Source of the DNA: Antedon mediterranea
Lineage: Eukaryota; Echinodermata; Crinoidea; Comatulida; Antedonidae
Reading direction: 5' to 3'
DNA length: 64,000 bases
NCBI RefSeq assembly: GCF_964355755.1
Contig: NC_092672.1
Location: 5,208,001-5,272,000, forward strand
The first letter of the stretch is position 1, and each line of letters begins with the position of its first letter. Position numbers and translations under genes: made by a program. Below are positions 1 to 64,000 of the stretch, piece by piece. Below the pieces are notes generated by a model that was not told the DNA's origin, made no database searches, and saw only the letters and a list, made by a program, of their open reading frames with translations.

Positions 1-154
1 TTTCTCAATAGTGGTGAGTATCATTCATTCTAGTACTTACTACCTTTAATGATTGTATTGTTTCCTTTTATTCATATAAACTATCTTTACTAGCATTTTT
101 TAACAATATATGTTACTTTGTAAATTGTGAGAATTAAGTTTGAATTTGACATAC

Positions 155-3100
155 CGTTGGCTCGCTAGTCTGAAACAGAATCGCATAACTAGTAGTGTGG
201 TTACACTTGCACTTCACTTCGTTTTTATCGGAATCGTCAGTTTCGCATCCGTTAGTAGACCACGACCTATAAAATAACAACACTATGTTTTGAGTTGAAA
301 TAAGGGCGGCGTCAGAAGGGAGAGTCATTGAGCACACCAGACCCAGGTATAAGTCATAAGTAAGTGTATTCAGAATTTGTCCCCACTAAGTATAAGTTTG
401 TTTTCCACTGAGCGATATTCTCACGAATCAAACATCGAGTTTTGATGTGTAGCGCATTTTTTCTAAAGCCTTGTTTACACTATAAAACTAGTTCGATCAA
501 AAAGTGTGATGTGGTTAAATATGGTAGTGATATGCTTAAATATGGTAGTAATATGTCAATGTTTTCAAATAAATTCGCCAATGGAATACAGGCTGTAAGA
601 CCAGGGAGTTGTTATTAGATAATGGGAACAGGATGTTACTGTAGTAAAAAAAATGGCCTCTATTAAAATCTTTTGAATTAAAAATAACTCTGCGCCAGTG
701 AACTTTAGTTTAGACATGAATTGAAGGGGAAAGAATTGCGTGGGTGTATTGTAGCATTATTTTATCAATCAATGAAAGAGCTTCGTTATTGGTGATACTT
801 ATGATAACACACAGATATCATTAAAATACAAAATCGTAAATCGGTATAGAAACGAAATGTTCATTTACTTCAATGATTCGTTAAAAAATCCACACACGGC
901 AGTTTCATTATCCTTTTTGTCACGAAATCTCTGAAACAGAATATAAAGTATCAATAAGAAATTTTGTTTAAAATGGAGTTACAAAAAAAGAAATAAAAAA
1001 TATTATATGGTTAAACAAAAAATTGAAAAGAATATAAATATACATTGTTTGGTTGCTTTTAACAATGATCCCTTGTAATTCATTCATCCGTTCATTTCTT
1101 TTATTTCAGGAAGTACATCTATAGACAGTAACACAAAAGAAAATATAACAATAAGTCACAATACACTTACTTTAGTTGGAAATTTAAACATTATTTCGAT
1201 TCCTGATTCGATTTTTGTTTTCGTGCTATCAAATATGAAGCTTTGAAAAATGTTGCTTACAACTTCAACGGTTGAATTTGTATTGCCGTCCAAGCCACTT
1301 TAATAAAGGAAACAGAAAGGTTATTAACCACCAAAAATAAAATAAATATTTATAAACAAATTGCTACGATAGGTAGAAAAAGTTAAATTGGTCAGAAGTG
1401 TAACGCGTAATTGTACTGTTCACCCAGTTAATGCGCCAAAGTGTATAAGTATAGCTAAACACGCCATATATGCCAACATGTTTTTAGTCGCGTGCAACGC
1501 GACTCTACAGCTCACTATGCCGGTCGGTTGGTCGCGGTCGGTCGGTTGGTTGGTCGGTAAACACTAAATTGAGCACGCGAATGCACCCATGTATATGGCC
1601 TTGTTCTCAATAAGCCTAATCGTCTATAAACTATAAAATCCGACCAACTAAAAACAAATATTTTACACACAAAAAACCACGAAGAGAAAAAACATATCGT
1701 GAATATCATACTTGTTATCTAGAGGTGATTAACATGTATTTTTCTACAGTAGAACACCTAATAAGGGGATACCATCGGAATCTAACAGTGTCCCCTTAAT
1801 CAAGACAATTGCCTTGCTTTGATTTAGCGTGTCTGCTGAATAGGATCTGGCCGCTTTGTGGGAAAGTGTTTTTTAGTAGTGGTGTCCCCTGATTAGGGAT
1901 GATGTCTCAAAGGAGGGGGGTTCCACTGTATTATTAACGTAAAGTTTTATACGATACCTGTCTTTTGCCGACTGTTTTAGCTCATTGTAGTCTGTTGGTT
2001 TACCAAACAAAGCAATACATAATGTTTTATTATCTAAAAACAATAATAATTAATAATATAAATAACGTTCATGTATGAAGTCAATAACCCTGTAAAGTAA
2101 TATACAGCAGGCCTAGGCCTACACCACAAGTTTACAATGTTTTCTACAATATGTTTTTGCAATAATTAATCCATTTTCACCCGATTCCTATAATGTATCA
2201 ACATTTCTCCATATTCTCCAGAAAATATCGTAATATAGCATCACATGTGTTTCAGATAGCCTAGTATCATAGACCAAAACCTAACCCTATGATACAGGCA
2301 CCACATGTGATACACATGAGATGCTGTATTACCGAATATTCCTATGATACTTAGGAAATATTTTATGTGCACTAGAATCTTAACCTTTCTCCTCTTCTTA
2401 CATTACGCTTTCCAGTTTGTTTCATCTTTTTTTAGTCCATGTTTTTTTTTATCTTCCTCCTGGTGGTCGTTGTACTTTTCTTTCTTTAGTTTCATTAATT
2501 GTTTGTACTAATTAGGTTATCATCTGGTAATCTAATGATTAGTCTATATAGCATTTTTAGTCTCCTTCGTTTAGTAATAATGACATGCACAACTAATGTA
2601 CCGTATCTGATTCCATGCAGGGTAAGGAGTTATTATATAAAATGAATCTTTGCTTGTGGCTCATAATATATTGTATAATATAACAATCACAATTATGCAA
2701 ATTTATAATAACACTGAAAAACAATCACAACATTTAATTAAAGATCATAAGGATGATAAAGGTAACGTATGGCTTATGAAATAGACGAGCTTCCTTGTTT
2801 ATAACCTGATGTACGTCACACATGCGTTTCCCGAAGAGGCATAGCGTCACTTTCTGACGTAGATGCAAAAGCGTTACGGTAGTAACGTAAAAATATATTC
2901 TATGGGTAAAAATGTTTCTTAAAAATCTCTTTCGGCAGATGGTAAAGTGTCTTATAAGTACTGCCTCATTTATAAATTTTTAATTATTCATAACATTTCT
3001 TATAACATGTACATTATGTCATTTCAACTCAATATTAATCGATCGAATAGAAATGTGTTACGGAGTTCAATAAACCGTTTTACCTTCGTGATCCACATTT

Positions 3101-6100
3101 AGTCCAACTCTCGCTGTATCATCTCTATCTTTTGCTACTACTTGTTCGGGTAGAGTATTGTTACGGAATAATCGTGCTACAAATCCACCTAAAAAAGTAA
3201 TCAGAAATTATTTAATGAATGACGTCACGTTGCTGTTAAAAAAATTATCATCAGACGAAATGGACTTTGTACGCGTGCGCGTGCCAACTTTCTCAAAGCT
3301 TCACCAAAGAATATATATATTATTTGGCTTTAGTGACGATTTACTACTTAACAAAAGGATGATAAGGCATGCAAGCAAGATACTCACTCAGTTCGCCAAT
3401 TCTGAAACGTTTAATTTGTCCTGGTACCAATTCCGTGTTAAGTAAATCATCAATACCTTACGAAAAAAGAAAACATTTATTTATTGTATTTATTTTTCAC
3501 TATTAAACATTTAGGCCTATTGCAGTAACAAACAAACTGACTAGTGATACGTACAGCAGACAGGTCAACATTCCATCTTAAGATGGGTAGATCTTAATTA
3601 AAAACAGTTGGAAGAACATTTAAAATACATGGCATAGATAAACTTCAAATATTAATTAAAAAATGAACAGTCAGAAAAGATCATTTTGGAATATTAATTA
3701 TTAAAAATGCAATATTAACATATTCGTTGATCATATGCTCATATTTAGTAACTATATTGGCTTTGAGCGGATTAAACAGACTTTAATGGATTATCTGAGA
3801 TTAATACTAAACAGGATACACGTTTTTAGAAGAGGATTTCGGTCTACAAGATTGCTTAATAAATCTCTTCTATAAAAAAACATGTTAGCATATAGATAAC
3901 TTTTCAAAGGGCCTACATTTTAAAAACAACATTTTTTAATTTATTAAATTGAGTAACCGAACTTGCTTGTCTAATTTGAGCCGGTAGTCGTACTCGCTTA
4001 AACCGGGACTTCGTCTCTTCAATGTGGAGGCCAATTTGGCGGACCTCACCTTGGCGCACCCGAACCCCCAGTCATCCAATATTTTTCGTCACGAACTGCC
4101 TCTAATATTTGTTTGAGGACACTGTATGTCAAATCTCTTTTCAGCATTTGTAAATTTGTGATTTATAAATAAAAACTAAATCTTACTTTTCCATGAACTG
4201 TCAATCTTGAGAAAACCATATTCGGAGGGCAATGTGTCATTACAGAATGTTGCATTGTAAAGTGTCTCTAAAACATTATTCCCTATCTCTGTTGAGCTAG
4301 CAAAGAAAAAGATGCTGAAGTTCACTATTATGCTTCCTTTGGAAAATTCATTAATTGAGCAATTGTAGTCGGTGGTAGAATTCATCAGTATCGGTTCGTA
4401 GGCAAATAGGATCTGATAATAAAAAAAAAGTTAAAATGAGGTTGGAAATATTGTAAAAAATCTGGTGTACGTGGTGAAATATTTATGTCAGTTTTGTTAA
4501 TAAGATGTTTTAAAATGGTGCGAATTGGAGTATTTGAGATAGTGTGTAGAAAATATCGTGCTAAGGATATCATAAATGGAATATTGATACGTATAGGTAT
4601 ACAGAGATCAACATCCATCTTTAGATGGGTAGATTTAGAAATTACAAACAGTTGGAAGAAAAATGTAAAATATATAAAAGGAAACAAGACTTCATATTGC
4701 AGTCGATAAATTTGCTACTTTGCTGTTCGTTTATGTTCGTTTCGTAATATTTATGTAGACTATGTATAATAATCAAGTCGGAAATATTTATTCAAGTATA
4801 AATAGGATACAACTTACAATACTGCACATGTTTTCTGCGTATTTGTGGTATGTAGTTGATGTTTTGTCTTCTAATTCTGGTTTCCATTGTGCATTTTCCA
4901 CTGACCCATTGATTTCTACAACACGTATTTGTTTTGTGAATGGGAAAAAGGCAACGCAACCATATTGTGAAACGTGATCATAGCCGGCATCACATACACA
5001 TGAGAAGTTACCAGGCCTACAGAATTCGTTAGTTCCGCAGTCACTGTCGATTTCACATTCGTCTACAAAACGTTAAAAACTATTACTATGACCGGAGTAT
5101 TAATATGCATTTAAAGATTTAAGAAATGTTTACATTAAAATTATTCAATGTTTATAAATACATTAGGCTTAAGTTTATTTGCGCTATCATTGAACTTACG
5201 TGATGGAGACGTAGACACAGTCATTTCTACAGTTGTATATTCTATAAATAACACACAAAAAACCAATAACGATTATTATAATAAGAAAACATGATTTTAG
5301 AATAAGAATCATTTGTCATAGTCGAGGACTTCGTGACCAGAAATTAAAAATGCACTATTAAGTTATGTCTAGAATGTCACACAAAAGTAAATTACACCAT
5401 TTGTTTTTGTTACTTAAAAGGGTAATTTGAATTGTCTATAAAGCTGACTATTTAGCTCACACTAAACCAATTTTGTATACATTTAAAACATTAAATATAT
5501 TTGATGTAATTGAATTAAATACTGCCATAATAATGTACAAAGCCCATGGACAACAACTTCCTCCTATAATCCAACGGTATTTTAAACAAAATAGTATGAA
5601 TATTTGAATACCAATTTAAGGAAAACTACGTTAAAACAAATGTGTTTATTAAATAAAGGAATTTTAATATGGAATAAACTCTCCGTTGAACTTAAATACT
5701 CCGCAAATGTTCATGTATTTAGAAAACTGTACAAAAAACGTCTATTAGAAAATTATATAATATGATAAAGTAGTTAGTAAACCCATTCTTTTGCATTTGA
5801 TTTCAGAAAGTAATTCTTTTATAAATCAAAAATAAAAATTAAATTGTTTGCTTAGTATTAATGTAGTATTTTGATGGAAAACTTCTTTGAAATTATAATT
5901 TTGAGCTGGAAATTTGTTGGAGATGGAACTTTGCATAAAATCATTAAAATTTAAGTTTATTAATATTTAATAGATCTTTCACTATATTATCAAAATGTTC
6001 TTTCTTTATTTCTTATACTCAGATAGGTCACAAAAATATCTTGTTTGTTTGTTTTCTTTTAGGCCTATACCTATAATTGAAAATCAAGTTCCACGTGGTT

Positions 6101-9100
6101 GGAAACTAACTATTATTTTATTTTTCTGGGCCTATATGAAAGCTCGAGGAAAACAATTAAAATCACATAATTTGCTATTTATCACGCCATTAAAACAAAT
6201 ATTCACTTACCCATTATTTCCATTGCTGCATATATTTTAACTTCACATAATGTCAGAAAGTCCGTCCGATCTTCCAATTGGACCGAAACTATGTTACCCT
6301 GTGTTCCATGTTCACACTTTAACACTAGTACACCAGCAGATTTTGATGCATCTTGTGAAGATACAGGGCTTCCACACGCTGTATTGTTCTTCAGATTGTC
6401 TGTACTTGTTCCAACACGAACTTGTGCACCTTCTAGCCGTTCAGAGTCTAATAACCAAAAAATAATGTTCAAATGCTTGCATGGCGTGGATTAAGTGGTA
6501 CGTACATGCCTATCAAGCTTTTATAACTAAGGAAAGAAATCTCAAAGTTTCTTTCAAATTGTTTTCAATTAGGTCTAAATCAATTTTCTAAACACTGAAA
6601 AAGCACTACCACTTATTGGCATAACATAGGCCTATATCATCGTCAATAACTCGAGTGAAAACGGGGTATGATAAAAGTAAAGTGTTAACTTACGCGTTTC
6701 ACGGTTGTATAGGACAATATATTCAATTTCGTATATGTCCAACAGATTCACGTACCACCACGGTTCTATAGAAAATTGAATAATAGTTAAACATTTGAAA
6801 TATGGCCATATCGCATGCAACTGTGTTCCATCAATCCGGAATCTGCAGTATTAAAAGAAGTTGCATACACGCGATTGCATGCTGTACCGGTAAATTCTGT
6901 GTTTGCATCTATGCCTGAGAAAGAAATGTTTTTTTTCTATACAATATTATGTACGGTGGCCTATAAGTGTCACGGCAACTTTCAAAAAATATCACGGCAA
7001 TTTTTTCAAAAAATATCACGGCAATTTGAAAAAAGCCACGGCAATTTGAAAAAAACCACGGCAATTTGAAAAAAGCCACGGCAAATTATAAATAAAACAT
7101 CACGGTAAATTAAAAATAAAACATCGCGGCAATTTAACTAAAATACCATGGCAACTTAAAAATGAAACACCACGGCAAATTAGTATTGAAACACCACGGC
7201 AAATTAATAATGAAACACCACGGCAACTTACAGAATGCCACGGCGGAAGTGAGTTACCACGGCGGAAGTGAAACCTTTGGAATCTTCGATTTTTTCTGAG
7301 GTAAGTAATTATTTGTGCATTGATGTAAATATGTTTTAATATATTTACAGTAATCTGTTTTTTATATAACAAGTTTTTTTTACAGTAGACCTAGCTACTA
7401 CTGTAGGCCTAGGGCCCAGGCCTTAGGCTAGTAGTAGGCATAGCTAGGCCTAGTGCAATAAACACGTAAATGCTGCAGTTAAATAAATTAATATAATAAT
7501 ATTTACTTCAATGCACAAATAATTACTTACCTCAGAAAAAATCGAAGATTCCAAAAATCTCACTTCCGCCGTGGTAACTCACTTCCGCCGTGGCATTCTG
7601 TAATTTGCCGTGGTGTTTCTATATATACATTTCGTAAGGGCAAACTTCGGTAAATCGCGCGTTATTTCTAGAATGTTTACACGATGGTATATAAAGTTGG
7701 TTCGTACTTTCGGTACTGATTTTAACCACCTGATGTAACCCTGTCTACTAATTAAATTGAGTTCGATAATTAGTTATTGACGATTAAAACGAATATACTC
7801 ATAACAGAAATTCGATCCATTTTTTTCAATCTGTGCTGCAGAGGTTGGATATAGATTTTTTTTAAACGGATAATGAGCTAGCGTTTTCAGTCGCTTATAT
7901 TTAGTTAGACTGTACGCCAATTTGTCCTTTCGGCAATTTTGTCCTTTCGGCAATTTTTGTCCTTACGCCAATTGTTGTCCTTACGCCAATGTTTGTCCTT
8001 ACGCCAATTTAACCATACGGCAATTTGTTCATATGGCAATGTGTTTGTGTGTCCGTACGGCAATATTTGTTTGTCACTCGAGGAATTATGTATTTAACGC
8101 CATTAGTTTGCCTTACGGGAGCGGAATTGTTCGTACGGCAACGTTTGTCTATTTTGGCCCTAATGGTCGCCCGTAGAGGATAGGCCTACGGTGCATCACA
8201 TGCCCTAAACGCATAACAACTTTGGTGGGTAGGGTAGGAACCAACTTAAGTATGAATTGGCTCTAAGAAACAATTGAAAACCATTAGGCCTACTAATTAA
8301 GTCGAGTTACTGTAGGTAATTTAATATTTATTGACGATTAAATCGAATTTATGATTTGCCCCGAATAGAGGTGGTTTTCCCAAATTGTTTTACATTATAA
8401 AACATATACACGTCGTAGTGATGTATCGTTATATGTACTGTACATGTACTGTACTATTTCAATCGACTATGACGGTGATAGTTTCAGAAAAGTATTACAT
8501 CGCAATGTTTTACTGTGTTTATGGTATATTATTTGTAAAACATGAAAACGATTAATATTTCGTTACTAAATGGATAAAGAATATATTTAAAAATTGTTCC
8601 TCTTTGCACCCATCCTCTTCCCCATCTCTCAACCCTCATGTTACATACAAAACACAAATTAAGTTTCTTTAAATTTGACTTAAACAATTGGTCTCATTTT
8701 ATAACGCTGAAATTACTGTGTATTCGACAACCATCTGTGGGCACGACCTATGGTACGCGAGCGAAGCGAGCGTACCATCTAGTCATTACTAATTTGCCGT
8801 GGTGTTTCAATACTAATTTGCCGTGGTGTTTCATTTTTAAGTTGCCGTAGTATTTTTGTTAAATTGTCGCGATGTTTTATTTTTAATTTGCCGTGATGTT
8901 TTATTTTAATTTTGCCGTGGCTTTTTTCAAATTGCCGTGGCTTTTTTCAAATTGCCGTGGCTTTTTTTGAAAGTTGCCGTGATATTTTTTGAAAGTTGCC
9001 GTGACACTTATAGTAGGCCACCGTAATTATGCATCCAACCCCAGCACTGCTGACTCGTATGGCAGCTCTTGCATCTAGTATCTGCCTCCGACGTTTTGGC

Positions 9101-11634
9101 TCATACCTTTCCTCTCCTGATCAAGGTGGGAACTGGACGATCAGAGAAGCTTGATCAATGATAGGACCAACCAAGATAGGCCCTACTTTAAACAGTCCTG
9201 GCTTAGTTTCATCCAACATTCAGTAATGTAAGACTAAGAAACAGACGTCGGCCATACAATAACAATGCATCTAAATATTTATACTTTTTATTAATAGATT
9301 TTCAGTATAGAATCTGAAATCAAAATTCAGCTTACCTGCATTTTCATCTGTTGTATGTGAGCAAACGGCTTTGTCTGGGTCTCCTGGATTTGGCCCCGTA
9401 TTATTATCAAAGGCAGGAGACGCCTTCAGATATTCATTACGTGTTGAGCTCTCGTTGGTTGGAAAATCTAGATCAAATATACGACCTACAAAAATAAATA
9501 AAACTATACCCTCACTCTTTCATGATAAAACGATGCTAGTTTTCAAGCAATGTAAACGTCGGGATGCTTTTTGAAAGGCTTTGGGTCACAAAGTTGTTAA
9601 TATTTAGAACTCTGATGACTACTGTCTGTAAAATATTCGCAATTCAGGTAGGAAGTTTTAGTTCTGTATACACTATCAAACTTTAAGTGAAAAAATATGT
9701 GATGTGCCCATATGGACATGATGATGTCATATCACTACCATATTTAGACATATCCCTACCATATTTGGGCACACCAAACTTTTTTGACAAACTAGTTTGT
9801 TATAGACAGAGCTTTAACGTTTACCGGCCTACCAATTGCACTCTACCTCTGCTTAAACTAAGGTCTGAATGTTTGAATTCTATATTGAATAATACTCTGA
9901 GCTGTACAAAAATACAAATTGCTATAATGGTATCAACCAGAAACACACAAAAGCCTTCGCTATGTTTTAAAGTAAATCCTGATATCTACAACGAATTACT
10001 ATATAATGTAAATAATAAACGACATACAATAATGTATAGCAAACACTTTAATAGACAGAAAAGAGAGCAAAATCAATATGTATTAAGATAAAGTATAAGT
10101 AGAGAATTATTAGTTGAAATAATTGCATTCAAATTAAATTATAATTGTATATTATACATTTATAAAAAAATATAATGTGTATAAAAATATCATAAGAAAA
10201 TGTTTATTATGTCTGTAAGAAGAAAAAATGTCAAAAGAAAATTATATAAACATGTGTATAAACTATAACATAGTTTTTTAACATACGAACATTATAATTA
10301 TGTTTGTGTATAAGAAAAGTTATACAGTATATCAGATTACTGAACGTGTAAGATATCTATGTAGTTTATATTTAAATGGAAATAATAAATAAATGTGGGA
10401 CGCACGCACCAAAGAGAAAACAAAAAATAGCCGAACGAGCGAAAAGGTGGCGAATGGGTATTTCATGCAATGGAAATTTTGTTGGTAATTCTTAAATTGT
10501 CTTTACGATATCGGTTTACGAACCTCCAGAGGGAACCATGTTAAAACAAAATAATAATTTTATCGTGTCCCATCTGGATCTTCGTAGTTTAGAAAAGCCG
10601 GAAAACATTTTTTTAAATAAAAAATAGTATCATAATGAATTTAGTGTAAAACATTCCTCATTCAGGTTAGACGTGTTTTCAGTTGCTATTATTTTGTAGT
10701 TTATGTGGCTTTCAGTTTTTGTACAGCTTAGCAAGATAAAAGGAACATCAAGAGGGAGTCCATCACGTGCGATACCGTACGATAAATGGCAATAGGAATA
10801 GAGGCATAATAGCAACAACAAATTGCCATACCAGTAATTCAATGACCACACTTTCTATAGATACGGTTCTCATTTTTACTATTAAATAAAACCGTAGCTA
10901 AACCCCATTGTTCTGTATATCCGTCAATCCATTCTTGTGTATACGGATTTGAATAGAACTTTGACACAATTAAATAGAAGGCATGAGAACATATTCCACG
11001 ATTTCAAGGGTAATTCGTTTTCCTGTTTTCAAAAAATGCCGTTTTACTAACTGCCGTTTTACTAACATGAGCTCACACAGGCCGGATACACTTTCCTAGA
11101 CATGAGCCCTATAATCACCTAAAGTGGCTCTCCATACATTCGACATCTCTGTCTAAAAAATATGCAGCAATAGGAATGATTGAATTGTGTACATTAATTG
11201 AGTGGTATTTTCAACGCATTATTCGTTTTCCTTAATTTCGAAAATGTCAATGCAAAAGATAGGACATAACATCATTTTACAAGTTTGTTTTAACTTTTTT
11301 TAAACGAATTTGTCAATTAAAAGTAGTCAACCATACATAGTACACACTCACGCCTGAGAGTCACATCTCCCTGCACACACAGTACATTCACACAATAATT
11401 TACACATTATTTAACAGTATAGTTGTTAAAACCATACGGAGTATGGTATGGACTAAAATAGGCTAGGCCTATACTAACTGGAGACCCTAATATGCTGTAT
11501 ATATAATATCCTATGTCAATACATAGTAACTTACAGCATTGTTCATACTCTTCCTGGTTGAATGTAAGCACAGAAACGGGTAACAGAAATATAGCCACGA
11601 TAATAATTCCGGTATAACATCTTTTTTCTTTCAT
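155..11634 (-). CDS. adhesion-GPCR-like receptor, extracellular part (fucolectin-EGF-SEA-GAIN/GPS), 3' end outside window
   Basis: Thirteen exons read on the minus strand: 11634-11535, 9485-9336, 6914-6822, 6765-6694, 6447-6211, 5241-5200, 5062-4818, 4412-4187, 3456-3388, 3188-3084, 1297-1171, 930-869, 266-155. All have GT/AG borders. Phases agree at every join except 3188-3084 to 1297-1171, where a short exon is probably missing. Exon 1 starts with Met and a hydrophobic signal peptide (IIIVAIFLLPVSVL). Exons 2-5 form a fucolectin-like (FTP) domain: PWWYVNLLDIY, RLEGAQVRVG, VSVQLEDRTDFLTLCEVKIYA. A Ser/Thr linker follows, then a six-Cys EGF module at 5062-4950. A SEA domain spans the next two exons and keeps the cleavage-type motif GSIIV. 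The last exons give a GAIN domain (AVCGFFNES) and a GPS (KCKCNHTTSYAIL). In known receptors of this class SEA and GPS self-cleave and a seven-helix domain follows; no membrane helix is visible here, so the receptor call rests on the GPS. Ligand unknown. Confidence 0.8.
464..572. mobile_element. MITE fragment, CTCTGTCTACACTATCAAAC family
   Basis: A decayed left half of the commonest MITE in the window: CCTTGTTTACACTATAAAAC, then the internal AAATATGGTAGTGATATG motif twice. It lies in the last large intron of the receptor gene, between the GPS exon and the preceding exon. Confidence 0.55.
1746..1928. mobile_element. pogo/Tigger-like MITE
   Basis: The ends are CAGTAGAAC and GTTCCACTG, an inverted pair, flanked on both sides by TA. 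Inside each end lies a block like AAGGGGACACC. A TA target duplication with CAGTGGAAC ends is typical of Tc1/mariner-pogo-derived MITEs. It has no coding capacity. Diverged relatives lie near 23283, 34012, 35137 and 63825. Confidence 0.6.
1933..3083. other. intron of receptor gene with a palindromic repeat
   Basis: No convincing exon was found here, although the phase mismatch between the flanking exons predicts one. The stretch contains an inverted repeat at about 2200-2350: two arms of roughly 55 bases, each with CACATGTG-like E-box palindromes and ending near CTATGATAC. A diverged copy lies at 42733-42853. The rest is AT-rich sequence. Confidence 0.4.
6952..9025. mobile_element. fold-back (FB-like) transposon with minisatellite-built inverted arms
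   Basis: The ends TACGGTGGCC and GGCCACCGTA are exact inverted copies and are flanked by the direct repeat ATTATG (6946-6951 and 9026-9031). The arms run inward for about 370 bases and consist of roughly 20-base units around CACGGCAATTTGAAAAAAGC (left, 6970-7290) and the reverse complement (right). The right arm is split by the insert at 7618-8782; without it the element would be about 909 bp, almost wholly palindromic, with a spacer near 7336-7496. Short-repeat arms are a hallmark of Foldback elements. No transposase is seen. It lies in the intron between receptor exons 2 and 3. Confidence 0.8.
7618..8782 (+). mobile_element. Helitron-like non-autonomous insert nested in the fold-back arm
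   Basis: The insert starts TCTATATATAC and ends CTAG followed by T. Just before CTAG is a hairpin with a 9-bp stem, ATGGTACGC/GCGTACCAT, and loop GAGCGAAGCGA (8750-8778). Removing these 1165 bases joins GTGTT to TCATTACTAATTTGCC, which matches the opposite arm with no target duplication. A 5' TC, a 3' CTAG hairpin and no duplication are Helitron hallmarks. The hairpin abuts CTAG instead of lying some 10 bases away, so the family call is tentative. Inside (7915-8140) are imperfect repeats of about 18 bases around GTCCTTACGCCAAT. No Rep/helicase coding was seen. Confidence 0.55.
9029..9215 (+). mobile_element. 5'-truncated copy of the 5S-derived SINE body
   Basis: Sequence from CAGCACTGCTGACT through GCATCTAGTATCTGCCTC and TTTAAACAGTCCTGGCTTAG matches, with scattered changes, the body of the 5S-headed SINE at 57081-57390. 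The 5S head itself is absent here. It abuts the right end of the fold-back element. Confidence 0.65.
9666..9815. mobile_element. MITE, CTCTGTCTACACTATCAAAC family
   Basis: Left end TACACTATCAAACTTTA, right end ACTAGTTTGTTATAGACAGAGCTTTA, and the internal block ATGATGTCATATCACTACC. It lies between receptor exons 1 and 2. Confidence 0.65.
9816..11534. other. receptor intron 1, no assigned content
   Basis: AT-rich sequence between the signal-peptide exon and the MITE. A plus-strand open frame (9687-10091) runs out of the MITE and resembles nothing I know. A minus-strand frame at 10851-10630 starts with a signal-like hydrophobic stretch but is not needed for the gene model, whose exon phases already join without it. 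Confidence 0.3.
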
Positions 11635-12424
11635 AGTTTCCTCCTATTGAAAATTAAAACTTGCTTCTTAGCTGAAGGTTCAGTTAAAATAAGTTATCGT
11701 GTCTGCACATAGACCAAATATAGATCAGCGTCGGATAGGAGGCCTATCAACAAAGTTTCCCATCGGTAAGAGTCCAATTAAAATGTGTTAACGCAGGTGT
11801 ACAATTCCAGTCAGCCTTGAATTATGAAATATGAATATTATCCTCGCCACTCGGATCCAACTAATAAACCACCAATGATAAATATTTCAAAGGGAAATTA
11901 GGAAGAAGTGGGAGATGATTGACAGGCGAATTGGTGACGCCCCATCGGCTTATTACCACAATAAATACAAAACTCGTCACGATGTGCGTAACACCTCATT
12001 AGACTCAACGGTTCAGAAAATATTTTTTCTTATTGGATGTTGATGACGTCATACTTGTCAGCGACCTTCAATAATTCTTTTGGTATTTCCTCCTTATTCG
12101 TAAACAATAGGAATAAAGTAGATTTAATTCTAGTTATTGTAATACGGCAATTTGTAGGCTTGATGTGGTAGATATTACTAAAGTACAAAGTTTCTTAACA
12201 TTGGAAATGGATTATAATAGTTAATGACGTAATTAAACTTAATAATGTTTATTAAATGGACGGTCATTATGTCTTTAAGATAACTAAGTTCGTTAGTTAG
12301 CCATAGAATAACATGGTTAGCCCATGTTCTGAGTCTTACCATGTGAACAAGAATTTTTGCTAGATCAACAATCACATAATGGTATCCAAAATAGTTGCGC
12401 TCCAAAATATCTCTCAGATGGTTG
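11635..12424. other. upstream region of the receptor gene
   Basis: This contains the presumed promoter and 5' UTR of the minus-strand receptor gene. I see no clear TATA box or other decisive element and no further coding sequence. Confidence 0.3.
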
Positions 12425-12693
12425 ACAGTCAAGAAGGGAAAGCGAGAACTAAGATCTAGTCATCAGGTGCTACTGGACATTCCAAGGAGCAAACATAGTT
12501 GGGGAGATCGGACTTTCAGTGTTGCTGGACCTAGGCTCTGGAACCACCTACCCTTGAACATTAAACACACATCATTATTGAGTCACTCTAAGTCACTATA
12601 CTCAAAACTCACCTTTTCTGATTTTTCTACAGCGCCATGAGCAATGAATGTTGGAATGGCGCTATATAAATTGATTGATTGATTGATTGATCC
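12425..12693 (+). mobile_element. LINE (CR1/L2-like) reverse-transcriptase 3' end relic
   Basis: Translated in the plus direction, 12395-12640 gives LRWLTVKKGKRE and then GDRTFSVAGPRLWNHLP, the signature C-terminal segment of non-LTR retrotransposon reverse transcriptases, ending in a stop. The segment between these motifs is shortened by a deletion. A short 3' UTR ends in an ATTGATTG microsatellite at 12672-12691, a usual tail for such elements. It is a dead fragment. Confidence 0.75.
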
Positions 12694-14620
12694 ACGATTT
12701 TTTTGCGTGTACTGCAGGCTATTTTTCATTGCATCATTCATTACATTGTACGATTCTTTTCAGTTTCGCTTAAAAGATAGCATTATAGGCCTATAGTAGA
12801 TAACGTTGTAAAGTAATGTTGTTGGCTATCACGTATGGTTTTATATTATACTTATATTGTAAACATCTCACTTGAGTTCCGGCTTTGACAAAAATCGAAT
12901 AGTAGAACCGCCTTATTAAGGAGAAACCTTTGGGAACTGTCCTCTTGCCAAGTCATTCTCTTTCGTTTCACTGGAATCCATTCACATCCAAAAAAACAAA
13001 TTTACATTTATTTCCTTCATAAACAATCACAAATCCAATTCCAATAGTAAAATAATTATTATTTATACAATTTCACTCTTTCTTGGATAACTAATGAAGG
13101 AGGCACAGTTTGGGTTGAAACATGCCTTTTAAAAACATGTAATAATAACATGTAGGCCTATGCCGTGTCCCCTAAATGTAAAGGTGTTAATCATGAAAGG
13201 TGTTATTCATAGCTATTTTAATAGGCATATTTAACCTGAACTTAGCTATAAATAACGATCAAATTTACATACATCACATTATACCAATGCTATTATACAT
13301 ATCCGTTTACGTATGCGTTTTACAATTTGTTAACAATTGAAAATCAGTTCATGTTCTACACAATCGACTTTGTATATTAACCAATATATTGTATATTGGC
13401 CTGATCTAAAAATAACATTTCAACTATTGAATTTCATTACCGATATCTATTTTGTTTTTTTATGAGTCTAGAATTCAGAAAGCTAAACCATGATTAAAAT
13501 TGATTATGTACTTTCATACCTATTCGAGGTTTATGATTTAATCAAACGACCTTGTGTGTTTGTAATGGAAGAAAGAAAAATAATTAGGCCTACAGGAAAA
13601 TATAATAAATGGAAAAAATAAAGATTAAATTAGACAATTTATCATTACAGTTTTGTCAACCCAATGTAGCCTATCCGTTACGCGTTTTGCCAAAAAAAAA
13701 AAACAATGATGAAAATTAATGACACGCGAAAAAAAACTTTATTAATCCATTTATTATATCGCGAAAGTTAACGGCCGCAAAAAAAATACAACAGCATAAT
13801 TAATAGTTTTGATTGTTATATAAAGATAGAACAACCGCGAATTAAAAAGTTTTTTTTTAGGGATCAGCATTACCGCAGAATTAAAGTGCTTTTTTTCTCT
13901 AAAGCTATTCTGAAAGCAGGGTTTTATTGTAATAATATTTATCAATGTTATCACGAAAATCAATTAAGCGCTGTAAACTACGGTACTTCATTTAAAAAAG
14001 TCACTTTTAATAAAATCAATCTTCTTTTGGTGGAAATTAGACCTAGGTCTATTTGTAACTTATTTTATGACTTCTGTTGAACACAAGGCCATTCTTCCCT
14101 TTCAAATTAAAAAAAAATGAGACGTCTATTATCGTATTAGAAAACTAGAGATTATACAGATATATTCCCCAAATTAATGAGCAGCACTATTGATTTTTTA
14201 AGCACAAAACCACTGATTTGTGTCGTCATAGTGACGTGATACAGCAGGACTCCTCTAGTAGGATAAGACTGGCGCACGTATCAAAATATACACTCGCTGT
14301 TGAATCGCTTCATGGATTTAACACACTGTTGCAGGTAATTATAATAATAAGCTGATTATGATCATATTTGTGGTTATTTGTGCAGTGGCTATTATTAAGA
14401 CAAAAATTAGATGATCCAATTTCCAGCATGGTTGAATATTTTTCTTTCTTCTCATTCTTACGATTGGAATGTGTTTTGCGATCGAAAACACATGTAGAAA
14501 TAACTACGCATATAATACATTTTATTTATACTTTTTTTAAAACATTCCATTTATTAGTATGAAAAAAAATACATCAGATTTTTTTATTCGAATAATTTAT
14601 TTACATCATTTAAGCTCAAC
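12694..14620. other. gene-free AT-rich sequence
   Basis: No coding region, RNA gene or structured repeat recognised. Short open frames such as 13886-14080 and 14368-14562 show no family resemblance and look like chance frames. Confidence 0.35.
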
Positions 14621-14627
14621 TGATAAT

Positions 14628-14945
14628 ATTTATTATAGTATGACTTTATCCCATGATTACGGGTATAGGTCAAATATAGGTTAAATATAATTACGTATTT
14701 ATAAAACTTATGCAAATCAGATGCAAATTTGGACTCAGCGGAAACATTGAATTGCGCATAATAACACGTGCTTTATATTCTTTTATTATTAATTTATTCA
14801 CAACATTTAAGCTCCTTAACCGATTTATTATAGTATGACTTTATCCCATGATTACGGTTATAGGTCAACGAAAATATTACGTATTCATAAAACTTATGCA
14901 AATCAGATGCAAATTTAGAATGCAGCGGAAACATTAAATTGATGA
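14628..14945. repeat. two tandem copies of an octamer-bearing repeat
   Basis: Two related blocks (14628-14757 and 14828-14945) share TATAGTATGACTTTATCCCA near the start and GCGGAAACATT near the end. Each carries the octamer ATGCAAAT twice, 11 bases apart (14710 and 14721; 14896 and 14907). A third, more diverged block lies at 15815-15945. ATGCAAAT is the POU/Oct-factor consensus; any regulatory role is unproven. Confidence 0.6.
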
Positions 14946-15028
14946 ATATTAATCATAATTAGGCTGCATCTCAATCCGGATATATCTTTCAAATTATTTT
15001 ATCGATATATTCAGCAGGAATTTATTTT

Positions 15029-15190
15029 AAGCGTGGTTCCCATTAGAGACACAACGCAATGACGTACGCGCAACGCAAGTGAATTGACTAATTACAACTC
15101 ACTGTTTGAATAATCACTCGCTTGTGATTGGTCAAATTACTTGCGTTGCGGTTACGTCCTTGCGTTACGTCCTAGTGGAAACCAAGCTTT
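15029..15190. mobile_element. palindromic MITE, AAGCGTGGTTC family (copy 1)
   Basis: Begins AAGCGTGGTTCCCATTAG and ends with the diverged inverse CCTAGTGGAAACCAAGCTTT. The interior repeats ACGCAACGCAAG and its inverse TTGCGTTGCGG. No coding capacity. Confidence 0.65.
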
Positions 15191-15229
15191 ACGTGTACAT
15201 GCGTTGCGTCCATGGGAACCAAACTTTAG

Positions 15230-15600
15230 GCCTATAACAGATTATCATAGTTGCAACATAGGCAAATTATGTAATAGAGTGTTACATGTATCACATGTGA
15301 CATCTGTACTCATTATTATGTTATGTTAAGGTTAAAGCGTGGTTCCCACTAGAACGTAAGGCAAGGACGTAAACGCAACGCAAGCGTTTTAACCAATGAC
15401 AAGCGAAGTGATAGACAGTTAGCAATCACAAGCGAATAAGCCATCGCTCTTGTGATTGGTCAATTCACTTGCGTTGCGTTACGTCCTTGTGTTGCGTCGC
15501 TAGTGAGAACCACGCTTTCATATGATACAGGCGTTACATGTGATACTGCAGGCTGATATATACACATAATTTGCCTATGAACAGGATAATGATAGATACG
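15230..15600. repeat. inverted repeat split by a second MITE
   Basis: The left part carries CATAGGCAAATTATGT and GTTACATGTATCACATGTG. The right part carries the inverse, GTTACATGTGATAC and ACATAATTTGCCTATG. Between them sits the palindromic MITE at 15336-15522, so this is a nested insertion into an older fold-back repeat. Confidence 0.5.
15336..15522. mobile_element. palindromic MITE, AAGCGTGGTTC family (copy 2)
   Basis: AAGCGTGGTTCCCACTAG at the left pairs with CTAGTGAGAACCACGCTT at the right. Long complementary interior arms rich in ACGCAACGCAAG surround the centre near 15430. Confidence 0.7.
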
Positions 15601-15814
15601 GCACCGAGAATAGCCTATACGTTTAACTAAGGGGTTGAAGACGGTTCAAATGAAACTGTAAAGACTTTTCGAAATCAATATGTTTTTAAATAGCTATAAT
15701 AAAATATACCAAGATCTATGTGCCAATTACTTGTTCGTTCCAACAAATGAACGGCTAGAAATTCTATTATTAATAATTCATATATTTTTGTTTAATCTCT
15801 TGAAAAATCATTAT

Positions 15815-15945
15815 ATAAGTATGAATTTAGCCCCACGATTACGGCCAGTCTTTATATAAGTCAACGCAAATACATAATTACGTATTCATGATTTATGCAA
15901 AGCAGATGCAAATTAGAATGCACGCGGAAACATTGAATTGATAAA
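15815..15945. repeat. third copy of the octamer-bearing repeat
   Basis: Shares CGATTACGG, ATTACGTATTCAT and GCGGAAACATTGAATTG with the blocks at 14628-14945. One octamer is intact (15906-15913); its partner reads ATGCAAAG. Confidence 0.5.
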
Positions 15946-16495
15946 TTAATATAATTGAATTTCTGAATATTTTATCAAGAATCTCAGGAAGGGTGTGGAA
16001 TGCAGACAACAGCAATAGTATAATAAGTACTCTAGGCGTTGTTTTCTGTTCTGATGATGAGAATAGTTTCTCGAAACATTTTAAGGCAGTTCGCCTGTTT
16101 ATCAAATGCCTCACACTAGTTATTTTAATAATAAATATCCGAATACATTTTATACCACTTTCTCATTCAATACCAGAATGGCAAAATGGACAGATAGACA
16201 CTCGATAGTACCTTTATTTTTTACGTTGATTAAATTAAATTCTTTAACCGTCGCGTTCCGACCAAAATACGAGCCAATTCTACAGGTTTATTGTTGTCCT
16301 AGAATATCTGGTTTCAAATCATATTACGAACATCTTAATCTAATTACTTAAAAAATAACTGAAGCTGTAAAGGTAGAATTATCTCGGGAATGTAATTCGG
16401 TATATGTATATTCGCGAGTGGACAATTAGCGTTATTTCTAAGAATTTCATCCTAATCTGGAATTAAAGTAAGTTGTACACTGATTCCATCAAGAC
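15946..16495. other. gene-free sequence
   Basis: Overlapping short frames on both strands lack any family resemblance. No repeat structure recognised. Confidence 0.3.
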
Positions 16496-17355
16496 AATAG
16501 AGAGAAATGGCGAACCGGCGTCTAAAATCCGAGTGGGTATAAAATCATAACAAACCGTTGAGGGCGGCACATTTCCTATGTTTATACACGTGAATATGGC
16601 GTCGTCTAACCAATGTTGTTGCTGTAACGCTCATAATTCTTGTTATGTATAAAAGTCATCCATCATTCACAATCATATTCCTAAAAATATCTCATATCTG
16701 TAGGTCTACATTAGACTAGGCCTATAATATTATAGTAGAATGGTGTTATCAAGTATTCATTACTGGCGATAGCCCCCTGCAGGAAGGAAGCATCACTAGC
16801 CACATAACAAAATGGCAGTTGTCAAGCTGAAACTAATGCTAGGCCTACATCTACTAGAGATGCTCTATTTAGTCTTACTACCTAGCTAGGAGAGGCTTAG
16901 CAGCACCCTAGCTAAAGTAGTAGTAGTAGTAGTACAGTATGCAATAACGAATTTCCAATATTATTATTATTATGATTATTATTATTATTATAATAACCGA
17001 TAATCCGTGCTAGGCTCGAGTACTCGAGGTACTACAGCATATACAGGCCAACGAGGCCAACTATCTAGGGCCTAGAGCTGGGTACAGTATATGACAAAAA
17101 CGCGTCTTAATTCAATCCAAATTAAAATAAAATATGTTAAGATTTGCCCATATAACATTAAAATTGTTAAGGGGTTGCAAAAAAAAAAAGATACTGCTAT
17201 TATGTGTGTTTTAAACGTTCTTTTCTACCTACTTTTTTAACTCAACCCATCGGAATTTCCCATACAAAAACATGTGGCGAAATGGTTTGTTTACAATCTA
17301 TACCCACTCGGTGAAATTTGAGTGACGTCATCGCGGTTCGCCATTTCTCTCTATT
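16496..17355. mobile_element. non-autonomous terminal-inverted-repeat element
   Basis: The left end AATAGAGAGAAATGGCGAAC is matched by its inverse GTTCGCCATTTCTCTCTATT at the right. Similarity continues inward through GAGTGGGTATA and TATACCCACTC. The 860-base interior holds TAG and TTA microsatellites (near 16917 and 16962) and no long open frame. Target duplication is not clear, so the superfamily is unassigned. Confidence 0.6.
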
Positions 17356-18172
17356 ACAAACACCTGCGAGAGTAGCAATCCACTGTCATCATTACGTCAT
17401 CAGTACTTATAGATGACGATTATTTAATTCAATAATGATGTGTGATCAATAACAATTATCATCGACAATAGTTGGGTTGTACTATTAAATTTTAAAAAAT
17501 GAACAAAAAAAATCTTTGCGTCACACATTTATTCTGCGTTACTGTACGCTTACGTCCATGCATTGCGTGGTGGAAAAATCATTACATAGAAAATAAAACC
17601 ATATTTCAACAAATGTAACTAACCTGTCTAACACCCAAAAAAAATGTTTCTCTAATTGTATATATTATTTTTGGGAATTTATATTGTACGAGTTTATTCG
17701 TAATATTTGATGAGTTTTGAGCAACTGCTCCGGTCTCTCTTTTGAAAAATATAGTTTGATCCTAAAATTTTGTTTATCAATAAGATATCTGTGAAATCAC
17801 GGAGAATTATTTTTCCATGGTAAAATGAATAAATGATAAAATCCATCTTTAACACATTTTGCCATTAGTATTAACTATTGTTTTCAATTTTGTAACTCAT
17901 TGAATGTGGTTACTGTTTATAATAGTATGGCCGTATAGGACAATAGGAGAAATGAAAGATAGATAATGATAGATGTCACACGTTTTAAAGACTTCGAGTA
18001 GGCTAATAGTATAGCATGGCCTGGCATAAAAGGAAATAATATTACAGCTACGGAAGGGGTAGGTAGATTGCGGCGAGTGGTTATACATATCCTTTGAACA
18101 CACAAGTTAGCATTGCGGTCAAGATCCACAATGGCCTAGCTATTAAGCAGTGATGAATGCATTGAGAGCACA
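17356..18172. other. gene-free sequence
   Basis: AT-rich, with no recognised gene. Short minus-strand frames near 17897-18129 overlap each other and look like chance. Confidence 0.3.
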
Positions 18173-18332
18173 TAAAGCTCTGTCCACACAAGGTATTCCT
18201 CCATTGTCTACGCAAATTATGTGACAACAAATTAAAGTTTCCTAATTTGGTAGTGATATGACGTCACGGCGTATCCATATATGGAAATCACATTTTTTGT
18301 CACATAAAGTTCGATATTGTAGACAGAGCTTT
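18173..18332. mobile_element. MITE, CTCTGTCTACACTATCAAAC family
   Basis: TAAAGCTCTGTCCACAC at the left and TTGTAGACAGAGCTTT at the right, with the internal GGTAGTGATATGACGTCA motif between them. Confidence 0.65.
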
Positions 18333-18572
18333 CAGTATCTTTATACCAAAGAAGAGAAATAGGGGATATGTAAATGTCACAATCAGTTACCAAATGGAAA
18401 ATAAATGTTTTACTTATTATTACGTAACATCCAATACTTATTTGTGACTCTTAATTACTAATAACTCTTTATTCAATAATTGGTTATCTCCAATTCTTTG
18501 ATGGAACGAAGTATATTTGAGTATTCAATGCATATATGGACCAACTCAAAACAATTTCGCTCTTAGTACGAC

Positions 18573-20620
18573 GGGCGGCGATAATCACCATATTCAATAT
18601 GCATTGAAAACCCTTGGGCGGCGATATTCACCATATTCAATATGTATTGAAAACCCTTGGGCGGCGATAATCACCATATTCAATATGCATTGAAAACCCT
18701 TGGGCGGCGATAATCACCATATTCAATATGCATTGAAAACCCTTGGGCGGCGATAATCACCATATTCAATATGCATTGAAAACCCTTGGGCGGCGATAAT
18801 CACCATATTCAACATGCATTGAAAACCCTTGGGCGGCGATAATCACCATATTCAATATGCATTGAAAACCCATGAGCGGCGATAATCACCATATTCAATA
18901 TGCATTGAAAACCCTTGGGCGGCGATAATCACCATATTCAATATGTATTGAAAACCCTTGGGCGGCGATAATTTCACCATATTCAATATGCATTGAAAAC
19001 CCTTGGGCGGCGATAATCACCAGATTCAATATGCATTGAAAACCCTTGGGCGGCGATAATCACCATATTCAATATGCATTGAAAACCCTTGGGCGGCGAT
19101 AATCACCATATTCAATATGCATTGAAAACCCTTGGGCGACGATAATCACCATATTCAATATGCATTGAAAACCCTTGGGCGGCGATAATCACCAGGCCAT
19201 ATTCAATATGCATTGAAAACCCTTGGGCGGCGATAGGCTAATTTCACCATATTCAATATGCATTGAAAACCGTTGGGCGGCGATAATCACCATATTCAAT
19301 ATGCATTGAAAACCCTTGGGCGGCGATAATCACCATATTCAATATGCATTGAAAACCCATGGGCGGCGATAATCACCATATTCAATATGCATTGAAAACC
19401 CTTGGGCGGCGATAATCACCATATTCAATATGCATTGAAAACCCTTGGGCGGCGATAATTTCACCATATTCAATATGCATTGAAAACCCTTGGGCGGCGA
19501 TAATTTCACCATATTCAATATGCATTGAAAACCCTTGGGCGGCGATAATCACCATATTCAATATGCATTGAAAACCCTTGGGCGGCGATAATTTCACCAT
19601 ATTCAATATGCATTGAAAACCCTTGGGCGGCGATAATCACCATATTCAATATGCATTGAAAACCCTTGGGCGGCGATAATCACCATATTCAATATGCATT
19701 GAAAACCCATGGGCGGCGATAATCACCATATTCAATATGCATTGAAAACCCTTGGGCGGCGATAATCACCATATTCAATATGCATTGAAAACCCTTGGGC
19801 GGCGATAATCACCATATTCAATATGCATTGAAAACCCTTGGGCGGCGATAATCACCATATTCAATATGCATTGAAAACCCTTGGGCGGCGATAATAACCA
19901 TATTCAATATGCATTGAAAACCCTTGGGCGGCGATAATCACCATATTCAATATGTATTGAAAACCCTTGGGCGGCGATAATCACCATATTCAATATGCAT
20001 TTAAAACCCATGGGCGGCGATAATCACCATATTCAATATGCATTGAAAACCCTTGGGCGGCGATAATCACCATATTCAATATGCATTGAAAACCCTTGGG
20101 CGGCGATAATTTCACCATATTCAATATGCATTGAAAACCGTTGGGCGGCGATAATCACCATATTCAATATGCATTGAAAACCCTTGGGCGGCGATAATCA
20201 CCATATTCAATATGCATTGAAAACCCTTGGGCGACGATAATCACCATATTCAATATGCATTGAAAACCCTTGGGCGGTGATAATCACCATATTCAATATG
20301 CATTGAAAACCCTTGGGCGGTGATAATCACCATATTCAATATGCATTGAAAACCCTTGGGCGGCGATAATCACCATATTCAATATGCATTGAAAACCCTT
20401 GGGCGGCGATAATTTCACCATATTCAATATGCATTGAAAACCCTTGGGCGGCGATAATCACCATATTCAATAATATGCATTGAAAACCCTTGGGCGGCGA
20501 TAATCACCATATTCAATATGCATTGAAAACCCTTGGGCGGCGATAATCACCATATTCAATATGCATTGAAAACCCATGGGCGGCGATAATCACCATATTC
20601 AATATGCATTGAAAACCCTT
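18573..20620. repeat. minisatellite array, 43-bp unit, about 47 copies
   Basis: Head-to-tail copies of a 43-base unit containing TTGGGCGGCGATAATCACC, CATATTCAATATGCA and TTGAAAACCC. Variants have extra bases (ATAATTTCACC, CACCAGGCCAT), CCCATGGG for CCCTTGGG, GGTGAT, or TGTATT. Every unit contains the inverted repeat TTCAAT-ATGC-ATTGAA. As 43 is not a multiple of 3, the open frames through it (for example 19606-19382 minus) are accidental. It lies in a gene desert. Confidence 0.95.
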
Positions 20621-22097
20621 TCGTTTTAGTATTGAAAAATGGTACCTCCTGGTAGAAAAATTCCCTCTTTTCACGTACACTAATACGGAGAAAGAGTTAT
20701 ATTTTGCAACAAAGTATCAATTAATTCTCCATATTGGTCTATCATGATTATGAAAGCAAAACTCGTACTGCAGCATGTTGCATACAGTAAGTTCACAGTC
20801 AGACGACACAGTTGGATCACAATGTGTGACATTTCACTACTAAGGTTTCATATCCATTACTTATAATTCAAAAAACCATAAATTATGCTACCTTTGGTAT
20901 CAAATTTAGGCTCAAAACAACAAAAATAAAATTTACGAATTTAGATTTCAAGCGCACGACATGACACGGTGACCCTACAAGTTGAACTCATGAAGGCGTA
21001 AGCATAGGCATACTAGAATATTCCGTCCAATTTTTTTCTGTGATGAGCGTACTAAATAATTAAACGTAATGACACTGTCATGCATAAATTAATATTATAG
21101 AAAATTAGCCTAATAGATTAGGTAGATATACTCAATAACAAAACAGATTTTCAATGAATTAAGGAATTTCATGAGGCGGGTTCCCATAGTGATCGTAAAG
21201 TTGCAACGGGGTTTAAAACAATACAGTAACATACTGTTTAAAAAGATTTGATACATAACTATGATTTCATTTCACATCCTTCAAATCTCTACTATTAAAT
21301 ACAACAAATATTTATTGCTGAATACGCCCTAGGCGTAGTCCCACTAGGCATACCTCCATGGTTAAATTACTGTGCAAAAAAAAAAAAAAAAAATTAAAAT
21401 CAAATAAATTAGTCTAAATGTTCAACAATTTGCGTATGATTATTGGGTTTTAGTTCAAAAATTTGTATTTAACAAAAAATGTAACTTTTTAAATAGGCCT
21501 ACTTAAATAAAAATTCATCCTCATTCATGTCTTTGTTTTTAATCAATAACAGAGCCATATATTTAATTATAATATTATGGCGGGCTCTGATCAATAATTC
21601 CGTATAGCGCCCTCTCTCATTGATCGTGAACATTACGATTTTTGCGAGCTGCTGTGTGTTTACGTCGTATTTTTGTTTTGGGAAGTTCTTGAGTTGTTTT
21701 ATCTGTTGGTTTTGTTTTTTTAATTGTAATTTTAAAAGCAGGGCAAGGTTAGTGAATATACTTGACACTGACTGCTTAAATTTGAAGGAAGAACACATTT
21801 TAGTCCTTTGAAAAAGTCTTGAATCGCCCAGCAAGGCTAGCTAGGCCTGACAAGTAATCCTGCTCAGCTCTGGCACTGCAGGAGGAACCTATCTATAGCT
21901 GCTCCGATCCTCCGGTCAGAGTCGAACCTCCTACTAGGTAGGGCCTAGGATTGCGAAACTGGAATAGTGCCTCCTAGTAGTAACGCCTGACCAAACATAC
22001 ACTAGGCCTAGTCCTGTAATGTGAATCATGGATCGATCCGTGAATCAGTTGTTTTTTCATGATAGACAATTTGAATTAATTTCCAAATAAATAATTG
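20621..22097. other. gene-free interval between the array and the ESS2 region
   Basis: No gene is convincingly seen. A 111-codon minus-strand frame (21834-21499), basic and Leu/Lys-rich and oriented away from ESS2, resembles no family I recognise. A poly-A run lies near 21375. Confidence 0.3.
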
Positions 22098-22335
22098 CCG
22101 TGGCTAAAGATACAGTACCGTATCCTAACTTCCGTTTGCTAAAGGTACGGTAAAATTGCATTACGTCATAGTCAGCCAATGGGGTGCTGGTACGTGTGTG
22201 ACGTCATCGTATAAGGACTTGGGATTTTTTTACATATCGCGAAAACAGTGATCAACCGGCGGCTTAACATTTTCTTTATTATGCTTCATTTATCGCTATT
22301 ATCCCCGTCGTGTGACAAACTAAATGTGGCCTAGT
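22098..22335 (+). mobile_element. half copy of a Mutator-like element upstream of ESS2
   Basis: About 235 bases from GCCGTGGCTAAAGATAC to AACTAAATGTGGCC match, at high identity, the left inverted repeat and adjoining part of the complete element at 49213-49974. The right half is missing. It ends about 60 bases before the ESS2 start codon, so it probably forms part of that gene's promoter or 5' UTR, and it carries both a CCAAT motif and a CRE palindrome. Confidence 0.75.
22199..22206. promoter_or_regulatory. CRE palindrome upstream of ESS2
   Basis: TGACGTCA, the full cAMP-response/ATF element, with CCAAT about 24 bases upstream, both within the transposon-derived block and about 190 bases before the ESS2 ATG. 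Function is inferred from motif and position only. Confidence 0.45.
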
Positions 22336-22395
22336 CCTAGTGATACTAAATAATAGTGTACTAATATCCTACTTTTGTTTACTCTTTAGAAGAAG

Positions 22396-25300
22396 ATGGC
22401 ATTGGTGAAAGTTGGAGAAAAGGCACTGGAGGCCGTCAAGACTAGTGAATTGCATTTAGCAAAGCGAAAGCCTTTCAAAAGGAAAGTACTAGATGAAGAG
22501 GCGTACATAGCAGTAAGTCCTATGAGGTTGTAACGTCATATCACTACCATATTTGGGCATATCATTACTAAATTTTGGTACATCACATTTTTTTTTGGCA
22601 AATTAGTTTGTCACCTACAGTACTACTACCTACTCTTGTGCAGATTATCTTCTATACCTTTATTGGTTAAGAGGACATTCTAATGCTTTAATTCTTTATA
22701 TCAAGTCATGTTATTAATATCAAATTTCTCATTTATTTTAGGATCTTGAGAAAATCATCCAGCGAGATTTTTTCCCGGATCTTGCGAAGTTACACTCCCA
22801 AGTTGAGTACATGGAAGCAAGAGATAACAATGATGTAGCGAAAATGAGAGAAATTGCGATCAAGCTACAAGCATCAACTGTACATAGACAACAAACAAAC
22901 ACACCTGCACAATGTGAGTGAATGATTTTTTGTTTTGTTTTTTTGTTTTAACCATATTTTAATGAGGGTGATCCATCCAGCTATTACTGATCATTAGGGA
23001 CCCTCAGAGGTTCACAAGACAAACATATACAAGATGCTTTACATAAACAAAGTCTTATTACAAGTCTTTGAGAGTGGAGTTGTAATTTGGTCCTTTGAAA
23101 AAATCCTGACATGTGACGGGACTTGAACCCAGGACCCTTGGAGTGGTAGCCAAGCATCATAACCACCAAGCCACAACTTAACTCAACACGTTGCACTGCC
23201 CGGGAAACGAACCCGGGTCGCAAGAATGGGAATCTTGCATGATACCATTATACCGGCAGCGCAAAAATAAAGATAATGCAGATAATATAATTCCTTCAGG
23301 ACACTTTTATTAAAGGGGACACTTTCCTATAAATAAACAATGTAAAATATATTTTTAACGCTAAGGTCAATCCCTATTAAGGGGATACTTTGTTAGGTCC
23401 ACAAGGGGTTTCCATTAAAGATATATTGTCCCCCAAAAACATTAAAATGAAGATTAAGACTTTAAATAGGCTATTTTGCAGTTTTAATAAAGTTATTTAC
23501 TTCTGTTAAAAAAAACGAAAACTAAATGGTCATTTTCAACCAAAACCCATTAACTGGCAGCCAATTTGACTATTCTGTGCTTTAAATTACAGTTTTTAGG
23601 TAAATAAACAATTCTTTAAATCATTTTTTTGTTCAAAGTAGACAACTATTATGTGACATTAAAACCAAAAAAATGTTTGAAATTATTTTTTCAGGGGACA
23701 ATACATCTTTTACTATAATAAAATATATATATTATTCAAACCATCCTAATAATAATCATTTTGTTTGTAACTAGGTGTACATATTATTAGCTAGTGACAT
23801 TGGACACCAGTATCATCAAAGTACAGTATTGTTTTTGTGTAGAAAAATATGGCACAATATGATTTTGTTTTTATTTTACACACAGTTGAGCAAGCAATCA
23901 CCCCAGCAACCTTTGAGACACCTGACATCATGTGTAAATCAGCCCAAACACCTGCAACAGAGAGATCAAAAGAAGACGAATTATCATCATCAAATCCAGA
24001 GCCAAATACAAATGACAACAATCAAGAAAAAAATAAGGAAAAAGGTACTGTGTCAACATTGGTAATTTTAAGAGTATACAAGTTATATCAGTGTTATTTA
24101 TTCTAAAAATAAAAGATAACCCGTATTCATTTCTGAACGTAGGGGAATGAGCTTTTAGGAGCTCATTTTACTAAGCCTCTGCATTATGTGGTAGGGTACT
24201 GGCCAGGTCCTTTCCACGCTGCCTCATTCTCACTAGTTTTTTTCAACCAGGTACTGGTTGAGTAGACTAAAAATTGTTGGGAATTGAACACGGGTATCTC
24301 TGTATGACAGTCAAGTGTCCTAACCACTTGGCTACCCAACTCTTAATGGGGATAAAAGCCTTGAAAGCACTACATTCTAGCCAACCATTAACTCTCTCCA
24401 GTGGCAGATCCCCAGGTCCTAAAATTAGTAAACTAAGTGCTGAACTTGTATTCTACAGTTAAGTACAATTGCAACTACTACTGAGCTTAAACTATTATTC
24501 ATTTATAAATTCATCGTTTGTTATTTTTACTAGATTATGGGAGCAACTTCCCAATGAAATTAAACAATGTGCTACAATTTCATTTGATTTGATCTCAAAA
24601 TATTAAGTTGTAATTGTTTATATTGTTTATTCAATGCAGCTTATTTTTAATTGGTGTATCTCATTATAACATTGTTTTGTTTTATTTTGACTTAATTTGT
24701 GCTACTTAGTTTTGTTATTTTTGTATTTCATAAGTAATGATGGAGTAAGAGCAGTTTTCTGTTTGGGCTCATGCCTATTACTTGCTCCTGGCAAGATGAA
24801 TTGTAAAATGTACTTTATGAACTTTTGCCGAATAAATATTATTATTATTATTATATGAATACATTACATGAAGGCAACCTTGTGGGAGTCCATGCGCAAC
24901 CATACTCAAAATGAGGTTCTGCACAGTGGAGGAAGATGACACTTGCAACAATTATAACTGTTCTTTTTTTTGTTTTACATTTTCTATTAGATAAGTCCAA
25001 TACAGACCTATCGTTAGACAGGTACCTAAGCAACTATACAAGTGAGGACAATGCTTCTTTTGATACACTGATGGACAAGGCAAATGAAAAGCTTCGCGTA
25101 AAAAATGCGTGGTTATACGATGAGGAAAAACGTCTCAGACAAGAAGGTGAACATTTAATGATTTTAGATGGGTCATCAGAAAAACTTGCAATAGAGGGTG
25201 CTCCAGCAATTGGTCTCAACTCGTGGACTTATAAAGCTAAAAATTCATTAATGTATGTGCCAGATGGCGTTGAGGACACTGCAGAAGAAAAAATCAACAA

Positions 25301-26977
25301 AACAAAAAAAGAAAGAGAGATATTATATGAGAACACAAGGTTTTTATGTAATCCACATCGAAACACTGCACAAGTAGAAGCTAATGCACGTGCTATGGCT
25401 AACAGGGCTGCTATGAAGCAAGGTAAAATAGGCCATGATGGAAAAGAAATTTTAGCATCAGAGACGCCAAAGGTTCAAGGTTACGGATTTGTTGCAGCAC
25501 CTTCTCCGGTACCAGGTACATTGCTTATTCATTAACAAGATTTTTGACAAAAATTTGTTTTAGCTTAAGTTTTACTTAAGTATATAAAATGATACCGTTT
25601 TATTTCATGGACTGTTCATGGAAAGTCCCATCTGAAGGACGAGGAAATGAGGCTAATACACTGTGATTTTCATTTTTTAGGTGTTCATGATTCACCGTTG
25701 ATGACATGGGGTGAGATAGAAAGCACTCCAATGAGGATAGATGGTTCACAGACACCTGCATCTAAAACACCTGGATTTAAGGTATGTAAATCACATCACA
25801 TACACACCTTGTATCATTATTTGTATAAATACAATTTCCTCTCATTATCAAGTTTATATATACAGTACAACACCTTTTCATGTGTTTTATGTACTGTATT
25901 TAAAACAAGTAAGATTTTTTCTGACATTTTAGATGCCAAAGAACCCAAAACGAGAAGAGTTAGCACGGTCATTAGTAGAGAAAAATGCAAAACAGCACCG
26001 AGCAAAAAAGGATGCCGCTTTGAAAAAGGTCACACAGAGGCTTACAAGGTGAGAAATACAGATTTCCTCAGATTAATAGAAGTTAGTTATGATTTGTACT
26101 TTTTATTTTCATAAACCAAGTCAAAGTTCCAAATTAGTAATTAATTAATATTAATTCTTAATTTAAATTTCATTATGAACTTTGGTAGTTGCTTGGGATT
26201 GGTAAGCAAGATAACCAGATACAATGCCATTTTCAGTATAATATTTATGTGTACAGGACCTTCAGTCATACATTTTTAGTGGGAGAGATAAAATATTAAT
26301 ATCGATCCAACCAAGTGTCCTTTTGGTTCAGTTGTCCCCTGAATAGAGGTTGACTGTAGTGTTAAAACATATGTTTCTCCTGGAAAACTGACCTCTTAAT
26401 ATATGATCGGGTGGCTCCTAGGCAAAAATCAATTAGTACGTCTAAAAGATGCCTCATGCCAAATTTGGTGCTTTTTTCCACCGTTTAATGATTAAGTCGT
26501 TAAGCCACCTGACTAATATGATAAGGTGGTCCCTGACTAAGATTTACCACCAGTACTACTGTACTGTAAAATTAAAGATACATTAACATATCTATTAATA
26601 TTTCTCCTTTCAGTCCAAGTTTTGGTTCGATGAACTCTGTAGAAAGAATACAAACATTGTCCCCAGCAGCCCAGCGTCTTGTCAACAAACGGCTAAAAGG
26701 TACCGATAAATCGCTGAGGGCGAGCTATACACCATCACCAAGAAACACGCCAAAAACTGATAAAACGCCTATTTTACGAGCTACACCAACACCAACAAAA
26801 ACACCTACAGGTGTACCTGTTAGAACACCTGGTGGGAGTACACCTGGTGAGAGAACACCTGGTGGGAGTACACCTGGTAGTGTCGCAAGTTCCAGTTCTA
26901 GTCTTACTGACAATCTCCTGAATTTACCGAAGCGTGATATACAAAATACCCGCAATAAAGCTACAGATTTCTTTTAA
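22396..26977 (+). CDS. ESS2: splicing factor ESS-2 homologue (DGCR14)
   Basis: Seven exons, all GT/AG and phase-consistent: 22396-22512, 22742-22913, 23886-24044, 24991-25515, 25681-25781, 25933-26048, 26614-26977, giving 517 aa (human ESS2 476). ESS2 is a nuclear protein of the late spliceosome (C complex) that helps accurate splicing. Conserved blocks seen: RKVLDEEAYIA and IIQRDFFPDL near the N-terminus, TPATFETPD, YLSNYTSEDNASF, WTYKAKNSLMYVPDGV, NTRFLCNP, GYGFVAAPSPVPG, SPLMTWGEIESTP, SLRASYTPSP, and the C-terminal SLTDNLLNLP and KATDFF. A Thr/Pro/Gly repeat rich in TPGG lies before the end and is longer than in vertebrates, a likely phosphorylated, disordered tract. The start is the first ATG opening onto the conserved block. 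Its introns hold a tRNA-like gene, SINEs, MITEs and a LINE relic. Confidence 0.95.
22529..22612. mobile_element. MITE fragment, CTCTGTCTACACTATCAAAC family
   Basis: The right half only, in ESS2 intron 1: GTCATATCACTACCATATTT, then GGTACATCACATTTTTTT and TTAGTTTGTC. Terminal repeats are lost. Confidence 0.5.
22930..23182 (-). mobile_element. tRNA-derived SINE in ESS2 intron 2
   Basis: On the minus strand the head has an A-box-like TGGCTTGGTGGTTA (near 23175-23161) and a perfect B box GGTTCAAGTCC (23129-23119), the two internal RNA polymerase III promoter boxes. An unrelated body follows and ends in an A-rich tail near 22930. The tRNA-Gly-like sequence at 23192-23262 lies immediately upstream, so the two may form one dimeric SINE. 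Confidence 0.7.
23192..23262 (-). tRNA. tRNA-Gly (CCC)-like gene, possibly degenerate
   Basis: On the minus strand the sequence folds as a cloverleaf. The acceptor stem GCGCTGC pairs with GCAGTGC (one G-T) before discriminator A. The D arm carries GGTATAATGGTATC. The anticodon loop TTCCCAT gives anticodon CCC, and the T arm is CCGGG-TTCGTTT-CCCGG. It closely resembles animal tRNA-Gly(CCC). The T loop reads TTCGTTT where TTCGA is nearly universal, which also damages the B box, and no T-run terminator follows directly. It may be a recent tRNA copy or the head of a composite SINE, not an active gene. Confidence 0.65.
23283..23414. repeat. pogo-like MITE remnant
   Basis: ATTAAAGGGGACACTTTCC at the left and CTATTAAGGGGATACTTT plus AAGGGGTTTCC at the right resemble the ends of the element at 1746-1928. 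Outer ends are eroded. Confidence 0.45.
23415..23713. mobile_element. MITE with TAAAGATRTATTGTCCCC ends (copy 1)
   Basis: TAAAGATATATTGTCCCCC at the left and GGGGACAATACATCTTTTA at the right are inverted. The body contains TTTTGCAGTTTTAATAAAGT and TATTATGTGACATTAAAA, shared with 31026-31304 and, more weakly, 39115-39370. No coding capacity; located in ESS2 intron 2. Confidence 0.7.
24120..24345 (-). mobile_element. second tRNA-derived SINE in ESS2 intron 3
   Basis: On the minus strand: A box TAGCCAAGTGGTTA (24334-24321) and B box GTTCAATTCC (24289-24280), with a tRNA-like head of about 70 bases. The body extends toward 24120. It differs from the SINE at 22930-23182. Confidence 0.6.
24520..24856 (+). 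mobile_element. LINE 3' relic
   Basis: A short translation LWEQLPNEIKQC resembles the LWNxLPxxIK segment that closes many non-LTR reverse transcriptases. It is followed by a 3' UTR ending in GAATAAATATTATTATTATT. Only the last part of the element survives, in ESS2 intron 3 just before exon 4. Confidence 0.5.
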
Positions 26978-27102
26978 AAAAGGTCTAAATAACGAAATAT
27001 TTGTAAATATTTTGTTGATGATTATTTGGTCATTTGATATACTGTACATATAATTTGTAGTCATGTACATTTGTTTTTATAAATACAGTAAATATAACAC
27101 TG

Positions 27103-27108
27103 AATAAA
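27103..27108 (+). terminator. ESS2 polyadenylation signal
   Basis: AATAAA 126 bases after the ESS2 stop codon, followed by a T-rich stretch. It is the natural cleavage signal before the next gene begins. Confidence 0.6.
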
Positions 27109-27237
27109 AATATACGTAATTGTTTTTTGTCTTTTTAAAAAAGATATTTATTAAGATTGTCTTATACGTACGCACAGTATAGATTTTTATGAACAAGTAA
27201 ACTTTAATTTGGCATTTTAAGCGTGCCATACAAAGTG

Positions 27238-27245
27238 TGACGTCA
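27238..27245. promoter_or_regulatory. CRE palindrome upstream of the PPM1 phosphatase gene
   Basis: TGACGTCA 88 bases before the start codon, in the 355-base gap after ESS2. Probable core promoter element; inferred from motif and position. Confidence 0.45.
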
Positions 27246-27332
27246 TGGTTTTTGTAGGCAGTCTGGAGCAGCGCGACTAGGCTTGAAGGTTTTGTTCAAG
27301 TTTGGTTTTGTTGATTCAATTCTTCAGCAGAC

Positions 27333-30300
27333 ATGGCTGAACCTCAGCGACAGGATTGCTCTGTAAACAGAGCTTTTCTAGAGGAATTTGTTGCTAATCA
27401 TTCGGGTCCTTTAAATCCCGATGAACCTTTGCCTATTAGATTGGTAACATACTACCTTACAGATGATGAAGTGGAAGGTGAAGTTGTTGATTGGACGTTA
27501 GAATATTTGCGGAAAAAGTAAGAACATTTCGACCTTCCCTCTTCTGCTTTCCTTTTGTAGTGGGCTAGCCGCCTATCTAGGCTAGGTAGGGCTGAGTGAG
27601 TATTTTGCATGATCTCGACCCTGGCCTGAGTGAGCTTAGCTGATAAGGCTGTCCACTAGCCTAGACAGTTACGGAGACTACCAGGCCCGTCTAATTATTT
27701 ATTGCAATTTAATCATTTTATTAGTTCAATCATTTTCTGTTGATTTGTATTATTAAAATTAATTATTTTTTTTAGGACAGTGTGTGTTTGTCATACCAAA
27801 AGAAGGGCCAGGCTTAATTAGGCCTAGGCCTTAGGCCTACTTATTTATACTAACTTAACTAGGCTAGCCTACTAGCCTAGGCCTACTATTTATTATTATA
27901 TTAACTTGTAATTCATTACTGTACCATATGAATTATGATGTACACAAAAACATAGCATGTTGCGTCCGTATTATAACATTAACTTGTAATTCATTACTGT
28001 ACCATATGATGTACACGTCCGTATTATAACATTAACTTGTAATTCATTACTATACCGTACGTACGTACACACACATAATAGCATGTCATGTTGCGTCCGT
28101 ATACTATAGTAGTCTACTGCCTGTCTGACCTATGCATAACCCACCAAATTACTGATCGGGCCCACCGAATGATCAGAACCCATCGAATAACATAATCAGG
28201 CCCACAACAAAAATCCATAATCTATTAAAAGTATTAGTTAAATTGTACAATACTGAACCCACAGTACCTAGACTACTACTACTGTAGGCCCTAAACCATC
28301 TAAATAATCTAGGCCTAATCCAATTTCTGTCTTTATTCCCTCCGGTATCATCCAGTACAACAGGAAGTCAAGAAGATAATTTTATCTTGTAATTTTTTAG
28401 ATGTTTTTATATGAATGGTTTTATGCTATATTTGTTTTTATTGTGTTTTCTTTGTTATTATGACGAGCAATGAATTTCCTTTTTGAGGATCAATAAAAGT
28501 TATCTTATCTTATCTTAGTAACTTAGAAAAACATGCTGATTGCTGACAATTTTATTGCCGATAAATGATGATGTATACAGTATACCTTGCCTAATAAAAT
28601 AAGACAATCAGGCCTAATAACTGAAAGTGAGACAATTAGAACAAAAAACAATTAACGTATCCCAATTTCTGTTCGCCTGTGTGAAATCAAGCATTTAACT
28701 TACTGTAACAAAATCCTAATAATTTATTTTGGTCATGAAGTATTACAGTATATCTAGGCCAGCCTAGGTTTAGATATACAGGGCTAGATTCCACTGAAAA
28801 AATGCACAAACTAAACCTTATAAAAATAAATATACTAGCATTGTACAAGATACTGTATGCCATAATTTATGACGTACTGTACCTTGTGTTTTGATAGGTG
28901 AGTCAGAGATGATTCAAATCTTGTCACTACTGAGTGTATTGCTCCCATGACAAAAGTACAGTTTTTATTACTTAGTATAGTACAGTTAGTATACAACTGA
29001 CTAAACAGTATGAAAGTAAAGAAACACCTTTTAGTCATTGCGTGTCATACAACTTTTAGTTGGAGAGATAAAATATTAATATCGATTCAATGTAAAGTAT
29101 ACACTACCTGCATAAAATTTGTCCAAGTTTTATAGTTTATTCACAAGATAACAGTTTAAATTTATTTTATTCATTTGTGGTAATGGTATTAATTGTACAG
29201 TACGTCAGTTAATTTAGATAATATTTGTGGAGATACACTACACTACAGTATTATACAACATTGACCATTGTGGACAAGCTCTCCATTACTTTGAGACACA
29301 GTTACCAATTTTATAGAGATCTAAAGGATCTCAAATAATTTCTATCTCAAATAATTTCTCTATATAATTGTAATTTTGAAAAATGAATCATACTTTTGTC
29401 CATACTTTTAAACCAAAACTAAATTTGTCTGCTATCATAAATTGCATTTAGCTTAAACAGTATTCTATGTGTTGAATAAGACTTTCAGAGCATGTAATTT
29501 ACATTGTATGCTGTTTTACAGTGTCTTAATGTAGTTAGTAGCTTAACAAAATAAATTAACACAGTTTGATTACTATCCCGTAAACTGTTAACAATAAGTC
29601 TGTAGAATAGTGGTACAGGACTCTTGTACAGTTAGTATTACATTGTATATTGAATAAATATGTGTTAAGCTCTGTCTACACTATCAAAATAGTTTGGGTG
29701 GTGTGCCCAAATTTGGTAGTGATATTATAGACCAAAGGGTTATGGAGATATGGCCAATTGGTCGCCATTTGGGGCTGTTACCATGGTTATGGGATTGTGA
29801 AAATTTGTTACCTAGCATTTTTGGTATCTTAGCACCATAATAAAGTGAAATCAAGTGAAATCTCACTTTGGGCATTAAAATCCTACGGAAATACATGAGG
29901 ACCCTGACTATATACAGTATGGGCATATCACATTTTTTCTCACATAAACTGTATGTGAGAAAAAAAAGTTAAAGCTCTGTCTACACTATCAACCTTTATG
30001 ATGAAGTTTGATAGTGTGGACAGAGCTTTAAAAAATATTACTTTTATATAGTATTTGGAAAAAGGCTGTTGTTATATTGTACTTAAAAACTGTACCTTAG
30101 CCACAGAGTGTCCATTTATAAGTTCAGATCATTAAATTAATGATGTACTGTACATACAGTACTATATAACACACAGTTTTAGACATGTGTGTCAATAAAC
30201 ATAAAAAAGTCTTTATTTGTTCTGGATCCAGGACCTTTAAATGACATTAAAATGTTTGCGGAACCTCATCAATTGTGAGTGGGTGGGCGCAGCTTTGTGC

Positions 30301-33300
30301 AATGTGTGAACATACACAATGGTATAAAAATAGAAAGCCGAAAACCTTGTAATACTTAAGTAAGGCAGAGCTATAATAATCTTCTGTACTTCAAAATAGT
30401 AGCACACCTTAAAATGGACCTTGAACAAAAAATAATACAAAAAAATTTAGCAAAAATGCTGAATTTTGCCAATAGCAAGCAAATTCATTTTGTCTTAACA
30501 ATACAGTACAATAGTCCAACTTGTTCTTAAGAAAGAGACTTAATACAGTAAATACAACGTCCAGTATTTAAGCTAAAATATACAAGTACAGTAACTATCA
30601 GTATCAGTATTATTCAGGAATAGCAAATTTAATTTGTTCATGTCTGTTTGGACATTGATCCAAGAGATACTGTAGTTATAGCAAGCAAAATATGTCTGTC
30701 TATCTCAATATTTAAATTAATTGTTGTTGGACCAATTTGTTCAAATGACTTTAGAAATCGCACCAGACAACCAAAGAATGCCAATACAGTTATTTATTAC
30801 CGACTGATAATTATAGTAAGGGCTAAATAGTATAAGGAGGTTTAAATAAACAGACAATATTTATTAAATCTAGTTATTATATTATATGATATATATGAGC
30901 TGTGCCAAGGATGGGGACGCATGGTGGAAATTTAATAATGAGAAGACTGTCTTGTCTGCCACATTTTTATTCCATAATCAAAATAAAAATTGTTTTATTT
31001 TTTAACACATTTCTACAGCTTTACTTTAAAGATGTATTATCCCCCAAAAAACATAAAAAATAAAGATTAATAAAATCAGATTTTGAATCGGCCATTTTGC
31101 AGTTTTAATAAAGTTTCTGTAGAAAAACAATATCATTAATTCAAAATTAAATTTTAACCAAAAAAACATTTTTTGCTTTAAATTACATTTTCTCAGGAAA
31201 ATAATTTTTTGTTTAATCCAGTTTTTGGTCAAATAACTATTATGTGACATTAAAATGGTATATTCAACAAAAACAAACAAATTTTTTTTCAAATATACCT
31301 TTTAGTATATTTTATAGGTAGCATGGAGGAATTATTTAGAATGCCTTCATGATTTTAGTGAACCTACTGTACTAAAATGATTAATGATTTATGTAGTCAC
31401 TTGGTACATTAGGTGATGAAAACAGACTATTCTGACCATTATCTTAATCGCACACCAAGGTGAACATACACAGTAGTCAATAAATTGTAAACAACATGAC
31501 TATATTTTATATTACTATAAAATGACAATGATGTTATTGCTGTATATGGCACGCTAATCGGTTAATCATCATTGCTATCAAAACAAGATATGAACAAGTC
31601 TTTTTTATGATGAATTTATAGATGATAGTAACGCTTGGTGATGTAGATACTAATGCTGTTATTAGCTTGCTAATTCACTAAATAGAAATTTAACCATAAA
31701 CATAGTGATTTATCCATGTTTTTCATAAAATTATATACTACTACTACAGACAGTAGTACTGTATGTACATTACAATAAAACATGCAGATTGAAGTATAGG
31801 TTTCTCTTAGTAGAGGATCCTGGATTTTAAGCAGGATTAAAAAATTGTACAATGTGCAGAGTTTACAGTAGAAAATACTTGTCAAGAGTGGATTAAATTT
31901 TGTATCTCTTTTCTATACTATTACTAGTACAGTACTACAGTACCAGGATGAATGACAATATACATATCTATAAAGTTCAGAATTTAACTTAATATTTTGT
32001 ATGCGTATACACTGCCCAGGGACGAATCTAGTAGAATTCCGTAAACGAGGAGAACTACATTAAGATGTAATTGTAACAAAAATATGTATTAATTGTACAG
32101 TAGTCTGTCAAAAGCTGGAGCGTGCGCACCTAATGCTATTCCCTGGATCGGGCCCTGCTGTAAACATGTACAGTATGCATCTGTACATTTTTACAGGATA
32201 GCTGGTTTAATACAGTACTGTATGTTTAATTTAGTTAGCAACACTTGTAAAGTCTTTTTAAGAAACCATGTCCTTATTCATCTAGACAGTGTGTTGAACT
32301 GCGATAACACAGCGTGCATTCTGAGTGAATGATGTTTAGACTGGAAACCATTGTTGGATATTGACCAAACCTTTTGTTGTTATTAATACCCATTGTATAC
32401 TTGCTCAATATTGTAATTCTACAGTTTAAGATGTCTGTCCCTACATGGTTATTGGATCTCAATTCTATTGTGAATGACATTTAGATTGTACATGCTACTA
32501 CAGTATGTATAGAATGTGCAGTGCAACTGTTGTTATACTTATACAATGTCATACAGCTTTATTGACTGTACCTACTGTGGTTAAAGTTCTCTCTTTGTTT
32601 TGAGGTGGCTCCTGATGATTCAGGTACAAATTGTATGTGGTAGAACTGGTGGGTGGGTTTGATACTTGGTACAAATCCTGCCCAAGTCTCAGAATAAACC
32701 CTTTGCTGCTCTTTTGTCTTTTGTTCACTTTGTTCTCTACCAGTACACCTAGTCTTAATTCCAGATTCACTAGTTACTATATTAAAGTTATTACCTCAGC
32801 CAGAATGGCGAAAGATTATGATTGATCGTCGTGTGTGTTTGTTTAGCTATAGTTAGCAGGATTACTTAAAAAGTTATTGCATGATTTTCATAAGATTTTA
32901 AAGGATGGTTTCATATAGTACTGTAGCTGTATGGGAACATGTCATTTAATTTCATGCCTGTAGGCGGAGGTTAGAGTGCCTTTCTTTCTAGTCTAGTTAT
33001 ATTTTTTAATAAACTATACATTTATGCAGAAATATTGTTATATACTGATTGGTGTTATATTACTTTTGTTGCAGTAATGCTCCTGGGATGCTGGCTCTGG
33101 CAATTGCAAGAGAAACAGTTGATGCAGTCCTGAAGGTGGATATGACATCATTCTTTGAGGAAAGACAAGATTTTGAGGAGACAAGCCTTTGTAGGAATCA
33201 TTTTTAAATTTTTGAACTCATTTATTTATTCACAAATTAACAAATAATTAATCTATTCCGTGCCTAGCTATACCTGGATAAACCGACAAATGCCATATTC

Positions 33301-36300
33301 TCCTCAATGAGCAATACAGGTACTCGAAAAGTAGAAAATTCATTGAACACCCAAGTGTGAACGAATTAGTGAGTGGGGTTACACTTAGAATGCATTATTG
33401 TAACGATGGATTTATTCAATCTTGTGTCCACTTAGCCTAGATTAGAGGGTTGGGATATACTTGAACACTGTCTTTACTACTGTAGGCCAACTATACGGTA
33501 ATACATAGTATGTACAATTAAAGATATGCGCATAAAATCATCTGTAACTATTAATGGCTATTTTAATACAGTATTTATGTATTCATTGGATTTATAAAGA
33601 TAATCCTTTATTTTTTATTTAAGAAAGCTAAATTGAATTTAAAAGAAACTGACTACTATATGGTTTTGGTAGCTTACTGTGTATGTTGGACAAAGCCAGT
33701 ATACACAGTTTGTTTGTACTTTTATTAAGATGAAAAATATATTTGAAAGAAAACTGTTTTTATTTTCTTTAGTAATCTGTGCAGACAAGGTTGCAAAGGT
33801 TGTGTTTAACAAAGTGCATGAGATATGTGAAGAATGGAAGGATAACCCCCCAGCAGACTACACCCCTACCCCTAAAGTATCAACACACGCCATTAAGAAT
33901 ACACGTCGTAAGATGGAAGATAAACATGTTACTATACCAGATCTCAACAAGCTGGGAAAAAAGGTAAACTATCTTTTATAGTAGATCTCTTTCTTTTAAG
34001 TACTTTATTTCAGGGGACACCCCAATTAAAGGGATAGATTTATGTGATGGGCAATATATGTAAAGTATTATGGGACACCCCTAATTAGGGGAAACTTTGG
34101 GGGTCCCTAATGTTCCCCTTAATTACTTACTGTACCTGTAGGGAATCTTCTGTGAATTGTATTTCTGATGCTAATAAAAAATATTTACTATATATAAACA
34201 GAAACAAATCTATATCTTTGGATAGGACATCAATTGGCAAATAAAAAAAAACCAATATTTTCGGATACGAATATGATTAAATACTGCAATTTACCAAATT
34301 TATACAAAATACTGTAAATACTAGGTAAACTGAAAGATGTTTATATTTATAAAAATATACAGTAAATGTATTTAAAACTCGCACTGCAACATTTTTTTTT
34401 TATCATTAAAAGCATAATACATTGGTAAGTTCAAGCTGATACATTTTATTTTTTAGCAAGTAATGCATAATAAAAATATACAGTACAGTGTACATAGAAA
34501 CCAATGGTGAATTAATGAGTTGGTTCTCTATATGATTACTTTATTTTTTCTTAACCGCAGGTTAAAATCATATAATTTGTAATGCGGAATAATGAGAGAT
34601 TTATAACTTAATTTATTAAGACCTTGAATTATGTTTGATAATATTGATTAGATAGAATGTCATTGTCAGTGATGTGTTAATGAAGGTTATCTTCTGTGCC
34701 TACTTGTCAGCAGAATTTGTTCTACAGTATATTTAGATAATTGAAATGAGAAAATGAACTCTGACCTTTGCCAATGTCTGTTAAAGGGTGCTACTTTACT
34801 GTAGTAATGAAAATTGATATCTTTTTATTGTTTGTAGATTCGTTTTAATATTTGGAAAAAGGAAATATTGAAAAAAGGATGCGACTGATTTGAATTGATT
34901 TTCATACAGTAGAGCATTTAAAATAACACATTGAATGTAATTAATAGTATTAGCCTAATTTTAGAAATATGGCAAAATGATATTGAGAAACAGAAATGTC
35001 CCCATAACATTCCATTAAAACTAAACTGAACCAATACAAACGAAGATATTAATAAGCTATAAATGTTGTATAATAGTTTCATGTATAGGTTTTGATTTCT
35101 GTGTTATTATTAAAGATACTGTAGAAAGAAGAACCTTTATTAAGGAGGACACTTCCAAACCCAACAAAGTTCCCCATAAAGCTCTGTCTACACTATCAAT
35201 TTTTTTGTGAAAAAAATATGATGTATATGCATTATGATGATGTCATATCACTACCATATTCTTGGGCACATCACACTTTTTTGGTGAAACTAGTTTGATA
35301 GTGTAGACAAAGCTTTTATACTGTAGTGGTGTTCCCTGGATACATAAGGGTAAGCAGTAGTGGTAATATATACATTTCCCCTCATTCATAGTTAATGTGT
35401 TTTCTTTACTATAATACAGTGTGTGTTCTCTGAATAAGATTTCTTAAAAGAGAGGTTCTTTACTATTTAGTAAAATATAAAAATTTCAACAGTACAGTAT
35501 CATTGATTTTGGTTTTGAAATTATATAATATTTGTATTATGGTTTTAAAATTAGGTGTATTGTATAATACATACATGCTACATTACATATTAATTTATTC
35601 AGGATAAAAATTTGCTTTGCTATTTAATGAAAACCTTGTTTTTATAAACATGCTTTAAACTTGCCCAAAAGCTGCATTCCAAATACACAAATCCTTGTAT
35701 GCATTTACTAGTATAGGTCATCATATATAAATGCTTGCAAGCCAGAGATACTAAAGATTATTTAATCATAATTTTTTGATTTAAGAGTTCTTGAAGATTA
35801 AATCCCAAAGCGTGCTCTAACACAAAGTTCTATTTCATGATTTTGGCCAGGTCATTAGTTGTATATTGTAGCAGTTTTAGTACCAGGAAATTGAATCATT
35901 TATTAGCTTTTCTGACATTTAATGAGCATAGGATTAACTAGCTGAACCTTTCCAAGACAGTTTCTGTAGTTTTTGCATGAAATATCTAGCTACCCTGGAA
36001 TCCCAGGTCCTTTTTTATCTAAAAAAATCATCATTTATATTACAAACTTCATTTTGGATTACTAAAGTCTATCGTATGTGTTTAGCATATTTATGTGCAA
36101 TCTATCAATTTTCCTAGCTTATAATACTAGTAGAGTACTACTAGTTTTTCCATCTAAAATATTGGCTTTAGTTTGAGGTAGAATTATGGAACCATTTTCA
36201 TATTCATTAATGATCACCTTGCCCATTCTCATTATTTTGAGGTAGAATTGTGTAACTATTTTAGCCATACCTTGTAATGAACATATAAACCATTGTCATT

Positions 36301-39300
36301 ATTTTGAGGTAGAATTGTGGAACCATTTTCATATTCATTAATGATCACCTTGCCCATTCTCATTATTTTGAGGTAGAATTGTGTAACCATTTTAGCCATA
36401 CCTTGTAATGAACATATAAACCATTGTCATTATTTTGAGGTAGAATTGTGGAACCATTTTTAGCCATATCCTGTAATTAATAGCATTCTGATTGAATTTA
36501 ATCAATTTTCCTAGCTTAATGCTATTTTTTCTATCTAAATTATTGCCATTAATATTTTATTTAATCATATCATAACAATTTTGTATTACCATTTTAGCCA
36601 TATCCTGTAAATTGGCATATTGTCATCATTTTGAGGTAGAATTGTGGAACTATTTTAACCATATAATAAACACCAACGTAGCAATCATCAATTCTATATT
36701 TCCTTTTTTAAGAATTACTGTTAATTGTTTATTGTTCAAAAACATTTAATTATTAATATTTTAATCACATCCTGTATATTTCCCATAATTACTGTATTTG
36801 AATTGTGGTCTTGTTCAGGAAGGCTCTTGCGGTGTATAGTACACTTAGCTTCACATATTTCCTAAATGCCTAACTTCCTTGTGCCATGAATTGGACAACC
36901 TTATCTGGCCAAAATAAAACAAAAAAACACTGAAATTTATTGTACTAACTGTATATTGTAATTAAATTCCTCTGTGCAGTAAATTGTTTACATAATTAAT
37001 TTGCTAAAAATGTGTAATTATTGTAAACATTTTAATCTTATTATACATAATTTGTTCAAAAAGTTTGATTAAAAAATTTTTCTTTCTAAAGCAAAACAAC
37101 AATGTGTCACCAGTGGGTTTCTACGCTGTATACGATGGCCATGGAGGCATTGACGCATCTCATTATGCTGCTACTCATCTTCACTGTCACATCGTAAGCC
37201 ACCCAGAATACGCATCTAATAAGGCAGAAGCACTGAGAGCTGGTTTTACGGTAACAGATGACAAGTTTGTGGACAAAGCCAGACGAGAGGTTAGTATATC
37301 TAGGGTTCTGACCAGTATGGCAGGAGTGGCGGTCAGCGACCAACCCCAGGGGAGGGGTATTTTTCATGCATTATCCTTAGCACATGACATGATGAAAAGA
37401 AAATATGGTAATACAGTAGAAACTATGGTTGAATTGATATTTACAGTATATTTATACTAGGTAACCTCTTCAGTCAAAGACTGGTCTCCCATAGGGCCCA
37501 GTTGGTGATCAGTGGCTGTGATGTACTAATACACCGGGGTAACCACCTACTCGTCTCGAAAGATGTACTAGGTTCTTTAAAGTGCACACGAGCTAGATGT
37601 GTACACTGGACCTACGGTTTATAGTCCTTATCCGAGAAGACTCGTTCTACCACCAGAACCATGGAGTGAGTGAGCCTCGAACCCCTGCCGATGTTATTGT
37701 TATGGCTACGTAATTACGGTTCCACTGTCTTAACCGCTCGGCCACTCACTCACTATGGTGACATCCTGGATCCAAAAAAGTTCACCTTAAAAGCACAATT
37801 ATAATCTTTTCAATCTAATCTACAGTATTGCACAAATTCTTAATACAAATCTTGCTTGTCTCTTAACACAAGTTCGACTTTAATTCTCTGACATGCAAAG
37901 AACAGTTTTCCATGTATCTCTCTCTGTTGCTGTATCCAAGGCAATCTACTGTAACAAAAGGAATTTGAGGTCGCCTTGCCAAGATAGGAACTCGTAACTT
38001 ATGTCTGGCTGCGACAAATACCAACAGTACTATGTACATATTCTCTGTGTCAAGGGCCGTTGTACTGATCATGTCGCAGCCATAGATAAAACCTTTGATC
38101 TCTGGAGCTCAGTATCCTGTTGTTAGATGGCATTGCTGTATCATATCAGATGAAATTAATTTTTTAACAATTAAATTGTGAAGTCTAGATCTGCTACTAT
38201 CTTGCCATCACTTCATATTGGTTAAAAATTAAAATGTTTGTTTTCAGGGCCTACGAAGTGGAACGACTGGTATAGCCATGATCCATGATGAAAACATGTT
38301 GCATGTAGGCTGGATAGGTGACTCTCAAGGCCTTGTTATGAAACAAGGAAAAGCTATTACAGTTATGGATCCTCACAAACCAGATAGAGAGGTAATATTT
38401 TGGTTAAGTTTTAACTGTAAGATAGTTTATTTAAGATACTGTATATCAAACACATTCATTCAAGATGATCTTAAGCTCTGTCTACACTATCAGTGGTGAT
38501 GTGCCCAAATATGGTAGTGGTATGTTCAAATATGGTAGTGATATGACATCATCATGTACATACTGTATATGGGCACATCACATCTTTTTGTCACATAAAG
38601 TTTGATAGTGTTGACTGAGCTTAAATCACATTGTTGTTGGCTTCTTTTCTGGCAACTATTAGTTCTTTAAAACAACAATTGCTGTACCCCCTCTATTATA
38701 CTACAGTATATTTATATTGGTTTTTTTTTTTTTAAATGAAGTACTGTACTATATTCTGGTTATTTTTATGAATGACATTTTGATATTTCAGTGTTTAGTT
38801 TATTTATCAATATTTTGTTTTGTTCTTTTTTGGGGGAACAAGGAGTTACTATATTCTGGTTATTTTTATTAATGACAATTTGATATGTCAGTGTTTAGTT
38901 TTATTTTCATTGGGATTGGGGAATACCTTGATGTGTCAAGATGAGTCATAGGTCTTTCTTTATCAGTAGTCGGCTGTGAACTTCCTTTTATCTCATGACT
39001 CATCTAGATCTAATCACAAATTGACATATTCTATCTTAAGAATACTACAAAAAAAAGAGCAGAATAAAAACAAATTGAGGCAGACATAATTTGTAAAATT
39101 AATGTTTTTGAGAATAGCAAAAAAAAACCAGTTTATAGTTGTGATTAATTAAATGAGACTACTTTGAGTAGGTTATTTTCAAGTTTTAATAAAGTTAATC
39201 ACTTTTTTGATGACAGCCAATCTGATTATTTTTTTTGCTTTAACTTACCTTTTCTTCAGGTAAATCAATTTTTTTTCGATAAAATTTTTGGCCAAAATCA

Positions 39301-40867
39301 ATAATATTATGTGACATTAAAATGGCATATTAAAAAAATTGTAAGAATTATTTTTAATTAATTAATCTTTAAGTTGTTAATTTTTGTTGTAGGATGAGAA
39401 GAAACGGATAGAAGAGTTGGGTGGGTGCGTTGTATGGTTTGGAGCATGGCGCGTCAACGGTAGTCTAGCAGTATCAAGAGCTATAGGTAGGTGGCATTTG
39501 GACAACAAGATGAAATGAAGAGATAGCCAGATTGGTTCCACTGTCTCAATAATGCTTGTGATTTGATCTTTGTTGTTTTAAAAACAAAAATTATTCTTTG
39601 TTTTTCTTTTTTTTCTTTGTCCCCTCTTGTAGCACCTTCAATTACACTATGAAATATATTTTTTAATTTAAATGTCAGAAATGTACATATGCATATGACA
39701 GAGAATTATAATAAAAGTGGGCAACCCACACAAGAAAAAAAAAGTAAATTCTTTTAATGTTTTATTATAGGTGATGCAGATCATCGTCCGTATGTTAGTG
39801 GTATTCCAGATATTGCCTCAATTAAACTAGAAGGTGATGAAGATTGTTTTATTCTTGCATGTGACGGCCTCTTTGATACCGTGTCGTTACAAGATGTGTG
39901 CGATGTTGTTCAAAATTGTATAAACACAGACAGTGAATTTTCCACTGTCTCTCACAAGCTTGTATCTGTTGCGAAAGAACGTGGTTCCACCGATAATATC
40001 ACATGCATTGTCGTGTTTCTCAATCCTCAAAAACGTGAAATCACTGTTCAGGAAGATGAGGAAACTGTTATTGTTGACGAGTCAGAAAATTCTGATGGTG
40101 CAGACAACAAAGAGGATAAAGAATCGGATATTGGAGAAGATGGAAAAATTAACAGTTGTGATGGCTCTGAGCAGCCTGCCAATCCACAAGAAACAAGTGA
40201 TCAAACAGAGGCTAAGGATTTAAGTTCTGCATTAGAGACTAAGTCAGAGACTAATAAATCCCAAACTGCATCAGAGACTGAGGAATCAGAAACTGTGTCA
40301 GAGGCTAAGGAATCGGAAACTCTGTCGGAGGCTAAGGAATCAGAAACTCTGTCGGAGGCTAAGGAATCTGAAGAATCAACAAAGGCAGATACCAATATAA
40401 ATAACAATAACAGTATATTATCAAATATTGACAATAATTCCTTTAGTAAATCTACGAGGATATCAACAAATAAAAAGGAACGTAAAGCTGTTCAAACAAG
40501 TATGGAAAAACTATCACTAGCAGGTAATAGATTGAAGCTTAGTCCAAATCGCAAAAAGACAACAACGCCCCTATCGAAACCGTCACCTGTTAATGTCGAA
40601 TCAAATGTTGCAAAACCCAAGAAGTTGTCATTAAAGAAGAATACAAAGCGATCTACTACGCAGTCAAGCAAAATCTCCGAGTCAAATGGTACATGCATAG
40701 AAATTGTTTCACCTTTAAGTAAAGATAGTAAAAAGTCAAATGAATTGAAGGCAAGGTTTAAACCTAAGTCGGTAAATGGCTGTCAGGGTCGAGTTCGTAG
40801 GGATGAGGTTATAGCTGGCGCTACACGGTATGATCATATGTATCACAAAGGGTCAATGCCAGCTTAG
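27333..40867 (+). CDS. PPM1E/PPM1F (POPX)-type protein serine/threonine phosphatase
   Basis: Seven phase-consistent exons: 27333-27517, 33075-33190, 33773-33963, 37092-37289, 38248-38391, 39393-39486, 39771-40867; 674 aa. Metal-dependent PP2C-family phosphatase; vertebrate PPM1E/F dephosphorylate PAK and CaM kinases. After an N-terminal region of about 140 residues come the PP2C motifs: [17 protein letters not shown] (178-183), SGTTG (234-238), GDS (254-256), [22 protein letters not shown] (to 311), ACDGLFD (339-345) and RGSTDNIT (380-387). All metal-binding Asp residues are present, so it should be active. The tail (about 396-674) is disordered: acidic, then a tandem SETxSEAKE repeat, then Lys/Ser-rich. 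That length favours a PPM1E-like form, though the gene probably predates the E/F split. Intron 1 is 5.6 kb. Close relatives include nematode FEM-2. Confidence 0.93.
27522..29664. other. PPM1 intron 1, left part
   Basis: No gene seen. It includes AGGCCT-rich sequence (27790-27895), an imperfect tandem repeat of about 65-70 bases at 27900-28110 (units start TTAACTTGTAATTCATTACT), and a retroposon 3' end at 28376-28518 with a TCTTA-repeat tail. Confidence 0.5.
28376..28518 (+). mobile_element. retroposon 3' end with TCTTA tail
   Basis: GAGCAATGAATTTCC...GAGGATCAATAAAAG followed by TTATCTTATCTTATCTTA. This is the usual form of a 3' UTR plus simple-repeat tail in LINE-like elements. No coding part remains. 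Confidence 0.45.
29665..29968. mobile_element. MITE, CTCTGTCTACACTATCAAAC family, with internal insertion
   Basis: TTAAGCTCTGTCTACACTAT and the GCCCAAATTTGGTAGTGATAT motif at the left, then about 190 unrelated bases, then GGGCATATCACATTTTTT near the right. The right terminus is lost or runs into the next element. Confidence 0.5.
29969..30031. mobile_element. minimal fold-back MITE, about 62 bp
   Basis: TTAAAGCTCTGTCTACACTA at the left and TAGTGTGGACAGAGCTTTAA at the right, with only about 20 bases between. It is an internal-deletion form of the family, a nearly perfect hairpin. Confidence 0.75.
30032..33074. other. PPM1 intron 1, right part
   Basis: AT-rich intron with frequent TACAGTA words and the MITE at 31026-31304. 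No exon recognised before the acceptor at 33074. Confidence 0.4.
31026..31304. mobile_element. MITE with TAAAGATRTATTGTCCCC ends (copy 2)
   Basis: TTAAAGATGTATTATCCCCC at the left, then TTTTGCAGTTTTAATAAAGT and CTATTATGTGACATTAAAAT as in the copy at 23415. The right end is reduced to ATACCTTTTA. Confidence 0.6.
34012..34135. repeat. pogo-like MITE remnant
   Basis: CAGGGGACACCCCAATTAAA at the left and TAATGTTCCCCTTAATTA at the right, with GGGACACCCCTAATTAGGGG between. It lies in PPM1 intron 3. Confidence 0.45.
35177..35318. mobile_element. MITE, CTCTGTCTACACTATCAAAC family
   Basis: TAAAGCTCTGTCTACACTAT at the left and ATAGTGTAGACAAAGCTTTTA at the right, with GATGATGTCATATCACTACC inside. It lies in PPM1 intron 3. 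Confidence 0.75.
35319..37091. other. PPM1 intron 3, remainder
   Basis: No exon seen. It holds an imperfect tandem duplication at 36172-36660: ATTTTGAGGTAGAATTGTGG recurs about every 60-70 bases, in a two-part unit of about 130 bases with CCATTTTCATATTCATTAAT and CCATTTTAGCCATACCTTG alternating. Confidence 0.5.
37466..37758 (-). mobile_element. tRNA-Leu-like SINE (copy 1) in PPM1 intron 4
   Basis: On the minus strand it starts GTGAGTGGCCGAGCGGTTAA, an A box of tRNA-Leu type. About 60 bases later comes GGGGTTCGAGGCTCACTC (B box and acceptor strand). The spacing fits a tRNA with a long variable arm. The body contains GTGTACACATCTAGCTCGTG and shares its layout with 51066-51345. Confidence 0.7.
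38471..38624. mobile_element. MITE, CTCTGTCTACACTATCAAAC family, TTAA-flanked
   Basis: TTAAGCTCTGTCTACACTAT at the left and TAGTGTTGACTGAGCTTAA at the right, with two AAATATGGTAGTGRTATG motifs and CATCATGTACAT inside. TTAA lies at both ends, which could be a piggyBac-type target duplication or part of the terminal repeat. It lies in PPM1 intron 5, 80 bases after exon 5. Confidence 0.75.
39115..39370. repeat. degenerate copy of the TAAAGATRTATTGTCCCC MITE
   Basis: Shares TTTTAATAAAGTTAATCAC and TATTATGTGACATTAAAATG with the copies at 23415 and 31026; the terminal repeats are unrecognisable. It lies just before PPM1 exon 6. Confidence 0.4.
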
Positions 40868-40876
40868 TCGACCATC

Positions 40877-41038
40877 TTAATCTCTGCCTACACTATCAAA
40901 CCTTTATGTGAAAAAAAATGTGCCCAAATATGGTGGTGATATTCCAAAATATGGTAATGATGTAACATCACCATGTCCATATATGGGCACATCACATTTC
41001 TTTGTCACATAAAGTTTGGCAGTGTAGACAGGGCTTAA
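40877..41038. mobile_element. MITE in the PPM1 3' UTR
   Basis: TTAATCTCTGCCTACACTAT at the left and AGTGTAGACAGGGCTTAA at the right, with GCCCAAATATGGTGGTGATA inside. It starts nine bases after the stop codon, so the transcript's 3' UTR begins with a self-complementary transposon copy. Confidence 0.75.
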
Positions 41039-43490
41039 GTTTATTGGAGTTATATTAATTACTTTTCTAGGAATGTCCGAACATAATTCTAATTATTTAT
41101 GAGTACCTTGTCAAAAACTAGGTGAAAGTAGAGGAACATTTTAATTAAGATGGCTTTAAATTAAAATGCATGCATACTATTTAATCTTTGACACAGTTAC
41201 AAGGTAACCTTTGACATAGCCATACCTGTATGGAGAAAGTTAAATTTTAGACATTTATATTTCTCATATCGTTGAATTGAGTTTAACTTTAACATTTTCA
41301 TTAAACTATTAGTTTTTAAAATACAAGATGAAAAAAAAAATTATTTTTCCAGTTATATATTTTTAAACTTTTTTTTTTAAACAAACGACAAGGACAGATG
41401 ATCCTAAATTTTGTTATAATTTTCTTTGCATTGACATTTGTTTTAGTATATCTAAAATATTCATTTCATAAATTTGAAATATTTTGATTGGCATTCTTCC
41501 ACTGGTAATACCAAAGTGATTGGTGTGTGGTTTTAAAGTCTATATTTAAATTGTTAAATATTGTTAATATCAAGTATTTAACCTCAATACTATTGAGTAG
41601 AAAAACACCTTAATTATTGTTATGGTTAAGTAAAAATGACTATTGATTTTTAATTCTTATGAGACAACCAAGAGAAAGGATATTTTCGTAGAGTCGTATG
41701 ACTAAAGGTAGGTGTGTGTGTGTATTACACCTAATATGTTGAGACCACTTTGGTTGAATTGTAAATGTGGTACCCTAATAGAGGTTTTTTACAAAATGTA
41801 CAATATTCTATATGTTTTGTTAATTTATAATTAAAGTTTTAAAACAATGACTTCCAAAAGTTACTGATTGGCAAAAATTTTTAAAAAGTTATAAATTTAA
41901 AATACATAACTTTAAATTATTGTATGTCATAAATTTTTAAAAAAAATTTCATGTCTAGGATGTTAACAAAAATAAATATGTTTTTACTATCACCCAGTTG
42001 AGAATTATGATTTTAACAACAGTATTAGCTTTGTGTAATGAATTTCAATACTGGATTAAAAACGCTTTTATAATGCAATTCAATTTAATCATTGTTCTGT
42101 ATTACGTACAGTATACATATTGTACGATTATTTTCCTTACGATTTTAGAAATCATTTTTAATAAGTAGCTTTTTATACTCAATTTAATTTTTGTGATGTA
42201 AATTTTAGTTTTTGATACAAAACATGAGTGTAGATAATTGATGGCAAAAAGAATTATGTCGTTACATTTTAAGAAAATAACACCCTAAAATCTCACTTTT
42301 TGAAAAAAAGGTTGTTGTATTTGTAGGAGGCATACGTCATGCCTTGATCTCAAATCTCAACATCAATATACTCATCACTGTATTAAATTTTCAAATTATT
42401 TTGATGTTTTGTAAGTTTTTAGAAACGTGTAAATTATTCTGACTGAAGAATTGAATTTTATTTTCTATGAGGCTTTTCTCTAAAGATTGTATTTTGAAAA
42501 TAATGCTATTGTGCCTTTTAAAAAGGTTGTTGGATTTAGGAATAACCAACCATGTATTTAATAGCAAAAATGTACAAATATTTGGGACAATATATATAGT
42601 ATTATTTTTAAGTATGACAAGGAGCTGTTACAGTACTTTTTCTGTAGGTCTGTTTTTGAAGGTTTGTCGCTGTTGGTAAAGTTCATACCCAATTCTCAGT
42701 GGTTTATCTCCATATACGACAGTATTTACCCAGTATCATAGGAAAATTCCTTAATACAGCATCTTATGTGTATCACATGAGATGTCTGTATCATTTAGGT
42801 TATGGTCTATGATACTAGGCGATATATGTGAAGTGATGGTGGAAACATTCTAGATACAGTACTGAGAATCGAGTGAAAATGAAAAGGTAATGTTTTGAAA
42901 AAGGGATATGACCATGTTCTACTTGATAGACTAGAACTTCACTCTACAGAACTGCCATGTTGGTAGAACTCTGCCAATATTACACCACTTCATGCTACAG
43001 TACTGTGTTCACAATAACAAACTCTGTAACGGTTTGTAAATTTGTTTTAAGGAATACTGTATGTATGTAGTTACAGTACGCCAATAAGGTGAAATATACT
43101 GTGTGTATGTCTGTAGGCACATCATGCTTATATAAATAAGGTGAAATATATTGTGTCCACATTTTCATATGTAGTCCTATGCCTATATAAGGTAAAATAA
43201 TATACTGTATGAAAGTCCATATGTTAAGGGTTATACTTTTGGTTGATACATAGGTGACACAGTATCACAGGATTTGCCTATGATACTGTATAATTTATAG
43301 ATACAGTATCGCGAAAGCTATTATAATTATTGTTTGAAGGAAGCGCATTAGCGTATACCAAATGTTACAGACCTGTATTTGCGCATGCCAGTTAAGAGGC
43401 ACTGTAATTTTCCGCTTTTTTAATTGGAATTACTACAAGGTAGGGGATACAGGAATTTTACAAAAGTAATCAATAAACAACGTCCAGTCT
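41039..43490. other. PPM1 downstream region
   Basis: AT-rich 3' UTR and intergenic sequence. It contains a palindromic repeat at 42733-42853 related to 2200-2350 (ATACAGCATCTTATGTGTAT, then GTCTATGATACTAG). No gene recognised. Confidence 0.4.
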
Positions 43491-43630
43491 TTAAGCTCTG
43501 CCTACACTATCAAACTAGTTTGACAAAAAGGTTATGTCCAAATATGGTAGTGATATGACATCATCATGTCCATATATGGGCATATAACATTTTTTGTAAC
43601 ATAAAGTGTGATAGTGTAGACAGAGCTTTA
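43491..43630. mobile_element. MITE, CTCTGTCTACACTATCAAAC family
   Basis: TTAAGCTCTGCCTACACTAT at the left and ATAGTGTAGACAGAGCTTTA at the right. It lies about 310 bases beyond the stop codon of the SIRT4-like gene on the minus strand. Confidence 0.75.
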
Positions 43631-43943
43631 GAATATTTTAAACAGCTTGGAAATGTAGGCATATTGTATTTTCTTAATGATTAGAGGCTGTGCCTGGTGT
43701 TGTGGCAACTGAAAGGGCATTTTTTCTCATGTTAATGGTGATTTTAGGATGTAAATTGTGTTGTAATCAGGAATAAAAACAATTGAAAACCAACTTAACT
43801 TAACATTATTTTATTTTTCATTTTAAATAAATTGATACAGTTCAAAGAATGGTCGGTTCATACCTTGCAAGATTTAATTAAAAATCTTGCAGTTAAACTG
43901 TCAATTTTGAAACAAAATATGTAACGTCATGGTATCTTTAATA

Positions 43944-45394
43944 TCAAACAGTCAGGTTCGGCAGGACATCACCTAACTTGGCATCAATCTTGAGAGTTGC
44001 CAGGTGATCAGCTTTGGTTGGCCCAATGTTGACTATTGCTATGGGTTTATTGCATTCAAATGCAAATTTTGCATATTTATTTGATGAGAAATACTAAAAA
44101 AAAACAGAATTCATGTGTATAATTACTTTTTGAGTAATCCTGCTAAATGTAAAATCGCGAAAATTAATAGGCCCGCGACAATTTTGGGCTTTACAGTAAT
44201 TGTAAAGAGTGAAGGAAGGAGAGTGCGAAAAGCACAAACAAATAAATTCTATTTGACTACTGTGGAGTAGCTTTGCATCAGGCAGTTGAGTAATTAATTG
44301 GTCAGATGTTTTTTCCTACTCAATTACTCTTTGACTCGAAGCTACTCCACAGTTGTCAAATACAATTACAACCCTGTTGGTGCAGTACCTGCTGCTTACT
44401 TGGGCTCGAGTCTAACCACTAGACATCATCGCAAGCTCGGTGGTCTAGAGGTATGAATGCCAGGCTAGTGATCTGGAGGTCGTGGGTTCGATTCCCACTC
44501 GAGAATTACTTGCTCTCAATGTACTTAGTATACAATACAAATTTGGTCAGAGTACGGCAAACATCTGACCAATTAAATAAATTCTAAAAACCTTGATGAC
44601 AGACTTACTTCTAAAGATGTGCCAAGAATCATAATTCTGTCAGCATTTGTAATACTCTTCAGTAGAAATGTCTCTACTGACATTTCAACGTTATCTCCTA
44701 AGAACAATATATCTGGCTTAAGAATTCCTTTACAATTTTCACATTTAGGTATAGTGAACTTCTTCATGTCTTCTTTCAAAAGAACAGGATTTTCTTCTTG
44801 CATATCGAGGCTGAAATTAGGATTGAGTTTGGTAAATCTTTTTTGTAGATCACTTCTTTTTGTGACATAATATTTACAAGACATGCATTTGGCCCTGAGA
44901 AGACTTCCATTTACTTCGGTTACACTCTTACTACCAGCCTTTGAGTGAAGCCCATCAACATTTTGCGTGGCTAACCATTCAATTTTACCCCTCTCTTCCC
45001 AACGAGTTAAAGCTTTATGAACGTCGTTTGGTTTAGGAACTTTCAATCTCATCCACTCTGCCCAACTCTGCTGACTAATTTCATCTGTCTTTTGGAAGAC
45101 ACGTGGTGAAAAGGATCCTCCAACGGTTTTGGTTGAATTATACCAATCAGGAATACCAGACTCTGTCGACAACCCTGCTCCAGTAAGGACGAACAGCTTT
45201 TTAGTTTTATCGATGAAGTCCTGTACGTCCTTTAAATCTTTTTCCTTGAGAGGTTCACTGGTAGGTACACAGTTGTTTGCATTACTTTTTTGATGTAACC
45301 ATGTTTTAACATTCTGCAACGGTAGAAACTTGCCTGGCATTGCTTTTACGCCGTATATAGCAGTATTTCTCAAGGCAGCTGGTATGAAAATCAT
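43944..45394 (-). CDS. SIRT4-like sirtuin paralogue, catalytic His replaced by Asn
   Basis: Two exons, 45394-44609 and 44093-43944, 311 aa, with a GTAAGT donor and TTTTAG acceptor. The fold signatures of a class II sirtuin remain: [12 protein letters not shown] (72-83), TQNVDGLH (143-150), two zinc Cys pairs (170/173 and 218/221), KPDILFLGD, and the C-terminal [14 protein letters not shown]. The catalytic His of the family lies in TELHG; here the peptide is TEVNG, with Asn162. The NAD-loop motif PDYRS reads PDWYNS, so its Arg is gone, and about 9 residues of the following segment (YWARNFVGW in SIRT4) are missing. Frame and splice sites are intact, so it looks like an expressed protein without normal deacylase activity, not a pseudogene. 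It lies downstream of the canonical copy in the same orientation. The basic N-terminus may target mitochondria. Confidence 0.88.
44427..44580 (+). mobile_element. tRNA-Thr(AGT)-like SINE in the SIRT4-like gene intron
   Basis: At 44435-44503 a tRNA-like head has A box TGGTCTAGAGG, anticodon stem CCAGG/TCTGG with loop CTAGTGA (anticodon AGT), and B box GGTTCGATTCC. The acceptor stem is imperfect. A short body follows and ends in TAAATAAATT near the splice donor of exon 1. It lies opposite the sirtuin gene. Confidence 0.6.
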
Positions 45395-46814
45395 TTTGGA
45401 GGTTGCGTGATAATTAATATGACCTGAGCATCAATAAATACAATCTCATACAATCAGTAGAGTTTTTCTAATGGTTTGAATAGGCCTATATGGCAAAATT
45501 TGATATGGTAATGTTACATGATTACTTCCTCATACCAGGGAGATTTTATTTTACTCCTTTCTGATACATACAATTGAATTTAATTGTAAACCGCAGAGCC
45601 ACCATGGCACATTGTCGACAATTTCTCATCCGTGAAAAGTGGTTTCCTGAAAACAGATTGATGAAAAGAAACAAATAAAACATATTGCAATAGTAAGGTA
45701 CATTCCAGCATTTATATCACCTATATATTGTTCTGAAAAGAACTGTTGAGTTTCTCAACGTTTTGATCAATATAACTTTGATCGTCCTCAGGAGTGAGAA
45801 TGCAGGAACTGGACTGGACAAGTCACTCACTCTCACCCAAAACGTTGAGAACAGTTCTTTTCAGAACTATATATATGTGGTGTACCGTAAACTTAATATC
45901 AACATTTGATTTCACCATGCAAACAATATAATAGCATCCACAATATATCATCATGCAACCTATAAATTGTATCATGGTGATTAATTGATTGAACCAAAGA
46001 ATATAAATAGATTGAACCTACCTTCCTAGAGTCTGTTAATTTAATTAATGATGGTTTTTAATCTTGAGTCGGGTGGATCAGTTTAGGACGTCCTCTGGAC
46101 ACTGCCAGCTACAAATATCAAATTTAAGTATGGATATGGTTTACTTGAGTTATATATTATATAGTCCGGTTTAGTCCATTCAACGTACTGGTACCATTTC
46201 ATTCAATACTAAGGAACGTCTGTATATATTGACAGTGTAAATTAATTCAGAATAATCGTATTACACAGCTAACAGTACAAAGTTTAGAGATCAATAATGT
46301 ATATTGTTTATATTTATAGGCCTATTATGTTGGTATAGTATTGGTATAACACATTATTGTCTATGTATTATCACCGACCAAAATGCTTTCATGGCCACTG
46401 TAGAAGTTACACTATTATGAATAGCCGTGTATCGTATGATGGCTGAATACAATACAAAATTTACATAACAATATACAATAGAGTTATGTTATTATTCAAT
46501 TATTCTAATAGTAGTACTAAAACATGTTTATCCTTTATAATATTGTATCAGTCTATCCATCCAATTTTGAACTTTGATTAACCCAAGTTTAAATACTTAA
46601 CTCATTCTAATAACAACAATAAACTACAGTATGCATTAAAAAAACTATTTATTGGTTAAAATATTTAATAAAATATAGTATAAGTTAAAAAACATTCAAA
46701 ATTGTTATTGTTGATCAAAAGATTGACATCTATTTTGGTTTAGAAACTTTCTACTTGTGAATTTCCATAGATTATCTTAAAATATTTATTTTGGCGCATT
46801 GGAATCATCACAAA
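45395..46814. other. spacer between the two sirtuin genes
   Basis: Contains the promoter side of the downstream sirtuin copy and the hammerhead-like palindrome at 45730-45867. The remainder is AT-rich with no recognised gene. Confidence 0.4.
45730..45867 (-). ncRNA. degenerate hammerhead-like three-way junction
   Basis: On the minus strand an 18-bp outer stem encloses stem III (CTCAACGTTTT with AAAACGTTGAG), stem I (GGGTGAGAGTG with CATTCTCACTC, two G-T pairs) and stem II (GATCAA with TTGATC). Stem I is followed directly by CTGAGGA, a match to the hammerhead core CUGANGA. After stem II the consensus GAAA reads AAAA, so the essential G12 is missing. Such ribozymes are common in Penelope-like elements. 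This copy is probably inactive and could be coincidental. Confidence 0.4.
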
Positions 46815-47949
46815 TTAAACAGACAATTCTGGAAGTATATCGCCCAATTTTGCTTCAATCTTGAGTGTTGCCAGGTGATCAGCTCTGGTTGGCCCAATGT
46901 TGATTATTGCTATGGGTTTATTCCATTTCTTTGCAGCTAGTGCAAAACGATAACCTGAGTAAACCTACAGTATAAAAACATAAAAAGCAATTATAATTCA
47001 GCAGGTTTTACGAAAAAATGTAATAGTGAAAGAATCAATGGAAGAAGAAACATTATGCAGTGGACAAACTCTAACAACTTACTTCTAGAGATGACCCTGC
47101 ACATAATATACCATCAGCTTTTTCTACCTGATTCATCAAATATCCAACAATTGTTTTCTCAACATTATCTCCAAAAAATACGATATTTGGCTTAAGAATT
47201 CCTCCACACACTTCACATTCAGGAACGTCAAAATTCTTCATTTCATCCTCTGACAGAAGGGTGTCACCATCCGGTCCCATTGCTCCTTGTTTAGTTATAA
47301 AATCAGGATTCAGTTTTAGCAACTTTTCCTGAAAAATATTTCTATCAGTGACATTATTACAAGATAGGCAGTTGACCCTGTGTAAACTCCCATGTAGTTC
47401 GGTTACTCTCTCACTACCAGCCTTTAGGTGAAGTCCATCAACATTTTGCGTCGCTAACCAGTCGATTTTACCCCTTTTTTCCCAAACAGATAAAGCCATG
47501 TGAGAGGTATTTGGCACAAATGATTTGTACCTCATCCACCCAACGAAATTCCGAGCCCAATACTGCCGCCGTCTTTCAGCACTTTGTAAGAAAGTCTTGT
47601 ACTGCATGGGTCTGCTGTTACTTCGTGCATAGAGTCCTACACCTTCTGACCTGTAATCAGGAATACCAGATTCGGTTGACAAACCAGCTCCAGTAAGGAC
47701 GAACAGCTTTTTCGTTTTGTCGATGAAGTTCTGTACTTTGTTTAAATCATTTTCATTAATAGGTGAACTGGGAGGTACAAATAAATTACTTTTTCTTTCT
47801 GCTTGCACTTCTACTGAATCTCTTCGTTGATATGAGTTTGAAAGGAGTGCTATTGACCGTTTAAAATGTACACTATTATTGCAAGTATTTATGGTGTTAT
47901 TTTGCTTTGGAATGAAATGCTTCAATTTCAGAAAGTTTATCTTTGTCAT
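46815..47949 (-). CDS. SIRT4: mitochondrial NAD-dependent protein lipoamidase/deacylase SIRT4
   Basis: Two exons, 47949-47083 and 46964-46815, 338 aa (human SIRT4 314). Class II sirtuin of the mitochondrial matrix; SIRT4 removes lipoyl and branched-chain acyl groups and restrains glutamate dehydrogenase and pyruvate dehydrogenase. Seen: basic N-terminal targeting-like region; [16 protein letters not shown] (87-102); YWARNFVGW (130-138); TQNVDGLH (167-174); catalytic His186 in TELHG; zinc Cys194/197 and 244/247; the SIRT4-type loop [38 protein letters not shown] at the start of exon 2; and [14 protein letters not shown]. The intron after SSLE matches that of the neighbouring copy. It is the functional, conserved member of the pair. 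Confidence 0.95.
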
Positions 47950-48039
47950 CTTGAAAAGCTGCAGTAAAAAAGGGAGGAAAAAAAAACATTTTAAAGATCG
48001 CAGTATTATTATTCACATTTTCCATTCCCGGATTACTAC
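47950..48039 (-). promoter_or_regulatory. region upstream of SIRT4
   Basis: This short interval between the SIRT4 start codon and a LINE relic must hold the 5' UTR and perhaps the proximal promoter. No decisive motif seen. Confidence 0.25.
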
Positions 48040-48243
48040 TCACGCACAAATTGGATGAGGGACTCATTTGGTCGAAAAGCTATTATATTATGGAATTCGT
48101 TATCGGAGGATGTAGTAGCTTCAAGATCAACCAATCAATTTAAGTCCGGTCTTGAACGGGCATGGTCCAACCACCCTCTTAAATTTGCGCCATATTCAAG
48201 AGTTGATGTAAATTATCAAGAGGGGCTTATAGGCATAGCCTAG
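48040..48243 (+). mobile_element. non-LTR reverse-transcriptase C-terminal relic
   Basis: The plus translation RDSFGRKAIILWNSLSEDVV, then a segment containing FKSGLERAW, matches the usual end of RTE/jockey-like reverse transcriptases (xxSFFPRTIxxWNSLPxxVV). It closes with a stop at 48243. Only this piece remains. Confidence 0.65.
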
Positions 48244-49212
48244 CCTCGACTCCGGACCCAGCATTGCTGAGCTCCGGAAACAAGTAAACAAGTAAGTAAA
48301 CAATTGAGTTGATCCCATTTAACCACTACACAGTATATAGATTGGACCCGGCAGTGGCCTACTCACTGTGTCATTATTTTGATTCAGATAGCTCTCAGCT
48401 CCCCCTCTGGGGTTCAACAGTGCATAGCTACTTACTCTACTTTATTTACTACACATACAGGCCTAGAGTTTAGTACTAGAATAGAGGCCTACAGTACACA
48501 GTACAGGCTACATAAAGCCTAAAAAGCTAGAGTGAATTGATTGATTGTAATTTGCTTTGTACAACTTTCGGATATTCTAACCCACAATATAATAACGCGC
48601 ACCTAATATTACAGTTTTATCGGCGTAATTCTTGTTGTGTGTAGGATGAATATTTATCCAAAAGTTGCCGATTACGTAACTGAATTTCGTTTCTGCTGCT
48701 GCCCTCTATATGTGTCAAGGTGTGTGGTGCAGTGTGGTGGCGCAATATGTGTTTGTTGTTTTTTTTTTTCAAGAAGATGGTGGTGGTGTCATGAAAACCA
48801 AAGTAAAAAGTCGGTACAATGTTGTCTTAAAATACGTATTTTCTGTTTCATTTTAATAATATTGCTTCCAGATGGTATGTATGATATAAAGTTGCTTTGC
48901 TTTAATCTATGAAATAAAATATAACTTTTTTGTTAGAATTAATTGAGTTTAGATAGATGTGTAGAGGCCTAGTTTCCTAGGCTAGGCCTGTGATGTGTGT
49001 GTCGACCTACCTACCTGGAAATACCAAGCAATACTGTAAATGACATTCAACTATCAAAATGGACATGAACTCTCTGTTCTTATTTGAACTTAAAGGCCTA
49101 CTAGGGCAGCACAATACATTAGACATAATAAGCTAAATAAGACATGGAACTACATGAAATATAAGCTCTCTGCTTAGTCTGTGCAAGTTTTTAAAGAATG
49201 TATTTTATTTTA
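48244..49212. other. gene-free interval
   Basis: No recognised coding sequence. It may hold a non-coding first exon of the RNF34-like gene, whose first visible exon begins at an acceptor at 51415. Confidence 0.3.
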
Positions 49213-49974
49213 CGCCGTGGCTAAAGATACGGTACCGTATTCTAACTTCTGTTTACTAAAGGTACGGTAAAATTGCATTACATCATAACCAGCCAATGGG
49301 GTGCTGGTACGTGTGTGACGTCATCGTATAAGGACTTTGGATTTTTTCATATTGCGAAAACAGTGATCAACCGCATTTTCTTTATGCTTCATTTATCGCT
49401 ATTATCGCCGTCGTGTGTGACAAAAACTAAATGTAGCCTACGTCTGTTATTATTATTATTGAAAAGCCAAAACATGTTGATTTTAATTCTAGAATACAAA
49501 AAACCGTTTCAAAAGAGGCCTAGGCCTACTTACTACGTACTATAACCTCATTATATGAGTTTGTTTGTGTAGGGAAAGCGATGCCAGGCTGGGTCCAGCT
49601 GCATGTGTGCGCTGATTTCTGTGACTCAGACCTGGGGCTACTGTCTAAAAATCATAGTATTTGAGGGCCCCTTTATTGTCCGCATTTGCTTGTTGTTTAT
49701 GGTCACCATTGTAAACAAAGTTTAATAAAAAATATAGGCCTAAAGGCCATTTGGAATAAAACCCTCATCAGCGCACACACACCCATGCAGCATGGCGCCG
49801 CCGACAGGAATTCTCTACATACAACAGACGCGATATGAAAAAAAATCAAAAGTCCTTATACGATGACGTCACACACGTACCAGCACCCCATTGGCTGGTT
49901 ATGACGTAATGCAATTTTACCGTACCTTTAGTAAACAGAAGTTAGAATACGGTACCGTATCTTTAGCCACAGCG
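49213..49974. mobile_element. Mutator-like non-autonomous element with 9-bp target duplication
   Basis: Terminal inverted repeats of about 140 bases: CGCCGTGGCTAAAGATACGG at the left and CCGTATCTTTAGCCACAGCG at the right. They are flanked by the exact direct repeat TTTATTTTA (49204-49212 and 49975-49983). Long inverted repeats with a 9-bp duplication define Mutator-like elements. The repeats contain CCAAT, TGACGTCA and GGTACCGTA motifs. The interior encodes no transposase. A left-half copy lies upstream of ESS2 at 22098-22335. Confidence 0.85.
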
Positions 49975-49983
49975 TTTATTTTA

Positions 49984-51065
49984 TGATGAGTAAAAATTGT
50001 TAACAAAAAATATTTTGTTAATTCACATGATCAACTTGCGTAATGAAATAATGCTTTTATATAATTATTGCACAAGTATATATATAGCCTAGTTTGGTTA
50101 CTACTGGTAGCTTCTTTTTGGTTGTGATTCGGCAAATTAAAAATATATATTTTATTTGTCCAATTTTTTTTTTAAAGTTTAGAATTAAAATAATAAAATC
50201 CTGAACTTAGGAAAAGGGAATATGAAATGAAAAAAAAGAAATATCTATGATCATACAATACATACAAGCGTCAACATACAGTGTGTGTCTTTTTTGTTTG
50301 TTTTATGATGCACCAACCAACTACTTTCATTTTTTACACACTCAGAAACATGTACACATGCGCATAATGACTAGGCCTAGACATTTTTTTTATACGCCGT
50401 TCGTAAATCTAAATGTTTAAATATCAGTGCAGATTACCTCTTTTGAGAATCGTGTCCACCTTTATTATCCATACATTATTATTCTCACATCTATCATTGT
50501 ACATAGTCCTACTGTAGGCCGGTAGATTGATTTATAACGGCATGTTATCTATATATTTTATTAAGATCCTAAAACCATACGTAATTGTTTGCATAATAAA
50601 ATACACGACAGACGTTTATTCTCTATAGAATATATTAATTACAGTACATATAAATAGAGGTAAATTATTATATGCCTAATATAACAATATGCCTAATATA
50701 ATATTTAAACGTGTTTAGAAATGGCCATTTTGAAAAGTTAAGACACAGTCCTTCTCCGAGACCTGTGAAATACAAAAAAAAAAATAATTTAATGATTGAT
50801 AATAAATATTTATTAACCAATTAAAAAATATCCACATAAATAATATAGTTCCTAAAAAATATCAATTAAATCTATATAAACGAAAAATGTATATCCCGCA
50901 TCCCGCTCGATCCATACAAAATAGCACGACCGATTTCAAACGCAACCGATATCACCAAAAGTATAGCTGTAGCGGCGCGCCATACAAAATACCGGAAGTT
51001 GATTTTATCGCGACCAATTTCAAACGCGACCAATTTCAGACGCGACCGATTTCATCTGCGACCGA
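49984..51065. other. gene-free interval with short GCGACCRATTTCA repeats
   Basis: AT-rich sequence. At 50931-51066 short degenerate direct repeats of about 15 bases occur (GCGACCAATTTCAAAC, GCGACCGATTTCATCT). Confidence 0.4.
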
Positions 51066-51345
51066 TTTCATCTGACACCATTATGATCAGTGGCTGTGTG
51101 TGTACTAGTACACCGGGTAAACCCCCCCCCCCCCTACTAGTCTCTAAGAGATGTACTACTGTAGGTTAGGTAAAGTGCACATGACCTAGATATGTACACT
51201 GGATTTCAACAGAGTTTGAAGTCCTTATCCGAGAAGACTTGATTTACCACCACAACCATGGAGAGAGTGAGCCTCGAAGCCTTGCCAATGTTATGGCTAC
51301 GTAATTTGGTTCCACTGTATTAACCACTCAGCCACTCACAAGCAA
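51066..51345 (-). mobile_element. tRNA-Leu-like SINE (copy 2)
   Basis: Same family and orientation as 37466-37758: on the minus strand GTGAGTGGCTGAGTGGTTAA at the head, the body motif CGGATAAGGACTTC, and TGTACTAGTACACACACAGC near the end. A run of 14 C lies at about 51121. It ends about 70 bases before an RNF34-like exon. Confidence 0.7.
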
Positions 51346-51456
51346 GTTACTGTAAGTACTCTGAGACCGACTTTGACTTGAAACTCATTGTTTACTAATT
51401 CTCTTCTTTTTTCAGTGTTCGCGTTTGGAAATCTGATGTGAAGACATTTCTATTTA

Positions 51457-54400
51457 ATGGGTTCAGGGAATGTAAAGCCTGCACCAAAAACACACAACCA
51501 AGATCAACTCTCTGATCTTCAGCTTTCTTCAGACAAAATGCCATGTCGTGCGTGTGATTTACAGTTTACACTTTTCAGACACAAGGTATCACATTAACTC
51601 ATTTATTATAAATTAATAGACGCTTACTATATAACTTTACAATAAAATTTATTGACAAAAAACAAGAAGATCGACGTTTCGGAACCATCATGGAACCATT
51701 TTCAAGATCAAGTGATCGAATTATACAAAAAATAACAAACACCAATGGGTGACGGGAAATACTAATTACCGTAATTGGTTAATTAACATCAAAGAAGGCC
51801 TACAGTTCTAAGAACTTAAGTTATTAAGCTCCTCCTTCTTAATTAATAAACAATTTAGCTTTGACTACACTTAATAAACAAACCGATTCAGAAACATTGG
51901 TGTTTGTTATTTTTTGTATAATTCGATCAATTGATCTTGAAAATGGTTCTTGCTTTTTGTCATTAAATTTTATTGTAAAGTTATTTATTATAGCCAATTT
52001 TATATTTTATAATTTTACTGTTATTCAGTTATTACTGTATAGGGAGCTTTCGATTTGCTATGACAGACGACCAAACTACGTTGTGTTAATTTATTGTGCG
52101 AATGTGGAGATATTGGGATATGCGTCCTCGCTCTTTACATTGACACAGGTTGCTTGGTTCTGGCAATGACCATGAAACATCAATTGACTTTACCTAGATT
52201 GGTCGTCGCAATTCAAAGGCTCCCTAATATTGAATTATCTTATAAAAAAAGTTTAATCCTGAAGCCTTGTCTACACTATGAACTAGTTTGACAAAAAAAG
52301 TTCAATTATTGTTGTGATATCCCCAAATATGGTAGTAATATCACATACAGTTGAATAGTGTAGACAGAGCATTGGGCATCTATGTAATCCAACATGTTGG
52401 CACATTCTTTGTATATGTATTTATTTAATTACATTTTTAAATGAAATATTATAAATGATTTTTAAAATTGTAGCATAAATGCATCGACTGTCAGAAGTTG
52501 TTCTGTGCTAACTGCATCAATAAAAACATAAGAGACAAGAAGATATGTTTAGTTTGCGAGGCAGTGAAGCGTGACATGGCACGGCCTGCCTTGATGCAAT
52601 TAAAAATTCGCGAACTACAACAATTCCTGACCGTTAGAAATGTTTCCATGGAATCATGCACGGAAAAAACAGATCTTGTGGACCTATTACTGGAGTATTT
52701 GATAAACAAAGGTGTAATACCTCGGCCGGTGCCGCTGCAATCTAGGCCATTGGTTGGACAGCGTGTATCAGCTACGTCTAACCGAGGCTCAACGTCTATG
52801 AATGCTTCCAACCCAGTTTCCCAAGGAAATGCTTTACATTCAAACATTCCAGAAAATTCCAGGAACACTGGACGATTTAATAATGATTTTGATACACTTG
52901 AAAGTACACAACAGGTAAGAACAATTCGTCACTCGTCACACGAACCGGCGAATCCTCATTTTGGCGCGAAATTATTTTTTTTTGTATATTTCGAAAGTAT
53001 TTATTCTAAAAAACAACTGATGCAAATATCAACTGCGTATCTTATTTCAATAATTAATTATTTAAGTTATAATTTGGCGAATATATTGTGATATTATAAT
53101 CATTCGTCACACGAAGCGTCGAATATCGATTCGTCACTTTGTGTGAGTAAAACGCGCATCACGCACACTGTTTACGCGCCTCAATAAACGGCGAATATGC
53201 AATTCGTCACTAATTGCATGTGATCTGATTGGTTTATTGCATATCTGGAACATTCCATTATTTGATGGCCAATTTTCAGTCCCGCAAAGTTAGATTGAGC
53301 ATAGATTAAAGAATATTGAACAGTATTTTACCCAGTAAAAACTGATTTTTGTGGTTATTGATAAATTATTTAGTAAGCTAATTATATAAATACATTTCAG
53401 GAAATGTAATGCAACGTTTCGACGTTTGTTCTTTTGTACGTTCACTCGAGCACTAGCAAAACATTACATTAAAATATGGCACTGACAACACATACACGAA
53501 ACGGTACGGTAACGATTAGGCCTACATCAATGTTATAGTCTTAAGTATTTTGAAATATTTAATTTTTTAGAGAATAAATAACTTGATTATTAAAAAGAAA
53601 CATCAAATTTCACCTCTATTGTTAATGGATAATGCTACTAAGGATAATAACTTTCATTTCTGTATACACATTTTTATTAAACAATTCATACATTTTGATG
53701 TTAGAGTATTTATATTTTTTGTTTTTGCTTTTTAAATTAGATAGTTACAGTATAATTATTATAATCAGAGAGTCACCAAATATCTTTGGGGGCATGGCTA
53801 TACTAGATACTATCGTATACTATATATGGTAGTCTGCACATTATCCTGTGATATGCCCTACAATAAGACCACATTTCTACGGTATCACATTAAATTAGTA
53901 AATAATTTAAATTAGCCTTTTAATACGGATATTAGAAAAGGCAGATAACACATTTAATGTTATTTAATAAATACTATATTGGCCATGAATGGCTAAATGA
54001 TTGTAGGCCTAATGCTGAAAAAGTCGTATTGTACAATGGACTGTCTAAATTATTTTTTAACTGTTCCCGTAGGGCCTACTAAGGGAATATTGAATTAAAA
54101 ACGTTTATTCTAACTATCTAACATTGCCTTGCCTTATGTAGAGATCAAATAATGTATAAATTAAAAATTAAATTTAATTAAATGAACCATGTTTACGTTT
54201 TTCCATTATTTACAATAGCTAAATTGATGTTTGTGCATCAGTTAGGCTACTATAAATTATATTTTGCAACTGATTTGTGATTGTTCTTTTGCATTTTTAA
54301 CAGAATAATTTTTAGTTTAGATTTATAGTAAATCATTAAAAAAGTCAATGTGAGATGATTTTTCTTTTACCTGTTCTGCCACAAATAATCATTTTACTGT

Positions 54401-57055
54401 AGACGAAACAAAAAATAAAATGACAACTTTTAATAGTGCACTAACCCAGGTATAAACCCCTCCCTCTTTTAATGTGAAATTATTTATCTTATATTATCTA
54501 TGAATTGTATGACCTAATTCAATTCAATTCAACTTTATTTCAGACAAACTGTCCATATGAAACATATAAATACAATAAAAAATAATACAAAGCATTATGT
54601 GACAACCGTCATGGAGAGAGGACTAATGATTATTTGTTGACATATAGTGCCTCTTAAAATACATGTGGATTATGTTTTGGGATTTATTGGATGTAGACTA
54701 TAGACATTATTATATTATTGATTACTATAGTTTACAAAACAACACATTATTATGGCTATACTGATACTAGTTAACACACGTAAAAGTATACATGAAATTA
54801 TATATACAGAAGTTCAATCACAGATAAAGTTGCCCTAATGGCTTATTACCTCTAAAAAAATCAATATTACTGTAGCATCAACAGGTTTCTGTTAGTGTTG
54901 GGCACCCATTGTATAATATGGAGGTAAATATTATGGTGTTTCTGAATCTTACTTTCTTTATGAAATGGCAGTGGATGGTAGTGTCATTTACAAAATGTGT
55001 GTTTCCTTCTGTATGTATAGATAGATTTTCTCTGATTGTTATCAACATATTTATTATGATAAATGGTTACTTAACTCTTGAGTCTATTTTACAACAAAAT
55101 GTATGTTATTTTTTGGTCTATTTTTTATTGTTATCAATTACGATAAATGGTTTTATATGATACTTTAAAACTCTGAGTCTATCTTACAACAAAATGTACA
55201 TACTGTACATGTTTGAAAATTTCATTCTGTATTTTATCTTTGATTGTTATCAACATACTGTTCTGTGGCTATTATGATAAATAATAATAATATTAATAAT
55301 AATAATAATAATAAGATTTTTATAGCGCACATACCACTCAAGAGTGCTCAAGGCTGGTTATGTTTTAAACTAAACTTTTTATCTTGCAAACTTCAAAACA
55401 AAAATCTTTACGTATTGTTTTCATTTAGGAGGAAAATGAAGAAGAGTATCTTGAGGAAACACAAAGACACTTTAACATCACCACACCAAAAATAACAACA
55501 AAAAAACCAATAACAACACCAACAACAGAATCAGCTCCCTCGTCAACAGCGACTGAAAGTGAGGCTGATAAAAGGGAGCGCTTAGAACGACGAAGACAAC
55601 AGGAGATGAGAGAAGCAGAAGCAAGAAATATACATGAAAACCCATTAGTGAGCTTATTTAAATTAGTTTAACATATTTTAATTTATGCTTGTCAATTGAG
55701 ATTTAACTAAAAAGATTGCCTTGATTGATCAGCGAGTTGTAATAAAAACTCCCTGGTTTGATAAAAACAACTCCCTGGTTTGATAAAATCAACTCCCTAA
55801 TTTGAGAAAAACAACTCCCTGGTTTGATAAATGCAACTCCCTAATTTGATAAAAACAACTCCCTGGTTTGATAAAAACAACTCCCTGGTTTGATAAAAAC
55901 AACTCCCTAATTTGATAAAAACAACTCCCTGGTTTGATAAAAACAACTCCCTGGTTTGATAAAAGCAACTTCCTGGTTTGATAAAAGCAACTCCCTGGTT
56001 TGATAAAAGCAACTCCCTGGTTTGATAAAAGCAACTCCCTGGTTTGATAAAAGCAACTCCCTGGTTTGATGGTTTGATAAAAACAACTCCCTGGTTTGAT
56101 AAAAACAACTTCCTGGTTTGATAAAATAAAGTTTATTCAGCAACCACAACAGTGTAGAATAACATGCAATAGGGCAACCCAAACAAACTGTGCACCACAT
56201 ACTGTAAAAACTAGGGTCAACTTGCTTACTGTATGAACAGAGCAAAAACAGGGATTCTATATCTCTTTAAAAATATTACTGAAAATAAAAATAATAACTT
56301 AAAATATTATGAAGAACCACATAATCAGAGCATTTTTAAAACATAATATTCTACAATCTTGTAAATACTGTAGTATCACTAGTTTTGATTGTCGTTAAGG
56401 TATTTTAACTTGCTTTCTAAAGTTGTTTCAAATCTTATAATTGGTTTTATACATTTATGTACTGCGCCTATGAGCTTATTTTATTTTTTTATTTCTTAAT
56501 TCGAATTCACAATAAATCACTACATATAAAATACAAAGAATGAATTCAGGGTAACACAAAAAAGTAACCAAAGGTCGACTTATTTTCATTGTGGCCCTTA
56601 AGGAAGACAACACCAAAGAATAAACATTTACAATAACCTAGAACACATGTAGAACAATATATGAATTACAATCTTTAAAGCACAATTATTGATTTGATAT
56701 ACGAAGCATTATAAATGCTTTTATTATTATTATTATTATGATATACTATGCCTAACCTCTTTCTGGTGACAACATTTTGAGCTGTTAAATGTTACATTGT
56801 CTTATATAGCCAGTTACCCTCTTTACTGAAAAGTTTTTTATCTCAATTACTTTCAGCCAACTGTTGACCCCAGACCAAAGAAGAAAAGAGCGTCCATTGG
56901 TGATGTGAACAGCATAGAGGATATCAACGAACTTTCAGTGAGGGCGCTGAAAGAGATATTAGCCACAAACTTTGTTGATTATCGTGGCTGTGTAGAAAAA
57001 CAAGAACTAGTGGATAGAGTCAAACGATTATATAAATCTAAAGAGAAACCAAATG
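51457..57055 (+). CDS. RNF34/RFFL (CARP)-type E3 ubiquitin ligase, RING exon not in window
   Basis: Coding exons 51457-51585 (within an exon starting at 51416), 52474-52914, 55429-55647 and 56857-57055, phase-consistent. About 262 aa are encoded before a phase-1 donor at 57056. RNF34 and RFFL are endosome/membrane-associated ligases that target caspase-8/10 and p53. Seen: a FYVE-like finger with eight Cys (CRAC, CIDC, CANC, CLVC, residues about 29-66); a first SAP-like helical segment LMQLKIRELQQFLTVRNV with EKTDLVDLLLEYL; a Ser/Asn-rich linker; a Thr-rich then charged stretch RRRQQEMREAEARN; a basic PKKKRAS; and the conserved INELSVRALKEILATNFVDY with EKQELVDRVKRLY. The C-terminal RING finger must be encoded beyond the window or beyond the satellite arrays. 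The start ATG follows an in-frame stop region and begins MGSGN. Confidence 0.92.
51640..51990. repeat. long inverted repeat in RNF34-like intron
   Basis: The left arm (51640-51755) contains CTTTACAATAAAATTTA, CATTTTCAAGATCAA-type sequence and AATTATACAAAAAATAACAA. The right arm (51893-51990) is its inverse. The loop is about 140 bases. The motif GATCGACGTTTCGGAACC in the left arm recalls the terminal regions of Penelope-like elements, but the family is not certain. Confidence 0.6.
52262..52372. mobile_element. MITE, CTCTGTCTACACTATCAAAC family
   Basis: CTTGTCTACACTATGAACTA at the left and AATAGTGTAGACAGAGC at the right, with CCCAAATATGGTAGTAATAT inside. It ends about 100 bases before an RNF34-like exon. 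Confidence 0.65.
52915..55428. other. RNF34-like intron 2
   Basis: No exon seen. Near 54515-54600 a LINE-like 3' end in reverse orientation (AATTC repeats, then AACTTTATTT). At 55270-55350 an AAT microsatellite followed by TTTTTATAGCGCACATACCA, a common SINE tail fragment. Confidence 0.4.
55738..56126. repeat. minisatellite, 22-bp unit, about 18 copies, in RNF34-like intron 3
   Basis: Unit AACTCCCTGGTTTGATAAAA plus two bases, with variants AACTCCCTAATTTGAT and AACTTCCTGG. Since 22 is not a multiple of 3 and the unit has no minus-strand stop, all three minus frames stay open across it; these frames are not genes. Confidence 0.9.
56127..56856. other. RNF34-like intron 3, remainder
   Basis: AT-rich; a retroposon-like 3' tail in reverse orientation near 56480-56640 and a TTA microsatellite near 56720. 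No exon. Confidence 0.35.
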
Positions 57056-57080
57056 GTAAGATTACTAATTGTTTTTTTAA

Positions 57081-57390
57081 TACGGCTTTACCATGTTGAA
57101 ACACCTGTTCTCATCAGATCACCAAAGTGAAGCTACATTGGGCCTGGTTAGAGCTTGGATGGGAGACCATCTGGGAATATCGGGTGTATATGGAGCTGGG
57201 GCCCATTAAGCATTTGAAATCAGCATTGCTGACTTTTATGGCAGCCCCTGCATCTAGTATGTGCCTCAGACGTACTGGCCCATGCCTTTCATCTGGTCAA
57301 GGTGAGCAGTGGACGAGAGTAGCCCTTGATCAATGTTAGGACCAATCAAGGTGCTTTAAACAGTCCTGGCTTTATTTGTATCAAATCTGT
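57081..57390 (+). mobile_element. 5S-rRNA-derived SINE (SINE3 type)
   Basis: Positions 57081-57190 match animal 5S rRNA along its whole length: TACGGC, GTTGAAACACCTG, TCATCAGATC, GGGCCTGGTTAGAGCTTGGA and GGGAGACCATCTGGGAATA, including the internal control region used by TFIIIA. The copy then runs into an unrelated body (CAGCATTGCTGAC, GCATCTAGTATGTGCCTC, TTTAAACAGTCCTGGCTTTA) ending near 57390. The body is also present without the head at 9029-9215. It lies only 25 bases after an RNF34-like splice donor. Confidence 0.88.
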
Positions 57391-57592
57391 TAGTGGCGGT
57401 AATTGTCGCTGTTGCTTTCGATTGAAAAAAATAATAAATGATGTTTATTAAATAAGTTCATTTGGATCTGATAATGTAATGTGATAAAAAGTTACTTCTA
57501 TATGATCCAATATAGTGTCAAGTTTGTAAGATGATATCGGTACTTACATGTCCAGAGAACTTGATGTTTCGCCTACTAACAGCAAGGCATAA

Positions 57593-57925
57593 TCATAAGT
57601 GAATACGTTCTGGTGACATAGCGGTGACGTTACGGTGACACGGTGGAAAGGAGCCATTGTGAAGTTTACCGCTTGGAGTTATCCAAGCGGGATGTGCGGG
57701 GGTTGGTCTCTTTACGTTTAGAATGTTATCGTAAATGTGCGATAGTTCATATGCTCCTTCATCTCTATTCATATTATTAGGGTGTAATCTTATATGTATC
57801 GCTTCTTTTATTTTTCTTGTGTTCCATTCAGTTTCTTTTGCTAAGACTTTGATGTTGTTCCAATTGGGTGTGTGACCAAAAGTCGCCATATGATCCGTGA
57901 TAGCCGAGCTGTGAAACTTTTCTGA
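57593..57925 (-). mobile_element. Penelope-like element endonuclease C-terminal relic
   Basis: On the minus strand one frame reads DHMATFGHTPNWNNIKVLAK, then WNTRKIKEAIHIR, MNRDEGAYELSHIYDNIL and a stop after HRNVTAMSPERIHL. The pattern matches the region after the GIY-YIG motif in Penelope-like retroelements. Upstream sequence continues in another frame, so it is frameshifted and dead. Confidence 0.7.
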
Positions 57926-58260
57926 CGCCGACTTTCTGCTTGATGTTTAGTTTTAAATAAAATAAAAATTCCTGACCAGATCTTAAGTTTTAATACAACA
58001 CTGGCATATACTACAAAACCCTGCATTTCTTGATTGTTACCTATCCAAAGTAGCCAAGTACATAAAGTGTACATTTATAAGCAACGATATTGTATTCAAT
58101 CAAAATTGCTTTCATGTCCTCGAAATTTCACCATATTGCATCTTTTTTTAATGGAATTTTACTAATTTTTTTCTTCTATTGTTGCGACATAATTTCGAGT
58201 TATATCATTTTTTTATAACAATTAAGTGTAACAGCAAATTAGGATATTTTATGTGTACAC

Positions 58261-58470
58261 CAAAAAACTTATTCTTATTCTTATTCTTTTATTGCCAAAT
58301 ATAAAATACATGAAAAACACGACATACAAAAAAACAAAACAATAGAACCAACTGAGTGAGCTGGCATGGGACACAAAAGCGAACCTAATCACTATGACTT
58401 AAAGCCTGTGTTCCCCACTCACCCAGTTTCACAAGCAAAGATTATACCATCTTAAAATATAATATATCAA
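58261..58470 (-). mobile_element. retroposon 3' end, reverse orientation
   Basis: Starts with TTATTC repeats followed by TTTATTGCCAAATATAAAAT; read on the minus strand this is a 3' UTR with a simple-repeat tail. No coding part recognised. Confidence 0.4.
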
Positions 58471-58832
58471 GATTCCAAAGCTAAGTTTAAATCATAAAAT
58501 AAAAAATATATATAAAAAGTATTTTAAATTATATACATAGGCCTAATTAGTGTCATCAAGTCATCAAGTCCATGTTCGAGTACACGAAAAGTTGCATTGC
58601 AATTTTCATGATTTGTTATTTGGTTTGGTGTGTTAACATTGCCACTCGCATGAAAGATGTCATTCTCGTTTATCAGGAAATCGGTGTAACTCAGAGCTGG
58701 CCGATTGTGTGATGCCAGAATGATCCATGTTTTGAGCAAATGGTGAATCTTGAACTGAAGTAGAGTAAGGTAAATCTCTATTCATTGACCACTATAATAT
58801 GGATGGACCACATTTATTGGTCTTCTTTTTTT

Positions 58833-59873
58833 CTCCGAACTTGCAGGTGTATTTGTCTCTGAACTTGCAGGTGTATTTGTCTCTGAACTTGCAGGTGTAT
58901 TTGTCTCTGAACTTGCAGGTGTATTTGTCTCTGAACTTGCAGGTGTATTTGTCTCTGAATTTGCAGGTGTATTTGTCTCTGAACTTGCAGGTGTATTTGT
59001 CTCTGAACTTGCAGGTGTATTTGTCTCTGAACTTGCAGGTGTATTTGTCTCTGAACTTGCAGGTGTATTTGTCTCTGAACTTGCAGGTGTATTTGTCTCT
59101 GAACTTGCAGGTGTATTTGTCTCTGAACTTGCAGGTGTATTCGTCTCTGAACTTGCAGGTGTATTCGTCTCTGAACTTGCAGGTGTATTCGTCTCTGAAC
59201 TTGCAGGTGTATTCGTCTCTGAACTTGCAGGTGTATTCGTCTCTGAACTTGCAGGTGTATTTGTCTCTGAACTTGCAGGTGTATTTGTCTCTGAACTTGC
59301 AGGTGTATTTGTCTCTGAACTTGCAGGTGTATTTGTCTCTGAACTTGCAGGTGTATTTGTCTCTGAACTTGCAGGTGTATTTGTCTCTGAACTTGCAGGT
59401 GTATTTGTCTCTGAACTTGCAGGTGTATTTGTCTCTGAACTTGCAGGTGTATTTGTCTCCGAACTTGCAGGTGTATTTGTCTCCGAACTTGCAGGTGTAT
59501 TTGTCTCCGAACTTGCAGGTGTATTTGTCTCCGAACTTGCAGGTGTATTTGTCTCCGAACTTGCAGGTGTATTTGTCTCGGAACTTGCAGGTGTATTTGT
59601 CTCGGAACTTGCAGGTGTATTTGTCTCTGAACTTGCAGGTGTATTTGTCTCCGAACTTGCAGGTGTATTTGTCTCTGAACTTGCAGGTGTATTTGTCTCC
59701 GAACTTGCAGGTGTATTTGTCTCTGAACTTGCAGGTGTATTTGTCTCTGAACTTGCAGGTGTATTTGTCTCCGAACTTGCAGGTGTATTTGTCTCCGAAC
59801 TTGCAGGTGTATTTGTCTCCGAACTTGCAGGTGTATTTGTCTCCGAACTTGCAGGTGTATTTGTCTCTGAACT
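58833..59873. repeat. minisatellite, 24-bp unit, 43 copies
   Basis: The exact-length unit TTGCAGGTGTATTTGTCTCT plus GAAC is repeated without indels; variants are TCC, TCG and a run of five ATTCGTC copies. Because 24 is a multiple of 3 and the unit has no stop, both strands stay open for over 360 codons: plus LQVYLSLN, minus DKYTCKFR. Every unit carries the Snail/ZEB-type E-box CAGGTG and the splice-like string TTGCAG/GTGTAT. The array fuses into the next satellite at CACGTGACGTG. I do not call a gene. Confidence 0.95.
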
Positions 59874-62800
59874 TGACGTCCACGTGACGTGTTTTTAGTT
59901 TCGCCAGACTCGCCCTTCTTTCATTGTCCGTTTTTTTCTTGGTGTACTGTTTTGATGTGGTGGGACACATTTATAATCAAGGTCCCGCAAAAAGGGCACT
60001 CTCTCTTCTCCTTTTTTGAGTTCATATTTTCTTTCACATTGGTAGGCAACCATTTAAACCAGCCGCGTCTCCTTCTAATTCTACACACGAGGAGCCTACG
60101 TCGGTGATTGGTCTCCACGTGACGTGTTTTGATATTCAACACACACTCGCGGACGTTTCTTTTCAGTTATTTAAATTTATAATCAAGGTCCCGCAAAAAG
60201 GGCACTCTCTCTTCTCCTTTTTTGAGTTCATATTTTCTTTCACATTGGTAGGCAACCATTTAAACCAGCTGCGTCTACTTCTAATTCTACACACGAGGGG
60301 CCTACGTCGGTGATTGGTCTCCACGTGACGTGTTTTTAGTTTCGCCAGACTCGCCCTTCTTTCATTGTCCGTTTTTTCTTGGTGTACTGTTTTAATGTGG
60401 CGGGACACATTTATAATCAAGGTCCCGCAAAAAGGGCACTCTCTCTTCTTCTTTTTTGAGTTCATATTTTCTTTCACATTGGTAGGCAACCATTTAAACC
60501 AGCCGGCGTCTCCTTCTAATTCTACACACGAGGGGCCTACGTCGGCGATTGGTCTCCACGTGACGTGTTTTGATATTCAACACACACTCGCGGACGTTTC
60601 TTTTCAGTTATTTAAATTTATAATCAAGGTCCCGCAAAAAGGGCACTCTCTCTTCTCCTTTTTTGAGTTCATATTTTCTTTCACATTGGTAGGCAACCAT
60701 TTAAACCAGCCGCGTCTCCTTCTAATTCTACACACGAGGAGCCTACGTCGGTGATTGGTCTCCACGTGACGTGTTTTGATATTCAACACACACTCGCGGA
60801 CGTTTCTTTTCAGTTATTTAAATTTATAATCAAGGTCCCGCAAAAAGGGCACTCTCTCTTCTCCTTTTTTGAGTTCATATTTTCTTTCACATTGGTAGGC
60901 AACCATTTAAATCAGCTGCGTCTCCTTCTAATTCTACACACGAGGGGCCTACGTCGGTGATTGGTCTCCACGTGACGTGTTTTTAGTTTCGCCAGACTCT
61001 CCCTTCTTTCATTGTCCGTTTTTTCTTGGTGTACTGTTTTGATGTGGCGGGACACATTTATAATCAAGGTCCCGCAAAAAGGGCACTCTCTCTTCTCCAT
61101 TTTTGAGTTCATATTTTCTTTCACATTGGTAGGCAACCATTTAAACCAGCCGGCGTCTCCTTCTAATTCTACACACGAGGGGCCTACGTCGGTGATTGGT
61201 CTCCACATGACGTGTTTTGATATTCAACACACACTCGCGGACGTTTCTTTTCAGTTATTTAAATTTATAATCAAGGTCCCGCAAAAAGGGCACTCTCTCT
61301 TCTCCTTTTTTGAGTTCATATTTTCTTTCACATTGGTAGGCAACCATTTAAACCAGCCGCGTCTCCTTCTAATTCTACACACGAGGGGCCTACGTCGGTG
61401 ATTGGTCTCCACGTGACGTGTTTTTAGTTTCGCCAAACTCGCCCTTCTTTCATTGTTCGTTTTTTCTTGGTGTACTGTTTTAATGTGGCGGGACACATTT
61501 ATAATCAAGGTCCCGCAAAAAGGGCACTCTCTCTTCTCTTTTTTTGAGTTCATATTTTCTTTCACATTGGTAGGCAACCATTTAAACCAGCAGCGTCTCC
61601 TTCTAATTCTACACATGAGGGGCCTACGTCAGTGATTGGTCTCCACGTGACGTGTTTTGATATTCAACACACACTCGCGGACGTTTCTTTTCAGTTATTT
61701 TAATTTATAATCAAGGTCCCGCAAAAAGGGCACTCTCTCTTCTCCTTTTTTGAGTTCATATTTTCTTTCACATTGGTAGGCAACCATTTAAATCAGCTGC
61801 GTCTCCTTCTAATTCTACACACGAGGGGCCTACGTCGGTGATTGGTCTCCACGTGACGTGTTTTTAGTTTCGCCAGACTCTCCCTTCTTTCATTGTCCGT
61901 TTTTTCTTGGTGTACTGTTTTGATGTGGCGGGACACATTTATAATCAAGGTCCCGCAAAAAGGGCACTCTCTCTTCTCCATTTTTGAGTTCATATTTTCT
62001 TTCACATTGGTAGGCAACCATTTAAACCAGCCGGCGTCTCCTTCTAATTCTACACACGAGGGGCCTACGTCGGTGATTGGTCTCCACATGACGTGTTTTG
62101 ATATTCAACACACACTCGCGGACGTTTCTTTTCAGTTATTTAAATTTATAATCAAGGTCCCGCAAAAAGGGCACTCTCTCTTCTCCTTTTTTGAGTTCAT
62201 ATTTTCTTTCACATTGGTAGGCAACCATTTAAACCAGCCGCGTCTCCTTCTAATTCTACACACGAGGGGCCTACGTCGGTGATTGGTCTCCACGTGACGT
62301 GTTTTTAGTTTCGCCAAACTCGCCCTTCTTTCATTGTTCGTTTTTTCTTGGTGTACTGTTTTAATGTGGCGGGACACATTTATAATCAAGGTCCCGCAAA
62401 AAGGGCACTCTCTCTTCTCTTTTTTTGAGTTCATATTTTCTTTCACATTGGTAGGCAACCATTTAAACCAGCCGCGTCTCCTTTTAATTCTACACACGAG
62501 GGGCCTACGTCGGTGATTGGTCTCCACGTGACGTGTTTTGATATTCAACACACACTCGCGGACGTTTATTTTCAGTTATTTAAATTTATAATCAAGGTCC
62601 CGCAAAAAGGGCACTCTCTCTTCTCCTTTTTTGAGTTCATATTTTCTTTCTCATTGGTAGGCAACCATTTAAACCAGCTGCGTCTCCTTCTAATTCTACA
62701 CACGAGGGGCCTATGTCGGTGATTGGTCTCCACGTGACGTGTTTTTAGTTTCGCCAGACTCGCCCTTCTTTCATTGTCCGTTTTTTCTTGGTGTACTGTT

Positions 62801-63232
62801 TTAATGTGGCGGGACACATTTATAATCAAGGTCCCGCAAAAAGGGCACTCTCTCTTCTCCTTTTTTGAGTTCATATTTTCTTTCACATTGGTAGGCAACC
62901 ATTTAAACCAGCCGCGTCTCCTTCTAATTCTACACACGAGGAGCCTACGTCGGTGATTGGTCTCCACGTGACGTGTTTTGATATTCAACACACACTCGCG
63001 GACGTTTCTTTTCAGTTATTTAAATTTATAATCAAGGTCCCGCAAAAAGGGCACTCTCTCTTCTCCTTTTTTGAGTTCATATTTTCTTTCACATTGGTAG
63101 GCAACCATTTAAACCAGCTGCGTCTCCTTCTAATTCTACACATGAGGAGCCTACGTCGGTGATTGGTCTCCACGTGACGTGTTTTGATATTCAACACACA
63201 CTCGCGGACGTTTCTTTTCAGTTATTTAAACT
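59874..63232. repeat. higher-order satellite of about 440 bp, minus strand encodes C2H2-like peptide
   Basis: Fifteen copies of a core of about 155 bases (starts near 59971, 60177, 60411, 60623, 60829, 61061, 61268, 61500, 61707, 61939, 62148, 62381, 62588, 62820, 63028). Two linkers alternate: a (about 76 bases, TAGTTTCGCCAGACTCG...) and b (about 52 bases, GATATTCAACACACACTCG...), in order a b a b b a b a b a b a b a b b. An a+b dimer is 439-440 bp. On the minus strand the core-a joint encodes CPFCGTLIIN followed by VSRHIKTVH, a C-x2-C-x9-H-x4-H pattern, present in every a copy. Linker b supplies both a start and a stop, giving 139-codon frames. Three core copies carry a one-base insertion (CCGGCG) that breaks the frame. 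Confidence 0.93.
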
Positions 63233-63430
63233 GTAGCCTATTACCGTATAATTTTCATCAAAAAGTAAATAAACCAAACACTAATTCACCATAAATCGTA
63301 GTTACTTTATTTGAACGCCTTTTTCATAATACCGTGGACATAATTATACAACATACTGTCAACTTCTTCGCTTATCAACTGACCAAGGAGGACGGACAGA
63401 CACCTTCTGATAACTATTGATTTTGAAGTC

Positions 63431-63600
63431 TAAAGCTCTGTTTACACTCTCAAACTAGTTTGACAAAAAAGTGTGATATGCCTAAATATGGTAGTGATAT
63501 GCCCAAATATAGTAGTGATATGACATCATCATGTCTATATGGGTACCAAGCATCACATTTATAGTCATTAGTCATTTTATAGTGTAGACAGAGCTTTTAT
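63431..63600. mobile_element. MITE, CTCTGTCTACACTATCAAAC family
   Basis: TAAAGCTCTGTTTACACTCT at the left and TAGTGTAGACAGAGCTTTTA at the right, with CTAAATATGGTAGTGATATG and GACATCATCATGTC inside. Confidence 0.7.
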
Positions 63601-64000
63601 ACAACTTCAGTTTGAGTTGCCTTATTCCACTATGGCTGAAAACCTAACCACATGGGTGTATGTTGCAAATGGGGATTATTTTAGACATGATATGAGCTCA
63701 AATACTTTAAAGAATTAAATGTGTTAAGAGTCACTTGACCAAACTCTGAAGCAATTTAATTAATTATTTAATCTGTTTAGCATTTGTTATCAAAGTATTG
63801 GTATCATAAACAGAATTCTACATAAAACCTCTCTCTTTGGGACACCCCTAATAATGGGGACACTTTCGTATTAAATGAATGATGCACAATATCTTTTTCA
63901 AACCCTATTCAGAAGACATGCTAATATAGAGATATTTTGTTGAGCCTAGTTGATATTCTTTGATATAGTACTAGAATGATAAAAAATGAACAAACAAAAT
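63601..64000. other. window end, no gene
   Basis: A pogo-like MITE fragment near 63825-63870 (GGGACACCCCTAATAATGGG). No RING exon of the RNF34-like gene is seen up to the window edge. Confidence 0.35.

Follow-up and report, generated by a model that had tools for sequence, protein, structure and literature searches.

A probable catalytically dead SIRT4 paralogue in tandem with an intact SIRT4 gene in the crinoid Antedon mediterranea

The analysis of the window, the whole 64,000-nucleotide stretch of Antedon mediterranea DNA considered here, has revealed an intact SIRT4 gene on the minus strand and, about 1.4 kb downstream of it, a SIRT4 paralogue on the same strand at 43944-45394, where a sequence-only reading had placed it. 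The paralogue is a two-exon gene model (45394-44609 joined to 44093-43944) of 311 codons, with the start ATG at 45394 and the stop TGA at 43944. The features of both copies are the following:

47083..47949, minus strand: coding exon 1 of the intact SIRT4, with PDYRSE, QNVD and TELHG.
46815..46964, minus strand: exon 2 of the intact SIRT4, with the stop TAA at 46815.
45395..45606, minus strand: 5' flank of the paralogue, which together with the first 60 codons recurs at C3:13816228-13816616 with 93% identity.
44609..45394, minus strand: exon 1 of the paralogue (codons 1-262), with a presequence-like N terminus, GAGLS, PDWYNS, QNVD, TEVNG (Asn162) and four zinc cysteines.
44094..44608, minus strand: single phase 0 intron of the paralogue, GTAAGT...TAG, sharing its position with the intron of the active SIRT4.
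44380..44570, plus strand: tRNA-derived SINE within this intron, with a tRNA-Thr-like head at 44433-44507.
43944..44093, minus strand: exon 2 of the paralogue (codons 263-311 and TGA).
43810..43815, minus strand: AATAAA polyadenylation signal of the paralogue, about 130 bp beyond the stop.

The sequence-only reading had also described a frame open over both exons and consensus splice sites, and both were found: the spliced product of 311 amino acids has no internal stop, and the GT/AG sites (donor GAA/GTAAGTC; acceptor TTTTTTTTTAG/TATTTC, a polypyrimidine-TAG) are placed as in the adjoining SIRT4. The marks of an unprocessed pseudogene (stops, uncompensated frameshifts, broken splice sites) are absent from the 311 codons. 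Intron loss, the mark of a processed pseudogene, is likewise absent, and since the intron is retained at the parental position in the paralogue, a DNA-level duplication is indicated rather than a retrocopy. The intronic SINE has at least 46 matches elsewhere in the genome (75-94% identity; a lower bound, with 636 first-look candidates). Elsewhere in the window, an inverted repeat around the segment ccaatggggtgctggtacgtgtgtgacgtcatcgtataaggac, mirrored near 49850-49960, was noticed by eye at 49240-49960.

In the 354-Mb assembly that contains the window only two full SIRT4 loci were found, the intact copy and the paralogue. A third match (L003) is a 392-bp copy comprising only the 5' flank and the first 60 codons of the paralogue. 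It lies about 8.6 Mb from the paralogue and, by eye, adjoins the palindrome CATATGATGTCATAGTACGTCATATG and non-LTR reverse-transcriptase-like remnants. A counterpart of the 5' flank was sought upstream of the active SIRT4 and was not found there. The catalytic His is kept in the other sirtuins of the genome in which this residue is readable (QCHG at C6, EIHG at C4). The C4 sirtuin, with intact EIHG, occurs as two almost identical sets of exons separated by about 20 kb (C4:4063361-4064969 and C4:4084089-4086258), either duplicated recently in tandem or doubled in the assembly.

The paralogue matches the Pfam family SIR2 (PF02146) with an E value of 3.4e-36, the value for the active SIRT4 being 2.4e-49. 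Among solved structures it is closest to Xenopus SIRT4 (E 3e-61), with SIRT5 far behind, and Xenopus SIRT4 is also nearest to the active copy. The tree joins the paralogue with the neighbouring SIRT4. By SIR2 domain, nearest family member, tree and intron position, its sequence can thus be assigned by descent to SIRT4 among the class II sirtuins. Structure models were predicted with AlphaFold from exon 1 alone of each copy, the spliced protein not being a contiguous translation; they had a pLDDT of 71.5 and a pTM of 0.67 for the paralogue, and 70.3 and 0.69 for the active copy, so that both are modelled with equal confidence. The best PDB match of the paralogue model was again Xenopus SIRT4, so that the X. 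tropicalis protein (5oj7/5ojn) is the closest solved relative by both sequence and fold, with the zinc module, GAG, QNVD, NIGPT and the C-terminus in common. With regard to a mitochondrial presequence, the N terminus of the paralogue has no acidic residue before position 47 and five basic residues in the first 40, and its hydrophobic moment is low (0.27).

Conservation was assessed in an alignment of the paralogue, the active copy, Xenopus SIRT4 and 19 gammaproteobacterial SIRT4-like proteins. These 19 came from whole bacterial genomes, in addition to one bacterial locus from the search of genome contigs, and were used for conservation only, not as codon-level outgroups. Residue numbering (xSirt4), the acyl-channel list and the named active-site residues were taken from the Xenopus structure paper (PMC5686155). 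The catalytic His160 corresponds to Asn162 in the paralogue (TEVNG for TELHG), the replacement that the sequence-only reading had proposed, and this column is His in all 21 other proteins: the active copy, Xenopus and 19 of 19 gammaproteobacterial proteins. The cofactor loop reads PDWYNS for PDYRSE, with Tyr73 replaced by Trp84 and Arg74 by Tyr85, in agreement with the NAD-loop Arg loss described earlier; none of the relatives examined departs from His, Tyr or Arg at these positions. Gly79 is deleted, and Pro88, Tyr104 (to Ser) and Arg107 (to Glu) are lost. The earlier count of about nine missing residues holds as a total, but not as one segment, being made up of five residues in the cofactor loop and four (NFVG) in the following helix. 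The Sirt4-specific loop (xSirt4 195-206) is shorter by about four further residues (the PDGD area), among them Asp201, Gly202 and Asp203. With respect to the Xenopus protein, the acyl pocket (RRPI, Arg103, Tyr104, Arg107) is replaced; all the listed acyl-channel residues (86-RRPI, Arg103, Tyr104, Arg107, Ala199, Asp203) are changed or gone in the paralogue, and the active copy also differs from Xenopus at some of them. Retained residues are Gly61-Ala62-Gly63, Ser65, Gln142, Asn143, Asp145, His148, Gly259, Ser261, Gly287 and Thr289, together with the four zinc cysteines (C170, C173, C218 and C221), so the Rossmann motif, QNVD, zinc cysteines and C-terminus are kept as had been read from the letters.

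Among 49 near-invariant sites, nine of the ten in the catalytic, acyl-pocket, cofactor-loop and Sirt4-loop set are lost, versus six of 39 elsewhere (Fisher 2e-5); this wider set was fixed partly after the alignment had been seen, and the P values are descriptive. When only those residues that the Xenopus structure paper names were counted, 5/5 were lost versus 10/44 elsewhere (P 0.0016). Four of the six losses outside the active-site set are conservative (Leu to Val, Ser to Thr, and Arg to Lys twice). These comparisons support a selective loss in the paralogue, concentrated at the active site and sparing the zinc module and the Rossmann core. They also bear on an assembly or allele error, by which the His codon or the frame would differ in other individuals: the His to Asn replacement requires one substitution only (CAT to AAT) and was seen in one assembly, but the loss extends to nine near-invariant residues of the active site, and the 5' end of the paralogue recurs in another, partial copy elsewhere, which makes such an error highly implausible.

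The remodelled cofactor loop may have a simple origin. Against the family profile, codons 84-99 of the paralogue score no higher than shuffled sequences (z -0.4); reading this DNA in the +1 frame gives a small improvement (z up to 2.35 over 14 placements), and in the nucleotide alignment an 11-nt deletion directly follows GATT in this loop. A compensated frameshift is possible from these alignments, in which case the loss of Arg and the five-residue deletion are probably one event. The loop change is for the same reason not taken as independent evidence of a selected change. The predicted disorder of this loop was considered as a sign of loss and rejected, because the loop of the active copy is equally poorly predicted.

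From sirtuin enzymology, deacylation by the paralogue product is very unlikely, since it has no general base, no cofactor-loop Tyr and Arg and no acyl pocket. A diverged enzyme that is still active on another substrate or with other chemistry, for example NAD hydrolysis or ADP-ribosyl transfer via the remodelled loop, would be compatible with the retained GAG, QNVD (Asn and Asp) and Rossmann residues; it is nonetheless quite improbable given that the same general-base His, cofactor-loop residues and pocket are all gone, and that His, Tyr and Arg do not vary in the relatives examined.

The dN/dS comparison, which had been suggested as a check of the sequence-only reading, gave a pairwise value of about 0.5. 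Between the active copy and the paralogue (NG86), dN was 0.35 and dS 0.68-0.80, with a dN/dS of 0.53 (95% bootstrap 0.37-0.75), and outside two remodelled loops the values were 0.27, 0.59 and 0.46 (0.30-0.69). With the Xenopus outgroup, 44 changes were assigned to the paralogue lineage and 11 to that of the active copy. The maximum-likelihood protein branch of the paralogue is about 6.6 times longer (0.86 versus 0.13), so constraint on it has been weak; its own-branch dN/dS would be about 0.8 with four fifths of the replacements assigned to it.

A neutral simulation was run near half the pairwise dS over the homologous 266 codons. About 5-10 stops were expected on the paralogue branch and none was seen (P(0) <= 0.0035). 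Outside the loops, at the 118 sites at which the active copy and Xenopus agree, 26 replacements were observed versus 34-62 expected neutrally, a deficit with a P of 0.07 at the shortest branch tried and <= 0.0005 at all others. The replacements were also milder than neutral ones (mean BLOSUM +0.05 versus about -0.8, P <= 0.004). A wholly neutral history of the paralogue is rejected, and the missing stops together with the fewer and milder replacements indicate selection on the frame over most of the time since the duplication. Conversion by the active copy is not needed to explain the open frame, nor is it shown by the data: synonymous divergence ranges from 0.14 to 1.6 between windows of the gene, but in the window with the lowest value dN exceeds dS.

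The same data leave some room for a recently dead gene, one that worked after the duplication, has since been released from constraint and is drifting, and has been dead for too short a time to have lost its frame. The fast protein branch, the scrambled and maybe frameshifted loop and, in the first 60 codons, the 10 nonsynonymous versus one synonymous differences from L003 agree with such a course. These codons, mostly presequence-like, show no sign of constraint in that comparison, and neutral evolution over as much as about the last quarter of the branch would not yet be expected to produce a stop (t about 0.08). Since the active-site losses are selective, the scaffold is spared, the replacements are conservative and the splice sites and poly(A) signal are intact, recent death is regarded as rather unlikely.

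Taken from sequence comparisons, the gene is probably an old tandem SIRT4 duplicate that was protein-coding for most of its history and is now a catalytically dead pseudo-sirtuin, and a pseudoenzyme is a better reading than a decaying pseudogene. The sequence-only reading had preferred a selected pseudoenzyme, as a substrate or NAD sensor or a dominant partner of SIRT4; past retention of the frame and the losses at the active site uphold that preference in part, but not the sensor role, which requires the acyl pocket and the cofactor loop that are lost. An acyl-substrate sensor is disfavoured because the pocket is gone, and an NAD sensor, improbable even if the paralogue is functional, is possible only if the nucleotide binds without the normal closed loop.

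The product of this putative pseudo-sirtuin would be imported into mitochondria and would fold as a sirtuin unable to deacylate. It may then act by binding; by analogy, the most likely role is that of a non-enzymatic decoy or scaffold in competition with the active enzyme for its partners, and, provided that the paralogue is functional, this role has a little less than an even chance. Engineered human SIRT4(H161Y), in which the same catalytic His is lost, is inactive and has been described as dominant-negative (PMC13145358), but it is a laboratory point mutant with an intact pocket; in the paralogue the pocket is missing as well, which favours competition for partners over substrate trapping. 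The excerpt of the 2h4h record describes a Sir2 H116Y mutant crystallised with a p53 peptide and NAD. Class IIa HDACs (catalytic Tyr to His) offer a work-alike, since according to an excerpt of PMC12383505 they keep the deacetylase fold with a substituted catalytic residue and act in co-repressor complexes; they are an unrelated zinc-dependent family, so the likeness to the paralogue is not one of membership. In Chiridota heheva, SIRT4 was reported among positively selected genes (PMC10764150), which is a different claim.

No description of a natural pseudo-sirtuin in animals was found in literature searches covering open-access papers, and that this gene is one, kept by selection as a SIRT4 regulator, is on sequence grounds a tentative and somewhat doubtful proposal. 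The enzymatic activity of SIRT4 is weak and disputed, and part of SIRT4 biology may be non-enzymatic. If the proposal is true, a catalytically dead sirtuin paralogue can hold a non-enzymatic role. A natural copy without catalysis and substrate recognition but with the scaffold kept would serve as a ready-made separation-of-function mutant, from which the SIRT4 surfaces conserved without a need for catalysis could be read.
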